64,000 nt of DNA from an uncultured Nitrospirota bacterium (GCA_937139405.1 CAKZPV010000008.1:1-64000), one strand, 5' to 3'. Shown: positions 1 through 64,000, counted from the first letter of the stretch. A program made the numbers and translations. Notes: generated by a model not told the origin, from the sequence alone.

Positions 1-53
1 ATAAAGGGAATACCTTCTTTGGCGACGGGAATATCTTTCGCCCGATCAGCCAT
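1..53 (-). CDS. psd: Phosphatidylserine decarboxylase, N-terminal fragment (partial)
   Basis: Only the first 17 codons lie in the window; the gene leaves at base 1. The start is an ATG at 53, 15 bases after the ilvC stop on the same strand. The readable peptide (MADRAKDIPVAKEGIPF) resembles the start of small-type phosphatidylserine decarboxylases, in which a G-[YI]-P-F-I stretch precedes the first membrane segment. The order ilvB-ilvN-ilvC-psd(-pssA-leuA) is known from several bacterial phyla and supports the call. The product would make phosphatidylethanolamine at the inner membrane. The sequence is too short for certainty. Confidence 0.5.
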   Translation of the reverse strand, partial: MADRAKDIPVAKEGIPF

Positions 54-68
54 GCGTGATACGTCTCA

Positions 69-1082
69 TTAATTTTTCTGTTTATCCACAAGTTGGTCTT
101 TTTTCAACCAGGGCATCATTCCCCGTAACCGTGACCCAACCTCTTCAATAGGATGGTCTTCCCCTTTTTTCAACAGCGCGTTGTATACGGGACGATTGGC
201 TTGATTTTCCAAAACCCACTCTCTGGCGAATCGACCACTTTGGATTTCGTCTAATATTCGCTTCATCTCTTGCTTCGTTTCGCTCGTCACAACCCGCGGG
301 CCTCTTGTCACGTCTCCGTATTTGGCGGTCGTACTAATGGAATAGCGCATATTGGCAATCCCACCTTGGTAGATCAGATCTACAATCAGCTTGACCTCAT
401 GTAAACATTCAAAATAGGCCATTTCGGGTGCATACCCAGCCTCAACTAAGGTTTCAAATCCAGCCTGAATTAACGACGTGACCCCACCACATAACACCGC
501 TTGCTCACCAAATAAGTCAGTTTCGGTTTCTTCCCGAAATGAGGTTTCAATGACGCCCGCCCGAGCTCCCCCAATAGCGTTCGCATATGCTAATCCAACT
601 TTTGCCGTATCGCCATTCGGATCTTGGTGAATGGCCAGTAAACATGGCACTCCAGTCCCTTTGGTGTACTCCGAACGAACAAGATGCCCAGGGCCTTTTG
701 GCGCAACCATGAAAACGTTCACATGAGCCGCAGGTTGAATCTGCCCAAAGTGAATATTGAAGCCATGGCCAAAAGCCAGATAAGCCCCTTTCTTCAGATT
801 TGGTGCAACGTCTTTCTTATAGATCGCTGCCTGGCTTTCATCAGGTGCTAAAATCATCACGACATCTGCACTTTTGACCGCATCAGCCGTGGGCATAACC
901 TTCAAACCAGATGCTTCGGCTTTATTCCATGAATCCCCCTCACGACACCCCACAATCACTTGAATACCACTATCACGCATATTGAGCGCATGAGCATGTC
1001 CTTGGCTTCCAAACCCAATTACCGCGACGGTTTTTTTGGCTAAGCTTTGTGGATCCACGTCTTTTTCATAAGAAATTTTCAT
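69..1082 (-). CDS. ilvC: Ketol-acid reductoisomerase
   Basis: Converts 2-acetolactate or 2-aceto-2-hydroxybutyrate with NAD(P)H and Mg2+ into the dihydroxy acids of valine, leucine and isoleucine synthesis. The 337-residue length is that of the short class I enzyme. Near the N-terminus lies the Rossmann nucleotide-binding stretch [14 protein letters not shown]. The C-terminal half carries the all-helical knotted domain with [18 protein letters not shown], which includes metal-binding acidic residues. The ATG at 1082 is chosen because GAGGAG sits 7 bases upstream; a longer in-frame reading to 1130 has no such site and a non-conserved extension. It is the third gene of ilvB-ilvN-ilvC, about 100 bases after ilvN, and is followed by a probable psd. 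Confidence 0.97.
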
Positions 1083-1181
1083 AATGCACTCCTCAATGGA
1101 AATATAGAAAATACCGTTCGGATCGGCCAATTTTTATGGCCGGAACACCTTCGTTATCAAGACAGAGTGGGTCGACCTGAA

Positions 1182-1703
1182 TTAGTTCGCTTTCGCAAGC
1201 GGTCGGGGCTGGGCTTGCGCGGAACGTATGGGGTCTCGACCGATAGCAATCCGGCCGGTCCGCACCAATTCTTTAATACCAAGTGGTTGGAGTAAATGAA
1301 TAACGGCTTGAACCTTTTTCACATCCCCCGTCACTTCAATGGTATAGCTGGTAGGCGAGGAATCGAGAACATTGGCTCGAAAAATATCCGCAATGCGTAA
1401 GGCTTCAGCTCGATCTTCTGGGCGAGTATGCACTTTAATCAAAGCCGTTTCGCGTTCGACAAATTCGCTTTCGCTGATATCCACAACTTTAATGACATCA
1501 ATGACTTTATTGAGCTGCTTCATGATCTGTTCGATAATACGGTCATCTCCGGTCGTGACCAACGTCATCATAGAGACCGACGGATCCAACGTGGGAGCCA
1601 CAGAAAGACTTTCAATATTGAACCCTCGTCCACTAAACAGCCCGGCTACACGAGATAAGGAGCCAAACTTATTTTCTAATGTTAACGAAATAATATGTTC
1701 CAT
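1182..1703 (-). CDS. ilvN: Acetolactate synthase small (regulatory) subunit
   Basis: Regulatory partner of IlvB that confers valine feedback sensitivity and boosts catalytic activity. The 173 residues hold an N-terminal ACT domain (MEHIISLTLENKFGSLSRVA, then GRGFNIESLSV) and a C-terminal ACT-like half, the usual two-part layout for an IlvH/IlvN-type subunit. The ATG at 1703 is preceded by AGGA at a short spacing; a TTG four codons upstream is possible but less likely. The gene starts 13 bases after the ilvB stop, so the two are almost certainly co-transcribed and translationally linked. Confidence 0.96.
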   Translation of the reverse strand: MEHIISLTLENKFGSLSRVAGLFSGRGFNIESLSVAPTLDPSVSMMTLVTTGDDRIIEQIMKQLNKVIDVIKVVDISESEFVERETALIKVHTRPEDRAEALRIADIFRANVLDSSPTSYTIEVTGDVKKVQAVIHLLQPLGIKELVRTGRIAIGRDPIRSAQAQPRPLAKAN

Positions 1704-1716
1704 AATTCCTATCAAT

Positions 1717-3492
1717 CTAAGCAGTGAGCACGGTATCAGAGCCCGCTTGACTTGCTTGCTTATGTGTCGATTTCGGTTTCTTGAGATCTGAGGGATCCTC
1801 TAACAGCATCTCATGATTGCTTCCTCCAGCTGGAATCATGGGATAACAGTTTTCATATTGATAGACCGGAACGTCGATAAACACTGGCCGATCAATAGCT
1901 AACGCTTCTTGAATGCCAGCATCGACATCCCCCACCTTATCAATACGAACTCCCGCTGCCCCATAGGCTTCCGCTAATTTCACGAAGTCCGGAACATTAT
2001 CAAGATAACTACAAGAATATCGTCCTTCATAAAACAAGTCCTGCCACTGACGGACCATTCCATGGAAGCGGTTATTGATCACAAAGACCTTGACCGGCAG
2101 CTTCTCGATTACTGCCGTCGCTAACTCTTGCGTATTCATTTGAATACTGCCATCTCCTGCAATGCACAACACCAACCGATTGGGAAAAGCGGCTTGAGCG
2201 CCCATAGCCGCGGGAAACCCAAATCCCATCGTCCCCAACCCCCCTGACGTCAACCACGTCTGTGGATTTTTGAGCTTAAAATATTGCGCCGCCCACATTT
2301 GATGCTGGCCCACATCCGTGGACACGATCGGATCACGGTCAGCTGTTAATTCATACAACCGATTAATCAAATATTGCGGCTTAATTTGAGCTTCAGGCTC
2401 TTGGGTATACGCCAGTGGATGCTCTTGCTGCCAGGCCGCAAGCTGATCCCACCAAGGCTTTCGCCGTTTCTGTTGATTGCCATTCACCGTGGCTCGAAGA
2501 ATATTATTCAGTTCAATCAATACCCGCTTGCAATCACCAACGATGGGAATGTCCACATGAATATTTTTCCTAATAGATGTAGGATCGATATCGATATGAA
2601 TGATTTTTGCGGAAGGACAAAACTCCGAGACTTTCCCCGTCACTCGATCATCAAACCGTGCACCAACGGCAATCACCAAATCTGAGTAGTGCATGGCCAT
2701 ATTCGCTACATACGTCCCATGCATCCCTAACATTCCCAGCGATAACGGATGGTCGCCCGGAAATGTTCCCAAGGCCATCAAGGTCATATCCACGGGAATT
2801 TGCGTCATTTCTGCCAATTCTTTGACTTCTGCCGAGGCCCCAGAATGTTGCACCCCTCCGCCGATGTACAGAATCGGCCGGCTCGATTTCATAATCGCAT
2901 CAGCGGCCTGCTTGATCTTCCATTTACTCCCGTCATACGTCGGATTATACCCACGAATCGCAACTGACTTTGGATAATGAAACTCTCCCTTATCCATGGA
3001 AATATCTTTTGGTATATCCACTAACACCGGGCCAGGCCTTCCAGTAGAAGCAAGATAAAACGCTTCTTTAATCGTCTGGGCTAAATCGTTCACGTCCTTG
3101 ACTAAAAAATTGTATTTGGTACAGGGTCGGCTCAAGCCTGTATTATCAGCTTCTTGAAAGGCATCATTGCCAATCATCCCAGAAGGGACTTGCCCAGAGA
3201 AACAGACCATCGGTACAGAATCCATATACGCATCAGCTAACGCCGTAATGACGTTGGTCATCCCGGGACCGGATGTAATCAGCGCTACCCCAGGTTTTCC
3301 GGTGGCCTTGGCATAACCTTCAGCCATATGCCCAGCCCCCTGCTCATGACGAGTCAGGATGACTCGAATGTCTTTTTGCTGATGCAACACATCAAAAATT
3401 TTCAAGACCACGCCACCTGGCAAAGCAAAGAGCGTATCAACGCCTTCGCGTTTCAATGATTCGAGAAAAATTTCTGCGCCGGTCAGTTGCAT
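1717..3492 (-). CDS. ilvB: Acetolactate synthase large (catalytic) subunit
   Basis: ThDP- and FAD-dependent enzyme that condenses two pyruvates, or pyruvate with 2-oxobutyrate, as the first common step of branched-chain amino-acid synthesis. The N-terminal domain carries the ThDP-activating glutamate in RHEQGAGHMAEGYA. The C-terminal domain has the ThDP/Mg2+ motif GDGSIQMNTQELATA ending in NN. The 591-residue length is typical. The ATG at 3492 is preceded by GGTGA at about 8 bases; an upstream in-frame extension to 3543 lacks family similarity. It heads the ilvBNC operon and is divergent from bioF. Confidence 0.96.
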   Translation of the reverse strand: MQLTGAEIFLESLKREGVDTLFALPGGVVLKIFDVLHQQKDIRVILTRHEQGAGHMAEGYAKATGKPGVALITSGPGMTNVITALADAYMDSVPMVCFSGQVPSGMIGNDAFQEADNTGLSRPCTKYNFLVKDVNDLAQTIKEAFYLASTGRPGPVLVDIPKDISMDKGEFHYPKSVAIRGYNPTYDGSKWKIKQAADAIMKSSRPILYIGGGVQHSGASAEVKELAEMTQIPVDMTLMALGTFPGDHPLSLGMLGMHGTYVANMAMHYSDLVIAVGARFDDRVTGKVSEFCPSAKIIHIDIDPTSIRKNIHVDIPIVGDCKRVLIELNNILRATVNGNQQKRRKPWWDQLAAWQQEHPLAYTQEPEAQIKPQYLINRLYELTADRDPIVSTDVGQHQMWAAQYFKLKNPQTWLTSGGLGTMGFGFPAAMGAQAAFPNRLVLCIAGDGSIQMNTQELATAVIEKLPVKVFVINNRFHGMVRQWQDLFYEGRYSCSYLDNVPDFVKLAEAYGAAGVRIDKVGDVDAGIQEALAIDRPVFIDVPVYQYENCYPMIPAGGSNHEMLLEDPSDLKKPKSTHKQASQAGSDTVLTA

Positions 3493-3759
3493 GAGATTCA
3501 CCTTTTGATTAAAAGACTGTTGAAATAAACTCCGCGAGGACAATCTTCCCTAAAGACACCGCCTACGTTACCTATTGAAAGAGGCGCTCCAAGAGATAAT
3601 CTTTCTTTAGGTCAACGGAACCCCTCAAAAATAAATAGGTTTATGGTAATCTTTGCCGTTTTTTTAAGTCAACAAGTATTGTAACAGGATTTGTGCAATT
3701 ACGAAATATTAGGGCAAGATTCTCGAATCCACCCAAATTCTCAAGTGAACTCTCTTCAA
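3493..3759. promoter_or_regulatory. Divergent intergenic region between ilvB and bioF
   Basis: This roughly 265-base AT-rich stretch must carry promoters for ilvB (minus) and bioF (plus). No T-box, leader peptide with a run of branched-chain codons, or clear attenuator hairpin was recognised by eye. The exact bioF start decides how long the region is: an in-frame TTG at 3691 and a GTG at 3745 are alternatives. Confidence 0.4.
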
Positions 3760-4920
3760 ATGTGGCAGACCAACCTTCAACAATTAGCCCGAGACCACCT
3801 CTTACGTGAATTATCGATCATGGACTCAGCCTGCAGCCCGGTCATGTCGTTAAATGGACAACAAACCCTTCTCTTTGCTTCAAATGACTATTTAGGTCTG
3901 GCTAATCACGCCTACCTCAAACAAGCCGCCGTGAGGGCCATGACACAATTCGGGATAGGGGCTGGAGCTTCTCGATTAATTTCGGGAACCCTCACACCAC
4001 ACCACGACCTTGAAAACACTCTTGCTGAATTTTTTGAAACTGAAGCCGCCCTCACATTCAACTCCGGCTATGCGGCAAATATCGGGATCATTCCTAATCT
4101 GATTGCCCCGGAAGGTCTCATTTTTGTCGACCGCTTGTGCCATGCCAGCCTGATTGATGGTTGCCGCTTGAGTCGAGCATCACTACGAGTATTCCGGCAT
4201 AATGACATCGATCACCTTCAATCATTATTAGCCAAACACTCAAGGAAAGGCCCTGTCCTTATCGTGACCGAAGGTGTTTTTAGCATGGACGGAGATCTCG
4301 CTCCATTACCAGAATTGGTGCGACTGGCTGAAAAATATGACGCAATCTTACTCGTGGATGATGCCCATGGGACAGGGGTTATGGGAACCACCGGACGCGG
4401 AACCACCGAGCATTGGGGAGTCTATTCAGACAAACTTTTTCATATGGGCACGCTCAGTAAGGCTATAGGAACAAGCGGAGGGTTCATCTCCGGAACAAAA
4501 GAATGTATCGCGTATCTAATCAATACCGCACGATCATTCATCTACAGCACTGCACCTCCACCCGCCATGTCCGCCGCTGCCCAGGCAGCAATACATCTTA
4601 TTCAGGAACAACCAGAACGACGTACTCGTCTTTGGCAAAATCGTGAAAGGATGCAGCAAAGCTTAACAGGCATGGGCTACCAATTGACCAAGACAGAGAG
4701 CCCAATACTCCCAATCATTGTGAAAGACCCTAGACTCGCGATCACAATGAGTCAACATCTCCGAGAAAAAGGGATTTATATCCCAGCAATTCGACCTCCA
4801 ACTGTTCCCAAAAACACAAGCCGTCTTCGCGTCACGGTGACAGCCGAACATTCTATGACCCAAATAGATACTGCCCTTGAAGCCATCGAACAGATAGGAC
4901 AAGCTCTCAAAATCATCTAA
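3760..4920 (+). CDS. bioF: 8-amino-7-oxononanoate synthase
   Basis: PLP-dependent alpha-oxoamine synthase that joins pimeloyl-ACP (or -CoA) and alanine in biotin synthesis. The 386 residues show the fold-type I pattern: FASNDYLGLANH near residue 40, GAGASRLISG near 70, LLVDDAHGTGVMG near 198-209, and the Schiff-base lysine K234 in HMGTLSKAIGTSGGF. The ATG at 3760 gives the family-typical start (MWQTNLQQL...), but no strong ribosome site is visible, so the longer readings remain possible. Other bio genes are absent from the window. Related enzymes (2-amino-3-ketobutyrate CoA ligase, serine palmitoyltransferase) share the fold, so BioF is the most likely rather than the proven role. Confidence 0.88.
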   Translation: MWQTNLQQLARDHLLRELSIMDSACSPVMSLNGQQTLLFASNDYLGLANHAYLKQAAVRAMTQFGIGAGASRLISGTLTPHHDLENTLAEFFETEAALTFNSGYAANIGIIPNLIAPEGLIFVDRLCHASLIDGCRLSRASLRVFRHNDIDHLQSLLAKHSRKGPVLIVTEGVFSMDGDLAPLPELVRLAEKYDAILLVDDAHGTGVMGTTGRGTTEHWGVYSDKLFHMGTLSKAIGTSGGFISGTKECIAYLINTARSFIYSTAPPPAMSAAAQAAIHLIQEQPERRTRLWQNRERMQQSLTGMGYQLTKTESPILPIIVKDPRLAITMSQHLREKGIYIPAIRPPTVPKNTSRLRVTVTAEHSMTQIDTALEAIEQIGQALKII

Positions 4921-5158
4921 AAGACTAACCTGCGATTCTTCATCAAGCCTATTCTCTGAGAATTTCCCTGCCTAAACGGTCGCCTTCGACAAACGATTCA
5001 AGAGTCAAAACCACAGAATGCTCGGCATTCAAGAAAATTCTCCTGTATTCCGACAAGATGAACAGGAATGCCATAGGTCTACCGTCAATGTTGGAGCAAC
5101 GTTCATCTCACTGACGTGAGAACCACACTTTTATACCCTACACAAGGCAGAAAATATT

Positions 5159-7264
5159 GTGATAGCCCTCATTAAAAAACAATTATTCGACGGAAAATTT
5201 GAAATACAGGGAGAAATTGCCAAGGGTCAAACCGGGACGGTTTTATATGGCTATGACATCGGGTTACGACAAGAAGTGGCAATCAAAATTTACCATTCCC
5301 AAATCAACGGTCGATTGATTCGAGGCACAGTTTTCGTTGAAAAATCCAAGCCCCTTCTGCTCTTAGAACATCCGAATCTGATTAAAATTTTTAAAGTCGA
5401 AGAAGAAGCCGATACCCCCGTAGTTTTTATGGAATTCTTTGATGCTCCCAGCCTCCAACAATTGATTCATGACAAAGGCAAACTGTCTGTTCAAGACATG
5501 CTCATGCTAGCTCGCGAGATTGCGGAAGTCCTCGTCCATACTCATTTTCAAGGCATCATCCACGGAACACTTCATCCTGGCCATGTATTAGTCGGCTCGC
5601 AAGGACAAATCAAAGTCATGGATCTCGGGTTATCCTGGATTCTCATGGATATTTTGTCCGACTGTGACGAAGACATTCTGCGGCCCTTGCCCTATTTCCC
5701 TCCAGAGCTTGCCAAGGGGGAGCTACTCAATGTCAGCAGCGATTTATACTCGCTTGGCTTCATGATGTACGAAATGATAACGGGTACCGTACCCTATGCT
5801 GAGCTACCAAAAACATCCATTATAGGAAAATTAGCCTTTGACCAAGCTGACCCAACCTTTGACTTCCCCAGTGCGGTTCCAGAAGCCATATGCAACCTCA
5901 TTCGGGAGATGACCCGGAATAAAGCCCAACAACGACTACAAGATGCGACCTATGTTTTGACGATTATTAATCAACAATTATCCAAACTCCCTTTGAGTAA
6001 AACGAGTAAATTCTTACCAGCTGAGCCTCGTCAAACACAGACTCGCATTCCAGAAGAACCGACAGAATCCACGAAGGCGGCACCTGCAACTTCAGCTATT
6101 CCAGAACCATCACTCAAAAGAGCACACCAAGTCCAACGACCTCAATCTTCGGTCAATTACAGCGAGGGCAATTCGACAAAGATGCTCTCTAAAATTGGAA
6201 TCGTTCTGGCACTCATCATCGTCGTTGGGATAGCTGGAACATTGGGATATTGGTATCGAGATTTCTTAGAGCCACATTTTTCTATCCTTCAAACACCACC
6301 CGAGGCCCCATCACTGAATACAACATTGCCGCAGACCAGACCAGTCGACAATGAAACTCCCTCTTCTCTAGCTCAAGATTCGCTGAAGAAGGAAGCTGAG
6401 TCGGCAAAAAACCAACTCTCTAACAGTGATTCCCAAGCCTTAGGCACAGCAAGCAAAACGCTTAGTGATTCGACATCAAACGCAACGCCACTTTCTCCTA
6501 AACGGAAAATGCAACAAGCCCAGCCTACGCTCACACAAACGCCAAAGGCCGGAAATACGAAACAAGGGCAATCACTCGTCCCCATTCAGAAACAACCTTT
6601 TTCCAAGGTATCGTCAACTCCTGTTAAATCGGAATCTTCTAACATCGCTCCGACAGGCCGCAATGCAGCCTCGCCATCGCGTATAAACATACTCAAGAAC
6701 GCACCAGCTGAGAAACCGCCTGTTCTACAACCTCAAAACACAAAAGCACAACAAAAAACATCTCTTGTTCCAATCCTGAAACAACAGATTGCCAAGCCGC
6801 AGATCGCACCAAGGAAACACGAGCCTTCTACGGTCACTCCAAAAGTCCCTGAGGTTATTTCGCCACCAATCACGAAAGCCATCAAGAAAACACCTCTTCA
6901 AAAATTGGCCATTCAGCAACCCAAAGCACCCAAAGCCCAACAAGGAAGATCGCTTGTTCATAATCAGAAAGAGCCCCTTTCTAAGCAACCGCCAACTCTT
7001 GCGAAAAAAAAACCATCGACAATAACACCGGACAACCCAGGCAACGCTCCTACGCCATCCATAAAAGCCCTCAAGAATGAATCCCTTCAGTCGTCGCAGA
7101 TACAAAATCCCACAAAACTCGCCGTTAGCCAAAAGAAGGTATCCACCTCACCGACTCTTGCATCAACAGATATTACCCTTGAACCAACTGACGAAGAGAT
7201 TGAAGAAATCCTTCAATCACTCGACGCTGCCAAAGAGGACCTTTCATCGATCACAGTTCCCTAG
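5159..7264 (+). CDS. Membrane-anchored Ser/Thr-kinase-like protein, probable pseudokinase
   Basis: The N-terminal part (about residues 10-280) is a Hanks-type kinase fold: a degenerate glycine loop (AKGQTGTVLYG), the ATP-anchoring lysine K43 in VAIKIY, D155 in a DLG version of DFG, a PPE site and SDLYSLGFMMYEM. The catalytic loop reads HGTLHPGH at 135-142 where active kinases have HRDxKPxN. The catalytic Asp is therefore Thr and the metal-binding Asn is His, so activity is doubtful. One membrane helix spans about 346-365. A Pro/Lys/Gln/Thr-rich tail of some 330 residues follows, including three degenerate 63-residue repeats starting near 468, 531 and 594. The start is GTG at 5159, with AAGG about 10 bases upstream. 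The tail probably lies outside the cytoplasm. Confidence 0.8.
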   Translation: MIALIKKQLFDGKFEIQGEIAKGQTGTVLYGYDIGLRQEVAIKIYHSQINGRLIRGTVFVEKSKPLLLLEHPNLIKIFKVEEEADTPVVFMEFFDAPSLQQLIHDKGKLSVQDMLMLAREIAEVLVHTHFQGIIHGTLHPGHVLVGSQGQIKVMDLGLSWILMDILSDCDEDILRPLPYFPPELAKGELLNVSSDLYSLGFMMYEMITGTVPYAELPKTSIIGKLAFDQADPTFDFPSAVPEAICNLIREMTRNKAQQRLQDATYVLTIINQQLSKLPLSKTSKFLPAEPRQTQTRIPEEPTESTKAAPATSAIPEPSLKRAHQVQRPQSSVNYSEGNSTKMLSKIGIVLALIIVVGIAGTLGYWYRDFLEPHFSILQTPPEAPSLNTTLPQTRPVDNETPSSLAQDSLKKEAESAKNQLSNSDSQALGTASKTLSDSTSNATPLSPKRKMQQAQPTLTQTPKAGNTKQGQSLVPIQKQPFSKVSSTPVKSESSNIAPTGRNAASPSRINILKNAPAEKPPVLQPQNTKAQQKTSLVPILKQQIAKPQIAPRKHEPSTVTPKVPEVISPPITKAIKKTPLQKLAIQQPKAPKAQQGRSLVHNQKEPLSKQPPTLAKKKPSTITPDNPGNAPTPSIKALKNESLQSSQIQNPTKLAVSQKKVSTSPTLASTDITLEPTDEEIEEILQSLDAAKEDLSSITVP

Positions 7265-7398
7265 CAGACAACGGGCCTAGACACCCTCCATATTTCTTCA
7301 TGACTGTATCGCTACATTGTGGCACTCCATAGAATCAGCCTATACTTTGGCCGATCCACAGACAGAGATGACAATAGAACCTATAGGGTTGCTTGAGA

Positions 7399-8925
7399 AT
7401 GTTAGCCAAAATTCATAGCTTGGGGTTGGTTGGGTTGGAGGCGAACCCTATTGAAATTGAGGTCGACATTGGGGGTGGACTTCCACAATTTTCTATTGTG
7501 GGCCTTCCTGATGCCACCGTGCGTGAAAGTCGAGATCGTGTCCGGTCAGCACTCAAAAATACTGGATTCCAGTTTCCTCCTAAAAAAATCACAGTCAATT
7601 TGGCCCCCGCTGGGATCAAGAAGGAAGGCGCAGGCTTGGAACTCGGCATTGCCATTGGCATCTTGATCGCCGAAGGCGTCCTGACCCAAGAATGCGTGTC
7701 ACCCTACTTATTTGTTGGAGAATTGGCGCTAGATGGACGAATTAAAGAAGTACCCGGAGCCCTTTCTCTAGCTATCGCCACACATGCTCCGCAGGCGCTC
7801 ATTCTTCCACAAGACAATGCCATTCAAGCCAGTGTGGTCAACCATGCCACCATTTATGGTGTTCACACGCTCCCACAAGTTGTGGAATTTCTTCAGGGCT
7901 CTCTCTCGTTATCTCCGGTCACGGCAAATGGTGAATTCTTTCAAATTCAGCCCACTATTATTGATGAAAATTTTGCCGATGTAGTCGGCCAATTCCAAGC
8001 CAAACGGGCTCTCGAAGTCGCCGCGGCTGGAGGACATAATCTCTTAATGGTCGGACCTCCGGGGTCGGGAAAAACTATGTTAGCGCAACGGCTCACGGGC
8101 ATTTTGCCCCCAATGAGTTTTCAGGAATGTCTGGAAGCCAGCCAGGTTCATAGTGTCGCCGGGACTTTGCCAACCACTTCACCCCTCCTCGGTTCTCGAC
8201 CCTTTCGGGCTCCGCACCATACGATTTCTGAAGCTGGGTTGATTGGCGGAGGCTCCATTCCACGACCAGGAGAAGTCTCGCTCGCGCATCATGGCGTCCT
8301 TTTTCTAGATGAAGCGTTGGAATTTAAGCGTGTGTTATTAGATAGCTTGCGACAGCCATTGGAAAACGGCACTGTCACACTTACTCGTGTCCAAGCCAGC
8401 TTGACCTATCCGGCTAAACTCATGTTGGTGGTCGCCATGAACCCTTGCCCTTGTGGCTATTTCGGAGACCCTACGCATGAATGTGTCTGTACACCGAATC
8501 AAATTCGTCGATATCGAAGTCGCCTCTCTGGGCCACTTTTGGATCGACTCGACCTTCATATTGAAGTCCCAGCTGTCCCCGTCAAACAGTTATCAGGGAC
8601 CACAACCAGCGAATGCTCCGATCATATTCGTGAACGCGTCATCAAGGCTCGGCAGAGGCAAGTTTCACGCTATGCTCAGGAAAAAACGTTAAATAATGCC
8701 CAACTCAAACCGCGAATGGTAAAGAAGTATTGTCAATTGGATGACGCCGGAAAAACGTTATTAGAACAAGCCGTCGCTCAATTAGGGCTATCGGCACGGG
8801 CCTATGGACGGATTCTCCGGGTTTCCCGCACCATTGCGGATCTGACAGAATCCGAGACTATTCAAACATCTCATGTTGCCGAAGCTATTCAGTATCGAAC
8901 TTTGGATCGCCCGCTATCACCCTAA
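7399..8925 (+). CDS. comM: YifB/ComM-family Mg-chelatase-like AAA+ ATPase
   Basis: Homologue of ComM, a hexameric helicase that helps branch migration during natural transformation. The 508 residues contain an N-terminal Lon-substrate-like region (GGGLPQFSIVGLPDATVRESRDRV), a Walker A at 219-226 (GPPGSGKT), Walker B in GVLFLDEALEF, and the Cys-rich stretch MNPCPCGYFGDPTHECVC typical of the family. The C-terminal Mg_chelatase_C region reads LGLSARAYGRILRVSRTIADL. The ATG at 7399 is used; a TTG two codons upstream is an alternative. A small membrane protein follows 9 bases later and may be co-transcribed. Confidence 0.93.
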   Translation: MLAKIHSLGLVGLEANPIEIEVDIGGGLPQFSIVGLPDATVRESRDRVRSALKNTGFQFPPKKITVNLAPAGIKKEGAGLELGIAIGILIAEGVLTQECVSPYLFVGELALDGRIKEVPGALSLAIATHAPQALILPQDNAIQASVVNHATIYGVHTLPQVVEFLQGSLSLSPVTANGEFFQIQPTIIDENFADVVGQFQAKRALEVAAAGGHNLLMVGPPGSGKTMLAQRLTGILPPMSFQECLEASQVHSVAGTLPTTSPLLGSRPFRAPHHTISEAGLIGGGSIPRPGEVSLAHHGVLFLDEALEFKRVLLDSLRQPLENGTVTLTRVQASLTYPAKLMLVVAMNPCPCGYFGDPTHECVCTPNQIRRYRSRLSGPLLDRLDLHIEVPAVPVKQLSGTTTSECSDHIRERVIKARQRQVSRYAQEKTLNNAQLKPRMVKKYCQLDDAGKTLLEQAVAQLGLSARAYGRILRVSRTIADLTESETIQTSHVAEAIQYRTLDRPLSP

Positions 8926-8934
8926 AAACCCGAC

Positions 8935-9159
8935 ATGGAATCTTTTAAAATCTTTCGCTGGTGGTTCATGGTTGGTGCCTTAATGGCCCTTGCCGTCATC
9001 ATGATTCAGGGAGGCGTTCGAGATCTCATGCTGGCTCAAGAACCCATTTGGGAAATTAAAATGGTGGAATTAATCCCTCCTATTGTGGGTGGCGGACTCT
9101 TAGGCGGCTGTATCGCGCTCATCCTGAATCGCATCAAAAAGACAACTCCGACTCAATAG
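8935..9159 (+). CDS. Small two-helix membrane protein, unknown function
   Basis: A 74-residue product beginning 9 bases after comM on the same strand, which suggests one transcript. Two hydrophobic stretches are visible, roughly residues 10-28 (WWFMVGALMALAVIMIQGG) and 46-65 (PPIVGGGLLGGCIALIL), separated by a short charged loop, with a basic C-terminus. No family was recognised. There is no cysteine pair or metal site, and the role is unknown. Confidence 0.65.
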   Translation: MESFKIFRWWFMVGALMALAVIMIQGGVRDLMLAQEPIWEIKMVELIPPIVGGGLLGGCIALILNRIKKTTPTQ

Positions 9160-9267
9160 CCATACCTTCCCTCTATCAGAATATTTCCTCTAGCCAGCAG
9201 CTGTTTCCACTCAGTACAATATCACCCTATTTCATCATAGTTTCTATCAGAAGGAGGCAGCGTAAGC

Positions 9268-9699
9268 ATGGATGTAAAAGTCGGACCACATTGGTATCGT
9301 AATTCTAACGGAACAGTGGAAATAGAAGGGCTCCCGCAAATTGAATTAGAAATTCGAAAAACCGGCGGTGTCCCCGTTCGTGTTAATTTTGCTATTTTTG
9401 ATTCAGGTGGGAAACTTCATGCCAAGATTGAAGCTAATTCCCTTGTTATTAATGAACAAGGGGCTTATCACTTGGAACGCTCGGAAAAGGGATTGATGCT
9501 CACTACAACCAGCAACCAAAAGCGCGTACTCCACATCAATGTAGGCGAGAATGACAAGATCGAGATCCCAGAAGGTGAGTTTTATACTCTAAGGGGCCAC
9601 ATCTTAAAAATTACCCCTGAGGAATGGTCTGTCGAGAAAGTTACTGAAAAGGCTGGAGAAACCGACATGAAGGGAGAACCTGTAGCCGTTGGGGCGTAG
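9268..9699 (+). CDS. Conserved-looking hypothetical protein, beta-rich
   Basis: 143 residues behind a very strong ribosome site (AAGGAGG about 10 bases before the ATG), so it is almost certainly translated. There is no signal peptide or membrane segment. The sequence alternates hydrophobic and polar residues (VEIEGLPQIELEIRK, VPVRVNFAIFDSGGKLHAKIE, RVLHINVGENDKIEIPEGEFYTLRGHILKI), which suggests a cytoplasmic beta-sandwich. No catalytic motif was recognised. A hairpin directly overlapping its stop may end the transcript. Confidence 0.75.
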   Translation: MDVKVGPHWYRNSNGTVEIEGLPQIELEIRKTGGVPVRVNFAIFDSGGKLHAKIEANSLVINEQGAYHLERSEKGLMLTTTSNQKRVLHINVGENDKIEIPEGEFYTLRGHILKITPEEWSVEKVTEKAGETDMKGEPVAVGA

Positions 9700-9725
9700 C
9701 GTTAAAAAAAGAGTTTTTTTAGCGC
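9699..9725 (+). terminator. Hairpin overlapping the stop of the 9268-9699 gene
   Basis: GCGTTAAAAAAA at 9699-9710 pairs with TTTTTTTAGCGC at 9714-9725 across a three-base loop GAG, with one G-T wobble. The A/T-rich stem is flanked by a GC clamp, and its descending arm supplies the T-run. It could work as a bidirectional terminator between this plus-strand gene and the minus-strand pair that ends at 9762. Confidence 0.6.
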
Positions 9726-9761
9726 TTGCGCAATGGGCTTCTTGATATTCAGACCAATTGA

Positions 9762-9968
9762 TTATATCTCCGCTGCTGGAGAATCACACCGACCTTCGCA
9801 AATCGCGCACATTCGAGGCGAGACGCCTTCACCAACGCTCGCCGGGCCTAACGAGCTACTCAAATCCAAAGCCACCACATCAAGCCCTTGATATGTCCAC
9901 AAACGACCGCAGTCCTGGCAACAATACCAAATGGTATATCCTGGCCATTCTCGATCACGTACCGCCAT
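9762..9968 (-). CDS. Small zinc-ribbon-like protein
   Basis: A 68-residue product with two cysteine knuckles, YCCQDCGRLW near the N-terminus and MCAICEGRC near the C-terminus. The spacing fits a small zinc ribbon. The ATG at 9968 has AGGTGA about 5 bases upstream; a TTG one codon earlier is less likely. It follows the 10009-10254 gene after about 40 bases on the same strand. No specific family was recognised; DNA, RNA or protein binding are all possible. Confidence 0.6.
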   Translation of the reverse strand: MAVRDREWPGYTIWYCCQDCGRLWTYQGLDVVALDLSSSLGPASVGEGVSPRMCAICEGRCDSPAAEI

Positions 9969-10008
9969 CAATCACCTTGCCTTTGTGATCTGATCCATTG
10001 CGCAATAC

Positions 10009-10254
10009 CTAATCAGAAAAATGGTCTTCCGCCATCAATGATTGAACATTCTGAGAGACAGTTGATAACCATTCGTCGAATGGCACATCAGCATCTACCA
10101 CGATTTCGATCTTGCCACTAGGCAAACGACGCACCACACCTGGACTTTCAGGGGAGAGAGGTATTTCCACAGCCTCACGCGAAAGGTCTAATGCATCGGT
10201 CAATTCTAATATCTGCGAAATTTGTTGAAACGAAACAGCTGGAAAAGAACTCAC
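10009..10254 (-). CDS. Small acidic hypothetical protein
   Basis: 81 residues, GTG start at 10254 preceded by a good GAGAGGG ribosome site, which supports translation. The sequence is acidic and soluble, with LPSGKIEIVVDADVPFDEWLSTVSQNVQSL in its second half (strand then helix). No family was recognised. It is the first gene of a two-gene minus-strand unit with the small zinc-ribbon protein, and lies downstream of the threonine aldolase gene on the same strand. Confidence 0.6.
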   Translation of the reverse strand: MSSFPAVSFQQISQILELTDALDLSREAVEIPLSPESPGVVRRLPSGKIEIVVDADVPFDEWLSTVSQNVQSLMAEDHFSD

Positions 10255-10336
10255 AATACCCTCTCTTTCCTCCCTAGACCGAAAATTGTAGGAAGCTTAT
10301 CGCCACCTGTCAACGAACCAAAATTTCAATACGCAT

Positions 10337-11377
10337 TTACGCGCAGGCGAATACATTGGCAAAGATTTCTCCGGCAGCCTTCATATCCTCTAAATTGACA
10401 TCTAAATGGGTCACTGCACGAAAAGATCGGTCGCCCACCGCATTCAGCAACACATCCGATTCTCGGCATTCCTCAAGCAATTGCTCAGTAGACTTGGTGG
10501 ATTGAGGTACTTGAAACATCACCATATTCGTCTCGACTGCATCCACATCAATCACTACTCCAGAAATCGCTTGTAGTTGTTGAGCCAGAACGAGAGCATT
10601 CGCATGATCATCGGTCAAACGTAACACATGGTTTTCCAGTGCATAAATACCGGCAGACGCCAAAATGCCTACTTGACGCATCCCACCACCAAACACTTTA
10701 CGCAACCGACGAAGTTTTTCAATACGCCCAGTATCGGACACGACCACTGAGCCAACCGGTGCGCCCAATCCTTTCGACAAACAAAACGACACCGTATCGA
10801 AAGCCGCAGCATACTCTGCTACCGATACTCCAGTTTTCGCAGAAGCATTAAAGAGCCGTGCACCATCTAAATGCAATGCGAGACCATACTTTCGCGCAAG
10901 ATCGGTCAATTGATGAATGGTCTTGAGGGGATAGACCGAACCACCACCCACATTATGCGTTTGTTCCAAACATAATAACGTCGTGGAAGGCGTATGCAAA
11001 TCTGGCCGACGAATCGCTGCTTCGACCGTCTCGGGTGATAACAGCCCCCGCAAGCCTGACACAGGGCACAGTTGCACCCCAGATAGAGACGAAGCTGAAC
11101 CACCCTCATAACGAAGGATGTGAGCGGAAGCTTCAATAATCACCTCGTCTCCTGGTCGGGTATGAAGTCGAATCGATAGTTGATTGCCCATCACCCCCGT
11201 CGGCACAAATAACCCCGCTTCTTTCCCTAGCAAATTGGCAGCCATGGCTTCCAACGTATTAACAGTTGGATCTTCACCATAGACATCATCACCTACATCC
11301 GCAGAAAACATGGCCTCTCGCATTCCAACCGTGGGCTTCGTTACGGTATCACTTCGTAAATCAATTATAGGCATCAT
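10337..11377 (-). CDS. ltaE: Low-specificity L-threonine aldolase
   Basis: PLP enzyme that cleaves L-threonine or L-allo-threonine to glycine and acetaldehyde. The 346 residues open with the family signature IDLRSDTVTKPT and continue with VYGEDPTVNTLE, LHLDGARLFNA and the PLP lysine K202 in VSFCLSKGLGAPVGS. The start ATG at 11377 has AGGGAGA at 5-6 bases; a second ATG follows directly. Close relatives act on phenylserine or other beta-hydroxy amino acids, so the exact substrate is open. Confidence 0.93.
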   Translation of the reverse strand: MMPIIDLRSDTVTKPTVGMREAMFSADVGDDVYGEDPTVNTLEAMAANLLGKEAGLFVPTGVMGNQLSIRLHTRPGDEVIIEASAHILRYEGGSASSLSGVQLCPVSGLRGLLSPETVEAAIRRPDLHTPSTTLLCLEQTHNVGGGSVYPLKTIHQLTDLARKYGLALHLDGARLFNASAKTGVSVAEYAAAFDTVSFCLSKGLGAPVGSVVVSDTGRIEKLRRLRKVFGGGMRQVGILASAGIYALENHVLRLTDDHANALVLAQQLQAISGVVIDVDAVETNMVMFQVPQSTKSTEQLLEECRESDVLLNAVGDRSFRAVTHLDVNLEDMKAAGEIFANVFACA

Positions 11378-11480
11378 TGATCTCCCTAAAAGAACACCAT
11401 TCTCTACACAGCTCTCATTTTATTCAACCGATCTCCAGCACACAAGATTTTCTTTCGCTCTTGCTCTACAATACACACTC

Positions 11481-12335
11481 ATGAAACCACGACTCTTAGT
11501 CACAGGTGGGGCAGGGTTTTTGGGAACCTATCTCTTAAAACAAGCCAAGGCATTCACGGCATCAGGCACCCTCCATCGTACAGCAGCGACTGCCTTACCA
11601 GACATCACTTTTCATGTTTGTGATCTTGAACAACCCGAGGAAGTTCGAATTCTCTTGGACCGAGTACGGCCAGAAATCATTATTCATACGGCCTGTTCTG
11701 ATCAAGGCGGAAATCTGTCAGCCATTCCTCCTGCTGCTGGCGTTATGGCCATTCAATCTGCTGAGCGCCATATTCGGTTCATTCATCTCTCAACAGATCA
11801 AGTTTTTGATGGGACGGCAGCCCCTTATCACGAAACAAGCCCGACAAGTCCGATCAACCCCTATGGCCAAGCCAAAGCTCAAGCCGAAGACCTCGTTCGT
11901 TCGCTCAATCCACAAGCCGTCATTGTTCGAACTTCATTACTCTATGATCTTCGCTCACCCGATCGCCAAACCTACCAATTGATTCAAACGACACAAACGA
12001 AAGAACTTTATCGACTGTTTACCGATGAATTTCGTTGCCCAATCTGGGTGGAGAATCTCGTTGACGCGTTACTGGAATTGGCCAATAACACTTATACGGG
12101 AATTTTGCATCTATGCGGACCTGAAAGCTTCAACCGTTGGGAATTGGGAATGAAATTGTTGCGACACTTCAAGGTACGACCAACAGCCAACATACAGAAG
12201 GGGACGATCAAAGATTTAGGTTTGGTCCGTCCTGCCAATCTCACTCTCGATTCCTCCATTGCTCAAGAATTTCTTCAAACTCCTCTTTTGGCCCTTTCCG
12301 AATCATTCCAAGAAACCCAGAAACCTCACCCTTAA
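11481..12335 (+). CDS. RmlD-like NAD(P)-dependent sugar-nucleotide reductase/epimerase
   Basis: 284-residue extended short-chain dehydrogenase. It starts with the nucleotide-binding VTGGAGFLGTYLL and carries the YxxxK active-site pair in NPYGQAKAQAED, preceded by STDQVFDG as in dTDP-4-dehydrorhamnose reductases. The C-terminal region (GILHLCGPESFNRWELG) is also RmlD-like. The ATG at 11481 gives the family start; a longer reading frame extends upstream antisense to ltaE and is not conserved. No other rhamnose genes are nearby, so the substrate is uncertain. Confidence 0.82.
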   Translation: MKPRLLVTGGAGFLGTYLLKQAKAFTASGTLHRTAATALPDITFHVCDLEQPEEVRILLDRVRPEIIIHTACSDQGGNLSAIPPAAGVMAIQSAERHIRFIHLSTDQVFDGTAAPYHETSPTSPINPYGQAKAQAEDLVRSLNPQAVIVRTSLLYDLRSPDRQTYQLIQTTQTKELYRLFTDEFRCPIWVENLVDALLELANNTYTGILHLCGPESFNRWELGMKLLRHFKVRPTANIQKGTIKDLGLVRPANLTLDSSIAQEFLQTPLLALSESFQETQKPHP

Positions 12336-12740
12336 ATTACGAACATTGCCGGAGGCAGGGCAAAACCCGAAAAACTCAAGACAACTCCCTCATTGCGGTT
12401 ATTCCGGCTGGTAAGGCATCACCCACATTCTTATCTCTGCCCCTTCGCCCAATCGATCGAGACACATCACATTTCAGTCATGCCCTGGGCTAAGAAGGTA
12501 TGGGAATACTTGATGACACAAATTTGCCCTTCTTTTCTTGACATAGAGGAGGAAAAATAATGTCTGGGCAGAAAGTAAAAGCCCTAAAGTGTAATAAATT
12601 CAAGATCTAAACAGCATTACCGAATATTAATGGTAAATCCTGGCTGTGTGGATTAGGCGGAAGAGGGTTGAACTCACGCCAATCATTAGCAAGCTGTCGG
12701 CATACTCTTATGAACCTCTCGCACATTTGAGGACCAATCT
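12336..12740. other. Intergenic region between the reductase and DHH genes
   Basis: About 400 bases without a long reading frame. The only notable content is a short open frame with an excellent ribosome site at 12560-12610, with a TTGACA hexamer just upstream near 12539. No RNA gene or repeat was recognised. Confidence 0.5.
12560..12610 (+). CDS. Possible 16-residue leader or small protein
   Basis: ATG at 12560 follows GAGGAGGAAAAATA, a near-ideal ribosome site. The frame encodes a basic peptide (MSGQKVKALKCNKFKI) before a TAA stop, about 130 bases ahead of the DHH phosphoesterase gene. It may be a real small protein, a translated leader, or chance; the good ribosome site is the only support. 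Confidence 0.25.
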   Translation: MSGQKVKALKCNKFKI

Positions 12741-13694
12741 ATGACTACTGGAAAATTTCGATTAGTGACCCGCAGTGATTTTGACGGACTTGTTTGTGCA
12801 GTTTTGCTTAAAGAAGTAGGGATCATCGAGGACATACAGTTTGTCCACCCGAAAGATATGCAGGATGGCAAAATTGCTGTCTCCGCCAATGATATTACGA
12901 CCAACCTTCCGTATGTTGAGGGAGTTCATCTCGCATTTGATCATCATCAGAGTGAGACGATTCGCAACACAGGTGAGAGAAGTAACCATATCATTGATCC
13001 AGAAGCACCATCTGCTGCACGAGTTGTCTATCGATATTACGGGGGCGAAAAGACATTTCCTGCCGCTTGGAATGAGATGATGGACGCCGTCGATAAAGGC
13101 GATTCTGCTCAATACCATATCGGCGAAATTCTCAAACCTAGCGGCTGGTCATTAATGAATTTCATCATGGATGCCCGCACAGGACTTGGGCGATTTCGTG
13201 AATTTCGTATCTCCAACTACGAATTGATGATGGAACTCATAGAAAAATGTAAAAATCTCACAATTGATGAAATCATAGCGTTGCCAGACGTTCAAGAACG
13301 GGTACAGCTCTTCTTGGAACATGCTGAATTAGCAAAACAACAGATACAGCGGTGCTCGACCATCCATGGAGACTTAGTGGTATTAGACTTGCGTGACGAA
13401 GAAACCATTTATGCCGTGAACCGTTTTATGATTTATGCGCTCTATCCAAGCTGTAATCTTTCTATCCATATGATGTGGGGATTGAAGAAACAAAATACGG
13501 TGTTCGCAATTGGAAAATCGATCGTCAATCGCAGCTCAACAATCAATATCGGTGAGCTCTGCCTCACGTATGGTGGTGGTGGACATCAGAATGCAGGCAC
13601 ATGTCAGGTAGAGAATGAAGGAGCCAATGAAAAGCTCATTGAACTCATTGAGGAAATTCAGGCCCGAAGCCTTACTCCAGTGGCTACTGGATAG
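12741..13694 (+). CDS. DHH/DHHA1-superfamily phosphoesterase
   Basis: 317 residues. The Mn2+-binding motifs of the DHH family are in place: RSDFDG at 11-16, FDHHQS with D67-H68-H69, DAVDKGD near 115-121, and the DHHA1-type glycine-rich end LTYGGGGHQNAGTCQV. Family members include RecJ-like nucleases, nanoRNases and exopolyphosphatase-like enzymes. Length and motif spacing resemble exopolyphosphatase-related proteins rather than RecJ. The substrate cannot be read from sequence. The gene stands alone on the plus strand, convergent with sua5. Confidence 0.85.
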   Translation: MTTGKFRLVTRSDFDGLVCAVLLKEVGIIEDIQFVHPKDMQDGKIAVSANDITTNLPYVEGVHLAFDHHQSETIRNTGERSNHIIDPEAPSAARVVYRYYGGEKTFPAAWNEMMDAVDKGDSAQYHIGEILKPSGWSLMNFIMDARTGLGRFREFRISNYELMMELIEKCKNLTIDEIIALPDVQERVQLFLEHAELAKQQIQRCSTIHGDLVVLDLRDEETIYAVNRFMIYALYPSCNLSIHMMWGLKKQNTVFAIGKSIVNRSSTINIGELCLTYGGGGHQNAGTCQVENEGANEKLIELIEEIQARSLTPVATG

Positions 13695-13868
13695 ACCTAT
13701 GGCACACATCTAGTTGGAATGGGCTAAATCTAGTTAAATTAAGACCTCGGTCTAAACACAAGGAAAATCTGTAGCAATACAAGACTTCTGTTAATTTACG
13801 TGCGCATATAGACCACATTTGGCAAAATTTTGTTTCTCTCCATTCATCCACATACTTGAGTCGTCCCG

Positions 13869-14501
13869 TCAAAAATCTATTCCCAAAACATCCTGAAGAG
13901 CTGACAACGGAATGGCGCCTTGCCGAATAATGCGGAGTTGAGGTTCGAGCTCAAGCACCGTTGAGGGTTGGCCGCCAGGTGTTTGCCCACCATCCAAAAT
14001 GAGATCAACTTCTGATCCAATCTGTTGCATTACGACTTCAGCTGATTGAGCCGGAGATTGCCCGGCACGGTTGGCGCTCGTTCCAGTTAAAGGGCCTGCC
14101 TGAGTCAAGAGTTCGCAGATTCGTGAATCATGTGGCTGGCGCACACCAATATTACCTGATTCACTTTTTAAAACCGGCAACACATATGATTTAGCCTTAA
14201 CGACGATGGTGAGTAGCCCAGGCCAAAATTGTTTAATGAGTTTTTCAGCTACTTCGGGAATGTCGTCAACCACTTGGTCCAGTTCTGAAGGGTCATTGAT
14301 CAACACTGGAAAAGGCTTGTGGTCGCGTTCCGCTTTGATCGCTTGTAGTCGCCTCAGTGCAGCAGGCTGAAAAGCTCCAACGGCTAAGGCGTAATAACTA
14401 TCAGTTGGGATTGCTAGGACGCCTCCGCCTTGAAGACATGCGATGGCTTGTTGAATAGTTTGGGGAGAAGGCAGTGAGTGAAAGGGAAGAACTGTAGCCA
14501 T
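13869..14501 (-). CDS. tsaC: Threonylcarbamoyl-AMP synthase (Sua5/YrdC/YwlC family)
   Basis: Makes threonylcarbamoyl-AMP from threonine, bicarbonate and ATP for the t6A37 modification of ANN-decoding tRNAs. The 210 residues form one YrdC domain: GGVLAIPTDSYYALA, IKAERDHKPFPVLI, WPGLLTIVV, GNIGVRQPHD and GPLTGTSANRAGQ. There is no C-terminal Sua5 domain, so this is the short form. The ATG at 14501 has AGGT 6 bases upstream. It follows purD by about 50 bases and is probably the last gene of a purH-purD-tsaC unit. Confidence 0.9.
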   Translation of the reverse strand: MATVLPFHSLPSPQTIQQAIACLQGGGVLAIPTDSYYALAVGAFQPAALRRLQAIKAERDHKPFPVLINDPSELDQVVDDIPEVAEKLIKQFWPGLLTIVVKAKSYVLPVLKSESGNIGVRQPHDSRICELLTQAGPLTGTSANRAGQSPAQSAEVVMQQIGSEVDLILDGGQTPGGQPSTVLELEPQLRIIRQGAIPLSALQDVLGIDF

Positions 14502-14553
14502 ATTTACCTGAAATTCTAACACTCAACTTGCTTGAATGACAGAGTTAACAGAG

Positions 14554-15846
14554 TTATAGAGTACTGTCAATTTTTGGAAGATCTGAAAGAACTCGATAGG
14601 CGATGTCGGAGCGGTAGTAACAGCCTTCAAATTGTATCGGTGAGATTGCGGAGTAGGCTTTTTCTTGTGCAATTCTAATCGTGTTGTCCAAAGCAGTTAT
14701 TCCTAGGACTCTTCCACCATTTGTGAGAATAGCCTGTTCGGACCGAGACGTTCCCGCATGAAAAAACACGACTGATTCAGAAGATTGCTGTGGCAAACCT
14801 GAAATCGGCAATCCTGTTTGATATGAACCGGGATAGCCTTTGGACGTCAGTACCACACAGACGGCCGCTTGATTATGCCAAGCCACTTGAATTTGGTCCA
14901 ATCGATGCTCCACGACCGCTTCGATAATATCCAAGAGGTCTGTTTGTAACAACGGTAAAACGACTTGTGTTTCGGGATCGCCTAATCTGGCATTAAATTC
15001 TAGTGCATAAGGATTTCCATCTTTGATCATAAGCCCCGCATAGAGCACCCCGCAAAACGGACTCCCTATTCGTGATAAGCCTCTCACTGCAGGCTGCAAC
15101 ACTTCTGCTAAAATCCGTCGCTGAAGGTCTGACGTCGCGAGTGGAGCTGGTGCATAAGCACCCATGCCTCCCGTATTGGGCCCTGTGTCCCCTTCACCAA
15201 TTCGTTTGTGATCCTGCGCCGGAATCATGGGAATAACCGTTTGCCCATCAGAAAAGGCCATCACAGTCAGTTCTTCACCTTCCAAAAATTCTTCAAGAAC
15301 CACTCGTGAACCGGCTTCCCCAAACCGCTGATCACCCAACATACTGGTGACCGCTTCTTGGGCTTCAACTTTCGTTGCGCAAATGATGACCCCTTTCCCT
15401 TGAGCCAAGCCATCGGCCTTCACCACGATGGGCAACTCACATGTATTCAGCCATGTCAGGGCTGCGTCTAATCTATCGAAGGTTTGAGATCCAGCGGTAG
15501 GAATGTTTTCCCTCACCATCAGTTCTTTGGCGAAAGATTTACTGGCTTCGATGCGAGCTGCATTGCGCGTTGGGCCAAAAATGCGCAACTTAGCTTTTCG
15601 AAATTCGTCAGCAATCCCCAGTGACAAGGGTAACTCAGGCCCAACAATCGTGAGAGCTATCGAGTAGTCTTTGGCAAAGGCTTGAAGGCTCGCCAAGTCG
15701 TCGACTTTGATTGGCACGCATTCGGCCAATTGTGCGATTCCGGCATTACCCGGAGCACAATAGATTTTTGACACACGTGGTGATTGCGCAAGCTTCCAGA
15801 CTAACGCATGTTCACGGCCACCGTTACCAATGACAAGAATTTTCAT
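14554..15846 (-). CDS. purD: Phosphoribosylamine-glycine ligase
   Basis: ATP-grasp enzyme of purine synthesis that makes GAR from phosphoribosylamine and glycine. The 430-residue length is typical. It starts MKILVIGNGGREHALVWKLAQSP and carries the ATP-grasp signatures IVVKADGLAQGKGVIIC, FLEGEELTVMAFSDG, the PurD signature (GDTGPNTGGMGAYAP) and EFNARLGDPETQVVLP. The ATG at 15846 gives the family start; an upstream extension to 15891 is not conserved. It lies 70 bases after purH on the same strand. Confidence 0.96.
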   Translation of the reverse strand: MKILVIGNGGREHALVWKLAQSPRVSKIYCAPGNAGIAQLAECVPIKVDDLASLQAFAKDYSIALTIVGPELPLSLGIADEFRKAKLRIFGPTRNAARIEASKSFAKELMVRENIPTAGSQTFDRLDAALTWLNTCELPIVVKADGLAQGKGVIICATKVEAQEAVTSMLGDQRFGEAGSRVVLEEFLEGEELTVMAFSDGQTVIPMIPAQDHKRIGEGDTGPNTGGMGAYAPAPLATSDLQRRILAEVLQPAVRGLSRIGSPFCGVLYAGLMIKDGNPYALEFNARLGDPETQVVLPLLQTDLLDIIEAVVEHRLDQIQVAWHNQAAVCVVLTSKGYPGSYQTGLPISGLPQQSSESVVFFHAGTSRSEQAILTNGGRVLGITALDNTIRIAQEKAYSAISPIQFEGCYYRSDIAYRVLSDLPKIDSTL

Positions 15847-15916
15847 GATTTTCAGAAGGGAAAACAGATATGATTTTTGGGATTGCCACAACTATGGCAA
15901 TGGTAGAACCGAATGC

Positions 15917-17473
15917 CTAATGTCGGAAATGGCGCATACCAGTGAGAATCATGGCCACTTGCTGTTCATCCACCGCTTGAATAATTTCTTTATCTCGAAT
16001 CGACCCTCCTGGCTGAATCACGGCGGTTATTCCAGCGCTGACGGCCGCATCAATGCCATCACGAAACGGGAAAAAAGCATCCGACGCCATCACACAACCT
16101 TTTACCGGCAAATTGGCTTTCATCTGTGCCAGTTTTACGGAATCAACTCGACTCATTTGCCCTGCACCAATTCCTACCGTTTGCTGAGACGTGGCAAACA
16201 CAATCGCGTTGGACTTCACATGTTTGCAAACTTTCCATGCAAAATCACAGGCTTGATATTCCTCATTGGTCGGCTGCCGTTGAGAAGGAATCGTCAAGTC
16301 GCCCAGGTCCCGTAATGATCCCAAATCCCGATCTTGCACTAAGATCCCACCCACAATTTTTTTCATATCAAAACTATCTCGTTGCGCGATTTCCAGGGAG
16401 CCAACCGCGAGCAGGCGTAAATCTTTTTTGCGCTGCAATTCGGTCAATGCCTCTTCAGAAAATGACGGTGCAATCAAGACTTCCACAAACGTGGAAGTGA
16501 CTTCCTTCGCCATTGCGACATCCACATTCTGATTGCAGGCAATCACACCACCGAAGGCTGATACCGGATCGGTTTCACGTGCTCGAACATAGGCTTCAAC
16601 AACCGAATCTCCCAACGCCACGCCACAAGGATTATTATGTTTGACTATAACCACAACGGTTTCATCGAATTCCTTGGCTAGCTCTAATGCAGAATTGGCA
16701 TCCAGATAATTGTTATAAGACATAGCTTTGCCATGCAGTTGTTTCGCCTGACAGACTGAAGCCTCTTTAGTGCGTCGATCCTGATAGACAGCACCGGCTT
16801 GATGGGGATTTTCGCCATAACGAAGATCATTAACTTTTTCATACGTCAGGGTAAACAAGGAAGGGAATTTTTGCTCAGATGACTCTGCTAATTGTGAATT
16901 GAGATAATTGGCAATCAGACTGTCATATCTAGCCGTATGGAAGAACACTTTTTTCGCCAGTTCGCGGCGTAGACTCAAAGACACGGTCCCTGATTGCAAG
17001 GCTTCTAGAACCCGCGCATAATCCTGAGGATCCACGACAACCAAGACATCTTCATGATTTTTCGCTGCCGAGCGCAACATCGATGGCCCCCCAATATCGA
17101 TATTTTCAATGGCTTCCTCGAATGTGCAACCTGGTTTGGCAATCGTGGATTCAAAGGGGTACAAATTCACTATCACCACATCAATGGGTAAAATACCCTG
17201 CTCTCGCATTTGTTGCATATGAGACTCGACGGAGCGCCGGCCTAAGAGGCCTCCATGAATTTTGGGGTGCAAGGTTTTCACCCGCCCGTTCATGATTTCA
17301 GGAAACCCCGTATAGTTGGCCACTTCCGTGACTTCGACTCCAACATCTTGAAGCATTTTGGCGGTCCCGCCGGTTGAGAGAATATCGGCCCCAAGTCCAA
17401 CCAGTCCTTTGGCCATGGCTTCCACTCCAGTTTTATCCGAAACGCTCACTAGCGCTTTCCCCAACTGTGCCAT
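15917..17473 (-). CDS. purH: Bifunctional AICAR formyltransferase / IMP cyclohydrolase
   Basis: Catalyses the last two steps of IMP synthesis. The N-terminal MGS-like cyclohydrolase domain (ALVSVSDKTGVEAMAKGL, GGTAKMLQDVGVEVTEV, GRVKTLHPKIHGGLLGR) is followed by the formyltransferase domain with the lysine-histidine pair in VIVKHNNPCGVA. The 518 residues end with the canonical AMILTGMRHFRH. It is the first gene of the purH-purD-tsaC unit. The 5' region upstream is long and may hold the promoter. Confidence 0.97.
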   Translation of the reverse strand: MAQLGKALVSVSDKTGVEAMAKGLVGLGADILSTGGTAKMLQDVGVEVTEVANYTGFPEIMNGRVKTLHPKIHGGLLGRRSVESHMQQMREQGILPIDVVIVNLYPFESTIAKPGCTFEEAIENIDIGGPSMLRSAAKNHEDVLVVVDPQDYARVLEALQSGTVSLSLRRELAKKVFFHTARYDSLIANYLNSQLAESSEQKFPSLFTLTYEKVNDLRYGENPHQAGAVYQDRRTKEASVCQAKQLHGKAMSYNNYLDANSALELAKEFDETVVVIVKHNNPCGVALGDSVVEAYVRARETDPVSAFGGVIACNQNVDVAMAKEVTSTFVEVLIAPSFSEEALTELQRKKDLRLLAVGSLEIAQRDSFDMKKIVGGILVQDRDLGSLRDLGDLTIPSQRQPTNEEYQACDFAWKVCKHVKSNAIVFATSQQTVGIGAGQMSRVDSVKLAQMKANLPVKGCVMASDAFFPFRDGIDAAVSAGITAVIQPGGSIRDKEIIQAVDEQQVAMILTGMRHFRH

Positions 17474-18028
17474 GATTTCCCCTATCGCTGTATTGTGAAA
17501 AAAGTGAAGAAAAATAGGAGACGGAGCTTACCAAACGGCCTTGAGAACTTCAATGAATCTTATGAATCATGCACGAAAGACGAGACTCCTCGATCCTCAA
17601 TTTCTCATGCCGTTAAATCGCAAAATTTTTTCATGGCCAGCATACAGAATGACCCAAGAAAAACCCTTACTGAGACACCACATTTCTTGCTAAACGCCTT
17701 ATTTTCCTAGCAAAAAAAATCAACCCATCCATAAAGGGTTTCTCAAAGCGAACCGAATAGTATTAATATTCCAAGTTTCGCATTTTGCATTTATCACGAA
17801 TGTATATCATAGAAATTGCACCTCAGTATCTCGCTCAAATGATAAAAATAGCGGGAAAACTTTGGCAACAGGGGTACAAAACACCCATTTGGCCTTCAAG
17901 GCGTAGAGGGGAATTTTAGACTCAGGATAGAAGTACATTTCGTTCGATTTTTTTCTTCAGTTGTCACAACGATCGTAAACGATGGTTTCTTTTTGCGTTA
18001 ACGCATAGGACAGATTTTTTTATTTTCT
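17474..18028. promoter_or_regulatory. Divergent intergenic region with palindromes
   Basis: About 555 AT-rich bases between purH (minus) and the gene at 18029 (plus). A 71-codon plus-strand frame at 17495-17710 has no convincing ribosome site or composition and is not called. Near its right end are two inverted repeats: ATCGT-AA-ACGAT at 17972-17983 and the perfect 12-base palindrome TGCGTTAACGCA at 17994-18005. The latter lies 23 bases before the next start codon and suggests an operator. Confidence 0.4.
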
Positions 18029-18667
18029 ATGGACATCATATTTCTTTTTTTAGGTCTAATAGTGACAATCACCATAGGTGGGCTTTTTTTCATCTTAGGC
18101 CATACTCCTCAAAAGCAAAACACATCTACAGAGAAAATTGAGGGGACAGATTTCATTCCCACTCAAATGTATATGGGAGATAATGGACTTGGTGGATTAG
18201 CCGTTAATGAACGCACTCACCAAATTTGTCTCTTCAAATCACACTCCTCCCCACCAGAACTGTTTCCAATTGCCGACTTGATTGGATCCTATTTGATTAA
18301 AAATGGCGAAATAGTAAGCGAAGGAAAACGCAGTTTCCCCAACCAGGTCGTAACGTTTTCACAAGACCTTCATCGCCAAAAAGAATCTCTTATTAAAAAT
18401 TTACATATGGATTCATTACAAGGCGGCAACCAACGGATTGACCTACTGGTCATGGTATATGAGCCCGATGAACCAATCTTGGCCATTAATTTTCTAGACA
18501 TGGATACTCAAGAGGGAGGCATTCTTTTTGAAAAAAGCCTGAGCACCGCAAAACATTGGCATGATGTTCTGGACGGACTCATTCTCCAAGCTGACCAACT
18601 TGCACAAGCTCAATCAGTAGAAACTTCAAAAAAAGAAGCGAAAGAAATGGCAAAAACCGCACCTTAA
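18029..18667 (+). CDS. Membrane-anchored hypothetical protein
   Basis: 212 residues: an N-terminal helix (about 2-24, IIFLFLGLIVTITIGGLFFIL) then a soluble domain. Its middle includes HQICLFKSHSSPPELFPIADLIGSYLIKNGE and the end is Lys/Glu/Ala-rich. The pattern CLF...F.....DLI..E.. recalls, loosely, bacterial proteins that sense or scaffold at the membrane, but no family is claimed. A palindrome just upstream may regulate it. Confidence 0.65.
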   Translation: MDIIFLFLGLIVTITIGGLFFILGHTPQKQNTSTEKIEGTDFIPTQMYMGDNGLGGLAVNERTHQICLFKSHSSPPELFPIADLIGSYLIKNGEIVSEGKRSFPNQVVTFSQDLHRQKESLIKNLHMDSLQGGNQRIDLLVMVYEPDEPILAINFLDMDTQEGGILFEKSLSTAKHWHDVLDGLILQADQLAQAQSVETSKKEAKEMAKTAP

Positions 18668-18924
18668 TCTTTGTCACACAGAGAATCTTCTCTCCTCTAA
18701 TCACTCGGTAGCACAATACCCCTCACTTACGGGCTTCGTTTTCCCTTCATAACCACATTTCAGATTCATTTACTTCCATCTCAAATCTCCCCCCCTCTCT
18801 TTCCCCACCAAACGGGGAATAGCCTCCAATCACAGAATCCTGTTTCCTGAACTCCAAACCATCTCACCAATACCGATCCTCTGCACTGTTATTCCAGCAT
18901 TGTTCACTGGAGAACCTGATAACC

Positions 18925-19704
18925 ATGACACAAACACGGGGATTTAAAATCGTTACTTATATCGGACTAGGAATTGGAATCCTGCTCTCATATGGACTGA
19001 CGTCTGGATGGAACAGCCCCTCCTCGCAAGATATTTTTCAGGCCGTTGAGGCACGAAATATCTCACGTATCCGCCAATTGATTTCCCAAGGCCAGGACGT
19101 CAATCAATCAACATCTGAGGGGGCAACACCGTTGCATTTTGCTGCCAGACTTGGCCAAATTCCACTCACTCAATTGTTATTAGAAAAAGGTGCTGATGTG
19201 CACGCCACCTATCAAGCTGCCTGGACCCCAATACATCTAGCCGCCAAAGGTGGCCATGTGGATGTAGCCAAGCTCTTGCTCAAAAATGGTGCAAAAGTTG
19301 ATGCAACAAAGGAAGCCACCGCCGCTCCTCTGCACATAGCCACACAAGAAGGCCATCAACGCATGGTGGCGTTTTTACTAGCGAACGGAGCGACAGTCCA
19401 CACACCGTTCAATGAAGGATGGACAGCTTTGCATATAGCTGCACAATCTGGAGATACCGATTTGACCCGATTACTTCTTGATGCTGGCGCACCAATTGAT
19501 GCCACCAATGCCATTGGCATGACCCCATTGCATTCTGCCGCCTTATCGGGCCACATTGACGTGACCGAATATCTCCTTTCCCGTGGAGCCACTTGCTCGA
19601 CTCCAAGCCAATCTGTTCAACAAATTAATATGGGAACGATCAATAACGTTGTCACAGCCCTTCAAAAAATTCTGAAACATTGCCCAATGTCTCAAGTCTC
19701 ATAA
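18925..19704 (+). CDS. Exported or membrane-anchored ankyrin-repeat protein
   Basis: 259 residues. A hydrophobic helix (about 9-26) acts as signal or anchor. It is followed by about six ankyrin repeats between residues 36 and 235, recognisable by recurrent GATPLHFAARLG, WTPIHLAAKGGHVDVAKLLLKNGA, WTALHIAAQSGD and MTPLHSAALSGHIDVTEYLLSRGA. The repeat stack probably binds a protein partner in the periplasm. GGAGAA lies about 12 bases before the ATG. It stands alone, convergent with the nuo operon. Confidence 0.85.
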   Translation: MTQTRGFKIVTYIGLGIGILLSYGLTSGWNSPSSQDIFQAVEARNISRIRQLISQGQDVNQSTSEGATPLHFAARLGQIPLTQLLLEKGADVHATYQAAWTPIHLAAKGGHVDVAKLLLKNGAKVDATKEATAAPLHIATQEGHQRMVAFLLANGATVHTPFNEGWTALHIAAQSGDTDLTRLLLDAGAPIDATNAIGMTPLHSAALSGHIDVTEYLLSRGATCSTPSQSVQQINMGTINNVVTALQKILKHCPMSQVS

Positions 19705-20052
19705 ACTCAACAACCAAGGCATCCACTCTCGTTTTCCTGACGGTACTGCTTTCTGAGAACTTTACAGACGACTGTCGGCTATCAACCCAGGGATTACAGT
19801 TTGGGAAATAACGGCTACGACATCTGTTATACAATCCATTAAACAGACATTCTGATGATCTGGTTTGGCATCTTTGAGTACAGCAAGATTCTCCCTCTCT
19901 CAGAGCTGAGCCTTTCCACAAAAAAACACCTGATGAGCATCAATCATTTTGGGATTTTTTTCCAAATAATGCTCAAATCTTTCAGTACTCACGATAGGAA
20001 CGAACTGATGATACTTTCAGGAGTAAAATAAGACAGAACCAAAAGAAAGGAT
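19705..20052. other. Convergent intergenic region, nothing recognised
   Basis: About 350 bases between the ankyrin gene and the end of the nuo operon. A frame on the minus strand (19652-19921) overlaps the ankyrin gene and looks non-coding. No obvious GC-rich hairpin plus T-run was found for either transcript. Confidence 0.4.
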
Positions 20053-21534
20053 TTATTTAATCGGAAGAATGGAAAGATCGGCGATGGAGACTAAAGGACC
20101 GGGGAAAATTCCCAGTAACACGACGCCAGCAACTGCACATGCAAGGACCACGGAGACTTGAGGAGAAAGGACGAGACGCGTATGTTGTTCGTGTTCTGGT
20201 GAAGGCTCACGCATGTACATCACCATGACAATGCGCAAATAATAGAAGGCGGAGATAGCGGCAAAAATCAACCCAAATATGGCCAACCATGCCAAACCGG
20301 CATTGACCGCAGCCATGAACAAATAGAATTTTCCAATAAATCCAGCTGTCGGAGGGATACCCGCCAATGAAATCATAAATACCAGCATCAGGAAAGCTCC
20401 GCCTTTATGCCGCTTGGCTAAGCCAGTAAAGTCTTCAATGTCTTCACCCTCTAGCCCACCTTTTCGTAAGATTGCTACCATGGCAAATGCACCAATCGTC
20501 ATGAAAGAATAGATCGCTAAGTAAAGCATGAGGCTGGAGACGCCGCGAGACGAGACGCCTGTTTCAACCCCCACCCAACCTGCCACAACAACCCCAACCA
20601 AGGCATATCCAGCATGGGCAATACTGGAATAGGCTAACATTCGCTTCACATTTGTCTGAACGATGGCGACCAAATTCCCCAACGCGACTGTGATTAAACA
20701 CACCGCAAGAATCAACATATTCCAATTGGGTTTGACCCCACCAAACGCTTCCAAGAGCACACGAAGAAACGCCGCAAAACTTGCGGCTTTTGAAGCCACG
20801 GCCATAAAGGCCGTCACAGATGTCGGCGCGCCCTCATACACATCTGGTGTCCACATATGAAACGGTACTGCGGCCACTTTGAACCCAAAGCCGACAATAA
20901 TAAGCATCAACGCCAAGAGCATCAGCGGATCATTCAAGGCTGGCCCATTGACCACGGCTGCAATTTCACTCAACCGCGTACTACCGGTTACCCCAAACAA
21001 GAGGGAAATACCATAGAGCAAAATCCCTGAAGAAAACGCACCTAAGACGAAATATTTTGCTGAGGCTTCAATAGAACGTGCTTCAAAACGTTTAAAGCCA
21101 GCCATGATATACAAGGTGATGGACATGAGTTCGATCCCGAGGTAGATCGTGAGCAGATCAGCTCCCGAGACCATCACCATCATTCCCGCTAACGCTAACA
21201 AGACAAAGGCGTAATATTCTGCCAGATCAATTTTTTCTTCTTTGAGATAACTCATCGATAATAAAATGGTCAGCCCACTGACCAGGTACAACAACATTTT
21301 CCAGAAGGCCGCATAGGAATCCACCACAACTAATCCGCTAAATGCCACGGTGGTTTCACCGAAATCTTCCATGGTCACCAACGCACAGACCGCTAACACT
21401 CCTAGACTCATCCAAGCCAAGAAATCTTTTTTGGCAGTTGGTGTAATAGGGTCAAGAACCAGAACCAGGCAGGCAATCCCCACAATCAACAATTCAGGAA
21501 GGATCGTGGCAAGATCGACAAAAGGAATGCTCAT
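20053..21534 (-). CDS. nuoN: NADH-quinone oxidoreductase subunit N
   Basis: Antiporter-like proton-pumping subunit of complex I in the inner membrane, 493 residues with about 14 hydrophobic helices. Family landmarks are visible, for example GIELMSITLYIMAGF, the loop FHMWTPDVYEGAPTSVTAFMAVASKAASF with its functional lysine, and the later helix KRMLAYSSIAHAGYALVG. Its start overlaps the nuoM stop by 4 bases, indicating translational coupling. It is the last gene of the 13-subunit operon. Confidence 0.96.
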   Translation of the reverse strand: MSIPFVDLATILPELLIVGIACLVLVLDPITPTAKKDFLAWMSLGVLAVCALVTMEDFGETTVAFSGLVVVDSYAAFWKMLLYLVSGLTILLSMSYLKEEKIDLAEYYAFVLLALAGMMVMVSGADLLTIYLGIELMSITLYIMAGFKRFEARSIEASAKYFVLGAFSSGILLYGISLLFGVTGSTRLSEIAAVVNGPALNDPLMLLALMLIIVGFGFKVAAVPFHMWTPDVYEGAPTSVTAFMAVASKAASFAAFLRVLLEAFGGVKPNWNMLILAVCLITVALGNLVAIVQTNVKRMLAYSSIAHAGYALVGVVVAGWVGVETGVSSRGVSSLMLYLAIYSFMTIGAFAMVAILRKGGLEGEDIEDFTGLAKRHKGGAFLMLVFMISLAGIPPTAGFIGKFYLFMAAVNAGLAWLAIFGLIFAAISAFYYLRIVMVMYMREPSPEHEQHTRLVLSPQVSVVLACAVAGVVLLGIFPGPLVSIADLSILPIK

Positions 21535-23114
21535 GGGGTTGCCTCTGAGGCCTGAATACTCCCGGCGTGCGCGATGTCTTCTGTCATCACTAAGATAGGC
21601 TCATTCACCGAAAAATCATGCTGCACGATAACGGATCCTGATTGCGCAGTAACAACACGTTCCACACTTGCATGCATCACATCCAAAAACGGTTTGGGAT
21701 AGAGTCCGATCCAAAACACCAGCACCACTAATGGCACCAGCATGCCAAATTCACGGGCATTGAGATCCGTTAGCTTAGGAAGCATCTTAGGAGAGGCAGG
21801 TCCATAGACGATGCGCTGCACTAAATACAAAATATACACGGCGGCTAAAATGATGCCCAATGCGGCTAATGTCGCCGTCAGCTTATCCCAAGCAAACACG
21901 CCCACTAACACCAAAAATTCCCCCACGAAACTATTCATACCTGGGAGCCCAACGGAAGATAAGGCGAAGATGACCAAAAAAGTCGCATACTGTGGCATAG
22001 CGTTGGCCAGCCCACCGTTCTCACTAATTTCTCTACTATGTGTACGCTCATAAATAATGCCGACACACATAAAAAGTGCACCCGTCGTAATGCCATGATT
22101 GATCATCTGCAATACGGCACCTTCGATCCCTTGCGCATTGAAAGCAAAAATTCCCAATGTCACAAACCCCATATGACTCACACTCGAATAGGCGATCAGT
22201 TTCTTAATGTCACTTTGGGCAAGAGCCATATAGGCTCCATAGATGATCGCAATCACCGATAAGGTCATGATGATTGGGGTATAAGCGACCGACGCATCCG
22301 GTAACATGGGCAACGAGAAGCGTAAGAATCCATACGTACCCAACTTCAACAACACACTAGCCAGAATGACGCTACCCGCGGTCGGCGCTTGGACATGGGC
22401 ATCTGGCAGCCAGGTATGAAACGGGAACATCGGCACTTTTACAGCAAAGGCGGCAAAGAACGCCCAGAACAGTAAGGCTTGCAAACCAGGCGCGTACGAG
22501 GCTTGGGTCAATGCCAAAATATCGAAGGTCCGCCCACCTTCAAAATACAGCACTAAAATCGCAACGAGCAGAAGGATACTTCCCGCCAAGGTATACAGAA
22601 AAAACTTGATGGCCGCATAGACACGATTCGGCCCACCCCATACGCCAATCAATAAATACATGGGAATCAACATCGTTTCCCAAAAAATATAAAAAAGCAC
22701 AAAGTCTAAAGCCACAAAGACGCCAATCGTGGCGGTTTCCAAAACAAGCAAACTGATAAAAAATTCCTTGAGTCGTATATCGATCGCCGTCCATGACACT
22801 AAAATACACAACGGCGCCAGAAAGGTGGTCAGCAGCACTAATGGCATACTGATACCATCAACCCCTAAGGCATAATGAATGGCTGGGGAATCAATCCATT
22901 GGTGTTTCTCAACAAACTGCATGCCCGCATTGCCATTGTCGAACACGAACCAAAGCGGCAACGACGCAACAAACGTAATCAATGACGTTGCTAACGCAAT
23001 ATGTCGAGACAACGACTCATGGGCGAGTAACGTGGCAACTACGCCGAGTAGCGGAAGAATCAGAATCAGCGTAAGCCAGGGAATGCCCTCAGAAGGAACG
23101 ACCATTTCAGTCAT
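21531..23114 (-). CDS. nuoM: NADH-quinone oxidoreductase subunit M
   Basis: Second antiporter-like membrane subunit of complex I, 527 residues. It shows FYIFWETMLIPMYLLIGVWGG with the conserved glutamate, MFPFHTWLPDAHVQAPTAGSVILASVLLKLGTYG with the essential lysine, and KKLIAYSSVSHMGFVTLG. It starts about 90 bases after nuoL and overlaps nuoN by 4 bases. It pumps protons as part of the distal membrane arm. Confidence 0.96.
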   Translation of the reverse strand: MTEMVVPSEGIPWLTLILILPLLGVVATLLAHESLSRHIALATSLITFVASLPLWFVFDNGNAGMQFVEKHQWIDSPAIHYALGVDGISMPLVLLTTFLAPLCILVSWTAIDIRLKEFFISLLVLETATIGVFVALDFVLFYIFWETMLIPMYLLIGVWGGPNRVYAAIKFFLYTLAGSILLLVAILVLYFEGGRTFDILALTQASYAPGLQALLFWAFFAAFAVKVPMFPFHTWLPDAHVQAPTAGSVILASVLLKLGTYGFLRFSLPMLPDASVAYTPIIMTLSVIAIIYGAYMALAQSDIKKLIAYSSVSHMGFVTLGIFAFNAQGIEGAVLQMINHGITTGALFMCVGIIYERTHSREISENGGLANAMPQYATFLVIFALSSVGLPGMNSFVGEFLVLVGVFAWDKLTATLAALGIILAAVYILYLVQRIVYGPASPKMLPKLTDLNAREFGMLVPLVVLVFWIGLYPKPFLDVMHASVERVVTAQSGSVIVQHDFSVNEPILVMTEDIAHAGSIQASEATP

Positions 23115-23202
23115 GAGTTACGGCTCTCTTATTCAACATGCAGACCACCAACAACCACCGCTCCACCCTTGTTCATCTCCCATCTATCAGGGAGGCTTAG
23201 CT

Positions 23203-25101
23203 TTAAAAGAAAATTAACGCCCCAAGAATCATTACGGCGCCGACCGTCATAGCCAGCGCGTAATTTTGTGCTTGTCCACTTTGAAGTACCCGCGTCACCC
23301 ATCCTCCCCAGGCCACGGCACGAGCGACTCCATTGACCGCACCATCAATCACTGCAATATCTACTCGTTTCCACAAGCTATCAGCCACCTTTAAAGTCGG
23401 TGTTACAATTGTTCGATCATAGGCTTCATCCACAAACCATTTGTTCAATGACAATTGATAGAGAGATTGCCATTGACCGGCTAACCGCTCCGGCAAGGCT
23501 GGTGATTTCACGTACACAAAGTAAGCGGCGGCAATACCTAATAATCCCATCGCCGTTGCCGCTATCATAATTCCTGTTGCTGCGGCTCCTTCATGATGAC
23601 CATCACCTTCACCACCAGGGAAAGCCGGGGCAAGAAACTCTGGGATACCGATATATCCAGCCACAATACTCAACACGGCAAGAATCAAAAGCGGAACGGT
23701 CATTGTCTTGGAAGGTTCATGAATATGATCTGCGTGGGCAGGATCCACATGAGATTCACCCCAAAAGGTCACAAACACCAAGCGGAAACTGTAAAACGCC
23801 GTCATCAAAGCCGTGAGCAATCCAAGCACAGTGAGCACTTGGCCTAATCCTCCTGACATCCAGGAAGACAACAGCAAGGCATCCTTACTAAAAAATCCCG
23901 CCGTCAATGGAAATCCCGCCAGAGCCAATGAACCAATCACGAAGGTCCAATAGGTCACGGGCAATTTATCTTTCAGTCCCCCCATTTTCCGAAAATCTTG
24001 CTCATGATGCAGCGCAATAATCACAGCGCCACATCCTAAGAACAACAAGGCTTTGAACGCTCCATGAGTCAGTAAATGATACATACCGGAAACGTAGGCA
24101 CCCAGACCGCAAGCCATCATCATGTATCCAAGCTGGCTCAACGTGGAATAGGCGACGACGCGCTTGATATCTGTTTGGGTCAACGCAATGGTAGCACCTA
24201 GAAACATGGTGACTCCCCCAACGACAGCCACTACATCCATAGCAACTGGCGAAAGGTTATACAATGGAGCCAAACGTGCCACCATAAAAACACCAGCTGT
24301 GACCATTGTCGCAGCATGAATGAGCGCAGAAATCGGCGTGGGGCCTTCCATGGCATCAGGCAACCAGACGTGCAACGGAACTTGCGCAGATTTCCCAACG
24401 GCACCGACAAACAGAAACAGACAAATCAGGGTCATGACCGAGAGTTCCCAATTTCCACCAATCGTTGCAAGCACATTCACCATTCCTCCAGCGACTTGAT
24501 CTAACTGAGAAAAGACCACCTGATATTGCAAACTGCCAAAGGTGACAAAGACCAACAAGATCCCCACCATGAATCCGAAATCCCCGACACGATTCACTAG
24601 AAAGGCTTTTGTCGCTGCAGCTCGAGCTGATGGCCGCTCATACCAATGTCCAATGAGCAAATACGAACAAAGACCGACAGCTTCCCAGAAAACAAATAAT
24701 TGCAGAAAGTTATCAGACATCACCAACATCAACATTGAAAATGTAAACAAGGCAATATTACTAAAAAACCGAGCATAACCCGGTTCACTATGCATATAGC
24801 CAATTGTATAAATGTGCACCAGGGAACTCACGATCGTCACTAGCATCAGCATGGCTACCGTCAACTGATCAATAAACAACCCTAATGTAATGGTGAGATC
24901 GCCTGAATTTGCCCAGGTATAAAGAGGAATGTTGAGAACTGTTCCTCCAGCAACTTCGCTCAGAGCCATGAGAGAAAGGAGAAAAGAACCGACGACTGCA
25001 GGAACAGCAATCAGGTGGGCTCGCTCCTTGATCACGTGACCACCGAGACCAAGGATCACAAAGGCCAGAAGAGGAAGAAGGGGGATTAAGGCGTAGACCA
25101 T
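23203..25101 (-). CDS. nuoL: NADH-quinone oxidoreductase subunit L
   Basis: Largest antiporter-like subunit, 632 residues. Recognisable regions include FVFWEAVGLCSYLLIGHWYERPSA, the channel-lining VPLHVWLPDAMEGPTPISALIHAATMVTAGVFM, and KRVVAYSTLSQLGYMM. The C-terminal part (from about 530) holds the lateral amphipathic helix and last anchor helix that clamp NuoM and NuoN. It starts 4 bases after the nuoK stop. Confidence 0.96.
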   Translation of the reverse strand: MVYALIPLLPLLAFVILGLGGHVIKERAHLIAVPAVVGSFLLSLMALSEVAGGTVLNIPLYTWANSGDLTITLGLFIDQLTVAMLMLVTIVSSLVHIYTIGYMHSEPGYARFFSNIALFTFSMLMLVMSDNFLQLFVFWEAVGLCSYLLIGHWYERPSARAAATKAFLVNRVGDFGFMVGILLVFVTFGSLQYQVVFSQLDQVAGGMVNVLATIGGNWELSVMTLICLFLFVGAVGKSAQVPLHVWLPDAMEGPTPISALIHAATMVTAGVFMVARLAPLYNLSPVAMDVVAVVGGVTMFLGATIALTQTDIKRVVAYSTLSQLGYMMMACGLGAYVSGMYHLLTHGAFKALLFLGCGAVIIALHHEQDFRKMGGLKDKLPVTYWTFVIGSLALAGFPLTAGFFSKDALLLSSWMSGGLGQVLTVLGLLTALMTAFYSFRLVFVTFWGESHVDPAHADHIHEPSKTMTVPLLILAVLSIVAGYIGIPEFLAPAFPGGEGDGHHEGAAATGIMIAATAMGLLGIAAAYFVYVKSPALPERLAGQWQSLYQLSLNKWFVDEAYDRTIVTPTLKVADSLWKRVDIAVIDGAVNGVARAVAWGGWVTRVLQSGQAQNYALAMTVGAVMILGALIFF

Positions 25102-25105
25102 CGCC

Positions 25106-25411
25106 TTACCATTTCAGCAATCGGAAGTCGTCAATGTTGATACTCGCCGAATGACGGTAGAGGGCAATAATAATCGCCAATCCGACAGCGACCTCTGCAG
25201 CAGCCACGGTCAGTGCAAAAAACACGAAGACCTGACCAGACAGATTTCCTAAATAGGAAGAAAACGCCACGAAGTTAATATTCGTAGCATTCAGCATCAA
25301 TTCAACGGATAAGAGAATAATGATGATATTACGTCGAATGAGTACACCAACTAATCCAATAGAAAAGACGATGCCACTTAATACAACATAATAGCTCACG
25401 GGAACGTCCAT
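25106..25411 (-). CDS. nuoK: NADH-quinone oxidoreductase subunit K
   Basis: Small three-helix subunit (101 residues) of the membrane arm. Two buried glutamates of the family are seen, in [15 protein letters not shown] and [19 protein letters not shown]. Its ATG shares one base with the nuoJ stop (TAATG), so translation is coupled. The C-terminus ([12 protein letters not shown]) is typical. Confidence 0.96.
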
Positions 25412-25929
25412 TAACTCTTGGCCTCCAAAATACCTTTTTTTGTCAGAATCACAGCGCCAACCATGGCCACGAGCAAAATGAGCGATGCGACCTCAAAAGG
25501 AAAGAGATAGGTAGAATAGAGAAGTTCCCCAATGGATTCTGTATTCCCTCGCGTGAGTTCAAGCGGAGCAGCGGAAGCCGAGAGATTTCCTCCGAGAGTC
25601 GTCTCTCCTTTCAATACCAGTAGAACCGCCTCCGCAAATAGGACACAACCAAGAAATAACCCGACGATGAACTGCCCATGGAAATGTTCTTCTCGTTTTA
25701 AATTTAGGAGCATCACCACAAAGAGATAAAGCACGAGAATGGCTCCTGCATAGACCAGTATTTGGATGATGGCCAAAAACTCCGCATGTAAGGTGACGAA
25801 GAGCCCCGCAACATGGAAAAACATGACCAACAGAGCTAAGGCACTATAGACAGGATTTTTTAGCGCAACCACAAACCCAGCGGTTACGACAATAATACTG
25901 GCAAAATAAAAAAAGACAAATGTTTCCAT
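25411..25929 (-). CDS. nuoJ: NADH-quinone oxidoreductase subunit J
   Basis: 172 residues, about five membrane helices, including the flexible third helix region [25 protein letters not shown] that takes part in coupling quinone reduction to proton movement. The ATG at 25929 is used; a TTG five codons earlier is unlikely. It follows nuoI by about 70 bases and overlaps nuoK by one base. Confidence 0.95.
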
Positions 25930-26001
25930 AAATCGATGAAGCAAGTATCAGGAATGAAACGTTGTCACTCGCTCAGGCACCCATACGAAACAGACACACA
26001 T

Positions 26002-26544
26002 TCACTCGACGTCTTTTTGGGGAATTTCCTTAAATCCCACATTAAAATACGCCACATTAGGATGTTGAAACTCCAACCGTTTTTCCCGAACTGGAAAATT
26101 TCGATCTCCGATGGCCAGCAGTTGTTGTTTATTTAAATGCAGTTGCCGTTTATCGTACACCGCCCATTCATATTCCTGTGTCATCCCCAATGCATCTACG
26201 GGGCAGGCCTTCACACAAAGGCCGCAAAATAAACAACGGGTCATGTCCATGTAATATTCTTTGGAATATCGCTTTGCTGGCTCCTCTGGAACTTCTGCGC
26301 TCACGACTCGTATCACCCGAGATGGACAGGCTGCTTCACACAGATCACATCCCACACATTTTTCTGTTCCGTCATCGTAACGTAATAACGCAAGCATTCC
26401 CCGATAATTCGACGGCAGCTGTTTCTTTTCATGAGGATATTGCAAGGTAATGGGTTTGTACTTCAAAAGATGAGATAGCGTCGCTTTCATGCCTAACAGA
26501 AGCTCATAAAACGTGAGAGTCTTCACCCATTCTTTCAGATTCAT
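26002..26544 (-). CDS. nuoI: NADH-quinone oxidoreductase subunit I (2 x 4Fe-4S)
   Basis: Peripheral-arm ferredoxin-like subunit that passes electrons from NuoG to NuoB. It has two CxxCxxCxxxCP clusters: CVGCDLCEAACP and CLFCGLCVKACP. The ATG at 26544 (180 residues) is preferred because it clears the nuoH stop; a frame to 26586 would overlap nuoH by about 20 bases. The Lys/His-rich C-terminal tail after the second cluster is of usual length. Confidence 0.95.
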   Translation of the reverse strand: MNLKEWVKTLTFYELLLGMKATLSHLLKYKPITLQYPHEKKQLPSNYRGMLALLRYDDGTEKCVGCDLCEAACPSRVIRVVSAEVPEEPAKRYSKEYYMDMTRCLFCGLCVKACPVDALGMTQEYEWAVYDKRQLHLNKQQLLAIGDRNFPVREKRLEFQHPNVAYFNVGFKEIPQKDVE

Positions 26545-26566
26545 GGATCCCACTTCTCGCAACTCC

Positions 26567-27622
26567 TCAGGGGAAAATGTAGGCAAAAATAGACGTCAAC
26601 ACAATATTGCCCAACGCGATCGGCAAGAGCACTTTCCACCCGAACCGCATCAATTGGTCGTATCGCAATCGAGGCAAAGTCGCGCGAATCCAGAAAAACA
26701 AGAAGAGGAAGCCATACACCTTAAACGTAAACCAAAACATCCCAGTCAACCAATGCAGCGACTCAGGTCCCTGTAAGATTTCTACAGGGGCATGCCAACC
26801 GCCAAAAAACAACACGGTGGCGACACAGGACACCAAAATCATATTGCCGTATTCTGCTAAGAAAAAGAACGCAAATCGCATGCCGCTATATTCGGTAAAG
26901 AACCCAGCGACCAATTCACTTTCCGCTTCCGGCAAATCAAATGGAGTTCGATTGGTTTCAGCCACAGAAGAAATAATGAACACGACAAAAGCTATGGCTT
27001 GGGGAAAAGATCCCCACGCAAAGAAATACCAATTCCAAAAGCCGCCCGCTTGCGCGTTCGTAATCGTCACCAGACTCAAGGAGCTTGAAAGAAGTAAGAC
27101 TCCGACAATCGATAGCCCCACATTCAATTCATAACTGATCAATTGTGCGGCCGATCGCAACCCGCCAAGCAACGAATATTTACTATTGGAAGACCAACCC
27201 CCGAGAATGATGCCGTATGCTCCAATAGACGCAAATGCGAGAATATATAAGACTCCGATATTAATATCTGTGATCACAAAAGGCTTGAAATCCACACCGC
27301 CAACATCAACCGTCCAATCCGGGCCGAAGGGAATTACTGCAAAACCAATGAGTGCCGGAACTAACGACAAGATCGGCGCCATGCTAAACATAAACTTATT
27401 GGCTCCGGCCGGAATAATGTCTTCCTTAAAAAAGAGCTTTAGGCCATCAGCCACTGGTTGCAACACCCCATATGGGCCAACCTCCATTGGCCCCATTCGA
27501 TCCTGCATCCATCCCAACACCTTGCGTTCCAGCAAGGTTAGCAAGGCCACGGTAAGGAGCACCGCCACCATGACTGCGCCAATTTGGCTTAACGTAAGTC
27601 CTAATCGAATTACCGTATCCAT
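26567..27622 (-). CDS. nuoH: NADH-quinone oxidoreductase subunit H
   Basis: 351-residue membrane subunit at the junction of the two arms; it forms much of the quinone tunnel. Family signatures are RKVLGWMQDRMGPMEVGPYGVLQPVADGLKL and the acidic funnel ETNRTPFDLPEAESELVAGF. About eight membrane helices are visible. It lies between nuoG and nuoI, the usual place. Confidence 0.96.
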   Translation of the reverse strand: MDTVIRLGLTLSQIGAVMVAVLLTVALLTLLERKVLGWMQDRMGPMEVGPYGVLQPVADGLKLFFKEDIIPAGANKFMFSMAPILSLVPALIGFAVIPFGPDWTVDVGGVDFKPFVITDINIGVLYILAFASIGAYGIILGGWSSNSKYSLLGGLRSAAQLISYELNVGLSIVGVLLLSSSLSLVTITNAQAGGFWNWYFFAWGSFPQAIAFVVFIISSVAETNRTPFDLPEAESELVAGFFTEYSGMRFAFFFLAEYGNMILVSCVATVLFFGGWHAPVEILQGPESLHWLTGMFWFTFKVYGFLFLFFWIRATLPRLRYDQLMRFGWKVLLPIALGNIVLTSIFAYIFP

Positions 27623-27673
27623 GACGGATTCACTCCTCTCCTCTTTGAATCAACGCACAAGCTGAGAATTCCC

Positions 27674-30355
27674 TCATGATCCAACCACTTTTTTTAGATG
27701 AACGCGAGCAAGCTTGTAATAGGGTACTTGCGTTTCAGGATCGACCTTATAAGGCAATAATTGTCGTATCTCTTCATCAAAATGCTCAGGAAATGTAGCG
27801 ACCCCTTGAGGGATGCGCTCTCGAAGTCCAACAGGAGTCAGCACCTCACCTAAACTATTGCTTACCTTCACCATGTCGCCGTCACTTATACCACGCCGAG
27901 CGGCCTCCTCTGGATGCAAATAGATTTTGCCGGTGGCTTCGACTTGAAGAAGGCCTTTAGCCTTTCGCGAAAACTTCCCAGAATGAAATAATGACTGAGA
28001 AACCTGTAAGGTAATCTCATCAGTGGCTGCATCGTTTACTGGAAGTTGATACCGCGGAGCGATGTCGCGTTGATAATCGGTCGTGACATAACGAGCGATC
28101 GCCGAGGAATCAGGTTGTGCCGGCAAGGGAGCAGGACCTAACGTACGTGTGCCAGGGAGAAGGTTACGAATTTCTTTCCCAATTTCTTTTACATCCCCAT
28201 ATTCCATCGGATTATTCATCATGACCGAAAGCGCCGAAAAAATTTCCCAATCCGGTCGGCTTTCACCAACCATGTCAATAGCTGTCCGTACCGACTGGAT
28301 ATGTCCCTCCGTGTTGGTAAAGGTCCCATCTTTTTCTGCATAGGAACAGGCTGGGAGGACGACATGCGCCTTTTGCGCCGTTTCGGTAAGAAACAATTCC
28401 TGACAAACCAGAAAATCGAGCTTCTCTAAAGCCGAATGAATACCTGAGGACGGAGGCAAGGATGCTAATGGATTTTCACCAACCACGAACAAGGCTTTCA
28501 ACTTGCCTTGCTGCGCATCTTCAATCAGTTGAGGCAATGAAGAACCTGGGGTATCAGGAATGGGGCGACCCCATGCTTTCGATAAATTTTCCCGTACGGC
28601 TGGGTCTCCGAGAGATGTTCCACCGGGCAAGACCGCTCCGGTCCCACCCATTTCAAACGCGCCTTGATCATTATTCTCTTCAGCCAGGGGGGCAAGTCCA
28701 CAGCCTGGATTTGTCAACTTTCCCGTGATCAACAGGAGGTCCATCAGGTTCATGGTCATGCCAAAGCCACCTTCAGACCGCAAGACACCAGGACCAACCA
28801 ATACCACAACCTTCTTCCCTTGCCCAAACACTTGCGCAGCTTCTGTAAACAAATCTGAAGCAAGGCCCGTTTGCGCGAATATCGCGTCCCAAGAAAGAGC
28901 CTGAAGTCGAGCTGATATGGCATTAAAGTAGGCTGGAGCTTTCCCCTGAAGCTCAGCATCAAGAATTGACTGTTCCACCACAGCTTTCAATAAACCCAAA
29001 ATGGCGGTTGAAAATCCAGTTGGCTTCACACCAAGATGCTGTTGAGCGAGATTGACAATATTGCTAATGCTTCCAATGGCTGGGTTCAAGGCTTCAATGG
29101 TGATGAGCTTAGCTCCTCGTCTCTTCACAGCCTCTTTGACTTTTAATCCCGTAATAGGATTGGTTTCAGTAATGTTCGTGCCAACAAGGAGGAGAGTATC
29201 AGCCGATTCTATGTCCTCAAAACTGACCGACCAGCGATGAGTACCCTGCACACGTTGTAAGGCATGAACGCCATTCAAATGACCATACCGCGCACTGCTG
29301 TCAATTCGGTTCGTTCCAACCACACCACGCATAAACTTCTGAAAAACATAGATATCTTCATTGGTACAGCGCCCAGAGATCAGCCCACCGATCGCATCAG
29401 CACCATACTTCGCTTTGACATCCAATAATTGCTGTCCAACCAGCTCCAACGCTTCTTCCCATTGAACCGATTGAAATTCGTCCCCTTTACGAATGAGTGG
29501 TAAGGTCAATCGATCAGGATGTTCACTCACATGGTAGCCAAAATATCCTCGTGCACAGAGATCGCCATTATTCCGACCTGAACCTTGTGTGGAATTAATT
29601 TCAATGAGAGCATTGTCTTTTGTCTGAAAGGTAATTTGGCATCCATCGCCACAATACCCACAAACGGAGTCCGTCCGTTTGAGCATCCAGGGTCGAAACT
29701 CATACATCGAAAGCCGACTGGTAATCGCGCCGACAGGACAAATTTGGACGCATCCCCCACAAAACTCACAATCCAATTCGTGAGCCCCAAACGCTTTGAT
29801 TTCCGTCAACGTTCCACGTCCAGTTGGAGCTAACGCTTTCACATCCATAATTTGATCACAATAGCGAACACAGCGCATGCACTGCACGCAACGATTCATC
29901 TGCGTCTCTATGAGCGGACTAAAGTATTCTTTTGGAAACACACGTTTGAGTTCTTGGAAGCGACTGGACGTCGCGGTATATTCATGAGAAAAGTCTTGAA
30001 GATCACAACGTCCACCCTGATCGCACACAGGGCAATCTAAGGGATGATTAGCCAAAATGAAATCGAGCACCATTTTCCTGGCTTCTTGAGCTTGAACAGA
30101 AGAAGAAGATTTCACCACCATGCCTTCGGTAGCCTGCGTGCTACACGATGTCTGCAAGCGTGGCATTTTTTCGATTTCAACGAGACACATGCGACAATTG
30201 GCATCAGGCGTTAACTTGGGGTGATAACAAAAATGCGGCACCATGACCCCAACCTGTCGAGCTGCCTCAATAACCAAAGTGCCTTTCGGTACCGTGGCTG
30301 TCTGCCCATCAATAGTCAATGTGACGGTTTCGGTTGTAGTGGATGGTGTCGGCAT
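27674..30355 (-). CDS. nuoG: NADH-quinone oxidoreductase subunit G
   Basis: Large Fe-S subunit, 893 residues. The N-terminal 2Fe-2S domain has CYHPKL and CRMCLVEIE. Next come the His-Cys 4Fe-4S region HPLDCPVCDQGGRCDLQD, then CVQCMRCVRYC and CEFCGGCVQICPVGA. CGYCGDGCQI marks an N7-type 4Fe-4S site and opens the molybdopterin-oxidoreductase-like part, which continues to the end without catalytic Mo ligands being evident. The start at 30355, 10 bases after nuoF, matches the family; an upstream frame runs into nuoF. The presence of N7 cysteines resembles E. coli and Thermus rather than mitochondrial versions. Confidence 0.95.
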   Translation of the reverse strand: MPTPSTTTETVTLTIDGQTATVPKGTLVIEAARQVGVMVPHFCYHPKLTPDANCRMCLVEIEKMPRLQTSCSTQATEGMVVKSSSSVQAQEARKMVLDFILANHPLDCPVCDQGGRCDLQDFSHEYTATSSRFQELKRVFPKEYFSPLIETQMNRCVQCMRCVRYCDQIMDVKALAPTGRGTLTEIKAFGAHELDCEFCGGCVQICPVGAITSRLSMYEFRPWMLKRTDSVCGYCGDGCQITFQTKDNALIEINSTQGSGRNNGDLCARGYFGYHVSEHPDRLTLPLIRKGDEFQSVQWEEALELVGQQLLDVKAKYGADAIGGLISGRCTNEDIYVFQKFMRGVVGTNRIDSSARYGHLNGVHALQRVQGTHRWSVSFEDIESADTLLLVGTNITETNPITGLKVKEAVKRRGAKLITIEALNPAIGSISNIVNLAQQHLGVKPTGFSTAILGLLKAVVEQSILDAELQGKAPAYFNAISARLQALSWDAIFAQTGLASDLFTEAAQVFGQGKKVVVLVGPGVLRSEGGFGMTMNLMDLLLITGKLTNPGCGLAPLAEENNDQGAFEMGGTGAVLPGGTSLGDPAVRENLSKAWGRPIPDTPGSSLPQLIEDAQQGKLKALFVVGENPLASLPPSSGIHSALEKLDFLVCQELFLTETAQKAHVVLPACSYAEKDGTFTNTEGHIQSVRTAIDMVGESRPDWEIFSALSVMMNNPMEYGDVKEIGKEIRNLLPGTRTLGPAPLPAQPDSSAIARYVTTDYQRDIAPRYQLPVNDAATDEITLQVSQSLFHSGKFSRKAKGLLQVEATGKIYLHPEEAARRGISDGDMVKVSNSLGEVLTPVGLRERIPQGVATFPEHFDEEIRQLLPYKVDPETQVPYYKLARVHLKKVVGS

Positions 30356-30365
30356 ATTGTGTGAC

Positions 30366-31673
30366 TCAATGGGTAAAGACAGGAATCTCTTTACTCTGAG
30401 GCCTCGTGGCTTCAGCCTCACGAATGAGTTCTTCATATTCATGACGAAAATATTTCAGGGTACTTTGAATAGGACCCACCTCGGCTTCACCAAACGCACA
30501 AATCGTCCGACCCGCAATATTTTTGCAAAGTTCATCTAAGAGATCTAAATCACCTTGACGGCCTTGTTTATTCCATATCCGCTGAAGAATTTGGGTCAAC
30601 CACGAACTGCCTTCTCGACAGGGTGTACATTTCCCACAAGATTCATGATAGAAAAATTCCATGAGCCGTAACGCTGCCCAAACCATACTTGTGCCTTCTT
30701 CCATCACGGTCACACCGCCAGACCCTAGCATGGACCCGGCCATTGCCACCGCCTCAAAATCCATTTTTACATCCAAATGCTCAGGTGTCAGAAATGGCGC
30801 TGAAGCCCCGCCGGGGATAAACGCTTTCAGCGGTTTATCCGAACGCATACCCCCACCCACATCATAAATGAATTCCCGAAAAGGCATACCCATGGGTACC
30901 TCATAATTACCCGGACGATTCACATGGCCACTCAGACAAAAAATTCTGGTCCCACAACTTTTCGGAGGAGAACCTATGCCGGCAAACCATTCACCACCTT
31001 TATTCATAATATGGGGAATGTTCGCCATGGTTTCCACATTATTGACCACCGTCGGCTTTTGGTAGAGGCCATGGGTCGCCGGAAAGGGCGGCTTAAATCG
31101 AGGCTGGCCACGCTTCCCTTCTAATGATTCCAGCAAAGCCGTTTCCTCACCACAGATATACGCGCCTGCGCCCGCATGTACAAAAATATTAATGGTTCTT
31201 CCAGTTCCTAGAACATTCTCTCCTAGATATCCGGCAGCTTTGGCTTCCTGAACCGCCTTCTCTAAAATTTTGGCCCCTAGCCGAAACTCTCCACGAATAT
31301 ATACATAAGACGTTTCCGCACCAATAGCGAAACACGTAATGGCCATGCCTTCCAACATTTGATGCGGGTCTCGTTCCATTAATTGTCGGTCTTTAAACGT
31401 GCCAGGCTCGCTTTCGTCAGCATTGCAACAGAGATATTTTGGCCCAGGATGGTCTTTGGGAATGAAGCCCCATTTCACTCCAGTGGGAAAACCGGCGCCT
31501 CCCCGCCCCCGCAAACTGGACTTTTTCACTTCTTCAATCACCTGATCCGGTTGCATGTCTTTCAGGACTTTTCGAAGCGCTTGATATCCACCAGCTCGCT
31601 CATAATCTTCCAGCGACCCGGAATAACCAGGCTGTTCCATATTCTTCAAAAGGATTGTTTCGTATTGCGCCAT
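30366..31673 (-). CDS. nuoF: NADH-quinone oxidoreductase subunit F (NADH- and FMN-binding)
   Basis: Electron entry subunit, 435 residues. The FMN/NADH-binding stretch SLRGRGGAGFPTGVKWGF, the NADH site GAGAYICGEETALLESLEG and the N3 cluster ESCGKCTPCREGS are all intact. The ATG at 31673 gives the family start, 19 bases after the nuoE stop. A longer frame upstream overlaps nuoE and is not used. Confidence 0.97.
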   Translation of the reverse strand: MAQYETILLKNMEQPGYSGSLEDYERAGGYQALRKVLKDMQPDQVIEEVKKSSLRGRGGAGFPTGVKWGFIPKDHPGPKYLCCNADESEPGTFKDRQLMERDPHQMLEGMAITCFAIGAETSYVYIRGEFRLGAKILEKAVQEAKAAGYLGENVLGTGRTINIFVHAGAGAYICGEETALLESLEGKRGQPRFKPPFPATHGLYQKPTVVNNVETMANIPHIMNKGGEWFAGIGSPPKSCGTRIFCLSGHVNRPGNYEVPMGMPFREFIYDVGGGMRSDKPLKAFIPGGASAPFLTPEHLDVKMDFEAVAMAGSMLGSGGVTVMEEGTSMVWAALRLMEFFYHESCGKCTPCREGSSWLTQILQRIWNKQGRQGDLDLLDELCKNIAGRTICAFGEAEVGPIQSTLKYFRHEYEELIREAEATRPQSKEIPVFTH

Positions 31674-31692
31674 GACTCTATTCCAAATGTAT

Positions 31693-32223
31693 CTACCTAG
31701 ATTTCCCCGAGGTCGTAGGGAACATAAAGGGCCCACTCTTAAGATGACAATTTCCATCTCTTGCCAGGTCATCTAACACACGTACGACTTTTTCTTCGGT
31801 TAACTGCTCATAATAGTCATCATTAACTTGCATCATGGGGCCGGTCCCACAGGAGCCAAGGCATTCTACGACACTGAGGGTGAAATTATTATCGGCCGTC
31901 GTTTGTCCAGGTACAATATTCAGTTTCTTTGAAATCCATGTGACCACATCATCTGACCGAACTAAGGCACACATGAGAGATTTGCAGACTTGCAGATGAA
32001 ATTTCCCAATCGGCTTGAGATTGAACATCGTATAAAAGGTGACGGTCTCAAACACCTGAGGAGGTGTGAGCTCCAAGACTTTCGCGATATCTCGCATGGC
32101 AGGCTCACTCACAAATCCTTCCTCGCGTTGCGCTAAATTCAATAGCGGGAGAAGCGCTGAGCGTTTCACCGGATAGCGAGAAAGAATCTCCTCAACTTCA
32201 TCTTTGAATTTCTCTAACAGCAT
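31693..32223 (-). CDS. nuoE: NADH-quinone oxidoreductase subunit E (2Fe-2S)
   Basis: Thioredoxin-like 2Fe-2S subunit (176 residues) that pairs with NuoF. The four ligands are C80 and C85 (VCKSLMC) and C121 and C125 (ECLGSCG). The helical N-terminus reads SALLPLLNLAQREEGFVSEPAM. It lies about 90 AT-rich bases after nuoCD. Confidence 0.96.
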   Translation of the reverse strand: MLLEKFKDEVEEILSRYPVKRSALLPLLNLAQREEGFVSEPAMRDIAKVLELTPPQVFETVTFYTMFNLKPIGKFHLQVCKSLMCALVRSDDVVTWISKKLNIVPGQTTADNNFTLSVVECLGSCGTGPMMQVNDDYYEQLTEEKVVRVLDDLARDGNCHLKSGPFMFPTTSGKSR

Positions 32224-32315
32224 AAAAATTCGTTCACATTCTTACTTAAATATTTTGATCTTCTATCTTTATCCTATTCTTACTTCTTACTTACCCATTA
32301 CTAATCACTTCCCTA

Positions 32316-34067
32316 TTATCGATCACATTCTCCCATCACGATATCGTAGGTTCCAAAAATCGTACAAATATCTGAAATCAAATAACCCCTTGCCATATAA
32401 TCAAATGCGCCCATATGAATAAACGAAGGCGATCGAATTTTCAACCGATACGGCCGTGAACTTCCATCACTGATGAGGAAAAATCCCAATTCGCCCTTAG
32501 GCACCTCGGTACCGCAATAGGTTTCGCCTTTTGGTGGTTTGAACCCTTGAGTAAAAATAATGAAATGATGAATCAAACTTTGCATGTCTCGCATGACCTC
32601 AGGTTTTGGCGGTGGAATGACTTGAGCATCGACGGCCAAGATAGGACCCTCAGGTAACTGATCTAAACACTGCTCAATGATGCGGACACTCTGCCACATT
32701 TCTTCCATACGTACCCAATATCGGTCATAGGTATCACCGTCCTTCCCAAGCGGCACTTCCCATTCCACGCGATCATACACCCCGTATGGTTCGAGTTTAC
32801 GAATGTCATAGGCAACGCCTGAACCACGCAGCACCGGACCTGTGAGGCCAAAGTTGATCGCATCCTCTCCTGAAATGACCGCCACTCCTTTAGTCCGTGC
32901 TAACCAGATACGATTTTTCTGAAGAAGCGTGTCATATTCTCGAATATGGTCAGGAAACGTTTTAAAAAACTCGCGAAGGGTCGAAATAATTTCAGGCGTG
33001 AGATCCGCATCCACGCCACCAATCCGATAATAATTGAGAGTTAAGCGTGCGCCGCAGAGTTTTTCAAAGAGATCCAGCAAGACTTCGCGCTCGCGGAACG
33101 TCCAAAAAAATACAGTCATGGCGCCAATGTCCAGAGCTTGCGTCCCCAACCAAAATAAATGGCCCACAATCCGTTGCACTTCAGCAATAATCGTTCGAAC
33201 ATATTCAGCCCGCTCAGGAACCGTCATTCCAATTAATTTTTCGACTGCCCTCACATAGGCATAGTTATTGGTCATGGCGCATACATAATCCAAGCGATCA
33301 GTATGCGGCAGCACTTGCATATATGTGAGGCCTTCAGCCAATTTTTCCACACCTCGATGCAGATAGCCCAAATCCGGCATGGCTTTACTCACGCGCTCAC
33401 CATCCAGCTCCAACACCACGCGTAACACACCATGTGTGCTGGGATGCTGTGGCCCCATATTAAGGAGCATTTCCGTGGTTCGTTTCTTGTCTCCTGGACG
33501 ATCATCCGCCATAAACTGATGCCGTTGATCATCCGGTACTTCGGCTTCGGACCATTCACCGACCGGCTCATCGAGCTTGGGAAGAAAATCAAATCGGCTC
33601 CGCCACCCACGGCCTTCTGCTGGAAAATCTTTGCGCAACGGATGCCCCTCCTCATAGTCATCGGGCATTAAGATTCGGCGCAAATCGGGATGACCAATAA
33701 ATCGAATACCCATCAGGTCATAGACTTCCCGTTCTAAAAAATTGGCACCCCGCCAAATATCGCTGATCGTCTCAATTTCTGATTCTTCTTCTGACACTCG
33801 TGCCTTGATCCGAAGGCGCGTCCCGTGAGACAAAGAAAGCAACTGATAAATCACCTCAAAACGATCCTGATCATCGGGGTAATCAGCAGAACAAATATCT
33901 GTAATATGATCTAACGCCAAACGAGAATCATCATGAAGAAATTTCGCCAGCACTCGCCAGCAATCGGCTTTTACCTGAAGCCATAAATCACCGCGAACCG
34001 GATCCTGTTCAGCCGTAATCACGGCCTCCGGAAACTTAGCAACAATGGGTTCAAGAAACGGATGCAT
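32316..34067 (-). CDS. nuoCD: NADH-quinone oxidoreductase fused subunits C and D
   Basis: One 583-residue chain joins the 30-kDa NuoC domain (about 1-165, ending NFLEREVYDLMGIRFIGHPDLRRILMPDDYEEGHPLRKDFP) to the 49-kDa NuoD domain (about 200-583, starting NMGPQHPSTHGVLRVVLELDGE and ending DIVMGECDR). NuoD forms the quinone site with NuoB. The LHRG segment, which in mitochondrial NDUFS2 is near an arginine methylated by NDUFAF7, is present as LGYLHRGVEKL. The start is uncertain: ATG at 34067 or GTG at 34076, neither with a clear ribosome site. Fusion also occurs in E. coli. Confidence 0.94.
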   Translation of the reverse strand: MHPFLEPIVAKFPEAVITAEQDPVRGDLWLQVKADCWRVLAKFLHDDSRLALDHITDICSADYPDDQDRFEVIYQLLSLSHGTRLRIKARVSEEESEIETISDIWRGANFLEREVYDLMGIRFIGHPDLRRILMPDDYEEGHPLRKDFPAEGRGWRSRFDFLPKLDEPVGEWSEAEVPDDQRHQFMADDRPGDKKRTTEMLLNMGPQHPSTHGVLRVVLELDGERVSKAMPDLGYLHRGVEKLAEGLTYMQVLPHTDRLDYVCAMTNNYAYVRAVEKLIGMTVPERAEYVRTIIAEVQRIVGHLFWLGTQALDIGAMTVFFWTFREREVLLDLFEKLCGARLTLNYYRIGGVDADLTPEIISTLREFFKTFPDHIREYDTLLQKNRIWLARTKGVAVISGEDAINFGLTGPVLRGSGVAYDIRKLEPYGVYDRVEWEVPLGKDGDTYDRYWVRMEEMWQSVRIIEQCLDQLPEGPILAVDAQVIPPPKPEVMRDMQSLIHHFIIFTQGFKPPKGETYCGTEVPKGELGFFLISDGSSRPYRLKIRSPSFIHMGAFDYMARGYLISDICTIFGTYDIVMGECDR

Positions 34068-34128
34068 ATACAACACTTTATTGGGAATTGATGAAATTCA
34101 GGAAAGAAACACAAACACGAATGACAAC

Positions 34129-34608
34129 CTATTTCACAAAATATTTTTCTTGTTGAATTTTTTCTTGCAATTTAATGAGCCCGTCCATCAGCGCTTCCGG
34201 TCTAGGCGGACAGCCAGCAATATAGACATCTACAGGGACGATCTGATCCACACCCTGAACTACACTGTAACTATTATAATGATTCCCAGATGTAGCGCAG
34301 GACCCCATAGAGATGACGTATCGTGGTTCAGCCATTTGGTCATAAATTCGGCGAATCACCGGAGCCATCTTCCGGCAAACGGTCCCAGCGACGATCATCA
34401 AATCAGATTGCCGTGGGGAGGCTCGGAATACTCCTGCCCCAAACCGGTCAATGTCGTACTTCGATGAAACCGAGGCAATCATTTCAATAGCACAGCAAGC
34501 TAAACCAAACGTCATGGGCCAAAGCGCCGATTTTCGGCACCAGGCAATGCACCAATCTAAATTGGTGGTGATAATATTGGGCTCAAGCTGCCGTTCTAAA
34601 ATGCTCAT
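34129..34608 (-). CDS. nuoB: NADH-quinone oxidoreductase subunit B (N2 cluster)
   Basis: Carries the terminal 4Fe-4S cluster N2 that reduces quinone. Tandem cysteines in GLACCAIEM, the third in SMGSCATSG and the fourth in [10 protein letters not shown] are all present in 159 residues. The ATG at 34608 or a GTG two codons earlier could start it. It lies between nuoA and nuoCD. Confidence 0.96.
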
Positions 34609-34687
34609 GTTCACACATCTAGATCCATTGGGGAGGCATTGTACTGCCTACCAGCCAGTTATGCTAGGCCTAAAGACCTATAATTCA

Positions 34688-35059
34688 TCAATCCCAGTCC
34701 AATGCCCCTTTTTTCCATGCATACCAATATCCCACGATAAGGATCGCTAAAAACAGCCCCATCTCAATCAACCCAAGTAACCCCAGCTTTTTAAACACCA
34801 CAGCCCAGGGAAACAAGAACACCACCTCGATATCAAAAATCACAAAAAGCATGGCAATGATGTAATACCGCATGGGGAACTGCACCCGGGCATCCATAAA
34901 TAAGGGACTGCCGCTTTCATACGGCAACAGCTTTTCCCGGTAGGGTCGGCTCGGTCGAAGTACCCAGCCCGCAATAATCGAACCAAGCCCAAACAGAGTT
35001 CCGAGCACCATAAAAACAATAATGGGGAGATAATTAAAAGGAACGGGTTCACTACCCAT
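34688..35059 (-). CDS. nuoA: NADH-quinone oxidoreductase subunit A
   Basis: 123-residue three-helix subunit that opens the operon. The family loop PYESGSP and the acidic helix YYIIAMLFVIFDIEVVFLFPWAV are visible. It begins 75 bases after the stop of the MidA-type methyltransferase gene on the same strand, so both may be on one transcript. Confidence 0.96.
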   Translation of the reverse strand: MGSEPVPFNYLPIIVFMVLGTLFGLGSIIAGWVLRPSRPYREKLLPYESGSPLFMDARVQFPMRYYIIAMLFVIFDIEVVFLFPWAVVFKKLGLLGLIEMGLFLAILIVGYWYAWKKGALDWD

Positions 35060-35134
35060 CAGAGAGCTCCCTACGAAATTTTTCGTGACGACGAATTAAG
35101 ACAGCCGCATGAACTGTTTCGACAAGAATTTTCA

Positions 35135-36328
35135 TTAAAGAACATCATCAAAAAATGCTCGATAGCGTAACCCTTGAAGAGACTTCGGCTCAAGCCCTTT
35201 TCGTTGAATCAAAACCTTGAATGTTGTTCCCATGCCATGTGGACGGAGCAGCTGACTCAAGGCCTGAATTTCTTTTGATTCTGGATCCTGATCCCCCACC
35301 ATCTCCTCCACGCCTAATCCCATGAGCCAATTGGCCAACGTCGTAAAACCAATAGAATTGAGTCCACCTTCTTCTCCAGCTTTGGCCAAGGCCGAAAAAT
35401 TAACGTGGGTCGTCATATCCTGTTCCCCTACCCGTTCAAAAGGATTCATGGAGACAGTATGTCGGTAATAACATAAGAAGGTTCCGTTGTTCCGCTCAGA
35501 GGCGTAATAGTCGCTTCCAGTATGACCGTAATCAACAGTTATCACAATGCCATGGCGTAACACTCGAGCCACATGAAACATCCATTGTCCAGCCGCCAAA
35601 TGCAATTCGGAGGTCTGCCCTTCATGAAATCCCACTCCATGTTGAGACATGTATTTTTCTAATGATGGAGAAGACAGGGGACCCAACCGTTTCATAAATT
35701 GTCCGTCTTCAAAATCCACCAACTCTTCCTGAAAGTGATCCGTGTTGAAACGGACACGATGAACAGGAAAGGCATCCACTAGTTCATTTGAAAACATGAC
35801 GCCAGTCACAGAATCCCCCTCCAGTTGTTCCACAGAAGATACCCAACGTAGCTGGCTCTCTCCCCTAGATCCCATGACCTCTCGAATATAAGATTCTTGA
35901 ACTGATTGAAGATACAAACTCCGCTCGACGAGAAAGTAGTTCAGCCGAGCCAGGAGGTCTGGTGCAATCTCCTCACAATATTGAAGAAAATCACCCGCAA
36001 AGGTTCCATTTCCACAACCCATCTCCACAAAAACAAAAGGAGTCGGATGACCTAACTGGGCATCAATTTCTACAACCTGACGAACCAACGTTTTCGCCAG
36101 AATCGGTGATAATTCCGGCGCAGTATAAAAATCGCCGCCCCAGCCAATTCGCTCTTGCGAAGACTGATCATGTTCAATAGCCTGGGTCATGTAATAGCCA
36201 TGTCCTTCGTGATACAACGCCAATTCCATAAAACGAGCAAAGGTCAAAGGTCCCTTAAAAGAAATTTCCTCAATAATCGCTTGGATGAGCTTGGGATTTC
36301 CGGAGAGATGTGAAAGGTCAGATGGCAC
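35135..36328 (-). CDS. SAM-dependent methyltransferase, MidA/NDUFAF7 family
   Basis: 397 residues. The start of the fold reads KGPLTFARFMELALYHEGHGYY as in the DUF185/COG1565 family, followed by GGDFYTAPELSP, the SAM-binding VFVEMGCGNGTFAGDFLQY, a GVMFSNELVDAFPVHRV segment and ITVDYGHTGSDYYA. Known from eukaryotes: NDUFAF7 symmetrically dimethylates an arginine of NDUFS2 (the NuoD homologue) early in complex I assembly. Its position directly upstream of nuoA points to the same job here; that step is inference. Translation starts at a GTG (36328) without a well-placed ribosome site. Confidence 0.87.
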   Translation of the reverse strand: MPSDLSHLSGNPKLIQAIIEEISFKGPLTFARFMELALYHEGHGYYMTQAIEHDQSSQERIGWGGDFYTAPELSPILAKTLVRQVVEIDAQLGHPTPFVFVEMGCGNGTFAGDFLQYCEEIAPDLLARLNYFLVERSLYLQSVQESYIREVMGSRGESQLRWVSSVEQLEGDSVTGVMFSNELVDAFPVHRVRFNTDHFQEELVDFEDGQFMKRLGPLSSPSLEKYMSQHGVGFHEGQTSELHLAAGQWMFHVARVLRHGIVITVDYGHTGSDYYASERNNGTFLCYYRHTVSMNPFERVGEQDMTTHVNFSALAKAGEEGGLNSIGFTTLANWLMGLGVEEMVGDQDPESKEIQALSQLLRPHGMGTTFKVLIQRKGLEPKSLQGLRYRAFFDDVL

Positions 36329-36593
36329 GAATGGACTATGGTCACTCCTTCAATATGCCTATGAGGAATCGCGTACGATACCCACCTTTAGCATTTGAAG
36401 TCAAGCAAAAAACCAGAGCAGTCAACACAAAATGGCAATAGATTCAAATAGTTAGAAGACTAAATACAGAAAATGAAAGAAGAAGCACTACAGAACACAA
36501 AGTCCATTTTCGCGTTATTAATCAAAAATTCGGGGAAGAACAACTAGCTGCCTCTTTAAGGAGACATTCAGCCTTGGGATCAAAATTCGACCC

Positions 36594-36839
36594 ATGGAAT
36601 TCCTAAGAACACAGACAAACCCCGCAGAAACAGCCCTGATCCGCTCAGGACAATTGGATTTTTTAGTTCGGAAGGACTTTCAGGCTATCATCCAAGAAGC
36701 GCAAACAGAAGAGACTCAACACATTATTCTAGACCTTAGCAAAATGTCATTTATGGATTGCGCAACCATTGGCATTTTACTGAAATCTAAGCAGGCACTT
36801 ACCAAAGCTCACATAGCCCTCTCTCATTGTACTAGATGA
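36594..36839 (+). CDS. STAS-domain protein, C-terminally short
   Basis: 81 residues that match the first two thirds of an anti-sigma-factor-antagonist (SpoIIAA-like) domain: an N-terminal strand region, IILDLSKMSFMDCATIGILLKSKQAL as the central strand-helix, then KAHIAL before an early stop. Usual domains run to about 100-110 residues, so the last strand and helix are missing. The usual phosphorylatable D-S-S/T-G loop reads D-C-A-T. Either a degraded gene or a minimal form; no frame continues the domain within the 30 bases left before secA ends. Confidence 0.6.
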   Translation: MEFLRTQTNPAETALIRSGQLDFLVRKDFQAIIQEAQTEETQHIILDLSKMSFMDCATIGILLKSKQALTKAHIALSHCTR

Positions 36840-36869
36840 GAAGAAAGATTCATCGCTTAGAAGGAAGCC

Positions 36870-39584
36870 TTAAATTCCGTGGCATTTTTTGTATTTTTTT
36901 CCGCTACCACAAGGACAGGGGTCGTTGCGACCCACTTTTTCTTCTGTGCGTTGAACAGGTTGTTTTAGGGCCTCTGCGGCTTCGCCGCGGTTTAAGCTCA
37001 TTTGCTGAGGACGCGGGGCTTCCACTTCGGCTTCTGGACGTTCACCACGCACCAGTTGAAATTTAAAGAGACGTTCTAGCGTATCCCCTTTAATACGATC
37101 CATCATACCGGCAAACATATCGTAGCCTTCACGTTTATATTCTGCTAAAGGATCTTTTTGACCATAACCCCGCAAGCCAATGCCATCCTTGAGTTGGTCC
37201 ATCCCCCACAAATGATCCTTCCATTGCTGATCAATCATCTGCAATAAAATAGTCCGCTCAATATAATGAATTAATTCTTCGCTCGCGCCATGTTCCTCAA
37301 CCAAATTTTCTACTTTATCGCGATACGCCTGCTTCAGTTTTTCTGGGATATCTTCTATGAGAGCATCACGCCCTAATTCCTTTAATTCATCTACCTTAAG
37401 AACATCTAAGCCAAATTGGCCATGAACCGATTCGACGAGTCCAGTAAAATCCCATTCTTCGGAATATTGTTCTTCAGGACAGTAGGTCTCAACCAACCCC
37501 TCACCAATCCCTTCGAGCATGTCCAACACTTCTTCGGTTACATCCGTAGCTCCGAGCACGCTTTGCCGATGTTTGTAAATGACTTCGCGTTGTTTATTCA
37601 TCACATCGTCATATTCAAGAAGATGTTTGCGAATTTCAAAATTATGCCCTTCGACTTTCTTTTGAGCATTTTCAATCGATTTCGTGACCATGCGGTGTTC
37701 GATGGGCACCCCTTCTTCCATGCCTAATTTCAGCATAAGATTGGAAACCCGCTCAGATGCAAATATCCGCAGAAGATCATCTTCTAACGACAGAAAAAAG
37801 CGAGAAGACCCAGGGTCACCTTGCCGACCGGCCCTGCCTCGCAATTGGTTATCAATGCGCCGACTTTCATGGCGCTCCGTCCCCACAATATGCAACCCGC
37901 CCGCGGCCAATACTTCTTCCTTATTGGCTTCACAGAAGGTCTTCAGTGTTTCGAATTCCTTGGCCAAATCTTCTTCACTGAGTTCCCCTCCCTTATAAAT
38001 GAACTGCTGTTTAAAGAGGGCTTCAAAACTCCCGCCTAAGAGAATATCGGTCCCACGCCCAGCCATATTCGTGGCAATCGTGACGGCGCCCTTCTGTCCG
38101 GCTTGGGCGATGATTTCCGCTTCCTTCTCATGAAATTTCGCATTCAAGACGTTGTGCTTCACGCCTCGCTGTTTCAGCAAAGCTGCTAGGCGTTCTGATT
38201 TTTCAATGGAAACCGTCCCGATCAAGACTGGTTGGCCTTTTTCGTGATGCTCTTTGATATCATCCGCAATCGCCTCGAATTTTTCTTTTTCGGTGCGAAA
38301 GACCACATCGGCATGATCCATTCGAATCATAGACCGATTCGTTGGAATGACATTCACCTCTAAATTATAGATCTTGGCAAACTCCGCCGCTTCCGTGTCA
38401 GCGGTTCCAGTCATGCCACCTAGCTTGTTATACATCCGAAAATAATTTTGAAAAGTTACCGATGCTAACGTCTGATTTTCATTGGCGATTTTCACGCCTT
38501 CTTTCGCTTCAACCGCTTGATGAAGTCCATCACTCCAGCGACGACCTGGCATCATCCGTCCCGTGAACTCATCGACAATAACCACCTCTCCATCTTTCAC
38601 CACATATTCCACATCACGTTTATACAGGGCATGAGCTTGCAGTGCTTTCACCACATGATGCACGAGGTTCAAGTGCTTCAAATCATACAGGTTGTCAACA
38701 CCGAGTAACTTTTCGACCTTGACGTTGCCCTCATCTGTTAACGACACAGTTTTAGTTTTTTCTTCGATCGTAAAATCCTCTTCCCGTTTCAACTTGGGAA
38801 TGATGTGATCGATTTGGTAATACAAATCGGTGCTTTGTTCAGTCGGACCAGAGATAATTAACGGTGTGCGCGCTTCGTCAATGAGGATACTATCGACTTC
38901 ATCCACGATGGCATAATTATGTTCTCGCTGAACCCCCCTATCTTCACCAGTCGGAAGCAAGTTATCTCGGAGGTAATCGAAACCATACTCATTGTTCGTG
39001 CCATAGGTAATATCAGCACCATAGGCTTCCTGCCGAGAACAAGGCCTGAGAAATTGCAAGCGCTTATCAGGAGCATCATAGTCTGGATCAAAAAGAAATG
39101 ACGCTTCATGTTGAATAATTCCCACCGACAGCCTTAAGCCGTGATAGAGCGGACCCATCCATTGCGCATCGCGTTTTGCCAGGTAATCATTCACCGTCAC
39201 CAGATGCGCCCCTTTGCCTTCCAGCGCATTCAAATAGATGGGCAACGTCGCCACTAGCGTTTTGCCTTCACCGGTTCGCATCTCAGCAATGCGCCCCTGA
39301 TGGAGAACCATTCCGCCGAGAAATTGGACATCAAAGTGACGCATCCCTAACGTTCGCTTGGACATTTCTCGACAGACGGCAAACGCTTCCGGAAGAATGT
39401 CATCCAGCGTTTCTCCTGCTTCCAATCGTTTTTTAAAGGTTTCCGTTTTCTCCCCAAGTGCTTGATCATCTAAAGGTTGGAGCGATGTCTCAAAGGCATT
39501 GGCCTTGTCAATTTGAGGTTTGAGTTTCTTCAGCTCTCGATCATTGTTACTGCCAAAGAGAATATTTAGAAGACGTACAAACAT
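36870..39584 (-). CDS. secA: Preprotein translocase ATPase SecA
   Basis: Motor that drives unfolded preproteins through SecYEG. 904 residues with Walker A at about 105-109 ([10 protein letters not shown]), DEAD-type [19 protein letters not shown], motor domain 2 with [14 protein letters not shown] and [18 protein letters not shown], and a helical wing and scaffold region. A C-terminal zinc SEC-C tail ([21 protein letters not shown]) normally binds SecB or ribosomes. The start at 39584 gives the standard N-terminus. The gene stands alone, convergent with the short STAS gene. Confidence 0.98.
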
Positions 39585-39847
39585 AGGCCTAGGCTACCTT
39601 CGAAAAAGAAATTGGATGTGGAATGACGCAATAAAGAGATAGGGATTATTGGCTGGAAAGCCTTCTACTCTCTTGAATGTGCTTAGTATACCGAAATATA
39701 ACTGGGAATCAACTCACTACACTTCTCAAATCTCAGAAACCAAAGGAAGTTCAGATCACCGAATTGACCCCGACATCAAAAACAGCACCTTGACAAAATA
39801 TTAAAGAGTTTCATACGATTTTTTCGCATTTCTAAAGAGTTTTCTTC

Positions 39848-40186
39848 ATGGAACAGGAATTTCCATCGCCAAGAAACATGATGGTAATTAAACCATTGCT
39901 GACTGTCTCGCTCCTCACTGTGCTCATCATGATGATGAGTTCGGTGCCGCTCAGCATGGCCTCTCATTTGATTGACCATCATCACCATTCTGCACAAACC
40001 CACACCACTGGCATTTGTGCCTGGATGTGCACCGCTGCCCAAACCATATCAACTGATTCTCAAATTTTCAGTCCAAATATTTCGCTTCTCGACATTCTTC
40101 CACCATTACCAATTTCTTCAATACCGCCTCCTCACCAAATTTTCTTTCCCAGCAGAGCTCCTCCATCTGATTCTTTCATAATCTGA
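39848..40186 (+). CDS. Small exported His/Cys protein, C-x-W-x-C / R-A-P-P family (copy A)
   Basis: 112 residues. A hydrophobic N-terminal helix (about 15-35) is followed by the histidine cluster IDHHHHSAQTH, then CAWMC, a Pro-rich stretch and SRAPPSDSFII at the end. The interval from CxWxC to RAPP is 41 residues, the same as in the 45014-45322 protein and close to the 44 residues in the 44123-44494 protein. This recalls, from memory, short DUF2946-type proteins that sit beside TonB-dependent metal transport genes. A role in periplasmic metal handling is inferred from the His and Cys residues only. ATG at 39848; tandem ATGs at 39878 are an alternative. Confidence 0.65.
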   Translation: MEQEFPSPRNMMVIKPLLTVSLLTVLIMMMSSVPLSMASHLIDHHHHSAQTHTTGICAWMCTAAQTISTDSQIFSPNISLLDILPPLPISSIPPPHQIFFPSRAPPSDSFII

Positions 40187-40504
40187 TCTCTTCTCTCCAT
40201 CATTCAATTTCTTGACCAATCCACTGAGTTCGAAGGTTAAGAGATGAGACTGAGTATAGTGAGAATAGACCAGAGCATACGTTTTTTTACTATTAGTAGT
40301 AATACTATGCCTAATTGAGCTTATCCACCTCGATAAGCTCACTGTAGCAATGGAATACTCTGAATATTCGAAGAACGGATCACTATTTATTTGCGCAGAA
40401 ATATCGAGGAGATTAAATGAACAGGCAGATAAACCTCCACTTCTGACTCGATTTGGCACACGTTGAGATAAGGTTCACAAAAGCATGAGCCTAAGGAGCT
40501 TTTC
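40187..40504. promoter_or_regulatory. Intergenic region with inverted repeat upstream of the TonB cluster
   Basis: About 320 bases before the TonB-domain gene. A perfect 9-base-pair inverted repeat GAGCTTATC / GATAAGCTC with a six-base spacer lies at 40317-40340, just after an AT-rich imperfect palindrome (TATTA-GTAG-TAATA) near 40290. These may be operator or hairpin structures for the cluster; no match to a canonical Fur box was seen. A minus-strand frame here is not convincing. Confidence 0.4.
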
Positions 40505-41092
40505 ATGGTCTCTCAAACAATGGTATTCCATAGCCGCATCATATGGTTAATGGCTGTACTCTCACTTTCTCCTATCGTCCTGGCTCACGGCACTGAAGCT
40601 GAGATAGAAGAAGAGATCCAGACATTGGATGTGATTGAAATTACTGGATCAGTGGTAGAACAAACTCCGCGTGAACTAAACTTTCCTGATCCAGCAATCT
40701 TACAACCTCACCATCAAAACTTCACGAAATACCTCTCTCGCCCAAAAATGAATCTGACAAAGTACATTCCGACCCATGCAAAAGTCTTATTAGATCAAAC
40801 GGCTAAGAGGAGAAAGCTCCATACCCCTGTTAAGCCCCTGAAAACAGAGCGTCCCGCTTTTCCTCGACGAGCGCGTGAACAAGGCTGGCACGGGCGGGTT
40901 ATCTTGCGTTTAAGAATCTTGCCTGACGGAACTGTGGCATCTGGCACGATTCACAAGAGCTCTGGCCATCAACTGCTAGATGACAACGCCATCAAAGCTG
41001 CGACACAATGGACCTTTCAGCCAGCGAAAAATGGTGGGTTTCCTGTGGCCGCCACCGTCAATATTCCTATTCAATTTGATTTGGTACAGTAA
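40505..41092 (+). CDS. Exported protein with TonB C-terminal domain
   Basis: 195 residues. The N-terminus is a cleavable-looking signal peptide (ending IVLAHG), not the usual TonB anchor with S-x3-H. The central part includes LDVIEITGSVVEQ, then a basic linker. The last 85 residues are a clear TonB_C domain: RPAFPRRAREQGWHGRVILRLRILPDG, SSGHQLLDDNAIKAATQWTFQPAKNG. A good ribosome site (AAGGAG, 7 bases) precedes the ATG. It opens the row TonB_C protein - TPR - TonB - ExbB - ExbD. A soluble periplasmic TonB domain may relay force or compete for receptor TonB boxes. Confidence 0.82.
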   Translation: MVSQTMVFHSRIIWLMAVLSLSPIVLAHGTEAEIEEEIQTLDVIEITGSVVEQTPRELNFPDPAILQPHHQNFTKYLSRPKMNLTKYIPTHAKVLLDQTAKRRKLHTPVKPLKTERPAFPRRAREQGWHGRVILRLRILPDGTVASGTIHKSSGHQLLDDNAIKAATQWTFQPAKNGGFPVAATVNIPIQFDLVQ

Positions 41093-41124
41093 ATGGCTTT
41101 CGACCCACGCAAAAGGACAGACAA

Positions 41125-42171
41125 ATGATTTTTATTAGAAATACCTACCTCTTTTTGTTTTGCACCATCATCTTGGGCTTCAGCCAAAAACCATTCAGCC
41201 ATGCCGGAGAGGCCCAAGATCTCTTGTCTCAAGCTTACACCGCCTATCAACATAATCAATGGGCCTCCGCCAAAGTTCCCTTAGAACGGGCAATCCATCT
41301 CTATCCCCACTATGCAGAAGCACACCACCTTCTGGGTTTAGTCTCGACGCAACTCAAGAAACCAGACCAAGCCATTGCGGCACTTCAACAAGCCGTCAAG
41401 GCCTATCCCTCGTTTGCGCGAGCATATGTGGATTTAGGGTTTGTCTTTCAAGAGCAACAACAATACGAAGAAGCCGAAAAGGCTTTTCGACAGGCCACAA
41501 CGATCTATCCGCATTACCTGGAAAGCTGGATGGCACTTGCCGCCCTCTTTGATCAACAACAACAGGGTACGAATGCCATTACCGCACATCAAAAGGTTTT
41601 AGAATTAGACCCGCATCATTCTGATTCACTGTATGGCCTGGCCTATTGGTTCATTCAGCAAGGTGAGCAAGAGAAGGCAGAACCATACGTTGAACAATTG
41701 ACGACCAAAAATCCTGAACATGTGAATGGGTGGTTGATGACCGGGTCCTTAGCACAACAATCCGGCCAGTCGGAAAAAGCCATCACGGCCTATCAACACG
41801 TTGTCGGCCTCCAACAACAACTCGTCGATCCGTATTTCAATCTGGGCATCTTGTACCAACAAAAAGAACAATACGCAGAATCAGCTGAGGCGTTTCGAAA
41901 TGTCCTTCGGTTAGATAACAACAATCCCGAGGCTCATATCAACTTAGGGGTCGTCTACACCGCTCTATCTAAACTGAAACAGGCGGAAGAAGAGTATGAA
42001 GCCGCTTTAGCCCTCAATCCTCGTCTTACTGAAGCTCATTACAATTTGGGGTTGCTCTATGAATTTCATCATAATGCGCCAGGGAAAGCCGTGGAATATT
42101 ATAAAGAATATGCAAAACTTGGCGGACAAGATGAACGAATTGCCAAACTCCTGAAACGGATTAGATCGTGA
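41125..42171 (+). CDS. Exported TPR-repeat protein of the TonB cluster
   Basis: 348 residues: an N-terminal signal or anchor (about 5-22) and roughly nine tetratricopeptide repeats, for example YAEAHHLLGLVSTQLKKPDQAIAALQQAV and PEAHINLGVVYTALSKLKQAEEEYEAAL. The last 4 bases overlap the start of tonB (GTGA), so it is co-translated with it. TPR proteins occur in several TonB/ExbBD operons and may organise the complex in the periplasm. It is colinear with, and clearly paralogous to, the TPR protein at 49382-50443. Confidence 0.88.
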   Translation: MIFIRNTYLFLFCTIILGFSQKPFSHAGEAQDLLSQAYTAYQHNQWASAKVPLERAIHLYPHYAEAHHLLGLVSTQLKKPDQAIAALQQAVKAYPSFARAYVDLGFVFQEQQQYEEAEKAFRQATTIYPHYLESWMALAALFDQQQQGTNAITAHQKVLELDPHHSDSLYGLAYWFIQQGEQEKAEPYVEQLTTKNPEHVNGWLMTGSLAQQSGQSEKAITAYQHVVGLQQQLVDPYFNLGILYQQKEQYAESAEAFRNVLRLDNNNPEAHINLGVVYTALSKLKQAEEEYEAALALNPRLTEAHYNLGLLYEFHHNAPGKAVEYYKEYAKLGGQDERIAKLLKRIRS

Positions 42172-43055
42172 CAGAAACGAGTTTTCATCAGGAGTCGGAT
42201 ACCCAGATTTTTTTTCTCAGTGCTTTAGGGAGCATTCTGCTGCATGGGTTACTGGTGGCTAGCTTAGCCAATATGCCACAAACCACCATCGAAAAAGATG
42301 AACTCCCAACGGTACAGGTGAACTTGATTGCTTCGTCAGAGATTTCAGAAAAACCAGCTTCTGAAACGCCGACACCCATACAACCCCATGTAGCTATGCC
42401 GGATGTGCCTCCCCCCCCGATGCCTCTCACACGTACCCAGCGATCACAACCATCAGTCGCGCCATTGCAAGCCTCACTGACACCAACAGCGAAACAGGCT
42501 CTCACACCACCCGCACCGGCAAAACGGATTTTACAAGATACCCGAGCATCACAAGCTCTACAATCAAGAAAAATGATGAAAATGCGGATACCGATACCAA
42601 CCCAACAGGCAACACCTACATTGCCAACAAAAACGACTCAAACCAACATTCTAAGCCATGTTGCACCACCACTGCCGACGATAAGAAAAGAACGTTTCGC
42701 AGCTCGGGCACTGCCCGCACCGGCGACAGTAACAACACCACGAACGCTCACTGCTACTCTACCCGATCAGACAGGGTCGACGATGACTCGACCAACCATC
42801 ATCTCATCATCCAGACCAGCCTACCCACGAGTCGCGCGAGAGTCGGGATGGGAAGGAACAGTTGTTGTTCGTACACTCGTCGACACGAATGGCCGACCAA
42901 GCCAAGTCAAGCTTCGCAAAAGCTGTGGGCACCCCACGTTGGATGAAGCCGCACAAGACGCTGTTCAGCACTGGATATTTCAACCCGCGAAGGATGGCAA
43001 TATCCCCATCACCAAATGGGTCGATATTCCCATTAAATTTGCTCTCAACAGTTAA
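42168..43055 (+). CDS. tonB: TonB energy transducer, membrane anchored
   Basis: 295 residues with the classic layout: one N-terminal membrane helix (about 15-34) carrying S22-x3-H26 in GSILLHGLL as in E. coli TonB, a Pro-rich periplasmic linker (PDVPPPPMPL and following), and a C-terminal TonB_C domain (PAYPRVARESGWEGTVVVRTLVDTNG, SCGHPTLDEAAQDAVQHWIFQPAKDG). The start is a GTG overlapping the TPR gene stop. With ExbB and ExbD just downstream it should transmit the proton gradient to outer-membrane receptors. Confidence 0.92.
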   Translation: MTETSFHQESDTQIFFLSALGSILLHGLLVASLANMPQTTIEKDELPTVQVNLIASSEISEKPASETPTPIQPHVAMPDVPPPPMPLTRTQRSQPSVAPLQASLTPTAKQALTPPAPAKRILQDTRASQALQSRKMMKMRIPIPTQQATPTLPTKTTQTNILSHVAPPLPTIRKERFAARALPAPATVTTPRTLTATLPDQTGSTMTRPTIISSSRPAYPRVARESGWEGTVVVRTLVDTNGRPSQVKLRKSCGHPTLDEAAQDAVQHWIFQPAKDGNIPITKWVDIPIKFALNS

Positions 43056-43084
43056 CGAGCTATCGATACAAGAAAGACATGTGA

Positions 43085-43684
43085 ATGGAATTTCTTAACA
43101 TACTCATGAAAGGCGGCTGGATGATGATTCCGATCATTGTCTGCTCGCTCTTAGCCTTAACCATCAGCATCGAGCGGTTGATCTATTTCAAAAATTTCAG
43201 TGCAAGCCGCCTAGCGCCAAAAATGCTCTCGCTCGTCGAACAAGAGAAAATGACAGATGCCCTGGCTGTGGCTGAACAGCAAACGAGCCCTGTACTTCGA
43301 GTCATATCCGCAGGGATTCACCAACGCAGGAACTACCCGTCCAAAGCCATGGAAGCCACCGGCATTGCAGAACTCACAAAAATGAAACGAGGCCTTTCCG
43401 TATTGGATACCGTGATCACGCTTGGCCCGTTATTAGGACTATTGGGGACCATCATCGGGATGGTTGATTCATTTGGCATCATGTCTGAATCTGGATTGGG
43501 GAATCCTCATGCGGTCACGGGAGGAGTCGCGGAAGCATTAATCTGCACTGCGGCAGGGATTTTTGTGGCTGTGACCACTTTGATCCCTTATAACTTTTTC
43601 TTAGCACGCATGGAACAAGAAACTGAGAAAATCGAACATTATGCGACCAAAGCTGAGGCGGCTCTCCAAAGCCTGGTCGACTGA
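43085..43684 (+). CDS. exbB: Biopolymer transport protein ExbB (MotA/TolQ family)
   Basis: 199-residue proton channel subunit. Three membrane helices: about 12-29 (WMMIPIIVCSLLALTISI), a second with VITLGPLLGLLGTIIGMV, and a third with VAEALICTAAGIFVAVTTLIPYN. The TLGP..GLLGTI..M signature is diagnostic. Start ATG at 43085, 29 bases after tonB; exbD follows after 8 bases. Confidence 0.94.
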   Translation: MEFLNILMKGGWMMIPIIVCSLLALTISIERLIYFKNFSASRLAPKMLSLVEQEKMTDALAVAEQQTSPVLRVISAGIHQRRNYPSKAMEATGIAELTKMKRGLSVLDTVITLGPLLGLLGTIIGMVDSFGIMSESGLGNPHAVTGGVAEALICTAAGIFVAVTTLIPYNFFLARMEQETEKIEHYATKAEAALQSLVD

Positions 43685-43692
43685 ACTCAATC

Positions 43693-44103
43693 ATGAGATT
43701 ACCTGCAGCAGCCAAAAAGAAACCTCGTATCGAAATCATTCCTATGATTGACACCATGTTCTTCTTACTGGTGTTTTTCATGATTGCAACGTTGTCTATG
43801 ACGATTCAACAAGGCATGCCAATTTCACTGCCCACAGCCGAATCTTCAACAGAATCAACCACTGAGAATGTCTCACTCACTCTGACTCAAGAAGGCACTC
43901 TCTATTACAACAAAGAAGTGATTACCTTACAGGAACTCGAGCAACGACTTGTGAATCTTCGGCAAACATCAACAGATCCTTCGTTATTGATTAATGCCGA
44001 CGAGCAAGTTCCACATGGACGAGTGATCAAGGTCATGGATCTCATTCGACTCAGTGGAATCAAGAGTATGGGCATTGCAACACAGCCTTCATTTACAGAA
44101 TAA
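43693..44103 (+). CDS. exbD: Biopolymer transport protein ExbD
   Basis: 136 residues. The single membrane helix contains the proton-carrying aspartate D20 in IPMIDTMFFLLVFFM; the periplasmic domain follows (VSLTLTQEGTLYYNKEVITLQELEQRL). It forms the stator with ExbB. The stop is only 19 bases from the next small exported protein, suggesting that copy B belongs to the operon. Confidence 0.93.
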   Translation: MRLPAAAKKKPRIEIIPMIDTMFFLLVFFMIATLSMTIQQGMPISLPTAESSTESTTENVSLTLTQEGTLYYNKEVITLQELEQRLVNLRQTSTDPSLLINADEQVPHGRVIKVMDLIRLSGIKSMGIATQPSFTE

Positions 44104-44122
44104 TTTTTGTTATACGAAGCCT

Positions 44123-44494
44123 ATGCTCTTTCATCGACCTTCTCAATTCAAATCATCTTTAACCCTCAATAGGAAGGACAGCACTCCTTCCTTCACTAAC
44201 GTTTTGGTGGCTGGTCTTCTTGGAATCCACCTCACTCTCATAACGGTTGGAACATTTTGTGCTTCAACCGCCATCAATACCAATCCTTCACACCATCAGG
44301 ATCATCAATCCGCAACGTCTATCCTCTGTGTCTGGGCATGCCAGGTTGGGCAAATCACCGCTTCAGCCACGCCGACAGAAAACCTTGCCCCGCTTCCCTT
44401 TCTCATCTTTGTTGGGATCGTACTCCCTCCCACCATTCCTGCCGTGTTTTCCCTCTTCTCCTTTGCAGCCCCCCGTGGCCCTCCATTGTTGTAA
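44123..44494 (+). CDS. Small exported His/Cys protein, C-x-W-x-C / R-G-P-P family (copy B)
   Basis: 123 residues, starting 19 bases after exbD. A hydrophobic helix at about 27-46 is followed by PSHHQDHQS, then LCVWAC, a hydrophobic segment and the C-terminus AAPRGPPLL. It shares the layout of the products at 39848 and 45014: membrane segment, HHxxH-like cluster, CxWxC, then RxPP about 41-44 residues later. Sequence between motifs is poorly conserved. The location in the exb operon suggests a function tied to TonB-driven uptake, perhaps of a metal; this is inference. Confidence 0.6.
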   Translation: MLFHRPSQFKSSLTLNRKDSTPSFTNVLVAGLLGIHLTLITVGTFCASTAINTNPSHHQDHQSATSILCVWACQVGQITASATPTENLAPLPFLIFVGIVLPPTIPAVFSLFSFAAPRGPPLL

Positions 44495-44698
44495 ATCTTC
44501 GTCTATTCCCAATTCTCAACAGTGATGCTCGCGTTTCGCCTGTAGGGAAACTTGAATTTTCCATAGCAAGGCGATTCTTGAAGCATCAGGAAACAACGTC
44601 TTAAGTCACAAGACCATCGACCCAGGAATCGGGAGATTAACTATACAATTTTCGTTAAGCATGTGAAAAAAAATTTCGCAAGTTAAGGAGGACAGACA

Positions 44699-44905
44699 AT
44701 GAATCAAGAATTGTTACGCGTCGGCGAGGCTGCCAAAGCGTTAAACGTGAGTCGGTGGACCATATACCGATGGGTAGAAGAAGACCGCCTCAAAGCCACA
44801 AAAATAGGAAAAGGAAGCTTACGAATTTTTCGTGATTCAATTGATATGTTGGTCGAACGCAACCGTAAAGACTATTGGGAACCCGTCCCCACAGGAACGC
44901 GATAA
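44699..44905 (+). CDS. Helix-turn-helix protein, excisionase/MerR-like
   Basis: 68 residues behind a near-perfect ribosome site (AAGGAGG about 8 bases from ATG). The sequence RVGEAAKALNVSRWTIYRWVEEDRLKATKIG is the winged HTH of the excisionase (HTH_17) family, followed by GSLRIFRDSIDMLVERN. Such proteins act as DNA-bending accessory factors or local regulators. It lies between two members of the small His/Cys family, so it could regulate them; no integrase is nearby. Confidence 0.85.
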   Translation: MNQELLRVGEAAKALNVSRWTIYRWVEEDRLKATKIGKGSLRIFRDSIDMLVERNRKDYWEPVPTGTR

Positions 44906-45013
44906 TTTTTGGGCTGAAGTGTTGCAAGTGACTGCATCCATCTGTAGAGGAATATTCAAAAAAGGCATATGGTTAGATATGGGTTGATGACTGCTGACTT
45001 TCATGGATAACTC

Positions 45014-45322
45014 ATGAGAACTTCATCACTTCAAAAAATTCTCGCTGCTGGACTTGGTCTATGGCTCCTTGTGGTCACAACAGCATTGGCGAGCCCTATG
45101 ACAGGGCATGCCATTGACCACCATCACACGCAGAGCAGCCACTCTCAAACATGGTGTGATTGGATGTGTAAGGCCAGTCACGCGATTCACACGCCATCTG
45201 TTTTTCTTGTTCAATCGTATGATGTTCTCACATCAGCCTTTCGACCTTATCCAACTCACCACCCGTCCATCCTCCCTTTTTCAGCCGATTCTCGAGCTCC
45301 ACCAGCCTTCTCTCTCTTTTAA
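45014..45322 (+). CDS. Small exported His/Cys protein, C-x-W-x-C / R-A-P-P family (copy C)
   Basis: 102 residues: signal peptide (ending ALASP), AIDHHHTQSSHSQ, WCDWMC, then SRAPPAFSLF at the C-terminus. The spacing from CxWxC to RAPP is 41 residues, identical to the 39848-40186 protein, although the sequence between is different. The identical IDHHH stretch is also shared with that protein. No ribosome site stands out. As in the other two, His and Cys suggest metal binding. Confidence 0.62.
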   Translation: MRTSSLQKILAAGLGLWLLVVTTALASPMTGHAIDHHHTQSSHSQTWCDWMCKASHAIHTPSVFLVQSYDVLTSAFRPYPTHHPSILPFSADSRAPPAFSLF

Positions 45323-45502
45323 GGTGTCATTAGGCATCACACACCGAGGGACAATCTTCTCTCCCACGACTACTTGAATGCTCAATCTTCGTCCGAGGTT
45401 GCCCGAGGACTTTGCGGATGATTGTGATGCCAAGCAGTTTGAGAAAAAATATCGCAAAAAAGGAACCTCTACCTTTCTTTCATTTTGAGGAGGATATGAA
45501 CA

Positions 45503-46252
45503 ATGTTTCTGACTCACTATACATACCGTGGTTGGATGACGATGTTGAGCTTCGTACTGGTCAATGGAATCAGTATATTCGCGCTTCCTTTTTCAGTATA
45601 TGCCGAGCATATGCTTGCCCTTCGATTAGCTCCGACCCCATTTAGTCCAAACATGTGCAGAATTACTAAAGAGGGGTCGTCCATCCGAATTCTTGCAGCA
45701 AAACATCGAGATCTTTTTCTCCAAATCGTCCCTGGGCAATACCAACCCAAGAACACAGATAAAGCCAGGAAAAAAGACTATGTTCATTTTGTCACGATGG
45801 CTGACCTGACGAACGGTCAAATACCGGATGGTGCCATTGCTTTTGACAACCGCCATGCCGTGATCTTCGATGACACACATCCCAAAGGCCTATCTCGCCC
45901 GAAATTCCTGACACAGCTTCCAGAGAATCAACGTCTCATTGCTAAGATGGCGCTCAATACCTTTTTGCGCCTCCATCGCGTTTTTAATGCTGCCGTCGAC
46001 ACTTGCCGGCCCCATCCTGCATTTCCAGACTATGGAAATGATGATCATGTGTTACGAATTGAGGAAGGGCAACTCACGTTCAAAAATCTTGTTGAACGAT
46101 ACAACGAACAGCCCTCTTCCCCCAAAGACCTCTATCTTTTTGAACCAGGCACAATAGAGGGCTATGTCGACCCTGAAGCAGGCAAGGGGGCCAACATCAG
46201 TTACCACGCCATGAATCCACTCAACTTTTATGTCCCAACGTCTTTACCCTAA
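45503..46252 (+). CDS. Exported hypothetical protein
   Basis: 249 residues. The N-terminal hydrophobic segment (about 13-33, MTMLSFVLVNGISIFALPFSVYA) looks like a signal peptide. The rest is soluble, with two cysteines (NMCRITKEGS and VDTCRPHPAFPDYGNDDH) and several His/Asp-rich stretches such as FDDTHPKG. No family was recognised. AGGAGG lies 9 bases before the ATG at 45503; another ATG at 45496 is out of frame. It sits between a small His/Cys protein and the cytochrome P460 homologue. Confidence 0.65.
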   Translation: MFLTHYTYRGWMTMLSFVLVNGISIFALPFSVYAEHMLALRLAPTPFSPNMCRITKEGSSIRILAAKHRDLFLQIVPGQYQPKNTDKARKKDYVHFVTMADLTNGQIPDGAIAFDNRHAVIFDDTHPKGLSRPKFLTQLPENQRLIAKMALNTFLRLHRVFNAAVDTCRPHPAFPDYGNDDHVLRIEEGQLTFKNLVERYNEQPSSPKDLYLFEPGTIEGYVDPEAGKGANISYHAMNPLNFYVPTSLP

Positions 46253-46429
46253 CGCGCCCCCGTGCCAATCGAAGAAAAGGTTGTAGCATATGTATGTATT
46301 CGTAAGTAGACAAGCTTATCGCATACTCCCTATGCTGGCAGAGAAAACTAAACGGATGAGACACGTCACAAGGTTGCCTCGTCTCTCTGCATTCTTCAAG
46401 GGTTTCATTACAACAGGAGGTAACAGATT

Positions 46430-46978
46430 ATGAAGAAGTTTGTTTTCATGAGCATCATGTTGACAATCATTGGATGTTCGTCAATGTCGATGACTCCAGT
46501 TACACAGTCGGGCGGGATGCCCAAGGACGGAGAACTGGACTTTCCCAAGGACTACACCACCTTCCCAACATTCTTGAAGCGTATCCAAAAACCGAACGCC
46601 GTACGAGATCTATATATTAATCCAACTGGAGCCGAAGCACATCATGGCAAACCTTTTGCCAATGGATCCATCTTAGTCATGGAAATCTACAAGGCCAAGA
46701 AAGCTGCTGGTGATGAGTTCGAGAAAGATGGCGAAGGTAATCTTATAAAAGATGATCTTGCCAAGGTGTATGTGATGCAAAAAGGCAAAGGCTGGGGCAA
46801 ACAAGCACCCGAAGGATTGAAGAATGGGGATTGGATCTATTCGGCATTTAAACCCAACGGAGAACGCTTAGAAGTAGATTATGCTAAATGCCGAAGTTGT
46901 CATCTTCCATTGGGTGATGCCAAGGATTATGTGCAACGGTATGACGAATACTTCGAAAAACGAGTCCACATACACTAA
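46430..46978 (+). CDS. Cytochrome P460-family lipoprotein
   Basis: 182 residues. The N-terminus is a lipoprotein signal with lipobox IIGC (C16). The mature part follows the cytochrome P460 pattern: LDFPKDYTTFPTFLKRI, FANGSILVMEIYKAKK, KDDLAKVYVMQKGKGWG, and the haem c site CRSCH at 154-158. Known P460 enzymes of ammonia oxidisers and methanotrophs turn hydroxylamine into NO or N2O and have a lysine cross-linked to haem. Whether the cross-linking lysine is present cannot be settled by eye, so this could instead be a related cytochrome c'-beta. AGGAGG precedes the ATG. Confidence 0.82.
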   Translation: MKKFVFMSIMLTIIGCSSMSMTPVTQSGGMPKDGELDFPKDYTTFPTFLKRIQKPNAVRDLYINPTGAEAHHGKPFANGSILVMEIYKAKKAAGDEFEKDGEGNLIKDDLAKVYVMQKGKGWGKQAPEGLKNGDWIYSAFKPNGERLEVDYAKCRSCHLPLGDAKDYVQRYDEYFEKRVHIH

Positions 46979-47075
46979 GCTGGAAATAGCAAAAGCTCCT
47001 GCTTTTCCGCGCAGACACTCGTTTTTCTTCTTATCATGTTCCAAGGTAGGCTCTTCCTCCTGGCCTTGGATACAG

Positions 47076-47119
47076 CAGGGTGAAGGCATTTTGGACCGAC
47101 CTCCTTGGCCTTCACCCTG
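47076..47119. other. 12-bp perfect inverted repeat after the P460 gene
   Basis: CAGGGTGAAGGC at 47076-47087 is exactly matched by GCCTTCACCCTG at 47108-47119 with a 20-base loop. It lies about 100 bases after the P460 stop and 55 bases before the next start. It may be a transcription terminator lacking a T-run, or a processing or regulatory hairpin. Confidence 0.55.
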
Positions 47120-47173
47120 ACCTTTCACAAAACAACACCAGTCTATTTACTGCCCCTGAAATGGAGGTAACAG

Positions 47174-47359
47174 ATGGACAATCAGGACAGAATCTTCTCT
47201 CGGCAACTTGCACGTCAAATTAGAATACGAGACCTTCAAGGGCGATGGCGTAGAGTCTCGAGCCTAAGCCTTACGGACTTTGAACAACTCTGGAATGAAA
47301 CAGCTGACGAAATACGTGAATGGGAAAACCCTGATCAGGCTATCAAGAAATACCAATGA
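47174..47359 (+). CDS. Small basic hypothetical protein
   Basis: 61 residues, rich in Arg, Gln and Asp (RQLARQIRIRDLQGRWRRVSSLSLTDFEQLW), predicted mostly helical. GGAGGTAACAG immediately before the ATG nearly repeats the ribosome site of the P460 gene. No signal peptide and no known family. It may be a small regulatory or accessory protein. Confidence 0.6.
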   Translation: MDNQDRIFSRQLARQIRIRDLQGRWRRVSSLSLTDFEQLWNETADEIREWENPDQAIKKYQ

Positions 47360-47573
47360 GGGTACCATCCTCATGGAGTGCACCTTAAGAGCTTGCGAAT
47401 TCCTGGCCGTTCCAACAGGTAGCCTTCTCTCCGTGCTGTTCCGCTTCTGAAGTAAATTTCTCGATACCAGCTCCCACCGCCTATCTCCACATACCCTGCT
47501 TTATCCAGGCAGACATAAATCTAGGCGATTATCCCCTTGGAATACGTACTGGGAGGTGTGCTAGGATGACCGT

Positions 47574-48266
47574 ATGGGGAGCCTTTCTAATTGGGTATTG
47601 CCTGCGGTCGGGTACCTTGTGGCCATTGGTTTTGATGTGAGTGGATTCGAAAATCAAACTTTAGCTTATGTTCTTTGGGCGATCGCCACCTGCCTTCTTA
47701 TTGTCCCTGCTTGGCCATGGATAAAGAGGGTTGGGTTATTAGACCCCGCCCTTGGCAGGGCTCAGGGCTGTCTTGAGATAAAGTTTGAGGACGCCTCTTG
47801 TCATGAATGGGTGGAAAAACCTCATAGGTTATTTCCGAGTGATACTGAACACCATAAACGTTATTGGGTGCTAATCTCTAATTCTGGTCAGCAGGATATT
47901 CCCAACGTCAGAGTGGAATTGGAAAAAATAGAAAGTATTGCGAACCGGCCAGATGAAATTGAGCCACTCCCTGAAAGGCTGAACCGGCCATTGATATTTC
48001 GGAGCAATGGGAAATCATATCGACGATTTTCCCCTGGGATGACGGATCGTGTTGATGTGATATCGCACAGCTATACTGCCATGGTTAACCATGACTTTAG
48101 CATTGAGGGGGCTGCTTATGAGTTTCCTCATCATGGGCTCGCGCATTTATTGTATCTCAAGGTGACCGGATCGGGCATTTCAATTCCAATATCTGTAGTG
48201 TTTAGGACGTGGGTTGGGCAAGATGGCCAGATTCAAATGAAAGAAGAAGCCACCAAAGTAAGGTGA
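47574..48266 (+). CDS. Hypothetical membrane protein
   Basis: 230 residues. Two N-terminal hydrophobic segments (about 5-20 and 28-48) precede a soluble domain that is probably beta-rich (YWVLISNSGQQDIPNVRVELEKI, PISVVFRTWVG). AGGA sits 7-8 bases before the ATG. The next small gene starts 3 bases after its stop, so the two form a unit. Not recognised; base composition is slightly more GC-rich than that of the neighbours, which could mean transfer. Confidence 0.6.
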   Translation: MGSLSNWVLPAVGYLVAIGFDVSGFENQTLAYVLWAIATCLLIVPAWPWIKRVGLLDPALGRAQGCLEIKFEDASCHEWVEKPHRLFPSDTEHHKRYWVLISNSGQQDIPNVRVELEKIESIANRPDEIEPLPERLNRPLIFRSNGKSYRRFSPGMTDRVDVISHSYTAMVNHDFSIEGAAYEFPHHGLAHLLYLKVTGSGISIPISVVFRTWVGQDGQIQMKEEATKVR

Positions 48267-48269
48267 TCT

Positions 48270-48476
48270 ATGTCACGCGGGAAATATCTCAGCTTAGAAG
48301 AAGCCAGAAAGAAGGATAAGCAAGGGAAGGACAAACTTGAACAGTTTGCTAACGAGCACCCATCTGAGGGGAGTAAGAAGAAATTTGAGGCGTTGTTTGG
48401 AGCGATGGCTCAGACGGAGTCAGGGAAGAAAGTGAAACCTAAAAAGAAGCCAACAGGCGGGGCCACATCAAAATAA
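48270..48476 (+). CDS. Small lysine-rich hypothetical protein
   Basis: 68 residues, highly charged (YLSLEEARKKDKQGKDKLEQF, KKVKPKKKPTGG), no signal peptide. It follows the 47574 gene by 3 bases. Its stop codon TAA (48474-48476) sits directly against the left end of the IS1595-type element, so the original C-terminus may have been altered by the insertion. Function unknown. Confidence 0.55.
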   Translation: MSRGKYLSLEEARKKDKQGKDKLEQFANEHPSEGSKKKFEALFGAMAQTESGKKVKPKKKPTGGATSK

Positions 48477-49290
48477 GGGCCTTTCGCATGTTATATCGGA
48501 ACTCAAATTCACCAAGATATTTCGGGGTATGCTTGCTAGAGACATGCATATGCGTTCCTTTAATGGATCGTTTAATTTGGCTCAAAAACCCTTCAATGCT
48601 ATTCACATGAATATCCTTATGAGCATATTGTCCTTCACCATGATTCACGGTTTCATGAGCATAGCCCTTTTCATCGATGGTTTGATATGAAGGCAATTCA
48701 TCGGTTTGAATCGTGGAATCTTTTTCGATATTGGCTTCTATATGAGGATGGAGTGTTTTTCGCTTCACGTTAGGCACGACATGAGTCATTACATTTCCCT
48801 CACGCTCCAACAGACCAAAGACCACGATTTTGCCAGCGGCCCCGCGTTCACGCTTTCCAGGTCGCTTGCCACCGATATACGTTTCGTCGGCTTAGACGGT
48901 GCCAGCCAAGGGTGGGTTTCCATTAATTTTCCTCATGTATTTACGGATTTCATGGCCCATACGCCAGGCCGTTTTATAGGTGACGCCCAATTGCCGTTGC
49001 AGTTCTTTGGCAGGGACTCCATGACGCGAAGTGGTGAACAGGTACATGGCATAAAACCATTTTTGCAGCGGCGTATGCGAAGCCTGAAAGGGCGTGCCTG
49101 CCATCGGGTGAATATGATGACCACACCACGAACAGGCAAAGGCTGGCATGTTGGTCAGTTTGGTGAATCGCCCACGCTTCTTGCACTTGGGGCAGTCCAG
49201 TGTGTCGCCAAACCGAATCTTCATGAGATGCACTAAGCAGGATTCATCCGTGGGGAAGGCTTGAAAGAATTGTTGAACGGTGAATTTCAT
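48439..49290 (-). pseudogene. IS1595-type transposase, broken by an in-frame stop
   Basis: ATG at 49290 behind GGAGAG opens a zinc-ribbon N-terminus (CPKCKKRGRF, FACSWCGHH), then GTPFQASHTPLQKWFYAMYL and a helix-turn-helix. After 132 residues a TAA at 48894-48892 replaces the glutamate codon of the usual [VE]-x-D-E-T motif; the same frame continues ADETYIGGKRPGK, TDELPSY and HVNSIEGFLSQIKRSIKG, which carry the D-D-N catalytic residues. Only this one change breaks the frame, so the inactivation looks recent. The frame runs past the left repeat into the 3' end of the small gene at 48270-48476. Confidence 0.85.
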
Positions 49291-49347
49291 GACGCTCTCC
49301 TTTGTTTTAAGGAGAGTATAGCTTAATTAATTACGTATGCAAAAGGG
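48477..49347. mobile_element. IS1595-family insertion sequence, defective
   Basis: About 870 bases. The ends share an imperfect inverted repeat: GGCCTTTCGCATG near 48478-48490 and, on the other strand, CCCTTTTGCATACG at 49347-49334, with a common CCTTTYGCAT core. ATAAG occurs on both outer flanks but an exact 8-base target duplication typical of the family was not found. The single transposase frame on the minus strand is interrupted by a nonsense codon. Confidence 0.7.
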
Positions 49348-49381
49348 ATAAGCATATTTTTAATCGCAATTTGAGGTGGGT

Positions 49382-50443
49382 ATGCGTACATATCTTAGAT
49401 TGTATTCCGGTCGATTATTTTTACGTCCAGTCTTGGTGGTCATTTCATTCCTTTTTACATGGTGGCCCATACTGGGATTGGGGCATCCCGCCGGAGAGTT
49501 CTATCACCAGGCCAGCGAAGCCATACAAAACAATAACCTTCAGCAGGCTGAATCTCTTCTTCAACAAGCACTAAAGGAATATCCGGCTTACGCAGAAGCC
49601 CATCATCTTTTAGGATTAGTGCAATATCAGCGCACACAGGACGCAAACATAGCTATTCAAGCCCTTCAACAGGCCGTGAAGCTACATCCTAATTTCGCCC
49701 AAGCTCACTATGACTTAGGATTACTACTCTTGAAGCAAGAACATATACAAGAAGCACAACAACCACTTCAACAAGCTCTGACCCTTTACCCAGGGTTTTG
49801 GAAAGCCCGCCTCACGCTAGCCAAAATTTTTGATCAAACTGGTTCGACTGACAAAGCCATCCAAGAATATGAACTGGTGCTCAAACAAGAACCATTAGCC
49901 TCTGACGCGCTATTTCATCTGGCCTATCATTTGATACAAAGGAAGCAAAACGAGCGTGCCCAAGATCTCCTCAGCCGTCTCACCACTCACGATTTACAAC
50001 ATACTGAAGGTTGGTATTTACTCGGTCGACTTTCTGAACAAGATCATCAATTCGAAAAAGCTATTGCGGCCTACACACACGTTTTACAAAACTCCCCAGA
50101 CCATGCAGAAGCTCATTACAATTTGGGGTTCCTCTATCAACAACAAGACCAACCTCAAAAAGCTATTGAACATTTTCAACGAGTCACACAATTGAAACCT
50201 ACTGATGCCGAGGCCTATGTCAATTTGGGTCTGTTGTTCGTCGCAGAACAACAGTTTGATAAGGCAGAAGAAGTCTATGGGAAAGGCTTGGCATTACTGC
50301 CTGATTCTATGGAAGCGCAATTCAATATGGGAGCCTTCTACGAATTCCACAAAGAAGATCTTCAAAAGGCCAAGCACCACTACCAAATGTACTTAGACTT
50401 AGGCGGAACCGACGGTAGGATTCAAGAATTGATGAAAGAATGA
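49382..50443 (+). CDS. Exported TPR-repeat protein, paralogue of the TonB-cluster TPR protein
   Basis: 353 residues: a signal or anchor helix (about 14-36) and about nine TPR units (YAEAHHLLGLVQYQRTQDANIAIQALQQAV, DHAEAHYNLGFLYQQQDQPQKAIEHFQ). It aligns end to end with the 41125-42171 protein, including the shared start of repeat two (YAEAHHLLGLV) and a similar end (LGG-D-RI-L). The start ATG at 49382 has GAGG upstream; the GTG at 49376 is an alternative. It begins just 35 bases after the IS end. Unlike its paralogue it has no TonB gene next to it. Confidence 0.85.
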   Translation: MRTYLRLYSGRLFLRPVLVVISFLFTWWPILGLGHPAGEFYHQASEAIQNNNLQQAESLLQQALKEYPAYAEAHHLLGLVQYQRTQDANIAIQALQQAVKLHPNFAQAHYDLGLLLLKQEHIQEAQQPLQQALTLYPGFWKARLTLAKIFDQTGSTDKAIQEYELVLKQEPLASDALFHLAYHLIQRKQNERAQDLLSRLTTHDLQHTEGWYLLGRLSEQDHQFEKAIAAYTHVLQNSPDHAEAHYNLGFLYQQQDQPQKAIEHFQRVTQLKPTDAEAYVNLGLLFVAEQQFDKAEEVYGKGLALLPDSMEAQFNMGAFYEFHKEDLQKAKHHYQMYLDLGGTDGRIQELMKE

Positions 50444-50606
50444 GCGTTGAGAAAAAATTTGCAACAATAGACCCATCCCTGAGATCCGTGACTCTAAGAA
50501 TCCCACAACCATGACTTTCCTGACGATTATCATCAACTTTGACAGAGTTATGATTTCTAGTAGCTTCGTCTTACGAAGAATAAAGTGCTGTTTTTTTGAG
50601 GTTTTT

Positions 50607-51272
50607 ATGAACCGCTTTATTTCCACGATTTTTATGTTCATCGTCATTTCTGGTTGCGGATCTTCAGGCGACAAGATTGATGTCAGAACACCAGGAGACA
50701 CCCAAATTCCAGAAATACCCGAACTACTTTCCAACAACGACTGCGTGATCGCAAAGGGAATGTGCGAGGGTAAATGCGTAGATGAGCCCAATACATCGTC
50801 CTGTCAATCATGTTGCAAAGTCACCTACTACCACTGCCTCAATGATGAAGGAAAACAAAACGCAGGTGGGCCAGAATACCTTGCAACTCATGAAGCCAAG
50901 TGTGGGAAGCAGTGCGAAAAAACCCAGGAAGAGGAATGGAACAAGGTCGTGTTCAAATGGGGCGCCTTTGACCCAACCAGAAATCCATTTGCGAATAAAC
51001 CTCCAAGTCTCTCCCATGCTGAAAACTGTCTTGCAAACGCTCACGCAGAATGTGTTTCCACCCGAACCTTTCCACTGGCAAATGCTCGATGCTGCATTGC
51101 CCAATCATGTGAAATACTTGCCGACGAGGTGTTGGCACGAGAATCTGAGAAGTGCACAAACAATCCGACCAGAACGTGCCAAGCTGCGGCGACAAAAAGC
51201 TCACAAGAAGTCCTCATGCAATGCCAAAGTACCTACCGCCCATGCCGTAGAAGCCTGGACTCGTCACCCTGA
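50607..51272 (+). CDS. Cysteine-rich lipoprotein
   Basis: 221 residues with lipobox ISGC (C17) and 18 further cysteines spread through the mature chain (NNDCVIAKGMCEGKCVDEPNTSSCQSCC and so on). This implies several disulfides or metal sites in the periplasm. A Trp-Gly-Phe patch (FKWGAFDPTRNPF) lies in the middle. No family is recognised. The ATG at 50607 has GAGG about 7 bases upstream; a longer frame back to 50511 is not used because it would bury the signal peptide. Confidence 0.7.
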   Translation: MNRFISTIFMFIVISGCGSSGDKIDVRTPGDTQIPEIPELLSNNDCVIAKGMCEGKCVDEPNTSSCQSCCKVTYYHCLNDEGKQNAGGPEYLATHEAKCGKQCEKTQEEEWNKVVFKWGAFDPTRNPFANKPPSLSHAENCLANAHAECVSTRTFPLANARCCIAQSCEILADEVLARESEKCTNNPTRTCQAAATKSSQEVLMQCQSTYRPCRRSLDSSP

Positions 51273-51642
51273 AATCCGCCACAATTGATATCTATTCCAT
51301 TCTTTTTCCCGCCTCCCACAAATACTTGAACTTTTCAGGACATTGCCGTCATTTAACTTGACGATGTTCTATTTGATTCTATTCTGTATTGAAATCTTCT
51401 ACTGAATTCTAAGATTTTTCTCCCCTTGTTGGTGGTGCGTTGTTATTTATTCTGACATTCTTGGAATTTGTCTCAACAACGACCATCCCTCCATAGGACT
51501 AGACTATTTCTGTGATCTACAGCAATGAATAAGAAGAGAAAGTAAGAGGAATGTCGTAGGCTCATGGTTTGTCCTTTGCATATGAGAAATTAAATCAATG
51601 ATGGCATGTAGGTTTTTCGGCTCACATCAGAAAGGACATACC
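51273..51642. other. Intergenic region, nothing recognised
   Basis: About 370 AT-rich bases between the Cys-rich lipoprotein and the VWA protein. No convincing open frame, repeat or RNA gene was found. It should include the promoter for the VWA gene. Confidence 0.35.
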
Positions 51643-52950
51643 ATGACTCAGCATCGACATAAGAAAACACCGTTAGCCAATCAAAATGGTGCCTACTTTC
51701 TGATGTCCGCTATCGTTCTCGGGACCATGGTAGGATTTTCGGCATTGGGAGTTGAAATTGGACGATGGTATGGCATTCAAGCAGAAATCAGTAAAGCTAG
51801 TGATGCCGGGGCCTTTGCGGGTGCGAAAAACGTTTCGAACCCAAAATTTCCCAATGGTGCAGCGTTAGAAGCGTTTGCTCTCGAAGTGGCTCAGGCAAAT
51901 TTTCCTTCTGGTCTTTTAGATACTGATACACCAGCATTTACTGCAAACGTAGATGCAAACGGCAAAGTGACCGTCAATGGCAACACGCATTCCTTGAACC
52001 ATATGACGACCGTTTTTGACACGGGTACAGCTAAAACAGCTTTAGGGGCTGCCGGAGTGGCTAAACTTCGAAAGGCCGAAATAGTAATGGTTTTAGATGT
52101 GTCAGGATCAATGAATTCCGGTGACGCCATCGCTGACCTTCGTGACGGAGCAGAACATTTTGTCAAGAGTTTTGAAGAACTCGAACGCGATCATAAAATG
52201 GCCCTCATCACATTTGCTGCGGGAGTCCAGGTGTTACACTCCCTTGAACATAATTTCTCTATCAATATGACCAATGAAATTACTGCTCTAAACGCTACAG
52301 GGTGGACCAATACAGAAGATGCACTCGACCAGGCGGGGGATTTCTCTTGGGCAGATAATACGGGTCTCCCAAAAAATGAAGCCACTAGAAAAATTGTCAT
52401 CCTCTTTTCAGATGGGAATCCAACGGCTTTCCGTGGCCTATTTATGAGGGAAGGCCAGGTTTATGACGCGGTCGTACCGAGGGGTATGTCAAACCCAGAT
52501 CTTTTTCGCACAGACGAACAAGCGACAAATTTGAATCCAGGCGGAAGCAATATTCCTTTTCTTCCCACAGGAGATGGACGACCGAGCGCTCAAAGTAACT
52601 GTGGGACGTCAACCACTAAATGGGCAATTTTTGAGGATAGCACTTATGGGGTAAACGGTTCACTCCAGACCTCGCTCAGCGGACGAAATCCCGAAGAATG
52701 CAACCTCCCGGAAAATCTTCTCACTGATTATGTGGATGAAGTATCTCGGGAAATGGCACTCGAACATGCTCAAGAGTTAAAAGACCAGGAATTAGAAATT
52801 TTCACGATTGGACTTGGTGACGTCGATCAAGGTTTTTTGAACACCATTTCCAGTGGGGCTGGATATGCATTTTTTGCGAATGACCCAGACGAATTAACCG
52901 GGATTTTTCATGAGATTGCGAATAAAATTAAATTGGTCCTTATTAGTTAG
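51643..52950 (+). CDS. TadG-like pilus-assembly protein with von Willebrand factor A domain
   Basis: 435 residues. The N-terminal TadG/TadE-like region has one membrane helix (about 15-37, NGAYFLMSAIVLGTMVGFSALGVEIGRWY) followed by KASDAGAFAGAK. A VWA domain begins near 145 with an intact MIDAS motif D152-x-S154-x-S156 (VLDVSGSMNSG), later IVILFSDGNPT and IFTIGLGDVD. Tad systems export and assemble Flp pili, but no other tad gene is present. A function as a surface adhesin or metal-dependent binding protein is plausible. AAAGGA precedes the ATG at 51643. Confidence 0.82.
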   Translation: MTQHRHKKTPLANQNGAYFLMSAIVLGTMVGFSALGVEIGRWYGIQAEISKASDAGAFAGAKNVSNPKFPNGAALEAFALEVAQANFPSGLLDTDTPAFTANVDANGKVTVNGNTHSLNHMTTVFDTGTAKTALGAAGVAKLRKAEIVMVLDVSGSMNSGDAIADLRDGAEHFVKSFEELERDHKMALITFAAGVQVLHSLEHNFSINMTNEITALNATGWTNTEDALDQAGDFSWADNTGLPKNEATRKIVILFSDGNPTAFRGLFMREGQVYDAVVPRGMSNPDLFRTDEQATNLNPGGSNIPFLPTGDGRPSAQSNCGTSTTKWAIFEDSTYGVNGSLQTSLSGRNPEECNLPENLLTDYVDEVSREMALEHAQELKDQELEIFTIGLGDVDQGFLNTISSGAGYAFFANDPDELTGIFHEIANKIKLVLIS

Positions 52951-53158
52951 CAATTCATTTGAATGTGCTACTGGCCCAAAAAACCTTTAAGCCGGGACGA
53001 AACGGCCACAGAACAGAAGGCTTGGAAATTCTTATAAGAGGACAGAAAGTTTAGCAACGGAGAGACATATCAGAAACTGTATTCAGTATTTTTGAGATAT
53101 CGCCACTCCCCGCACAAATCTCCCATTAGGCGACCGACGTAGAGGCTCAATGAACCAT

Positions 53159-54733
53159 TCAGAGCCCTACTTTTCCCTTTAGTTCCTCGATAGCGGAAAT
53201 AATTGATTGCGGATCTGATGAATCCTGGCTGATCACATACGGCCGTTCTGCGTTAGTAAAAGGTTCCTGGGATTCTTGTTGTCGTTTCATAACCTTGACG
53301 GTCGCATCTGACGCATCACGACCTTCGCGAGTTCGCCTTTCTATCCTTTCCGCCAAAACCGAATCTGAAGCGAATACAGCCATAATGAACAATGCACAAC
53401 TCTGTTCCTTGGCTAACCTTCTGAACTGCTCTCGCTGATGAAATCTCAGAAAGGTGGCATCAACGACAACTGAATACCCAGCACACAAAAGAATTCGTGA
53501 AATATTCTGTAACTGTGCATATGTACGCTGCGTCATATCAGAACTGTAGAGAACACCATATTGCACTTCCTCTATCTTAGCCTTCAATAATTCAGCAAAT
53601 AGACGTTTTCGTTCTACATCGGATCGTGTATGTATCGCACCCAATGCTTTAACTATTTCACGGGAGACCGTAGTTTTTCCAGTCCCTGAAACTCCATGCA
53701 TTAAAATGAGGGAAGGAGATACGCCAACAATGACACGATGCGCAAGTTCAACATACCCAGCCAATTCACTTTGTGCTCTTTCTTTTTCCACGCTGTTTTC
53801 GGCCAATTGCGCCAATTGTAATCCTGCCACTTTTGCTCGAACCACGGCACGATAAACCAGGTACAATCGGAAAACTTTTAGCCCCTCGTAGTCTCCGGTC
53901 AATTCCAAATATCGATTCAAGAATACAAAGGCCAAGTCCCGGCATCCATGCCTTTCCAAGTCCATGACCAAAAAGGCCACTTCACTCATGACATCGATCC
54001 AGCGAAGACGAGGCTCAAATTCCAGCGCATCAAACACACAAACACTTTTTTTAAAGATGGCAATGTTTCCTAGATGAAGGTCTCCATGACATTCTCGAAC
54101 AAAACCGCCCTGCTTCCTGTGAATAATACTATCAGACAATTTCCTCCATTCGTCCTGCAACCAGCTCTTGGCTATTGTTAAAAAGTGTCGAGTCGATTCT
54201 GAGAAATGGTGGGCTGGAATATCATCAAAACATTCTTTCATGGGTTGCCAAACCATATCTGGATTTCCATAAGGTAGATTCACGCTGACCTTTTCAATTT
54301 GAGCATGGAATGCTGCAATTCTTTCAGCCAACAGAGAAATAACATTCTCTCCATTTTCTTTATCCGCCAGGATGGCATTAATCTCTTGCTTGACGGAAAA
54401 TTGGTTCATTTTTACAGCAAAGTCAAACGCTTCACCTTGACCATCAATCTGAGGATTGAATGGCGAACCCGTAATAGGAACGACGCCTATATATAATTCA
54501 GAGGCTAGCCTTCCATTCAGACGAAGTTCTTCTTCACAGAACCACCGCCGCTTCTCCAGAGTTGAAAAGTCCACAAATGAATATTTCACTGGTTTTTTAA
54601 TTTTATATGCATATTCCCCGGTCAGGATCACCCATGAGATATGAGTTTCCACCAGTTTCACCTGATCAACTCGATGAGGATAACATTCAGAATTCTTTAA
54701 TCTCTGAACCCATGTATCAGATATTTCATCCAT
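53159..54733 (-). CDS. Bifunctional aminoglycoside-phosphotransferase-like / P-loop kinase protein
   Basis: 524 residues in two parts. Residues 1-330 resemble the APH fold of COG2187 proteins, with the catalytic loop HGDLHLGN at 216-223 and a following FDALEFEP metal site. Residues 340-524 form a P-loop kinase (COG0645-like) with Walker A GVSGTGKT at 347-354 and VVVDATFLRFHQREQFR. Known as a fused architecture in many bacteria; substrates are not established, and antibiotic resistance should not be assumed. A 14-base palindrome (AAGTATTTATACTT, 54734-54747) abuts the start codon, and no ribosome site is visible. Confidence 0.87.
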   Translation of the reverse strand: MDEISDTWVQRLKNSECYPHRVDQVKLVETHISWVILTGEYAYKIKKPVKYSFVDFSTLEKRRWFCEEELRLNGRLASELYIGVVPITGSPFNPQIDGQGEAFDFAVKMNQFSVKQEINAILADKENGENVISLLAERIAAFHAQIEKVSVNLPYGNPDMVWQPMKECFDDIPAHHFSESTRHFLTIAKSWLQDEWRKLSDSIIHRKQGGFVRECHGDLHLGNIAIFKKSVCVFDALEFEPRLRWIDVMSEVAFLVMDLERHGCRDLAFVFLNRYLELTGDYEGLKVFRLYLVYRAVVRAKVAGLQLAQLAENSVEKERAQSELAGYVELAHRVIVGVSPSLILMHGVSGTGKTTVSREIVKALGAIHTRSDVERKRLFAELLKAKIEEVQYGVLYSSDMTQRTYAQLQNISRILLCAGYSVVVDATFLRFHQREQFRRLAKEQSCALFIMAVFASDSVLAERIERRTREGRDASDATVKVMKRQQESQEPFTNAERPYVISQDSSDPQSIISAIEELKGKVGL

Positions 54734-54808
54734 AAGTATTTATACTTTAGTATATGGAGGCTGACTTTGATACTCCAGCAAGCGTAACACTCGATTTCTA
54801 AATTAACA

Positions 54809-54852
54809 GGCCAATCTTGTGATGAAAATTACCGCCCAGGTACACTGCTTTA
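54809..54852. repeat. 44-base repeat, copy 1
   Basis: Upstream of the lipoprotein gene at 54917. It matches the sequence at 56346-56389 without gaps at 36 of 44 positions, the last 17 bases (CCAGGTACACTGCTTTA) being identical. No further copy was noticed in the window. Confidence 0.75.
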
Positions 54853-54916
54853 TACCGAACTCTCATGAACTAACTAGCTATGCCTCAGCAGATAGAGAAG
54901 ATCGGACCACATAACT

Positions 54917-56119
54917 ATGAAACACAGCCTCCTTCTCTTCTTCATTTCACTTGTATGGTTAAGCACTTCAGCATGTGGGGAACAGCCCTATTCATTTGTA
55001 GAGGATGAATATCAAACCGGTGTCGATGGCGACCGTTTGACCAATACGGTCGTGCAACAAATTAGGGATAGAGACGACGACAAACCTATCAATAGGTCCG
55101 CGCAAGGTGAAACAAGGCGGCCCCGTCAACAGCTTGCAAATACCCGAAAGCTCGTGATGCTGCCAGTGATGGATACGAAAAGAAATATGGTGTCCCACCA
55201 CATACCATTGCCTGCTGGTTGGAAGATTAATATTCCGAAAACAATTGAAGACCCACACATCATTGGACCAGATGGTATTCGGGTCTATTACCGTACAGGC
55301 GGATTCTACGCGTTCAGCCAAGATCTTCAGACGCAACAGATGTACGAAATGAGTGGACAGCCGATGCGTGCACCTCTGACCGCGAAGCAGATCGTGGAAC
55401 AAGAGTTAGTACCCACACTACGTAACGAAGGTATCCACTTTGTGAAACAATATCCGCTGCCGCAAATTGCTCACCGGAGTAAAGTCTACAGCAACAAGCT
55501 CTATAAGAGCATGCCCTCACAGAATAGTTTTGATGCTGTTGGATCGGAATGGACCGATAAAAACGGCACGTCTCTTCTGGTGATCGTTGATCAAAGTGTC
55601 AATAGTGGGCAAGGTTCAATTTTCTGGTCTTATGAATTAAAAGCTCTTGAGGCTCCGGAGAAACAGTTCGATACTGCCAAGAACGCCTTCATCTATGGCA
55701 TCGTAAATACTCAGGACAACCCTCAACAAATCCAAGCCTACAACGTAAGCGAGCAGCAGAAGTCAAAGCAAAGTTGGTCGCAACACAATGCACGGATGCA
55801 ACAAAACCAGCAGAACTTCGACCGGCAACAGCAGATACACCGAAGTACAAGCGATGCGATCAACAACTCGATTATGGGTACGTATCGTAGTCAACAGGAA
55901 GCTAGCAATCGAGGGCAACAGCAATTCAGAAACTATCTCAATGATGAGAATACGGTGACTAACCCATATGATGGTCAGCAATACCAGGTAGAATCAGGCG
56001 CCGACCAATACTGGATGAACCGTGACGGTGAGTCCATCCAAAGCAATGATGCTTTTTACAATCCAAACATGGACAACGGAGTGAACAATCAAGAATGGCA
56101 AAAGGTGCGGCCAGATTAG
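54917..56119 (+). CDS. Glutamine-rich lipoprotein, unknown function
   Basis: 400 residues with lipobox STSAC (C20). The central part contains an ordered domain (VSHHIPLPAGWKINIPKTIEDPHIIGPDGIRVYY through WSYELKALEAPEKQF). From about residue 275 on it is Gln/Asn/Ser-rich, then ends with YLNDENTVTNPYDGQQYQVESGADQYWMNRDGESIQSNDAFYNPN, a motif-like tail with Tyr-Trp-Asn and N-P-N. No known enzyme motif. Probably an outer-membrane or surface lipoprotein. One of the two 44-base repeats lies 65 bases before its ATG. Confidence 0.7.
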   Translation: MKHSLLLFFISLVWLSTSACGEQPYSFVEDEYQTGVDGDRLTNTVVQQIRDRDDDKPINRSAQGETRRPRQQLANTRKLVMLPVMDTKRNMVSHHIPLPAGWKINIPKTIEDPHIIGPDGIRVYYRTGGFYAFSQDLQTQQMYEMSGQPMRAPLTAKQIVEQELVPTLRNEGIHFVKQYPLPQIAHRSKVYSNKLYKSMPSQNSFDAVGSEWTDKNGTSLLVIVDQSVNSGQGSIFWSYELKALEAPEKQFDTAKNAFIYGIVNTQDNPQQIQAYNVSEQQKSKQSWSQHNARMQQNQQNFDRQQQIHRSTSDAINNSIMGTYRSQQEASNRGQQQFRNYLNDENTVTNPYDGQQYQVESGADQYWMNRDGESIQSNDAFYNPNMDNGVNNQEWQKVRPD

Positions 56120-56345
56120 GATCTTTTTCAGCAAAACTACCCTACGTTTTCTCACAAGCCAGTAGATATTCAGGCCCATCTTTCAATGTGATGAAAGATG
56201 AGCCTGATTCATTCGATGTGTTTTTAAACGTCAGTTCCAATAGCGAGAAATCAGTCAATGAAGCATTTCCTGAGCGGCTATTTGCATTGCGTTTTGCTTA
56301 TTTGGAAATGAAATATCGTGTCATCATGAAGATAGGCATCATCTC

Positions 56346-56389
56346 GGCTAGCCTTGTAACGAAAATCACAGACCAGGTACACTGCTTTA
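56346..56389. repeat. 44-base repeat, copy 2
   Basis: Ends 13 bases before the cytochrome c start at 56402. Differs from the copy at 54809-54852 at eight positions. When both are read in one frame (A-[NS]-L-V-[MT]-K-I-T-[AD]-Q-V-H-C-F), five differences fall in third and three in second codon positions. Confidence 0.75.
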
Positions 56390-56401
56390 GACAAGGATAC
56401 C

Positions 56402-57010
56402 ATGTTACGACGAATTAAATGGCTCTTCTTCTTGTGCGTCTTGTTGCTTATTGGGGGGGTCCTGGCTGTATTGTGGTTTCTGCCAGGTTCTTTCACGGCT
56501 AAGGGTACGCCACCTGCCTGGGAAATCAAAATCGCTCGGTTCATCCGCCACATGGCGACACCAAGTCATTTCCTCAAAATGTCCAATCCTATTCGTTCTT
56601 CTCCAGAGATCTTAGCGGAAGCTCAACACCATTTTGCCGACCATTGCGCCACCTGCCATGCCAATGATGGCAGTGGGAAAACGTCTATGGGGCCAAACTT
56701 TTATCCTCCAGTACCAGACCTTCGGGATCCAGTCATTCAATCTATGCAAGACGGAGAACTCTTTTACGTCATTCATTCAGGCATTCGTTTCACTGGCATG
56801 CCAGCCTGGGGGAAAGGACCTCCCGAAGAAGATCAAGAGAGCTGGAAGCTAGTTCTATTCATTCGTCATTTGCCTAATATTACACCCGAGGAAATTGCTC
56901 AAATGAAAAAAGATAATCCACTAACTCATGCTGAACGGGAACAACAAGAAATGCTTGACCAATTCTTATCTGGTGAAGACATAGAACCTGCGGCCCCACA
57001 CCATCACTAA
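56402..57010 (+). CDS. Membrane-anchored monohaem c-type cytochrome
   Basis: 202 residues. An uncleaved-looking N-terminal helix (about 7-28) anchors a cytochrome c domain with C82-A-T-C85-H86 and a likely axial methionine M133 in RFTGMPAWG. The tail is acidic and ends in three histidines (PHHH). AAGGA sits 6 bases before the ATG. Likely carries electrons in the periplasm; the partner is unknown. It is followed 24 bases later by the small OB-fold-like protein, probably as one operon. Confidence 0.9.
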   Translation: MLRRIKWLFFLCVLLLIGGVLAVLWFLPGSFTAKGTPPAWEIKIARFIRHMATPSHFLKMSNPIRSSPEILAEAQHHFADHCATCHANDGSGKTSMGPNFYPPVPDLRDPVIQSMQDGELFYVIHSGIRFTGMPAWGKGPPEEDQESWKLVLFIRHLPNITPEEIAQMKKDNPLTHAEREQQEMLDQFLSGEDIEPAAPHHH

Positions 57011-57034
57011 TCCAATTACACAAGGAGTAAGGAA

Positions 57035-57361
57035 ATGAAACCAATATGTCGCGTAGTTGTTCTAGCTTCTATGCTGATTCTTCCAGGATTTGTCTGGGGC
57101 CACGGAGATGCTGCCCATGTCATGGGAACCGTGACAGCTATGGAAGCGGACCATATAGTAGTACAAACAACAAAAGGCGATTCGGTATCTCTTGCTTTTC
57201 AGCCCAAGACGATTTTCCAACAAAATGGCATCCATAAAAAAGATGCTCGCCCACAAGTGGGTGACCGATTGATGGCCGAAGTTACGAAAAAAGGACTCCC
57301 AGAAAATCGAGACTGGGTCGCTACCGAAATTACATTTGGCACACCTAAGAAAAAACCTTAG
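57035..57361 (+). CDS. Small exported protein, DUF5666/OB-fold-like
   Basis: 108 residues: signal peptide ending at VWG-HGDAAH, then MGTVTAMEADHIVVQTTKGDSVSLAFQPKTIFQ, the strand pattern of small periplasmic OB-fold proteins (DUF5666 type), and a VGDRLMAEV turn. AAGGAG precedes the ATG. The short HGDAAH stretch at the mature N-terminus could bind a metal. It lies between cytochrome c and Slp genes; the role is unknown. Confidence 0.7.
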   Translation: MKPICRVVVLASMLILPGFVWGHGDAAHVMGTVTAMEADHIVVQTTKGDSVSLAFQPKTIFQQNGIHKKDARPQVGDRLMAEVTKKGLPENRDWVATEITFGTPKKKP

Positions 57362-57394
57362 GCTCAACTTTTCCACCTCTATGAGATCTCACCG

Positions 57395-58003
57395 ATGATT
57401 CATGTTAGCACTGTTCGAAAGCAACCCACACATTTTAGATTCATGCTGACAGTGACCGTTGGGCTTCTTACGCTTTTGGCAGGTTGTGCTCAACCGTATA
57501 AAGCGACCCTTCCCGCTGATCTCACCACTCAGGTCAATGACTCGTTGTCCTTTTCCCAAATCAAAGCATTTCCGGAGGAACATAAGGGAAAACTGGTCAT
57601 ACTCGGAGGGCAAATCCTTTCAGCCAAACGACTCACAGATTCTACGGAACTTATTATCCTTCACCTGCCACTGATCCAACAACGAGAACCCTCAACCGAA
57701 TTGACCCATTCTCAAGGTCGATACATTGCGTACCAACAGAAGTTCTTAGATCCTGCCACTGTTCCTTCCGGAACCCGAATTACTCTTGTGGGAGAACTAA
57801 CCGGATCAATCACTCAAAAACTCGATGAGACGGACTATCCCTACCCGACCCTCACCATCAAACAACTGAAGGTTTGGCCTACCCATGCAGAGTACCCACG
57901 CTATAGCCAACCATACCCCTATTGGGGACCCTATCCCTATGCTTATCCATTTTGGGGTCCACGAGGCCGTTTTTACGGCCACTATCCCTATGGTTATTGG
58001 TGA
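57395..58003 (+). CDS. slp: Slp-family outer-membrane lipoprotein
   Basis: 202 residues with lipobox LLAGC (C31) and the Slp domain: FSQIKAFPEEHKGKLVILGGQILSAKRLTDSTELIILHLPL, GRYIAYQQKFLDPATVPSGTRITLVGELTG. In E. coli, Slp is a starvation- and acid-induced outer-membrane lipoprotein. The C-terminus (about 170-202) is an unusual Tyr/Pro/Gly/Trp-rich tail (YPRYSQPYPYWGPYPYAYP). The ATG at 57395 is used; an internal Met at residue 17 could start a shorter signal. Confidence 0.8.
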   Translation: MIHVSTVRKQPTHFRFMLTVTVGLLTLLAGCAQPYKATLPADLTTQVNDSLSFSQIKAFPEEHKGKLVILGGQILSAKRLTDSTELIILHLPLIQQREPSTELTHSQGRYIAYQQKFLDPATVPSGTRITLVGELTGSITQKLDETDYPYPTLTIKQLKVWPTHAEYPRYSQPYPYWGPYPYAYPFWGPRGRFYGHYPYGYW

Positions 58004-58179
58004 GAGAGAAGACCGAAGAAAAGATAAATCGGATACAAGAGGAAAAACAGGCTTTAGTAGAAGAATAGCTGTAGCAGCTTATCAAAAAAAATGCTAAGAG
58101 AATGTTTCCATTCCCCTAGCAAAAATAAATAATGAAGCAAACAGACCTAGGCTTAAGAATTCTGCAGCATGAACACCTT

Positions 58180-59448
58180 TTACAGATGCTGAGGATCTAG
58201 TTCTGCTTCCGTTTCCATTGTCTGCTCACCCATCGCATGTTCGTTTGTAGGATGAGCCGCTATGGCCGACTCTTTTAGAGAAGATTCTAGTGGCTTCGCC
58301 CTTGACATATCGACCGCATTTTCTGGTGTTTGAACATCGACCGAAGGTTCAATGGAAGAGTCTTGCATCATACCCTCACCCATTAGGTGTTGTTCTCCCA
58401 TGAAGTGCTCATCCATGAATTCATGGTCTACTTCTTTGATGGGAAATTCCTTGGTAACTGGCACTGTCACCGCAAATTCCTTAGAAACTGGCTCATTTAC
58501 CGGAAATTGCTTGTTAAGCATCTGCCCAATTCCTTCAAACTCCTCAATTCCATTATCCCGGGCTTGAGAGGCTACTGCACCTTCAGGATGAAATGCACCA
58601 CTATCTTCATGATCATGCGTCATATCTTGTCGAGGGATATCTTCGACCAAAGGATCTATGGCCAGTTCAGCGGGAGAAGCTTCATCATTATCAATGCTTT
58701 CTTCAATGGCTGCTTCAACATTTCCTTCCCAGTTCTGTGTATCAAGTGACACAGGAATCACAAAAGTTGTACTGGAAAAATCAGCAACCAAGCCGACCGA
58801 ATCATCCCCGCCATCCAACATGAGAACAATATCCGTCCCAGGATTTTTCCATTCGGCCACCATGACCAAATGTCCGCGCTTCACCGCTTGTCCCCACAGA
58901 CTCGAATCATATTGATAGAGTGTATCTAGCCAGATTTCTTGCACAGATGTGGGTGCACCGTAGCTTCGGGTAATCCAATTTTTCACAGCATGGAAATCTT
59001 GAACAAATTCTACGGCATCCTCATGCTGCGGCTCAAACACATACTTTGCCTGACCTAAATGATTGTCATAAAAAGTATAAGTTAACGCAGCCTCAATCCC
59101 TTCGATTTGCGTATGGTAGGCTACCCGTTGTTCATAGTCGGCCAACACTGGTGACTGCAAATCCCATGAGGATTGGACTGGTTCATTCTCTTTTACTTCT
59201 TGGACACTCATGCCCCAGTCTGTAGTTCGCCGTTCAAACATTTGTGGCTGAGATGGCATCACCGTTTTTTGCATGACAGCCGCTTCAGCCTGGTGCTGAG
59301 TCGGCGCCATAAGCAAGTTGCCATTAGAGTCGCGATGCCGGGTAAAATGCAAATACTCCGAAGTACTCGCGGCATAACCCGTAGTCAAAAGTGATGTACC
59401 CAACAGCGCCACCGTGCTCATCAAGAAAAAATGTGTTTTCATAACCAT
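58180..59448 (-). CDS. Exported hypothetical protein with Met/His-rich tail
   Basis: About 422 residues. The signal peptide ends TTGYAAS. The N-terminal half has a domain of unknown type (FYDNHLGQAKYVFEPQHEDAVEFVQDFHAVKNWITRSYGAPTSVQEIWLD). The second half is acidic and includes a short repeat (QFPVNEPVSKEFAVTVPVTKEFPIKE). It is followed by a Met/His/Glu-rich stretch (EFMDEHFMGEQHLMGEGMM), reminiscent of metal-binding tails. AGGA is 8 bases before the ATG at 59448. Convergent with the Slp gene. Confidence 0.68.
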   Translation of the reverse strand: MVMKTHFFLMSTVALLGTSLLTTGYAASTSEYLHFTRHRDSNGNLLMAPTQHQAEAAVMQKTVMPSQPQMFERRTTDWGMSVQEVKENEPVQSSWDLQSPVLADYEQRVAYHTQIEGIEAALTYTFYDNHLGQAKYVFEPQHEDAVEFVQDFHAVKNWITRSYGAPTSVQEIWLDTLYQYDSSLWGQAVKRGHLVMVAEWKNPGTDIVLMLDGGDDSVGLVADFSSTTFVIPVSLDTQNWEGNVEAAIEESIDNDEASPAELAIDPLVEDIPRQDMTHDHEDSGAFHPEGAVASQARDNGIEEFEGIGQMLNKQFPVNEPVSKEFAVTVPVTKEFPIKEVDHEFMDEHFMGEQHLMGEGMMQDSSIEPSVDVQTPENAVDMSRAKPLESSLKESAIAAHPTNEHAMGEQTMETEAELDPQHL

Positions 59449-59608
59449 TCTCATTTTCCTCATGGTTCCTAATCGTTCAAAATGGCCCGAGGTCACCAGC
59501 ATACAAGCTATAGGCGAATCTCACCGCCATCTCTCATCAATCTATATACAATACTGTCGGTTATTGCTCGAAAAACTTTAGAGGACAAAAGGAAATTCTG
59601 GAAAAAGC

Positions 59609-60094
59609 TCAGCGCCGGGCTAGATTACCACCCCAATCCTCTCTACCACCAAACATAGAGCACGTGCGGATTTCAGCCCAATGGTCACGAATGTTGGCTA
59701 ACATCTGCAAATACCCCGAATACGTTGGGGGTTTCTGAATGAACCCATTCACGCCTAACCTGGCTGTTTGGAAGATATCCTTTGGGGATTTGGAAGTCGT
59801 CAGGATAACAATGGGAATACACGATAGAGTCAAATCTTTCTTCATTTCCGCTAGCACTTCTTCGCCGCTCACAAAAGGCATATTCAGGTCTAAAAGAATC
59901 ACACTAGGTCGAGGGGCGCCTTCCCGAGTTACATAAGTCCCTCGCCGGTATAAATAATCCAGCAAATCAATTCCATCGTAGAGAACTCGCAAGTTTTCCC
60001 CGATAGGCATTTCTTCCCAGGCTTCACGGATCATCTCACAATCATCTGGGTTGTCATCAACTAACAACACTGTATGAATAGGGTGCTCAAACAT
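59609..60094 (-). CDS. Stand-alone response regulator receiver protein (Rcp1-like)
   Basis: 161 residues: a CheY-like fold with acidic pair D13-D14 counted from the ATG (VDDNPDD), phospho-acceptor aspartate in VILLDLNMP, TTS signature in IVILTTSKSP and conserved lysine in GFIQKPP. The insertion between strand 2 and helix (YRRGTYVTREGAPRPS) is typical of Rcp1-type regulators that pair with phytochrome or bacteriophytochrome-like kinases. No output domain and no adjacent histidine kinase. The start is ATG at 60094, or GTG at 60097. Confidence 0.92.
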   Translation of the reverse strand: MFEHPIHTVLLVDDNPDDCEMIREAWEEMPIGENLRVLYDGIDLLDYLYRRGTYVTREGAPRPSVILLDLNMPFVSGEEVLAEMKKDLTLSCIPIVILTTSKSPKDIFQTARLGVNGFIQKPPTYSGYLQMLANIRDHWAEIRTCSMFGGREDWGGNLARR

Positions 60095-60277
60095 CACAAT
60101 CTCTTAGTTAGGATTTGTTTTTTTTCGTTCATGTAGACAAAAAGCACCAGGTATTCCTTGAAACAGAGGCACACGTCATCATGCTTATTTCGGTTCAATC
60201 AAGAGAAACTTGCGATAGAACAAGCGATAAGAAAAGAAACGTAAAATTTATTGAGGAATGAGGGAAATGGACAAGTT

Positions 60278-60913
60278 TTAGGCAGGAACAGCGAAACGTT
60301 TCCAAAGTTGCTCTGGAGCCAGAGACTCTTGCCCTATTTTCCAGGAAGAAGAGAGCTGCCGGGAATGCCACCAATGTAAGAGCGCATCCCAACCACTCAC
60401 CCGAATCACGTCAGAATCAACAACTTGACGATTCCAGGGTTGGTCCATGACAAAGACCCTAGCCCCTACCGTTTGATAGCTGTGCAAATGTTCGGGATGA
60501 TCATCAATTGCCAGAGTAATAGATTCGGGAATCTCGGTTTTTTCTTCCGTATGATACAGTGCGTCGAAAGGAAGCCGGTGAGCAGTTAACCATTTCAATG
60601 TCTGCGGACGCGAATAGGGGCGTCGCGCGGTCACAATAATAATACGGCACGTTCGATGAATCACTTCCAAGGCATACTTTGCTCCAGGGAATAATGGCAA
60701 TTGAGGAATGGATTCTTCATGAAATCGAGAAAAAATTTCTTCAATGAGAGACCGCTCAAATTCGCTTGAATCCAAACCACCTGCACTGCCATAGCGCCCA
60801 ACCGGCCAAGGACTTCCAGACAATTCTTCAAACAAGCGTTGCACTTCGGGTTCCGCTCTCCCTAAGACATTATCAATATCAACCGCAAAACAAGACCGAC
60901 GTACAGGCTTCAT
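60278..60913 (-). CDS. HAD-superfamily phosphatase, 5'-nucleotidase-like
   Basis: 211 residues with HAD motif I AVDIDNVLGRA (D12, D14), motif II IIIVTARRPYS and motif IV region LAIDDHPEH. The D-x-D-N-V form is shared with 5'(3')-deoxyribonucleotidases and COG5663-type proteins. The exact substrate is not evident. The ATG at 60913 follows a GGA at 8 bases. Single gene. Confidence 0.8.
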   Translation of the reverse strand: MKPVRRSCFAVDIDNVLGRAEPEVQRLFEELSGSPWPVGRYGSAGGLDSSEFERSLIEEIFSRFHEESIPQLPLFPGAKYALEVIHRTCRIIIVTARRPYSRPQTLKWLTAHRLPFDALYHTEEKTEIPESITLAIDDHPEHLHSYQTVGARVFVMDQPWNRQVVDSDVIRVSGWDALLHWWHSRQLSSSWKIGQESLAPEQLWKRFAVPA

Positions 60914-61134
60914 GAGTATCCATTTCTTCTAGCGAATGCAATGTAAGCTTTGTTCAATAGGAAAATAAATCTACGAATTTCCATGTATCTCGCTTCACCA
61001 TAAAAACATTGCCACATAAGAAGCAAGCATTCCATCACAACTAGCATACCGACAATCTCAAACAGAGGAGTCCTATCTACTCATGAATCAGAAAAAAGAA
61101 TACCAATGACTTGTTGAGAATAGAAGGCTAGTCT

Positions 61135-61944
61135 CTAGGGGCGTAAACCAGCAGTAAAAGAATGTGTCACTAAAGTCGTCCGAAGCGGTCGATTCGTCAG
61201 AGCCAAATAGGCTTTATTGATAGAGCCAACGGGTCGAACTTCCATAAGAAAAGGAGTTTCCCAGTCACCATCAGCCACATCAGGTTCTTCAGGAATGAGG
61301 ACTTTTCGGAAATGTTGTTCATAGGCTGCCAAAATTTTTAACGGGACACCACCTACCGTGCCTACATGTCCGTCGGCTGTCACTGTACCTGTCAGAACCG
61401 TTTCTTCATCAACCGGTTCATTCTTTGCTAGAGCCACTATATTTAATGCCGCCATCGCCGAAAGACTTTCTCCGTATAATGTCACCCCTGGGTAGGGCAA
61501 TTTAAATCGGACTGTCCAGGAATCTGGATTTAAACCAGCAGCATTTACCACTAAGTACAAGGCTTGAATGACAGACTGTTGTGCGTAAGGAGAAAATTTT
61601 CCAGGTGTCGATTGAAATTTTATATCTAATCCATCATGATCGCGACGTTGAAAAAATTCCAATTGAATTTCTGCCACAATTCCGATCGGCTCAGCGTTTT
61701 CATTCATTGTGGTCCCCAAAATGGGAATGTCCGTTCGGACATGCTTCAGAGGTGCTTCAAGACTTGAGGCTGCCGCACTTCCTAATGGCCAACTTAGTGA
61801 AACGACACCAAAAAAGACCAGAAAAAAGAAGAGAACAAATGGCGGAAGAATCCATGACGAATGAGCATAGCGAAAAGAAGGTGCTGGAGAATGCCAAAAA
61901 AAACGAAAGGAACGTTTACAGGACCATGCCGGAGATTGAACCAT
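61135..61944 (-). CDS. Membrane-anchored or exported Lon-type (S16) protease domain protein
   Basis: 269 residues. A basic N-terminus and a hydrophobic helix (about 32-53) place the rest outside the cytoplasm. Residues 85-225 match the Lon proteolytic domain: YGESLSAMAALNIVALAKNEPV carries S160 where Lon has the catalytic Ser of GPSAG, and TGTVTADGHVGTVGGVPLKILAAYEQHF carries K203, the second member of the Ser-Lys dyad. ATPase and substrate-recognition domains of Lon are absent. A strong AAGGAGG 7 bases before ATG confirms the start. It resembles YlbL/SdrC-like secreted S16 proteins, though without a PDZ domain. Confidence 0.8.
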   Translation of the reverse strand: MVQSPAWSCKRSFRFFWHSPAPSFRYAHSSWILPPFVLFFFLVFFGVVSLSWPLGSAAASSLEAPLKHVRTDIPILGTTMNENAEPIGIVAEIQLEFFQRRDHDGLDIKFQSTPGKFSPYAQQSVIQALYLVVNAAGLNPDSWTVRFKLPYPGVTLYGESLSAMAALNIVALAKNEPVDEETVLTGTVTADGHVGTVGGVPLKILAAYEQHFRKVLIPEEPDVADGDWETPFLMEVRPVGSINKAYLALTNRPLRTTLVTHSFTAGLRP

Positions 61945-62274
61945 CGGAGTCCTCCTTAATGACTTCTTGTTCCCCTTCGGTCTGACAAAATGGGAACTTA
62001 AGTCTCAGGAGGCTCAATACGTGTTACTTTTCCCTTTGGTTCAAGAAATTATCCAAACGTTAGTATGAATATTGTCCTTTCTCTGCTTCGGGCAAAAGCA
62101 CTGCCACTGCGTAACATTAATGTATCCTATAAGCCTGGCAATTATTCCAAATTGAAGGACGCGCCATTCTTGACTACAAGATCAAGAACAAAAATGAGAA
62201 GACCGATACTACCACTAAGAGCATAGTACGCATGATGCGTTAACAAACTTGCATTCTTCCCAGATTCACCCACT
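61945..62274. promoter_or_regulatory. Divergent intergenic region, S16 gene and HD-GYP gene
   Basis: About 330 bases between two divergent genes, so it should hold both promoters. No palindrome or riboswitch was recognised. A minus-strand frame at 62142-62738 is the antisense shadow of the HD-GYP gene. Confidence 0.4.
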
Positions 62275-63558
62275 ATGGCAAAAAAGCGCATTCCCATTGC
62301 ATTCGTAAAAGTAGGCATGTATCTCTGTGGGATCGATCGCTCTTGGCTAGACACACCATTCCTCAGACATCGATTTCTGATTGGTTCGCCTGCGGACCTT
62401 GCTAAATTACAACAAGCTGGCATCCAAGAAATCACAATAGATACAGACCGTGGAATTGATGACGTATCGACGGCGCAAGCCGAGAGCCAAGAAGACTCAC
62501 CCACTTCCGAAGCTGAGACACTAGCCCAAGTCAAAGCCAAGAAGACAATCCCTCCCGAAGTCGAACGGATCCAACAACTTCCTGATACCCTCAAAGGGAA
62601 ATCCTTGGGAGGAGAGCTCACCGCGATTACCCAAACGCGGCAATATATTCTGGAAGGCGTGCAAGATATTCTGGAGACGTTATCAAAGACCGGTGGGCTT
62701 GCCATTGAACAAGTCAATGATGTCACGCGATCAATCATGGCTGAGACGCTAGACCATGAAGAAGCCTATATCGCACTTATTCGTACAAGAGACTTTTCTC
62801 CTGCACTATACGATCACGCGTTAGCTGTGAGCACATTATCCGTGCTGCTTGCGCGCTCTATCGGTCTGGAAGACTCGGTGTGCCAAAACTTAGCCACGGC
62901 TGGTCTCCTTCATGATGCCGGCCATGCAAAAATTCCAGAAGCGAAACAGAAACCACTTCATGAATTATCTCAATCAGAATTAAAAATCTATCAATCTCAC
63001 CCCAAACGCGGTCTGGATTTCTTGATGGAGCAGGCCACATTGCCCGAACAGGTCCAAACATATATTCGGGAGCATCATGTCGCCTTGGATGGATCTGGGT
63101 ATCCAACAGATATTGATCCGGCCACAATTGAACCAGCTAGCCGTATCCTACGCCTCGTAGATGAATATGATGAGCTGTTAAGTGGTCATCAAAGTGGAAA
63201 GCCTGAAACGGTCCGTGTAGCCCTTCAAACCTTATATCAACGAGGAAAGAAAGGGGCGTTGGATGGAGCGTTGGTCGGCAAATTCATTAACCTCATCGGG
63301 ATCTATCCAACGTACAGCTTAGTCGAACTCAGCACGGGTGAACGTGGTATTGTCACGGCCAACTCTCGAGAAAATCTACTTCATCCCACAATATTGCTCA
63401 TTCAAGATGCAGCTCATCAACCGCTACCCGAACCAATCCCGTTTAATTTCTCCATATTGGAAACGGATACTTCAAGCCCCAAGATTGTCAAAATTTTAGT
63501 CCCGGACGAAGTAGGCATTCACCTCGATACCGCTTTAGAGGATTGGGTGACCTTGTAG
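62275..63558 (+). CDS. HD-GYP domain protein with N-terminal DUF3391
   Basis: 427 residues. An N-terminal DUF3391 segment (IPIAFVKVGMYLCGIDRSWLDTPFLRHRFLI) precedes a linker and the HD-GYP domain: YDHALAVSTLSVLLA, HD pair H213-D214 in LLHDAGHAKIP, HH at 267-268, and LDGSGYP at 271-277. HD-GYP proteins hydrolyse cyclic-di-GMP to GMP and so lower this second messenger; the intact HD and GYP motifs suggest activity. No receiver domain. The ribosome site is weak. Confidence 0.9.
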   Translation: MAKKRIPIAFVKVGMYLCGIDRSWLDTPFLRHRFLIGSPADLAKLQQAGIQEITIDTDRGIDDVSTAQAESQEDSPTSEAETLAQVKAKKTIPPEVERIQQLPDTLKGKSLGGELTAITQTRQYILEGVQDILETLSKTGGLAIEQVNDVTRSIMAETLDHEEAYIALIRTRDFSPALYDHALAVSTLSVLLARSIGLEDSVCQNLATAGLLHDAGHAKIPEAKQKPLHELSQSELKIYQSHPKRGLDFLMEQATLPEQVQTYIREHHVALDGSGYPTDIDPATIEPASRILRLVDEYDELLSGHQSGKPETVRVALQTLYQRGKKGALDGALVGKFINLIGIYPTYSLVELSTGERGIVTANSRENLLHPTILLIQDAAHQPLPEPIPFNFSILETDTSSPKIVKILVPDEVGIHLDTALEDWVTL

Positions 63559-63820
63559 AAATCGGCTCCGCCAAGCCGCAAGATTGCCTCACCATTCTTG
63601 CTCTGATGCATCACGCTACTTCCTAAAACCATCTATAGCGTCCGTATCCCTAGAGTCGAGAGCAGACACAGGTTTCGGCGTTCGAATCCGAATTTTACTT
63701 GTCGTTTAAAGAAAGGCTTCGATTAGCCTCGAGTTCATACAGACCTTCGAGATGCCTACAGATCTGGTAGTCCAACCTATCACGTCTTCGAAAGAATTGA
63801 AGAAGATCAGCGAAACGTAT
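63559..63820. other. Convergent intergenic region, nothing recognised
   Basis: About 260 bases between the HD-GYP gene and the end of the dehydrogenase fragment. A GTTCGAATCC stretch at 63680 recalls a tRNA T-loop, but no surrounding arms fold, so no tRNA is called. Confidence 0.4.
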
Positions 63821-64000
63821 CTAGCGTACTGATGGAGAAGATGACGACGGGTTACTGGAAGTTGAGAGATGGATAGGAGCCATACATTCCAATGCTACCA
63901 ACAAGGCTTGCGTTCCTGAGCGCCCATGGCCTTGGGCTTGGACTGCTTGATATAACTTATGAACCATCGAAAGACCCGGGAGCAGCAAACCCATCCGATT
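63821..64000 (-). CDS. 3-hydroxyisobutyrate dehydrogenase-family protein, C-terminal fragment (partial)
   Basis: The minus-strand frame enters at the window edge and runs 59 codons to a TAG at 63823-63821. The readable part, MGLLLPGLSMVHKLYQAVQAQGHGRSGTQALLVALE, matches the C-terminal helix region of NAD(P)-dependent beta-hydroxyacid dehydrogenases (3-hydroxyisobutyrate or tartronate semialdehyde reductase type), followed by a Ser-rich extension. It has no start because the gene continues to the right. The specific substrate is unknown. Confidence 0.7.
   Translation of the reverse strand, partial: NRMGLLLPGLSMVHKLYQAVQAQGHGRSGTQALLVALECMAPIHLSTSSNPSSSSPSVR

Follow-up and report, generated by a model that had tools for sequence, protein, structure and literature searches.

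Three small exported ORFs beside a tonB/exbBD operon

The window, a 64,000-nt stretch of DNA from an uncultured Nitrospirota bacterium (GCA_937139405.1, CAKZPV010000008.1:1-64000), carries three small open reading frames on the same strand, here called uORFs A, B and C (Table 1). uORF A heads an operon ordered tonB1-TPR-tonB2-exbB-exbD, uORF B follows exbD and heads an HTH gene, and uORF C heads the gene of an orphan exported protein, behind which lies the cytochrome P460 gene. The secA gene adjoins uORF A, in divergent orientation. The 64 kb window has no further open frame of at least 60 codons with R[AG]PP in the last 14 residues before its stop. Promoter-like sites in the region of uORF A are not more numerous than in shuffles, and the element listed in Table 1 is suggestive only.

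Table 1. Features of the locus, in window coordinates
Feature	Position	Strand	Description
Promoter-like element TTGACA-18-TACGAT	39790..39819	+	just before uORF A; 10/12 consensus matches
uORF A	39848..40186	+	112 aa; predicted exported leader peptide; IDHHHH, CAWMC, RAPP 6 residues before end
uORF A, alternative in-frame ATGs	39878/39881		
uORF A RAPP codons	40154..40165	+	predicted arrest site; AGAGCUCCU, pairable with the tonB SD at 40494-40502
uORF A-tonB gap	40187..40504	+	318 nt; no terminator-like hairpin on the + strand
TonB_C protein 1	40505..41092	+	195 aa; PF03544, 2e-24; predicted target of uORF A
TPR protein of tonB operon	41125..42171	+	
TonB_C protein 2	42168..43055	+	295 aa; PF03544, 1e-21
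ExbB	43085..43684	+	PF01618
ExbD	43693..44103	+	PF02472
uORF B	44123..44494	+	123 aa; SHHQDH, CVWAC, RGPP 2 residues before end; 49-residue class
uORF B RGPP codons	44474..44485	+	
HTH_17/excisionase-type DNA-binding protein	44699..44905	+	68 aa; predicted target of uORF B; 204-nt gap
uORF C	45014..45322	+	102 aa; IDHHH, CDWMC, RAPP 5 residues before end; 46-residue class
uORF C RAPP codons	45293..45304	+	
Conserved exported orphan protein	45503..46252	+	249 aa; predicted target of uORF C; 180-nt gap
Cytochrome P460 family protein	46430..46978	+	PF16694, 3e-19; after the orphan protein

A position check confirmed the His clusters, CxWxC and R-[A/G]-P-P motifs that the first-pass annotation had placed in the three products, as well as its CxWxC-to-RxPP distances (last Cys to Arg 41, 44 and 41 residues in uORFs A, B and C). 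The Cys and terminal motifs are at residues 57 and 103 (CAWMC/RAPP, uORF A), 69 and 118 (CVWAC/RGPP, uORF B) and 48 and 94 (CDWMC/RAPP, uORF C), and the CxxxC in each copy is a putative Cu-binding motif. With the uORF C protein as query, E values are 3e-7 and 0.02 for the other two window copies and 9e-7 for a fourth copy in the same genome (contig C45; CSWYC and RAPP). On sequence comparison the three window ORFs are true paralogues, not a chance likeness. The signal peptide was judged from the hydrophobic N-terminus together with an AF2 helix. The AlphaFold model of uORF C (pLDDT 71, pTM 0.38) contains nothing confident except the signal helix, and no stable fold is predicted.

Pfam and NCBIfam gave no match above cut-off for any of the three window proteins. 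A link to DUF2946 (PF11162) had been proposed in the first-pass annotation; it stands as a weak match of uORF B (19.4 bits), which is below the gathering score of 23.7, while uORFs A and C have no match. Weak matches to DUF2946 occur in 20 of 92 relatives (best E 1e-4), with none above cut-off in the window's own genome.

Family spread and the distance from Cys to Arg

An HMM built from four copies (the three window ORFs and the contig C45 copy) matches 48 of the 49 genomes of the window's taxonomic family, with 1-6 copies each, and 34/34 of those of good quality. The second model, a 92-row alignment of divergent relatives, matches 159 of 396 genomes of the phylum, with up to nine matches in one genome. 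All listed members of the order are matched, as are most other genomes of the class, and beyond the class there is one matched genome. By these profile matches, the family is near-universal and multi-copy in Nitrospirales and their class. C48, C52, R94, P96 and P97 are invariant in the 92 relatives, and H38 and W50 are near-invariant. The earlier view that the likeness reflects a real family rather than coincidence is borne out, as is that of a probable metal or thiol site. The Nitrospirales MAG OFTM334 belongs to the window's genus, and the rank fixed by its name here is the order.

We read 132 copies, from the window and about 80 fetched DNA stretches. R-x-P-P stands 12 residues or fewer from the stop in 129 of them (64 RAPP, 62 RGPP, 2 RSPP and 1 RPPP, so that RAPP and RGPP account for 126); of the remaining three, two run off the contig end and one is a weak, probably false match. 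As control, 369 neighbouring genes (119,171 aa) contain no RAPP or RGPP. The CxWxC motif holds for the window copies, whereas the wider family has C-x-x-x-C, with W as the middle residue in 110 of 129 copies and L in 17.

The interval from the first Cys to the Arg (129 copies) is 46 residues in 93 copies, 49 in 28, 47 in five and 48 in three. Its SD is 1.2, as compared to 8.7 for the distance from the start to the Cys. In the second family of the order (20 stretches), all 37 such ORFs keep 46 or 47 residues (37/37), and no other open frame of at least 80 codons in these stretches ends in R[AG]PP. The sequence between the motifs varies: in the 46 class, mean identity over the last 31 residues before the R-x-P-P block is 15% (composition alone gives 8%), against 67% for C-x-x-x-C and 70% for the R-x-P-P block. 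A linker that keeps its length while its sequence drifts fits the prediction of a tunnel-length ruler. The shared 46/49 length could partly reflect inheritance, yet it outlasts near-complete turnover of the linker.

Downstream genes and RNA features

Each class of copies heads one characteristic kind of gene on the same strand, with class median gaps of 125-215 nt. The targets are OM beta-barrels (Phenol_MetA_deg type), tonB-TPR-tonB-exbB-exbD operons, TonB-dependent receptors, TlpA/ResA-type thioredoxins, the 68-aa HTH_17 protein, and the orphan exported protein followed by cytochrome P460. The nearest relatives of uORF A head tonB (and TlpA) genes. Placing the target labels on a tree of 129 copies takes 19 changes, as compared to 73.9 for shuffles; the tree was made from 104 columns, its forks are weakly resolved and near-copies inflate the clustering of targets. 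The Cys-to-Arg distance follows the target (TBDT and HTH 48-49; tonB, orphan and OM barrel 46; TlpA 46-47). The suggestion that the three copies have distinct roles is upheld, as is the association with TonB genes that the first pass had expected. Many copies, however, head operons that lack TonB genes (OM barrel, TlpA, HTH regulator), so that TonB makes up just one of several targets. In none of the copy classes examined does a Sec or YidC gene lie downstream. The predicted fold of the orphan target protein (pLDDT 77) has no match in the PDB at E <= 0.001.

In 129 copies, C is abundant and G scarce in the mRNA between about -90 and +60 nt of the Arg codon, with C at 0.31-0.39 and G at 0.11-0.18 before and at this codon. 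At synonymous sites of the last 40 codons before the Arg, G is 0.185, against an expected 0.271, and the three window linkers are in the top 1%, 1% and 6% of background for C minus G. The C-rich bubble may partly stem from the Pro/Ser/Thr-rich linkers. Rho is encoded in the genome, and no intrinsic terminators were found in the gaps on the + strand. The C>G bubble, the encoded Rho and the terminator-less gaps lean to a Rho route like that of CruR.

A sister genus (g2) shows a different feature. In 11 of 14 species, the OM-barrel gene has its SD and start codon paired with the codons around the R-G of RGPP. This pairing comprises 18 pairs (columns) in three blocks, with partners about 150 nt apart, and is kept across the 11 species; its energy is about -27 to -33 kcal/mol in ten of the 11, the mean for swapped targets being near -14.5, and its columns hardly vary, so that covariation is not scorable there. 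Pairing of the arrest codons with the SD of the next gene fits SD unmasking in g2. Such pairing is weak in the window copies, which rank at percentiles 0.15, 0.42 and 0.67 relative to swapped targets, and uORF A alone shows a hint of it, between AGAGCUCCU and the tonB SD AGGAGCUUU (percentile 0.15). For pairing between the R-x-P-P codons and the gap at large, the copies do not exceed swapped controls, with tonB as a weak exception. No conserved RNA structure emerged for the classes to which the window copies belong; a common gap hairpin has no consensus in the cl1, TBDT and HTH classes and a weak one in tonB. The gaps fold only a little more stably than shuffles do, at a mean z of -0.6 to -1.4. 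The coupling step, Rho or SD, may differ between lineages.

Probable leader peptides related to CruR and CutF

The family, its motif, the ruler, the position before specific genes, the co-segregation with them and the RNA features are direct observations on the genomes and can be set beside published systems. CruR (Bordetella pertussis bp2923; DUF2946; Roy et al. 2022, PMC9426467) is a small uORF with an exported product and, like the window copies, has a Cys pair and a RAPP beside the stop, three residues from the end; the interval from its first Cys (C90) to the Arg (R139) is 49 residues, here 46 or 49. The copper response of CruR needs the Cys pair, expression without copper needs the RAPP, and five residues added between the motifs strongly reduce the copper effect (PMC9426467). 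Rho terminates after CruR via a rut site within a C>G bubble (PMC9426467); the bubble at the ORF end and a long gap before a TonB-dependent transporter operon are shared features. There are also differences: CruR has CXXC, whereas the window copies have CxWxC (CxxxC) with a His cluster and either RAPP or RGPP, fall below the DUF2946 cut-off, include a 46-residue class beside the 49 class, occur several to a genome and have other targets, and their copper response and Rho dependence are predictions.

Rhodobacter capsulatus CutF carries a CxxxC motif, ends in a Pro-rich stretch and unmasks the SD of cutO (PMC9973294). The filter used for CutF-like proteins (<150 aa, signal peptide, PP in the last 15 residues, same-strand gene within <1000 nt; PMC9973294) takes in uORFs A-C, which have 102-123 aa, a predicted Sec signal, CxxxC, PP 2-6 residues from the end and a same-strand next gene at the gaps given in Table 1. 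As in CutF, the next gene's SD in g2 pairs with a stretch upstream of it, but the partner is the uORF's own arrest-site coding sequence, about 150 nt upstream. The target of CutF is the multicopper oxidase CutO, whereas those seen here are tonB/exbBD, OM barrel, HTH and TlpA genes; overall, the TBDT, tonB-exbBD, TlpA-like thioredoxin and OM-barrel targets resemble those published for CruR and CutF. Among arrest motifs, RAPP and RGPP are the strongest and the most tolerant of context, bacterial proteomes avoid them, and CruR was demonstrated to cause arrest in vitro (PMC12992588). Such arrest peptides include ApdA, ApdP and S. lividans uORFs (PMC10951233, PMC12992588); they share with the window copies a terminal motif in small exported proteins, upstream-enriched at TonB- or Cu-related genes, and arrest was demonstrated there, whereas here it is read from the motif.

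The window ORFs match the anatomy of CruR and CutF in each of these points, and from these published relatives we infer arrest, metal sensing, copper as ligand, the direction of the response and regulation. We consider it probable, at about 85%, that the three ORFs are cis-acting metal-sensing leader peptides of the CutF/CruR type, most likely for copper, which switch the next gene. The signal peptide would start export of the leader chain. Once the ribosome stands at R-[A/G]-P-P just ahead of the stop, the head of the chain with its His cluster and C-x-W-x-C, about 46 or 49 residues back, would be just outside the exit tunnel, and metal (most likely copper) bound at this head would decide whether the arrest persists. 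The arrested ribosome would in turn decide expression of tonB-TPR-tonB-exbBD (copy A), the HTH regulator (copy B) or the orphan exported protein and cytochrome P460 (copy C). As in CruR, the output could be a block of Rho at the C-rich, G-poor stretch that surrounds the arrest site; alternatively, it could be the masking of an anti-Shine-Dalgarno, as in CutF, or both routes in different lineages.

The first-pass annotation had taken the products for periplasmic proteins that bind a metal or a thiol partner and serve the adjacent TonB system; in this reading the mature proteins would work in trans, as metallochaperones or TonB accessories. The conserved export signal, His cluster and paired Cys would suit such a protein, as would the TonB genes adjoining the window copies and many relatives. 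We nevertheless consider this very improbable: the absence of a predicted fold, a barely conserved linker whose length is fixed up to the terminal arrest motif, and the tie to the next gene match CruR and CutF, and many copies head operons without TonB genes. Proteins of the CutF/CruR type are degraded fast or undetected and act in cis (PMC9973294, PMC9426467). Another poor fit is a secretion monitor of the SecM/ApdA type, in which Sec pulling releases the R-x-P-P arrest and export capacity, not metal, is sensed. Known Sec/YidC monitors likewise combine a signal peptide with RAPP, and secA is a neighbour of copy A, though divergent. SecM-type monitors, however, precede a Sec or YidC gene, whereas the window copies precede tonB, HTH_17 and orphan protein genes and the targets at large are of envelope or metal type. 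The conserved His cluster and CxWxC at a fixed distance would lack a role, and no such head is described for the Sec monitors among the RAPP/RGPP peptides. This makes export sensing highly unlikely.

Copper is the best guess for the ligand, from the CxxxC and the targets; zinc, nickel/cobalt or thiol state would also fit the His/Cys site. That the same arrest peptides sense one of these, copper being irrelevant for the three copies, is a variant of the preferred reading whose probability overlaps with it, and we think it rather unlikely, though with some weight. The His-rich heads and TlpA-type thioredoxin targets point this way, and CutF-like proteins that carry only His motifs precede HupE/UreJ genes (PMC9973294). 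Furthermore, the same genome has a related RAPP uORF with another head (EVHHLFSEIDHDGHEHAKHDLCTWVEHH), and behind it lie an OM barrel and a ZnuA-type ABC operon. On the other side, the copper-linked CutF/CruR clusters have this same combination of CxxxC and a TonB/TBDT/TlpA context, and the head of the zinc-operon copy (one Cys, DHDGH, CTWVEHH) is visibly unlike those of the window copies. The ZnuA-operon family is present in 32 of the 49 genomes of the window's family and has a Cys-to-Arg distance of 47 or 48 in 25/25 copies readable by motif scan; another head on a similar ruler makes a head-swapped set for different metals plausible. As a tentative extension, somewhat short of an even chance, the class may run modular metal-sensing arrest peptides in which a CxWxC and His head would serve copper and a DHDGH...C-x-W-x-x-HH head zinc (ZnuA), with the 46-49-residue ruler and R-x-P-P as shared output; in some lineages the arrest codons would themselves be the anti-Shine-Dalgarno, the stalled ribosome opening the next start.

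Nitrospirota are absent from the main text of the CutF paper (PMC9973294). The survey of RAPP uORFs in PMC12992588 takes in Nitrospirota genomes, and since such surveys span many phyla, single members of the family may already stand in their supplementary lists. The copies are most likely a variant of the CutF/CruR-like metal-responsive uORFs, multi-copy and near-universal in Nitrospirales and their class, and in the window they are arrayed around a tonB/exbBD operon.

Nitrospirales is the order holding the nitrite-oxidising Nitrospira. For three unannotated proteins a concrete, testable mechanism is proposed, which would extend copper-type arrest-peptide control from mostly proteobacterial and Bacteroidota cases to this order and its class. 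Some 130 natural linkers that diverge in sequence, come in two discrete lengths and have matching targets would provide a test bed for the coupling of metal binding and arrest by a nascent chain.

Window genes and complementarity at the OM-barrel start

The orphan exported protein of the window is conserved in the window's family, with two cysteines invariant in 22 sequences, and it occurs downstream of class C uORFs; it had no match in Pfam and no fold match in the PDB. By eye, the N-terminus of the TonB_C protein (IQTLDVIEITGSVV) resembles the TonB box and plug start of a receptor, and two ORFs on the minus strand look like fragments of a broken IS1595-type transposase.

One genus has 11 species in which the uORF arrest codons show complementarity to the Shine-Dalgarno sequence and start of the OM-barrel gene (stretches L083, L037, L081, L077, L084, L036, L038, L039, L078, L079, and L082).

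Positions of the features discussed (G000, the window's own genome)
Feature	Position	Fetched stretch	Strand
Orphan exported protein	window 45503-46252		
TonB_C protein	window 40505-41092		
Transposase-like ORFs	window 48439-49290		-
Small exported ORF, RGPP end, CSACQWSH	C25:42528-42797	L157:493-801	+ (L157)
RAPP uORF, His/Cys head	C34:58139-58459	L155:140-463	+ (L155)
Second copy of the RAPP uORF type	C34:65311-65628		-
Decayed RGPP copy, CxWxC lost	C6:3268-3462		-

Other ORFs with an RGPP end

The CSACQWSH ORF is followed after 98 nt by a 291-aa ORF with no Pfam match. A CxWHC type with an RGPP end, seen in a second family of the order, lies 7-89 nt upstream of a conserved lipoprotein-like gene (L167, L169, L171, L172, L174, and L177). 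The decayed copy on the short contig C6 is accompanied by an HTH remnant; the gene behind them has, by eye, the look of a TonB-dependent receptor.

A RAPP uORF ahead of a ZnuA-type operon

The RAPP uORF carries the head motifs DHDGH and CTWVEHH; downstream of it come an OM-barrel gene and an ABC operon of the ZnuA type. Homologues are found in 32 of the 49 family genomes, the distance from Cys to Arg being constant at 47-48 residues. The second copy has a TAA in frame upstream of its RGPP and is probably decayed. We regard the RAPP uORF as a candidate zinc-sensing arrest peptide.
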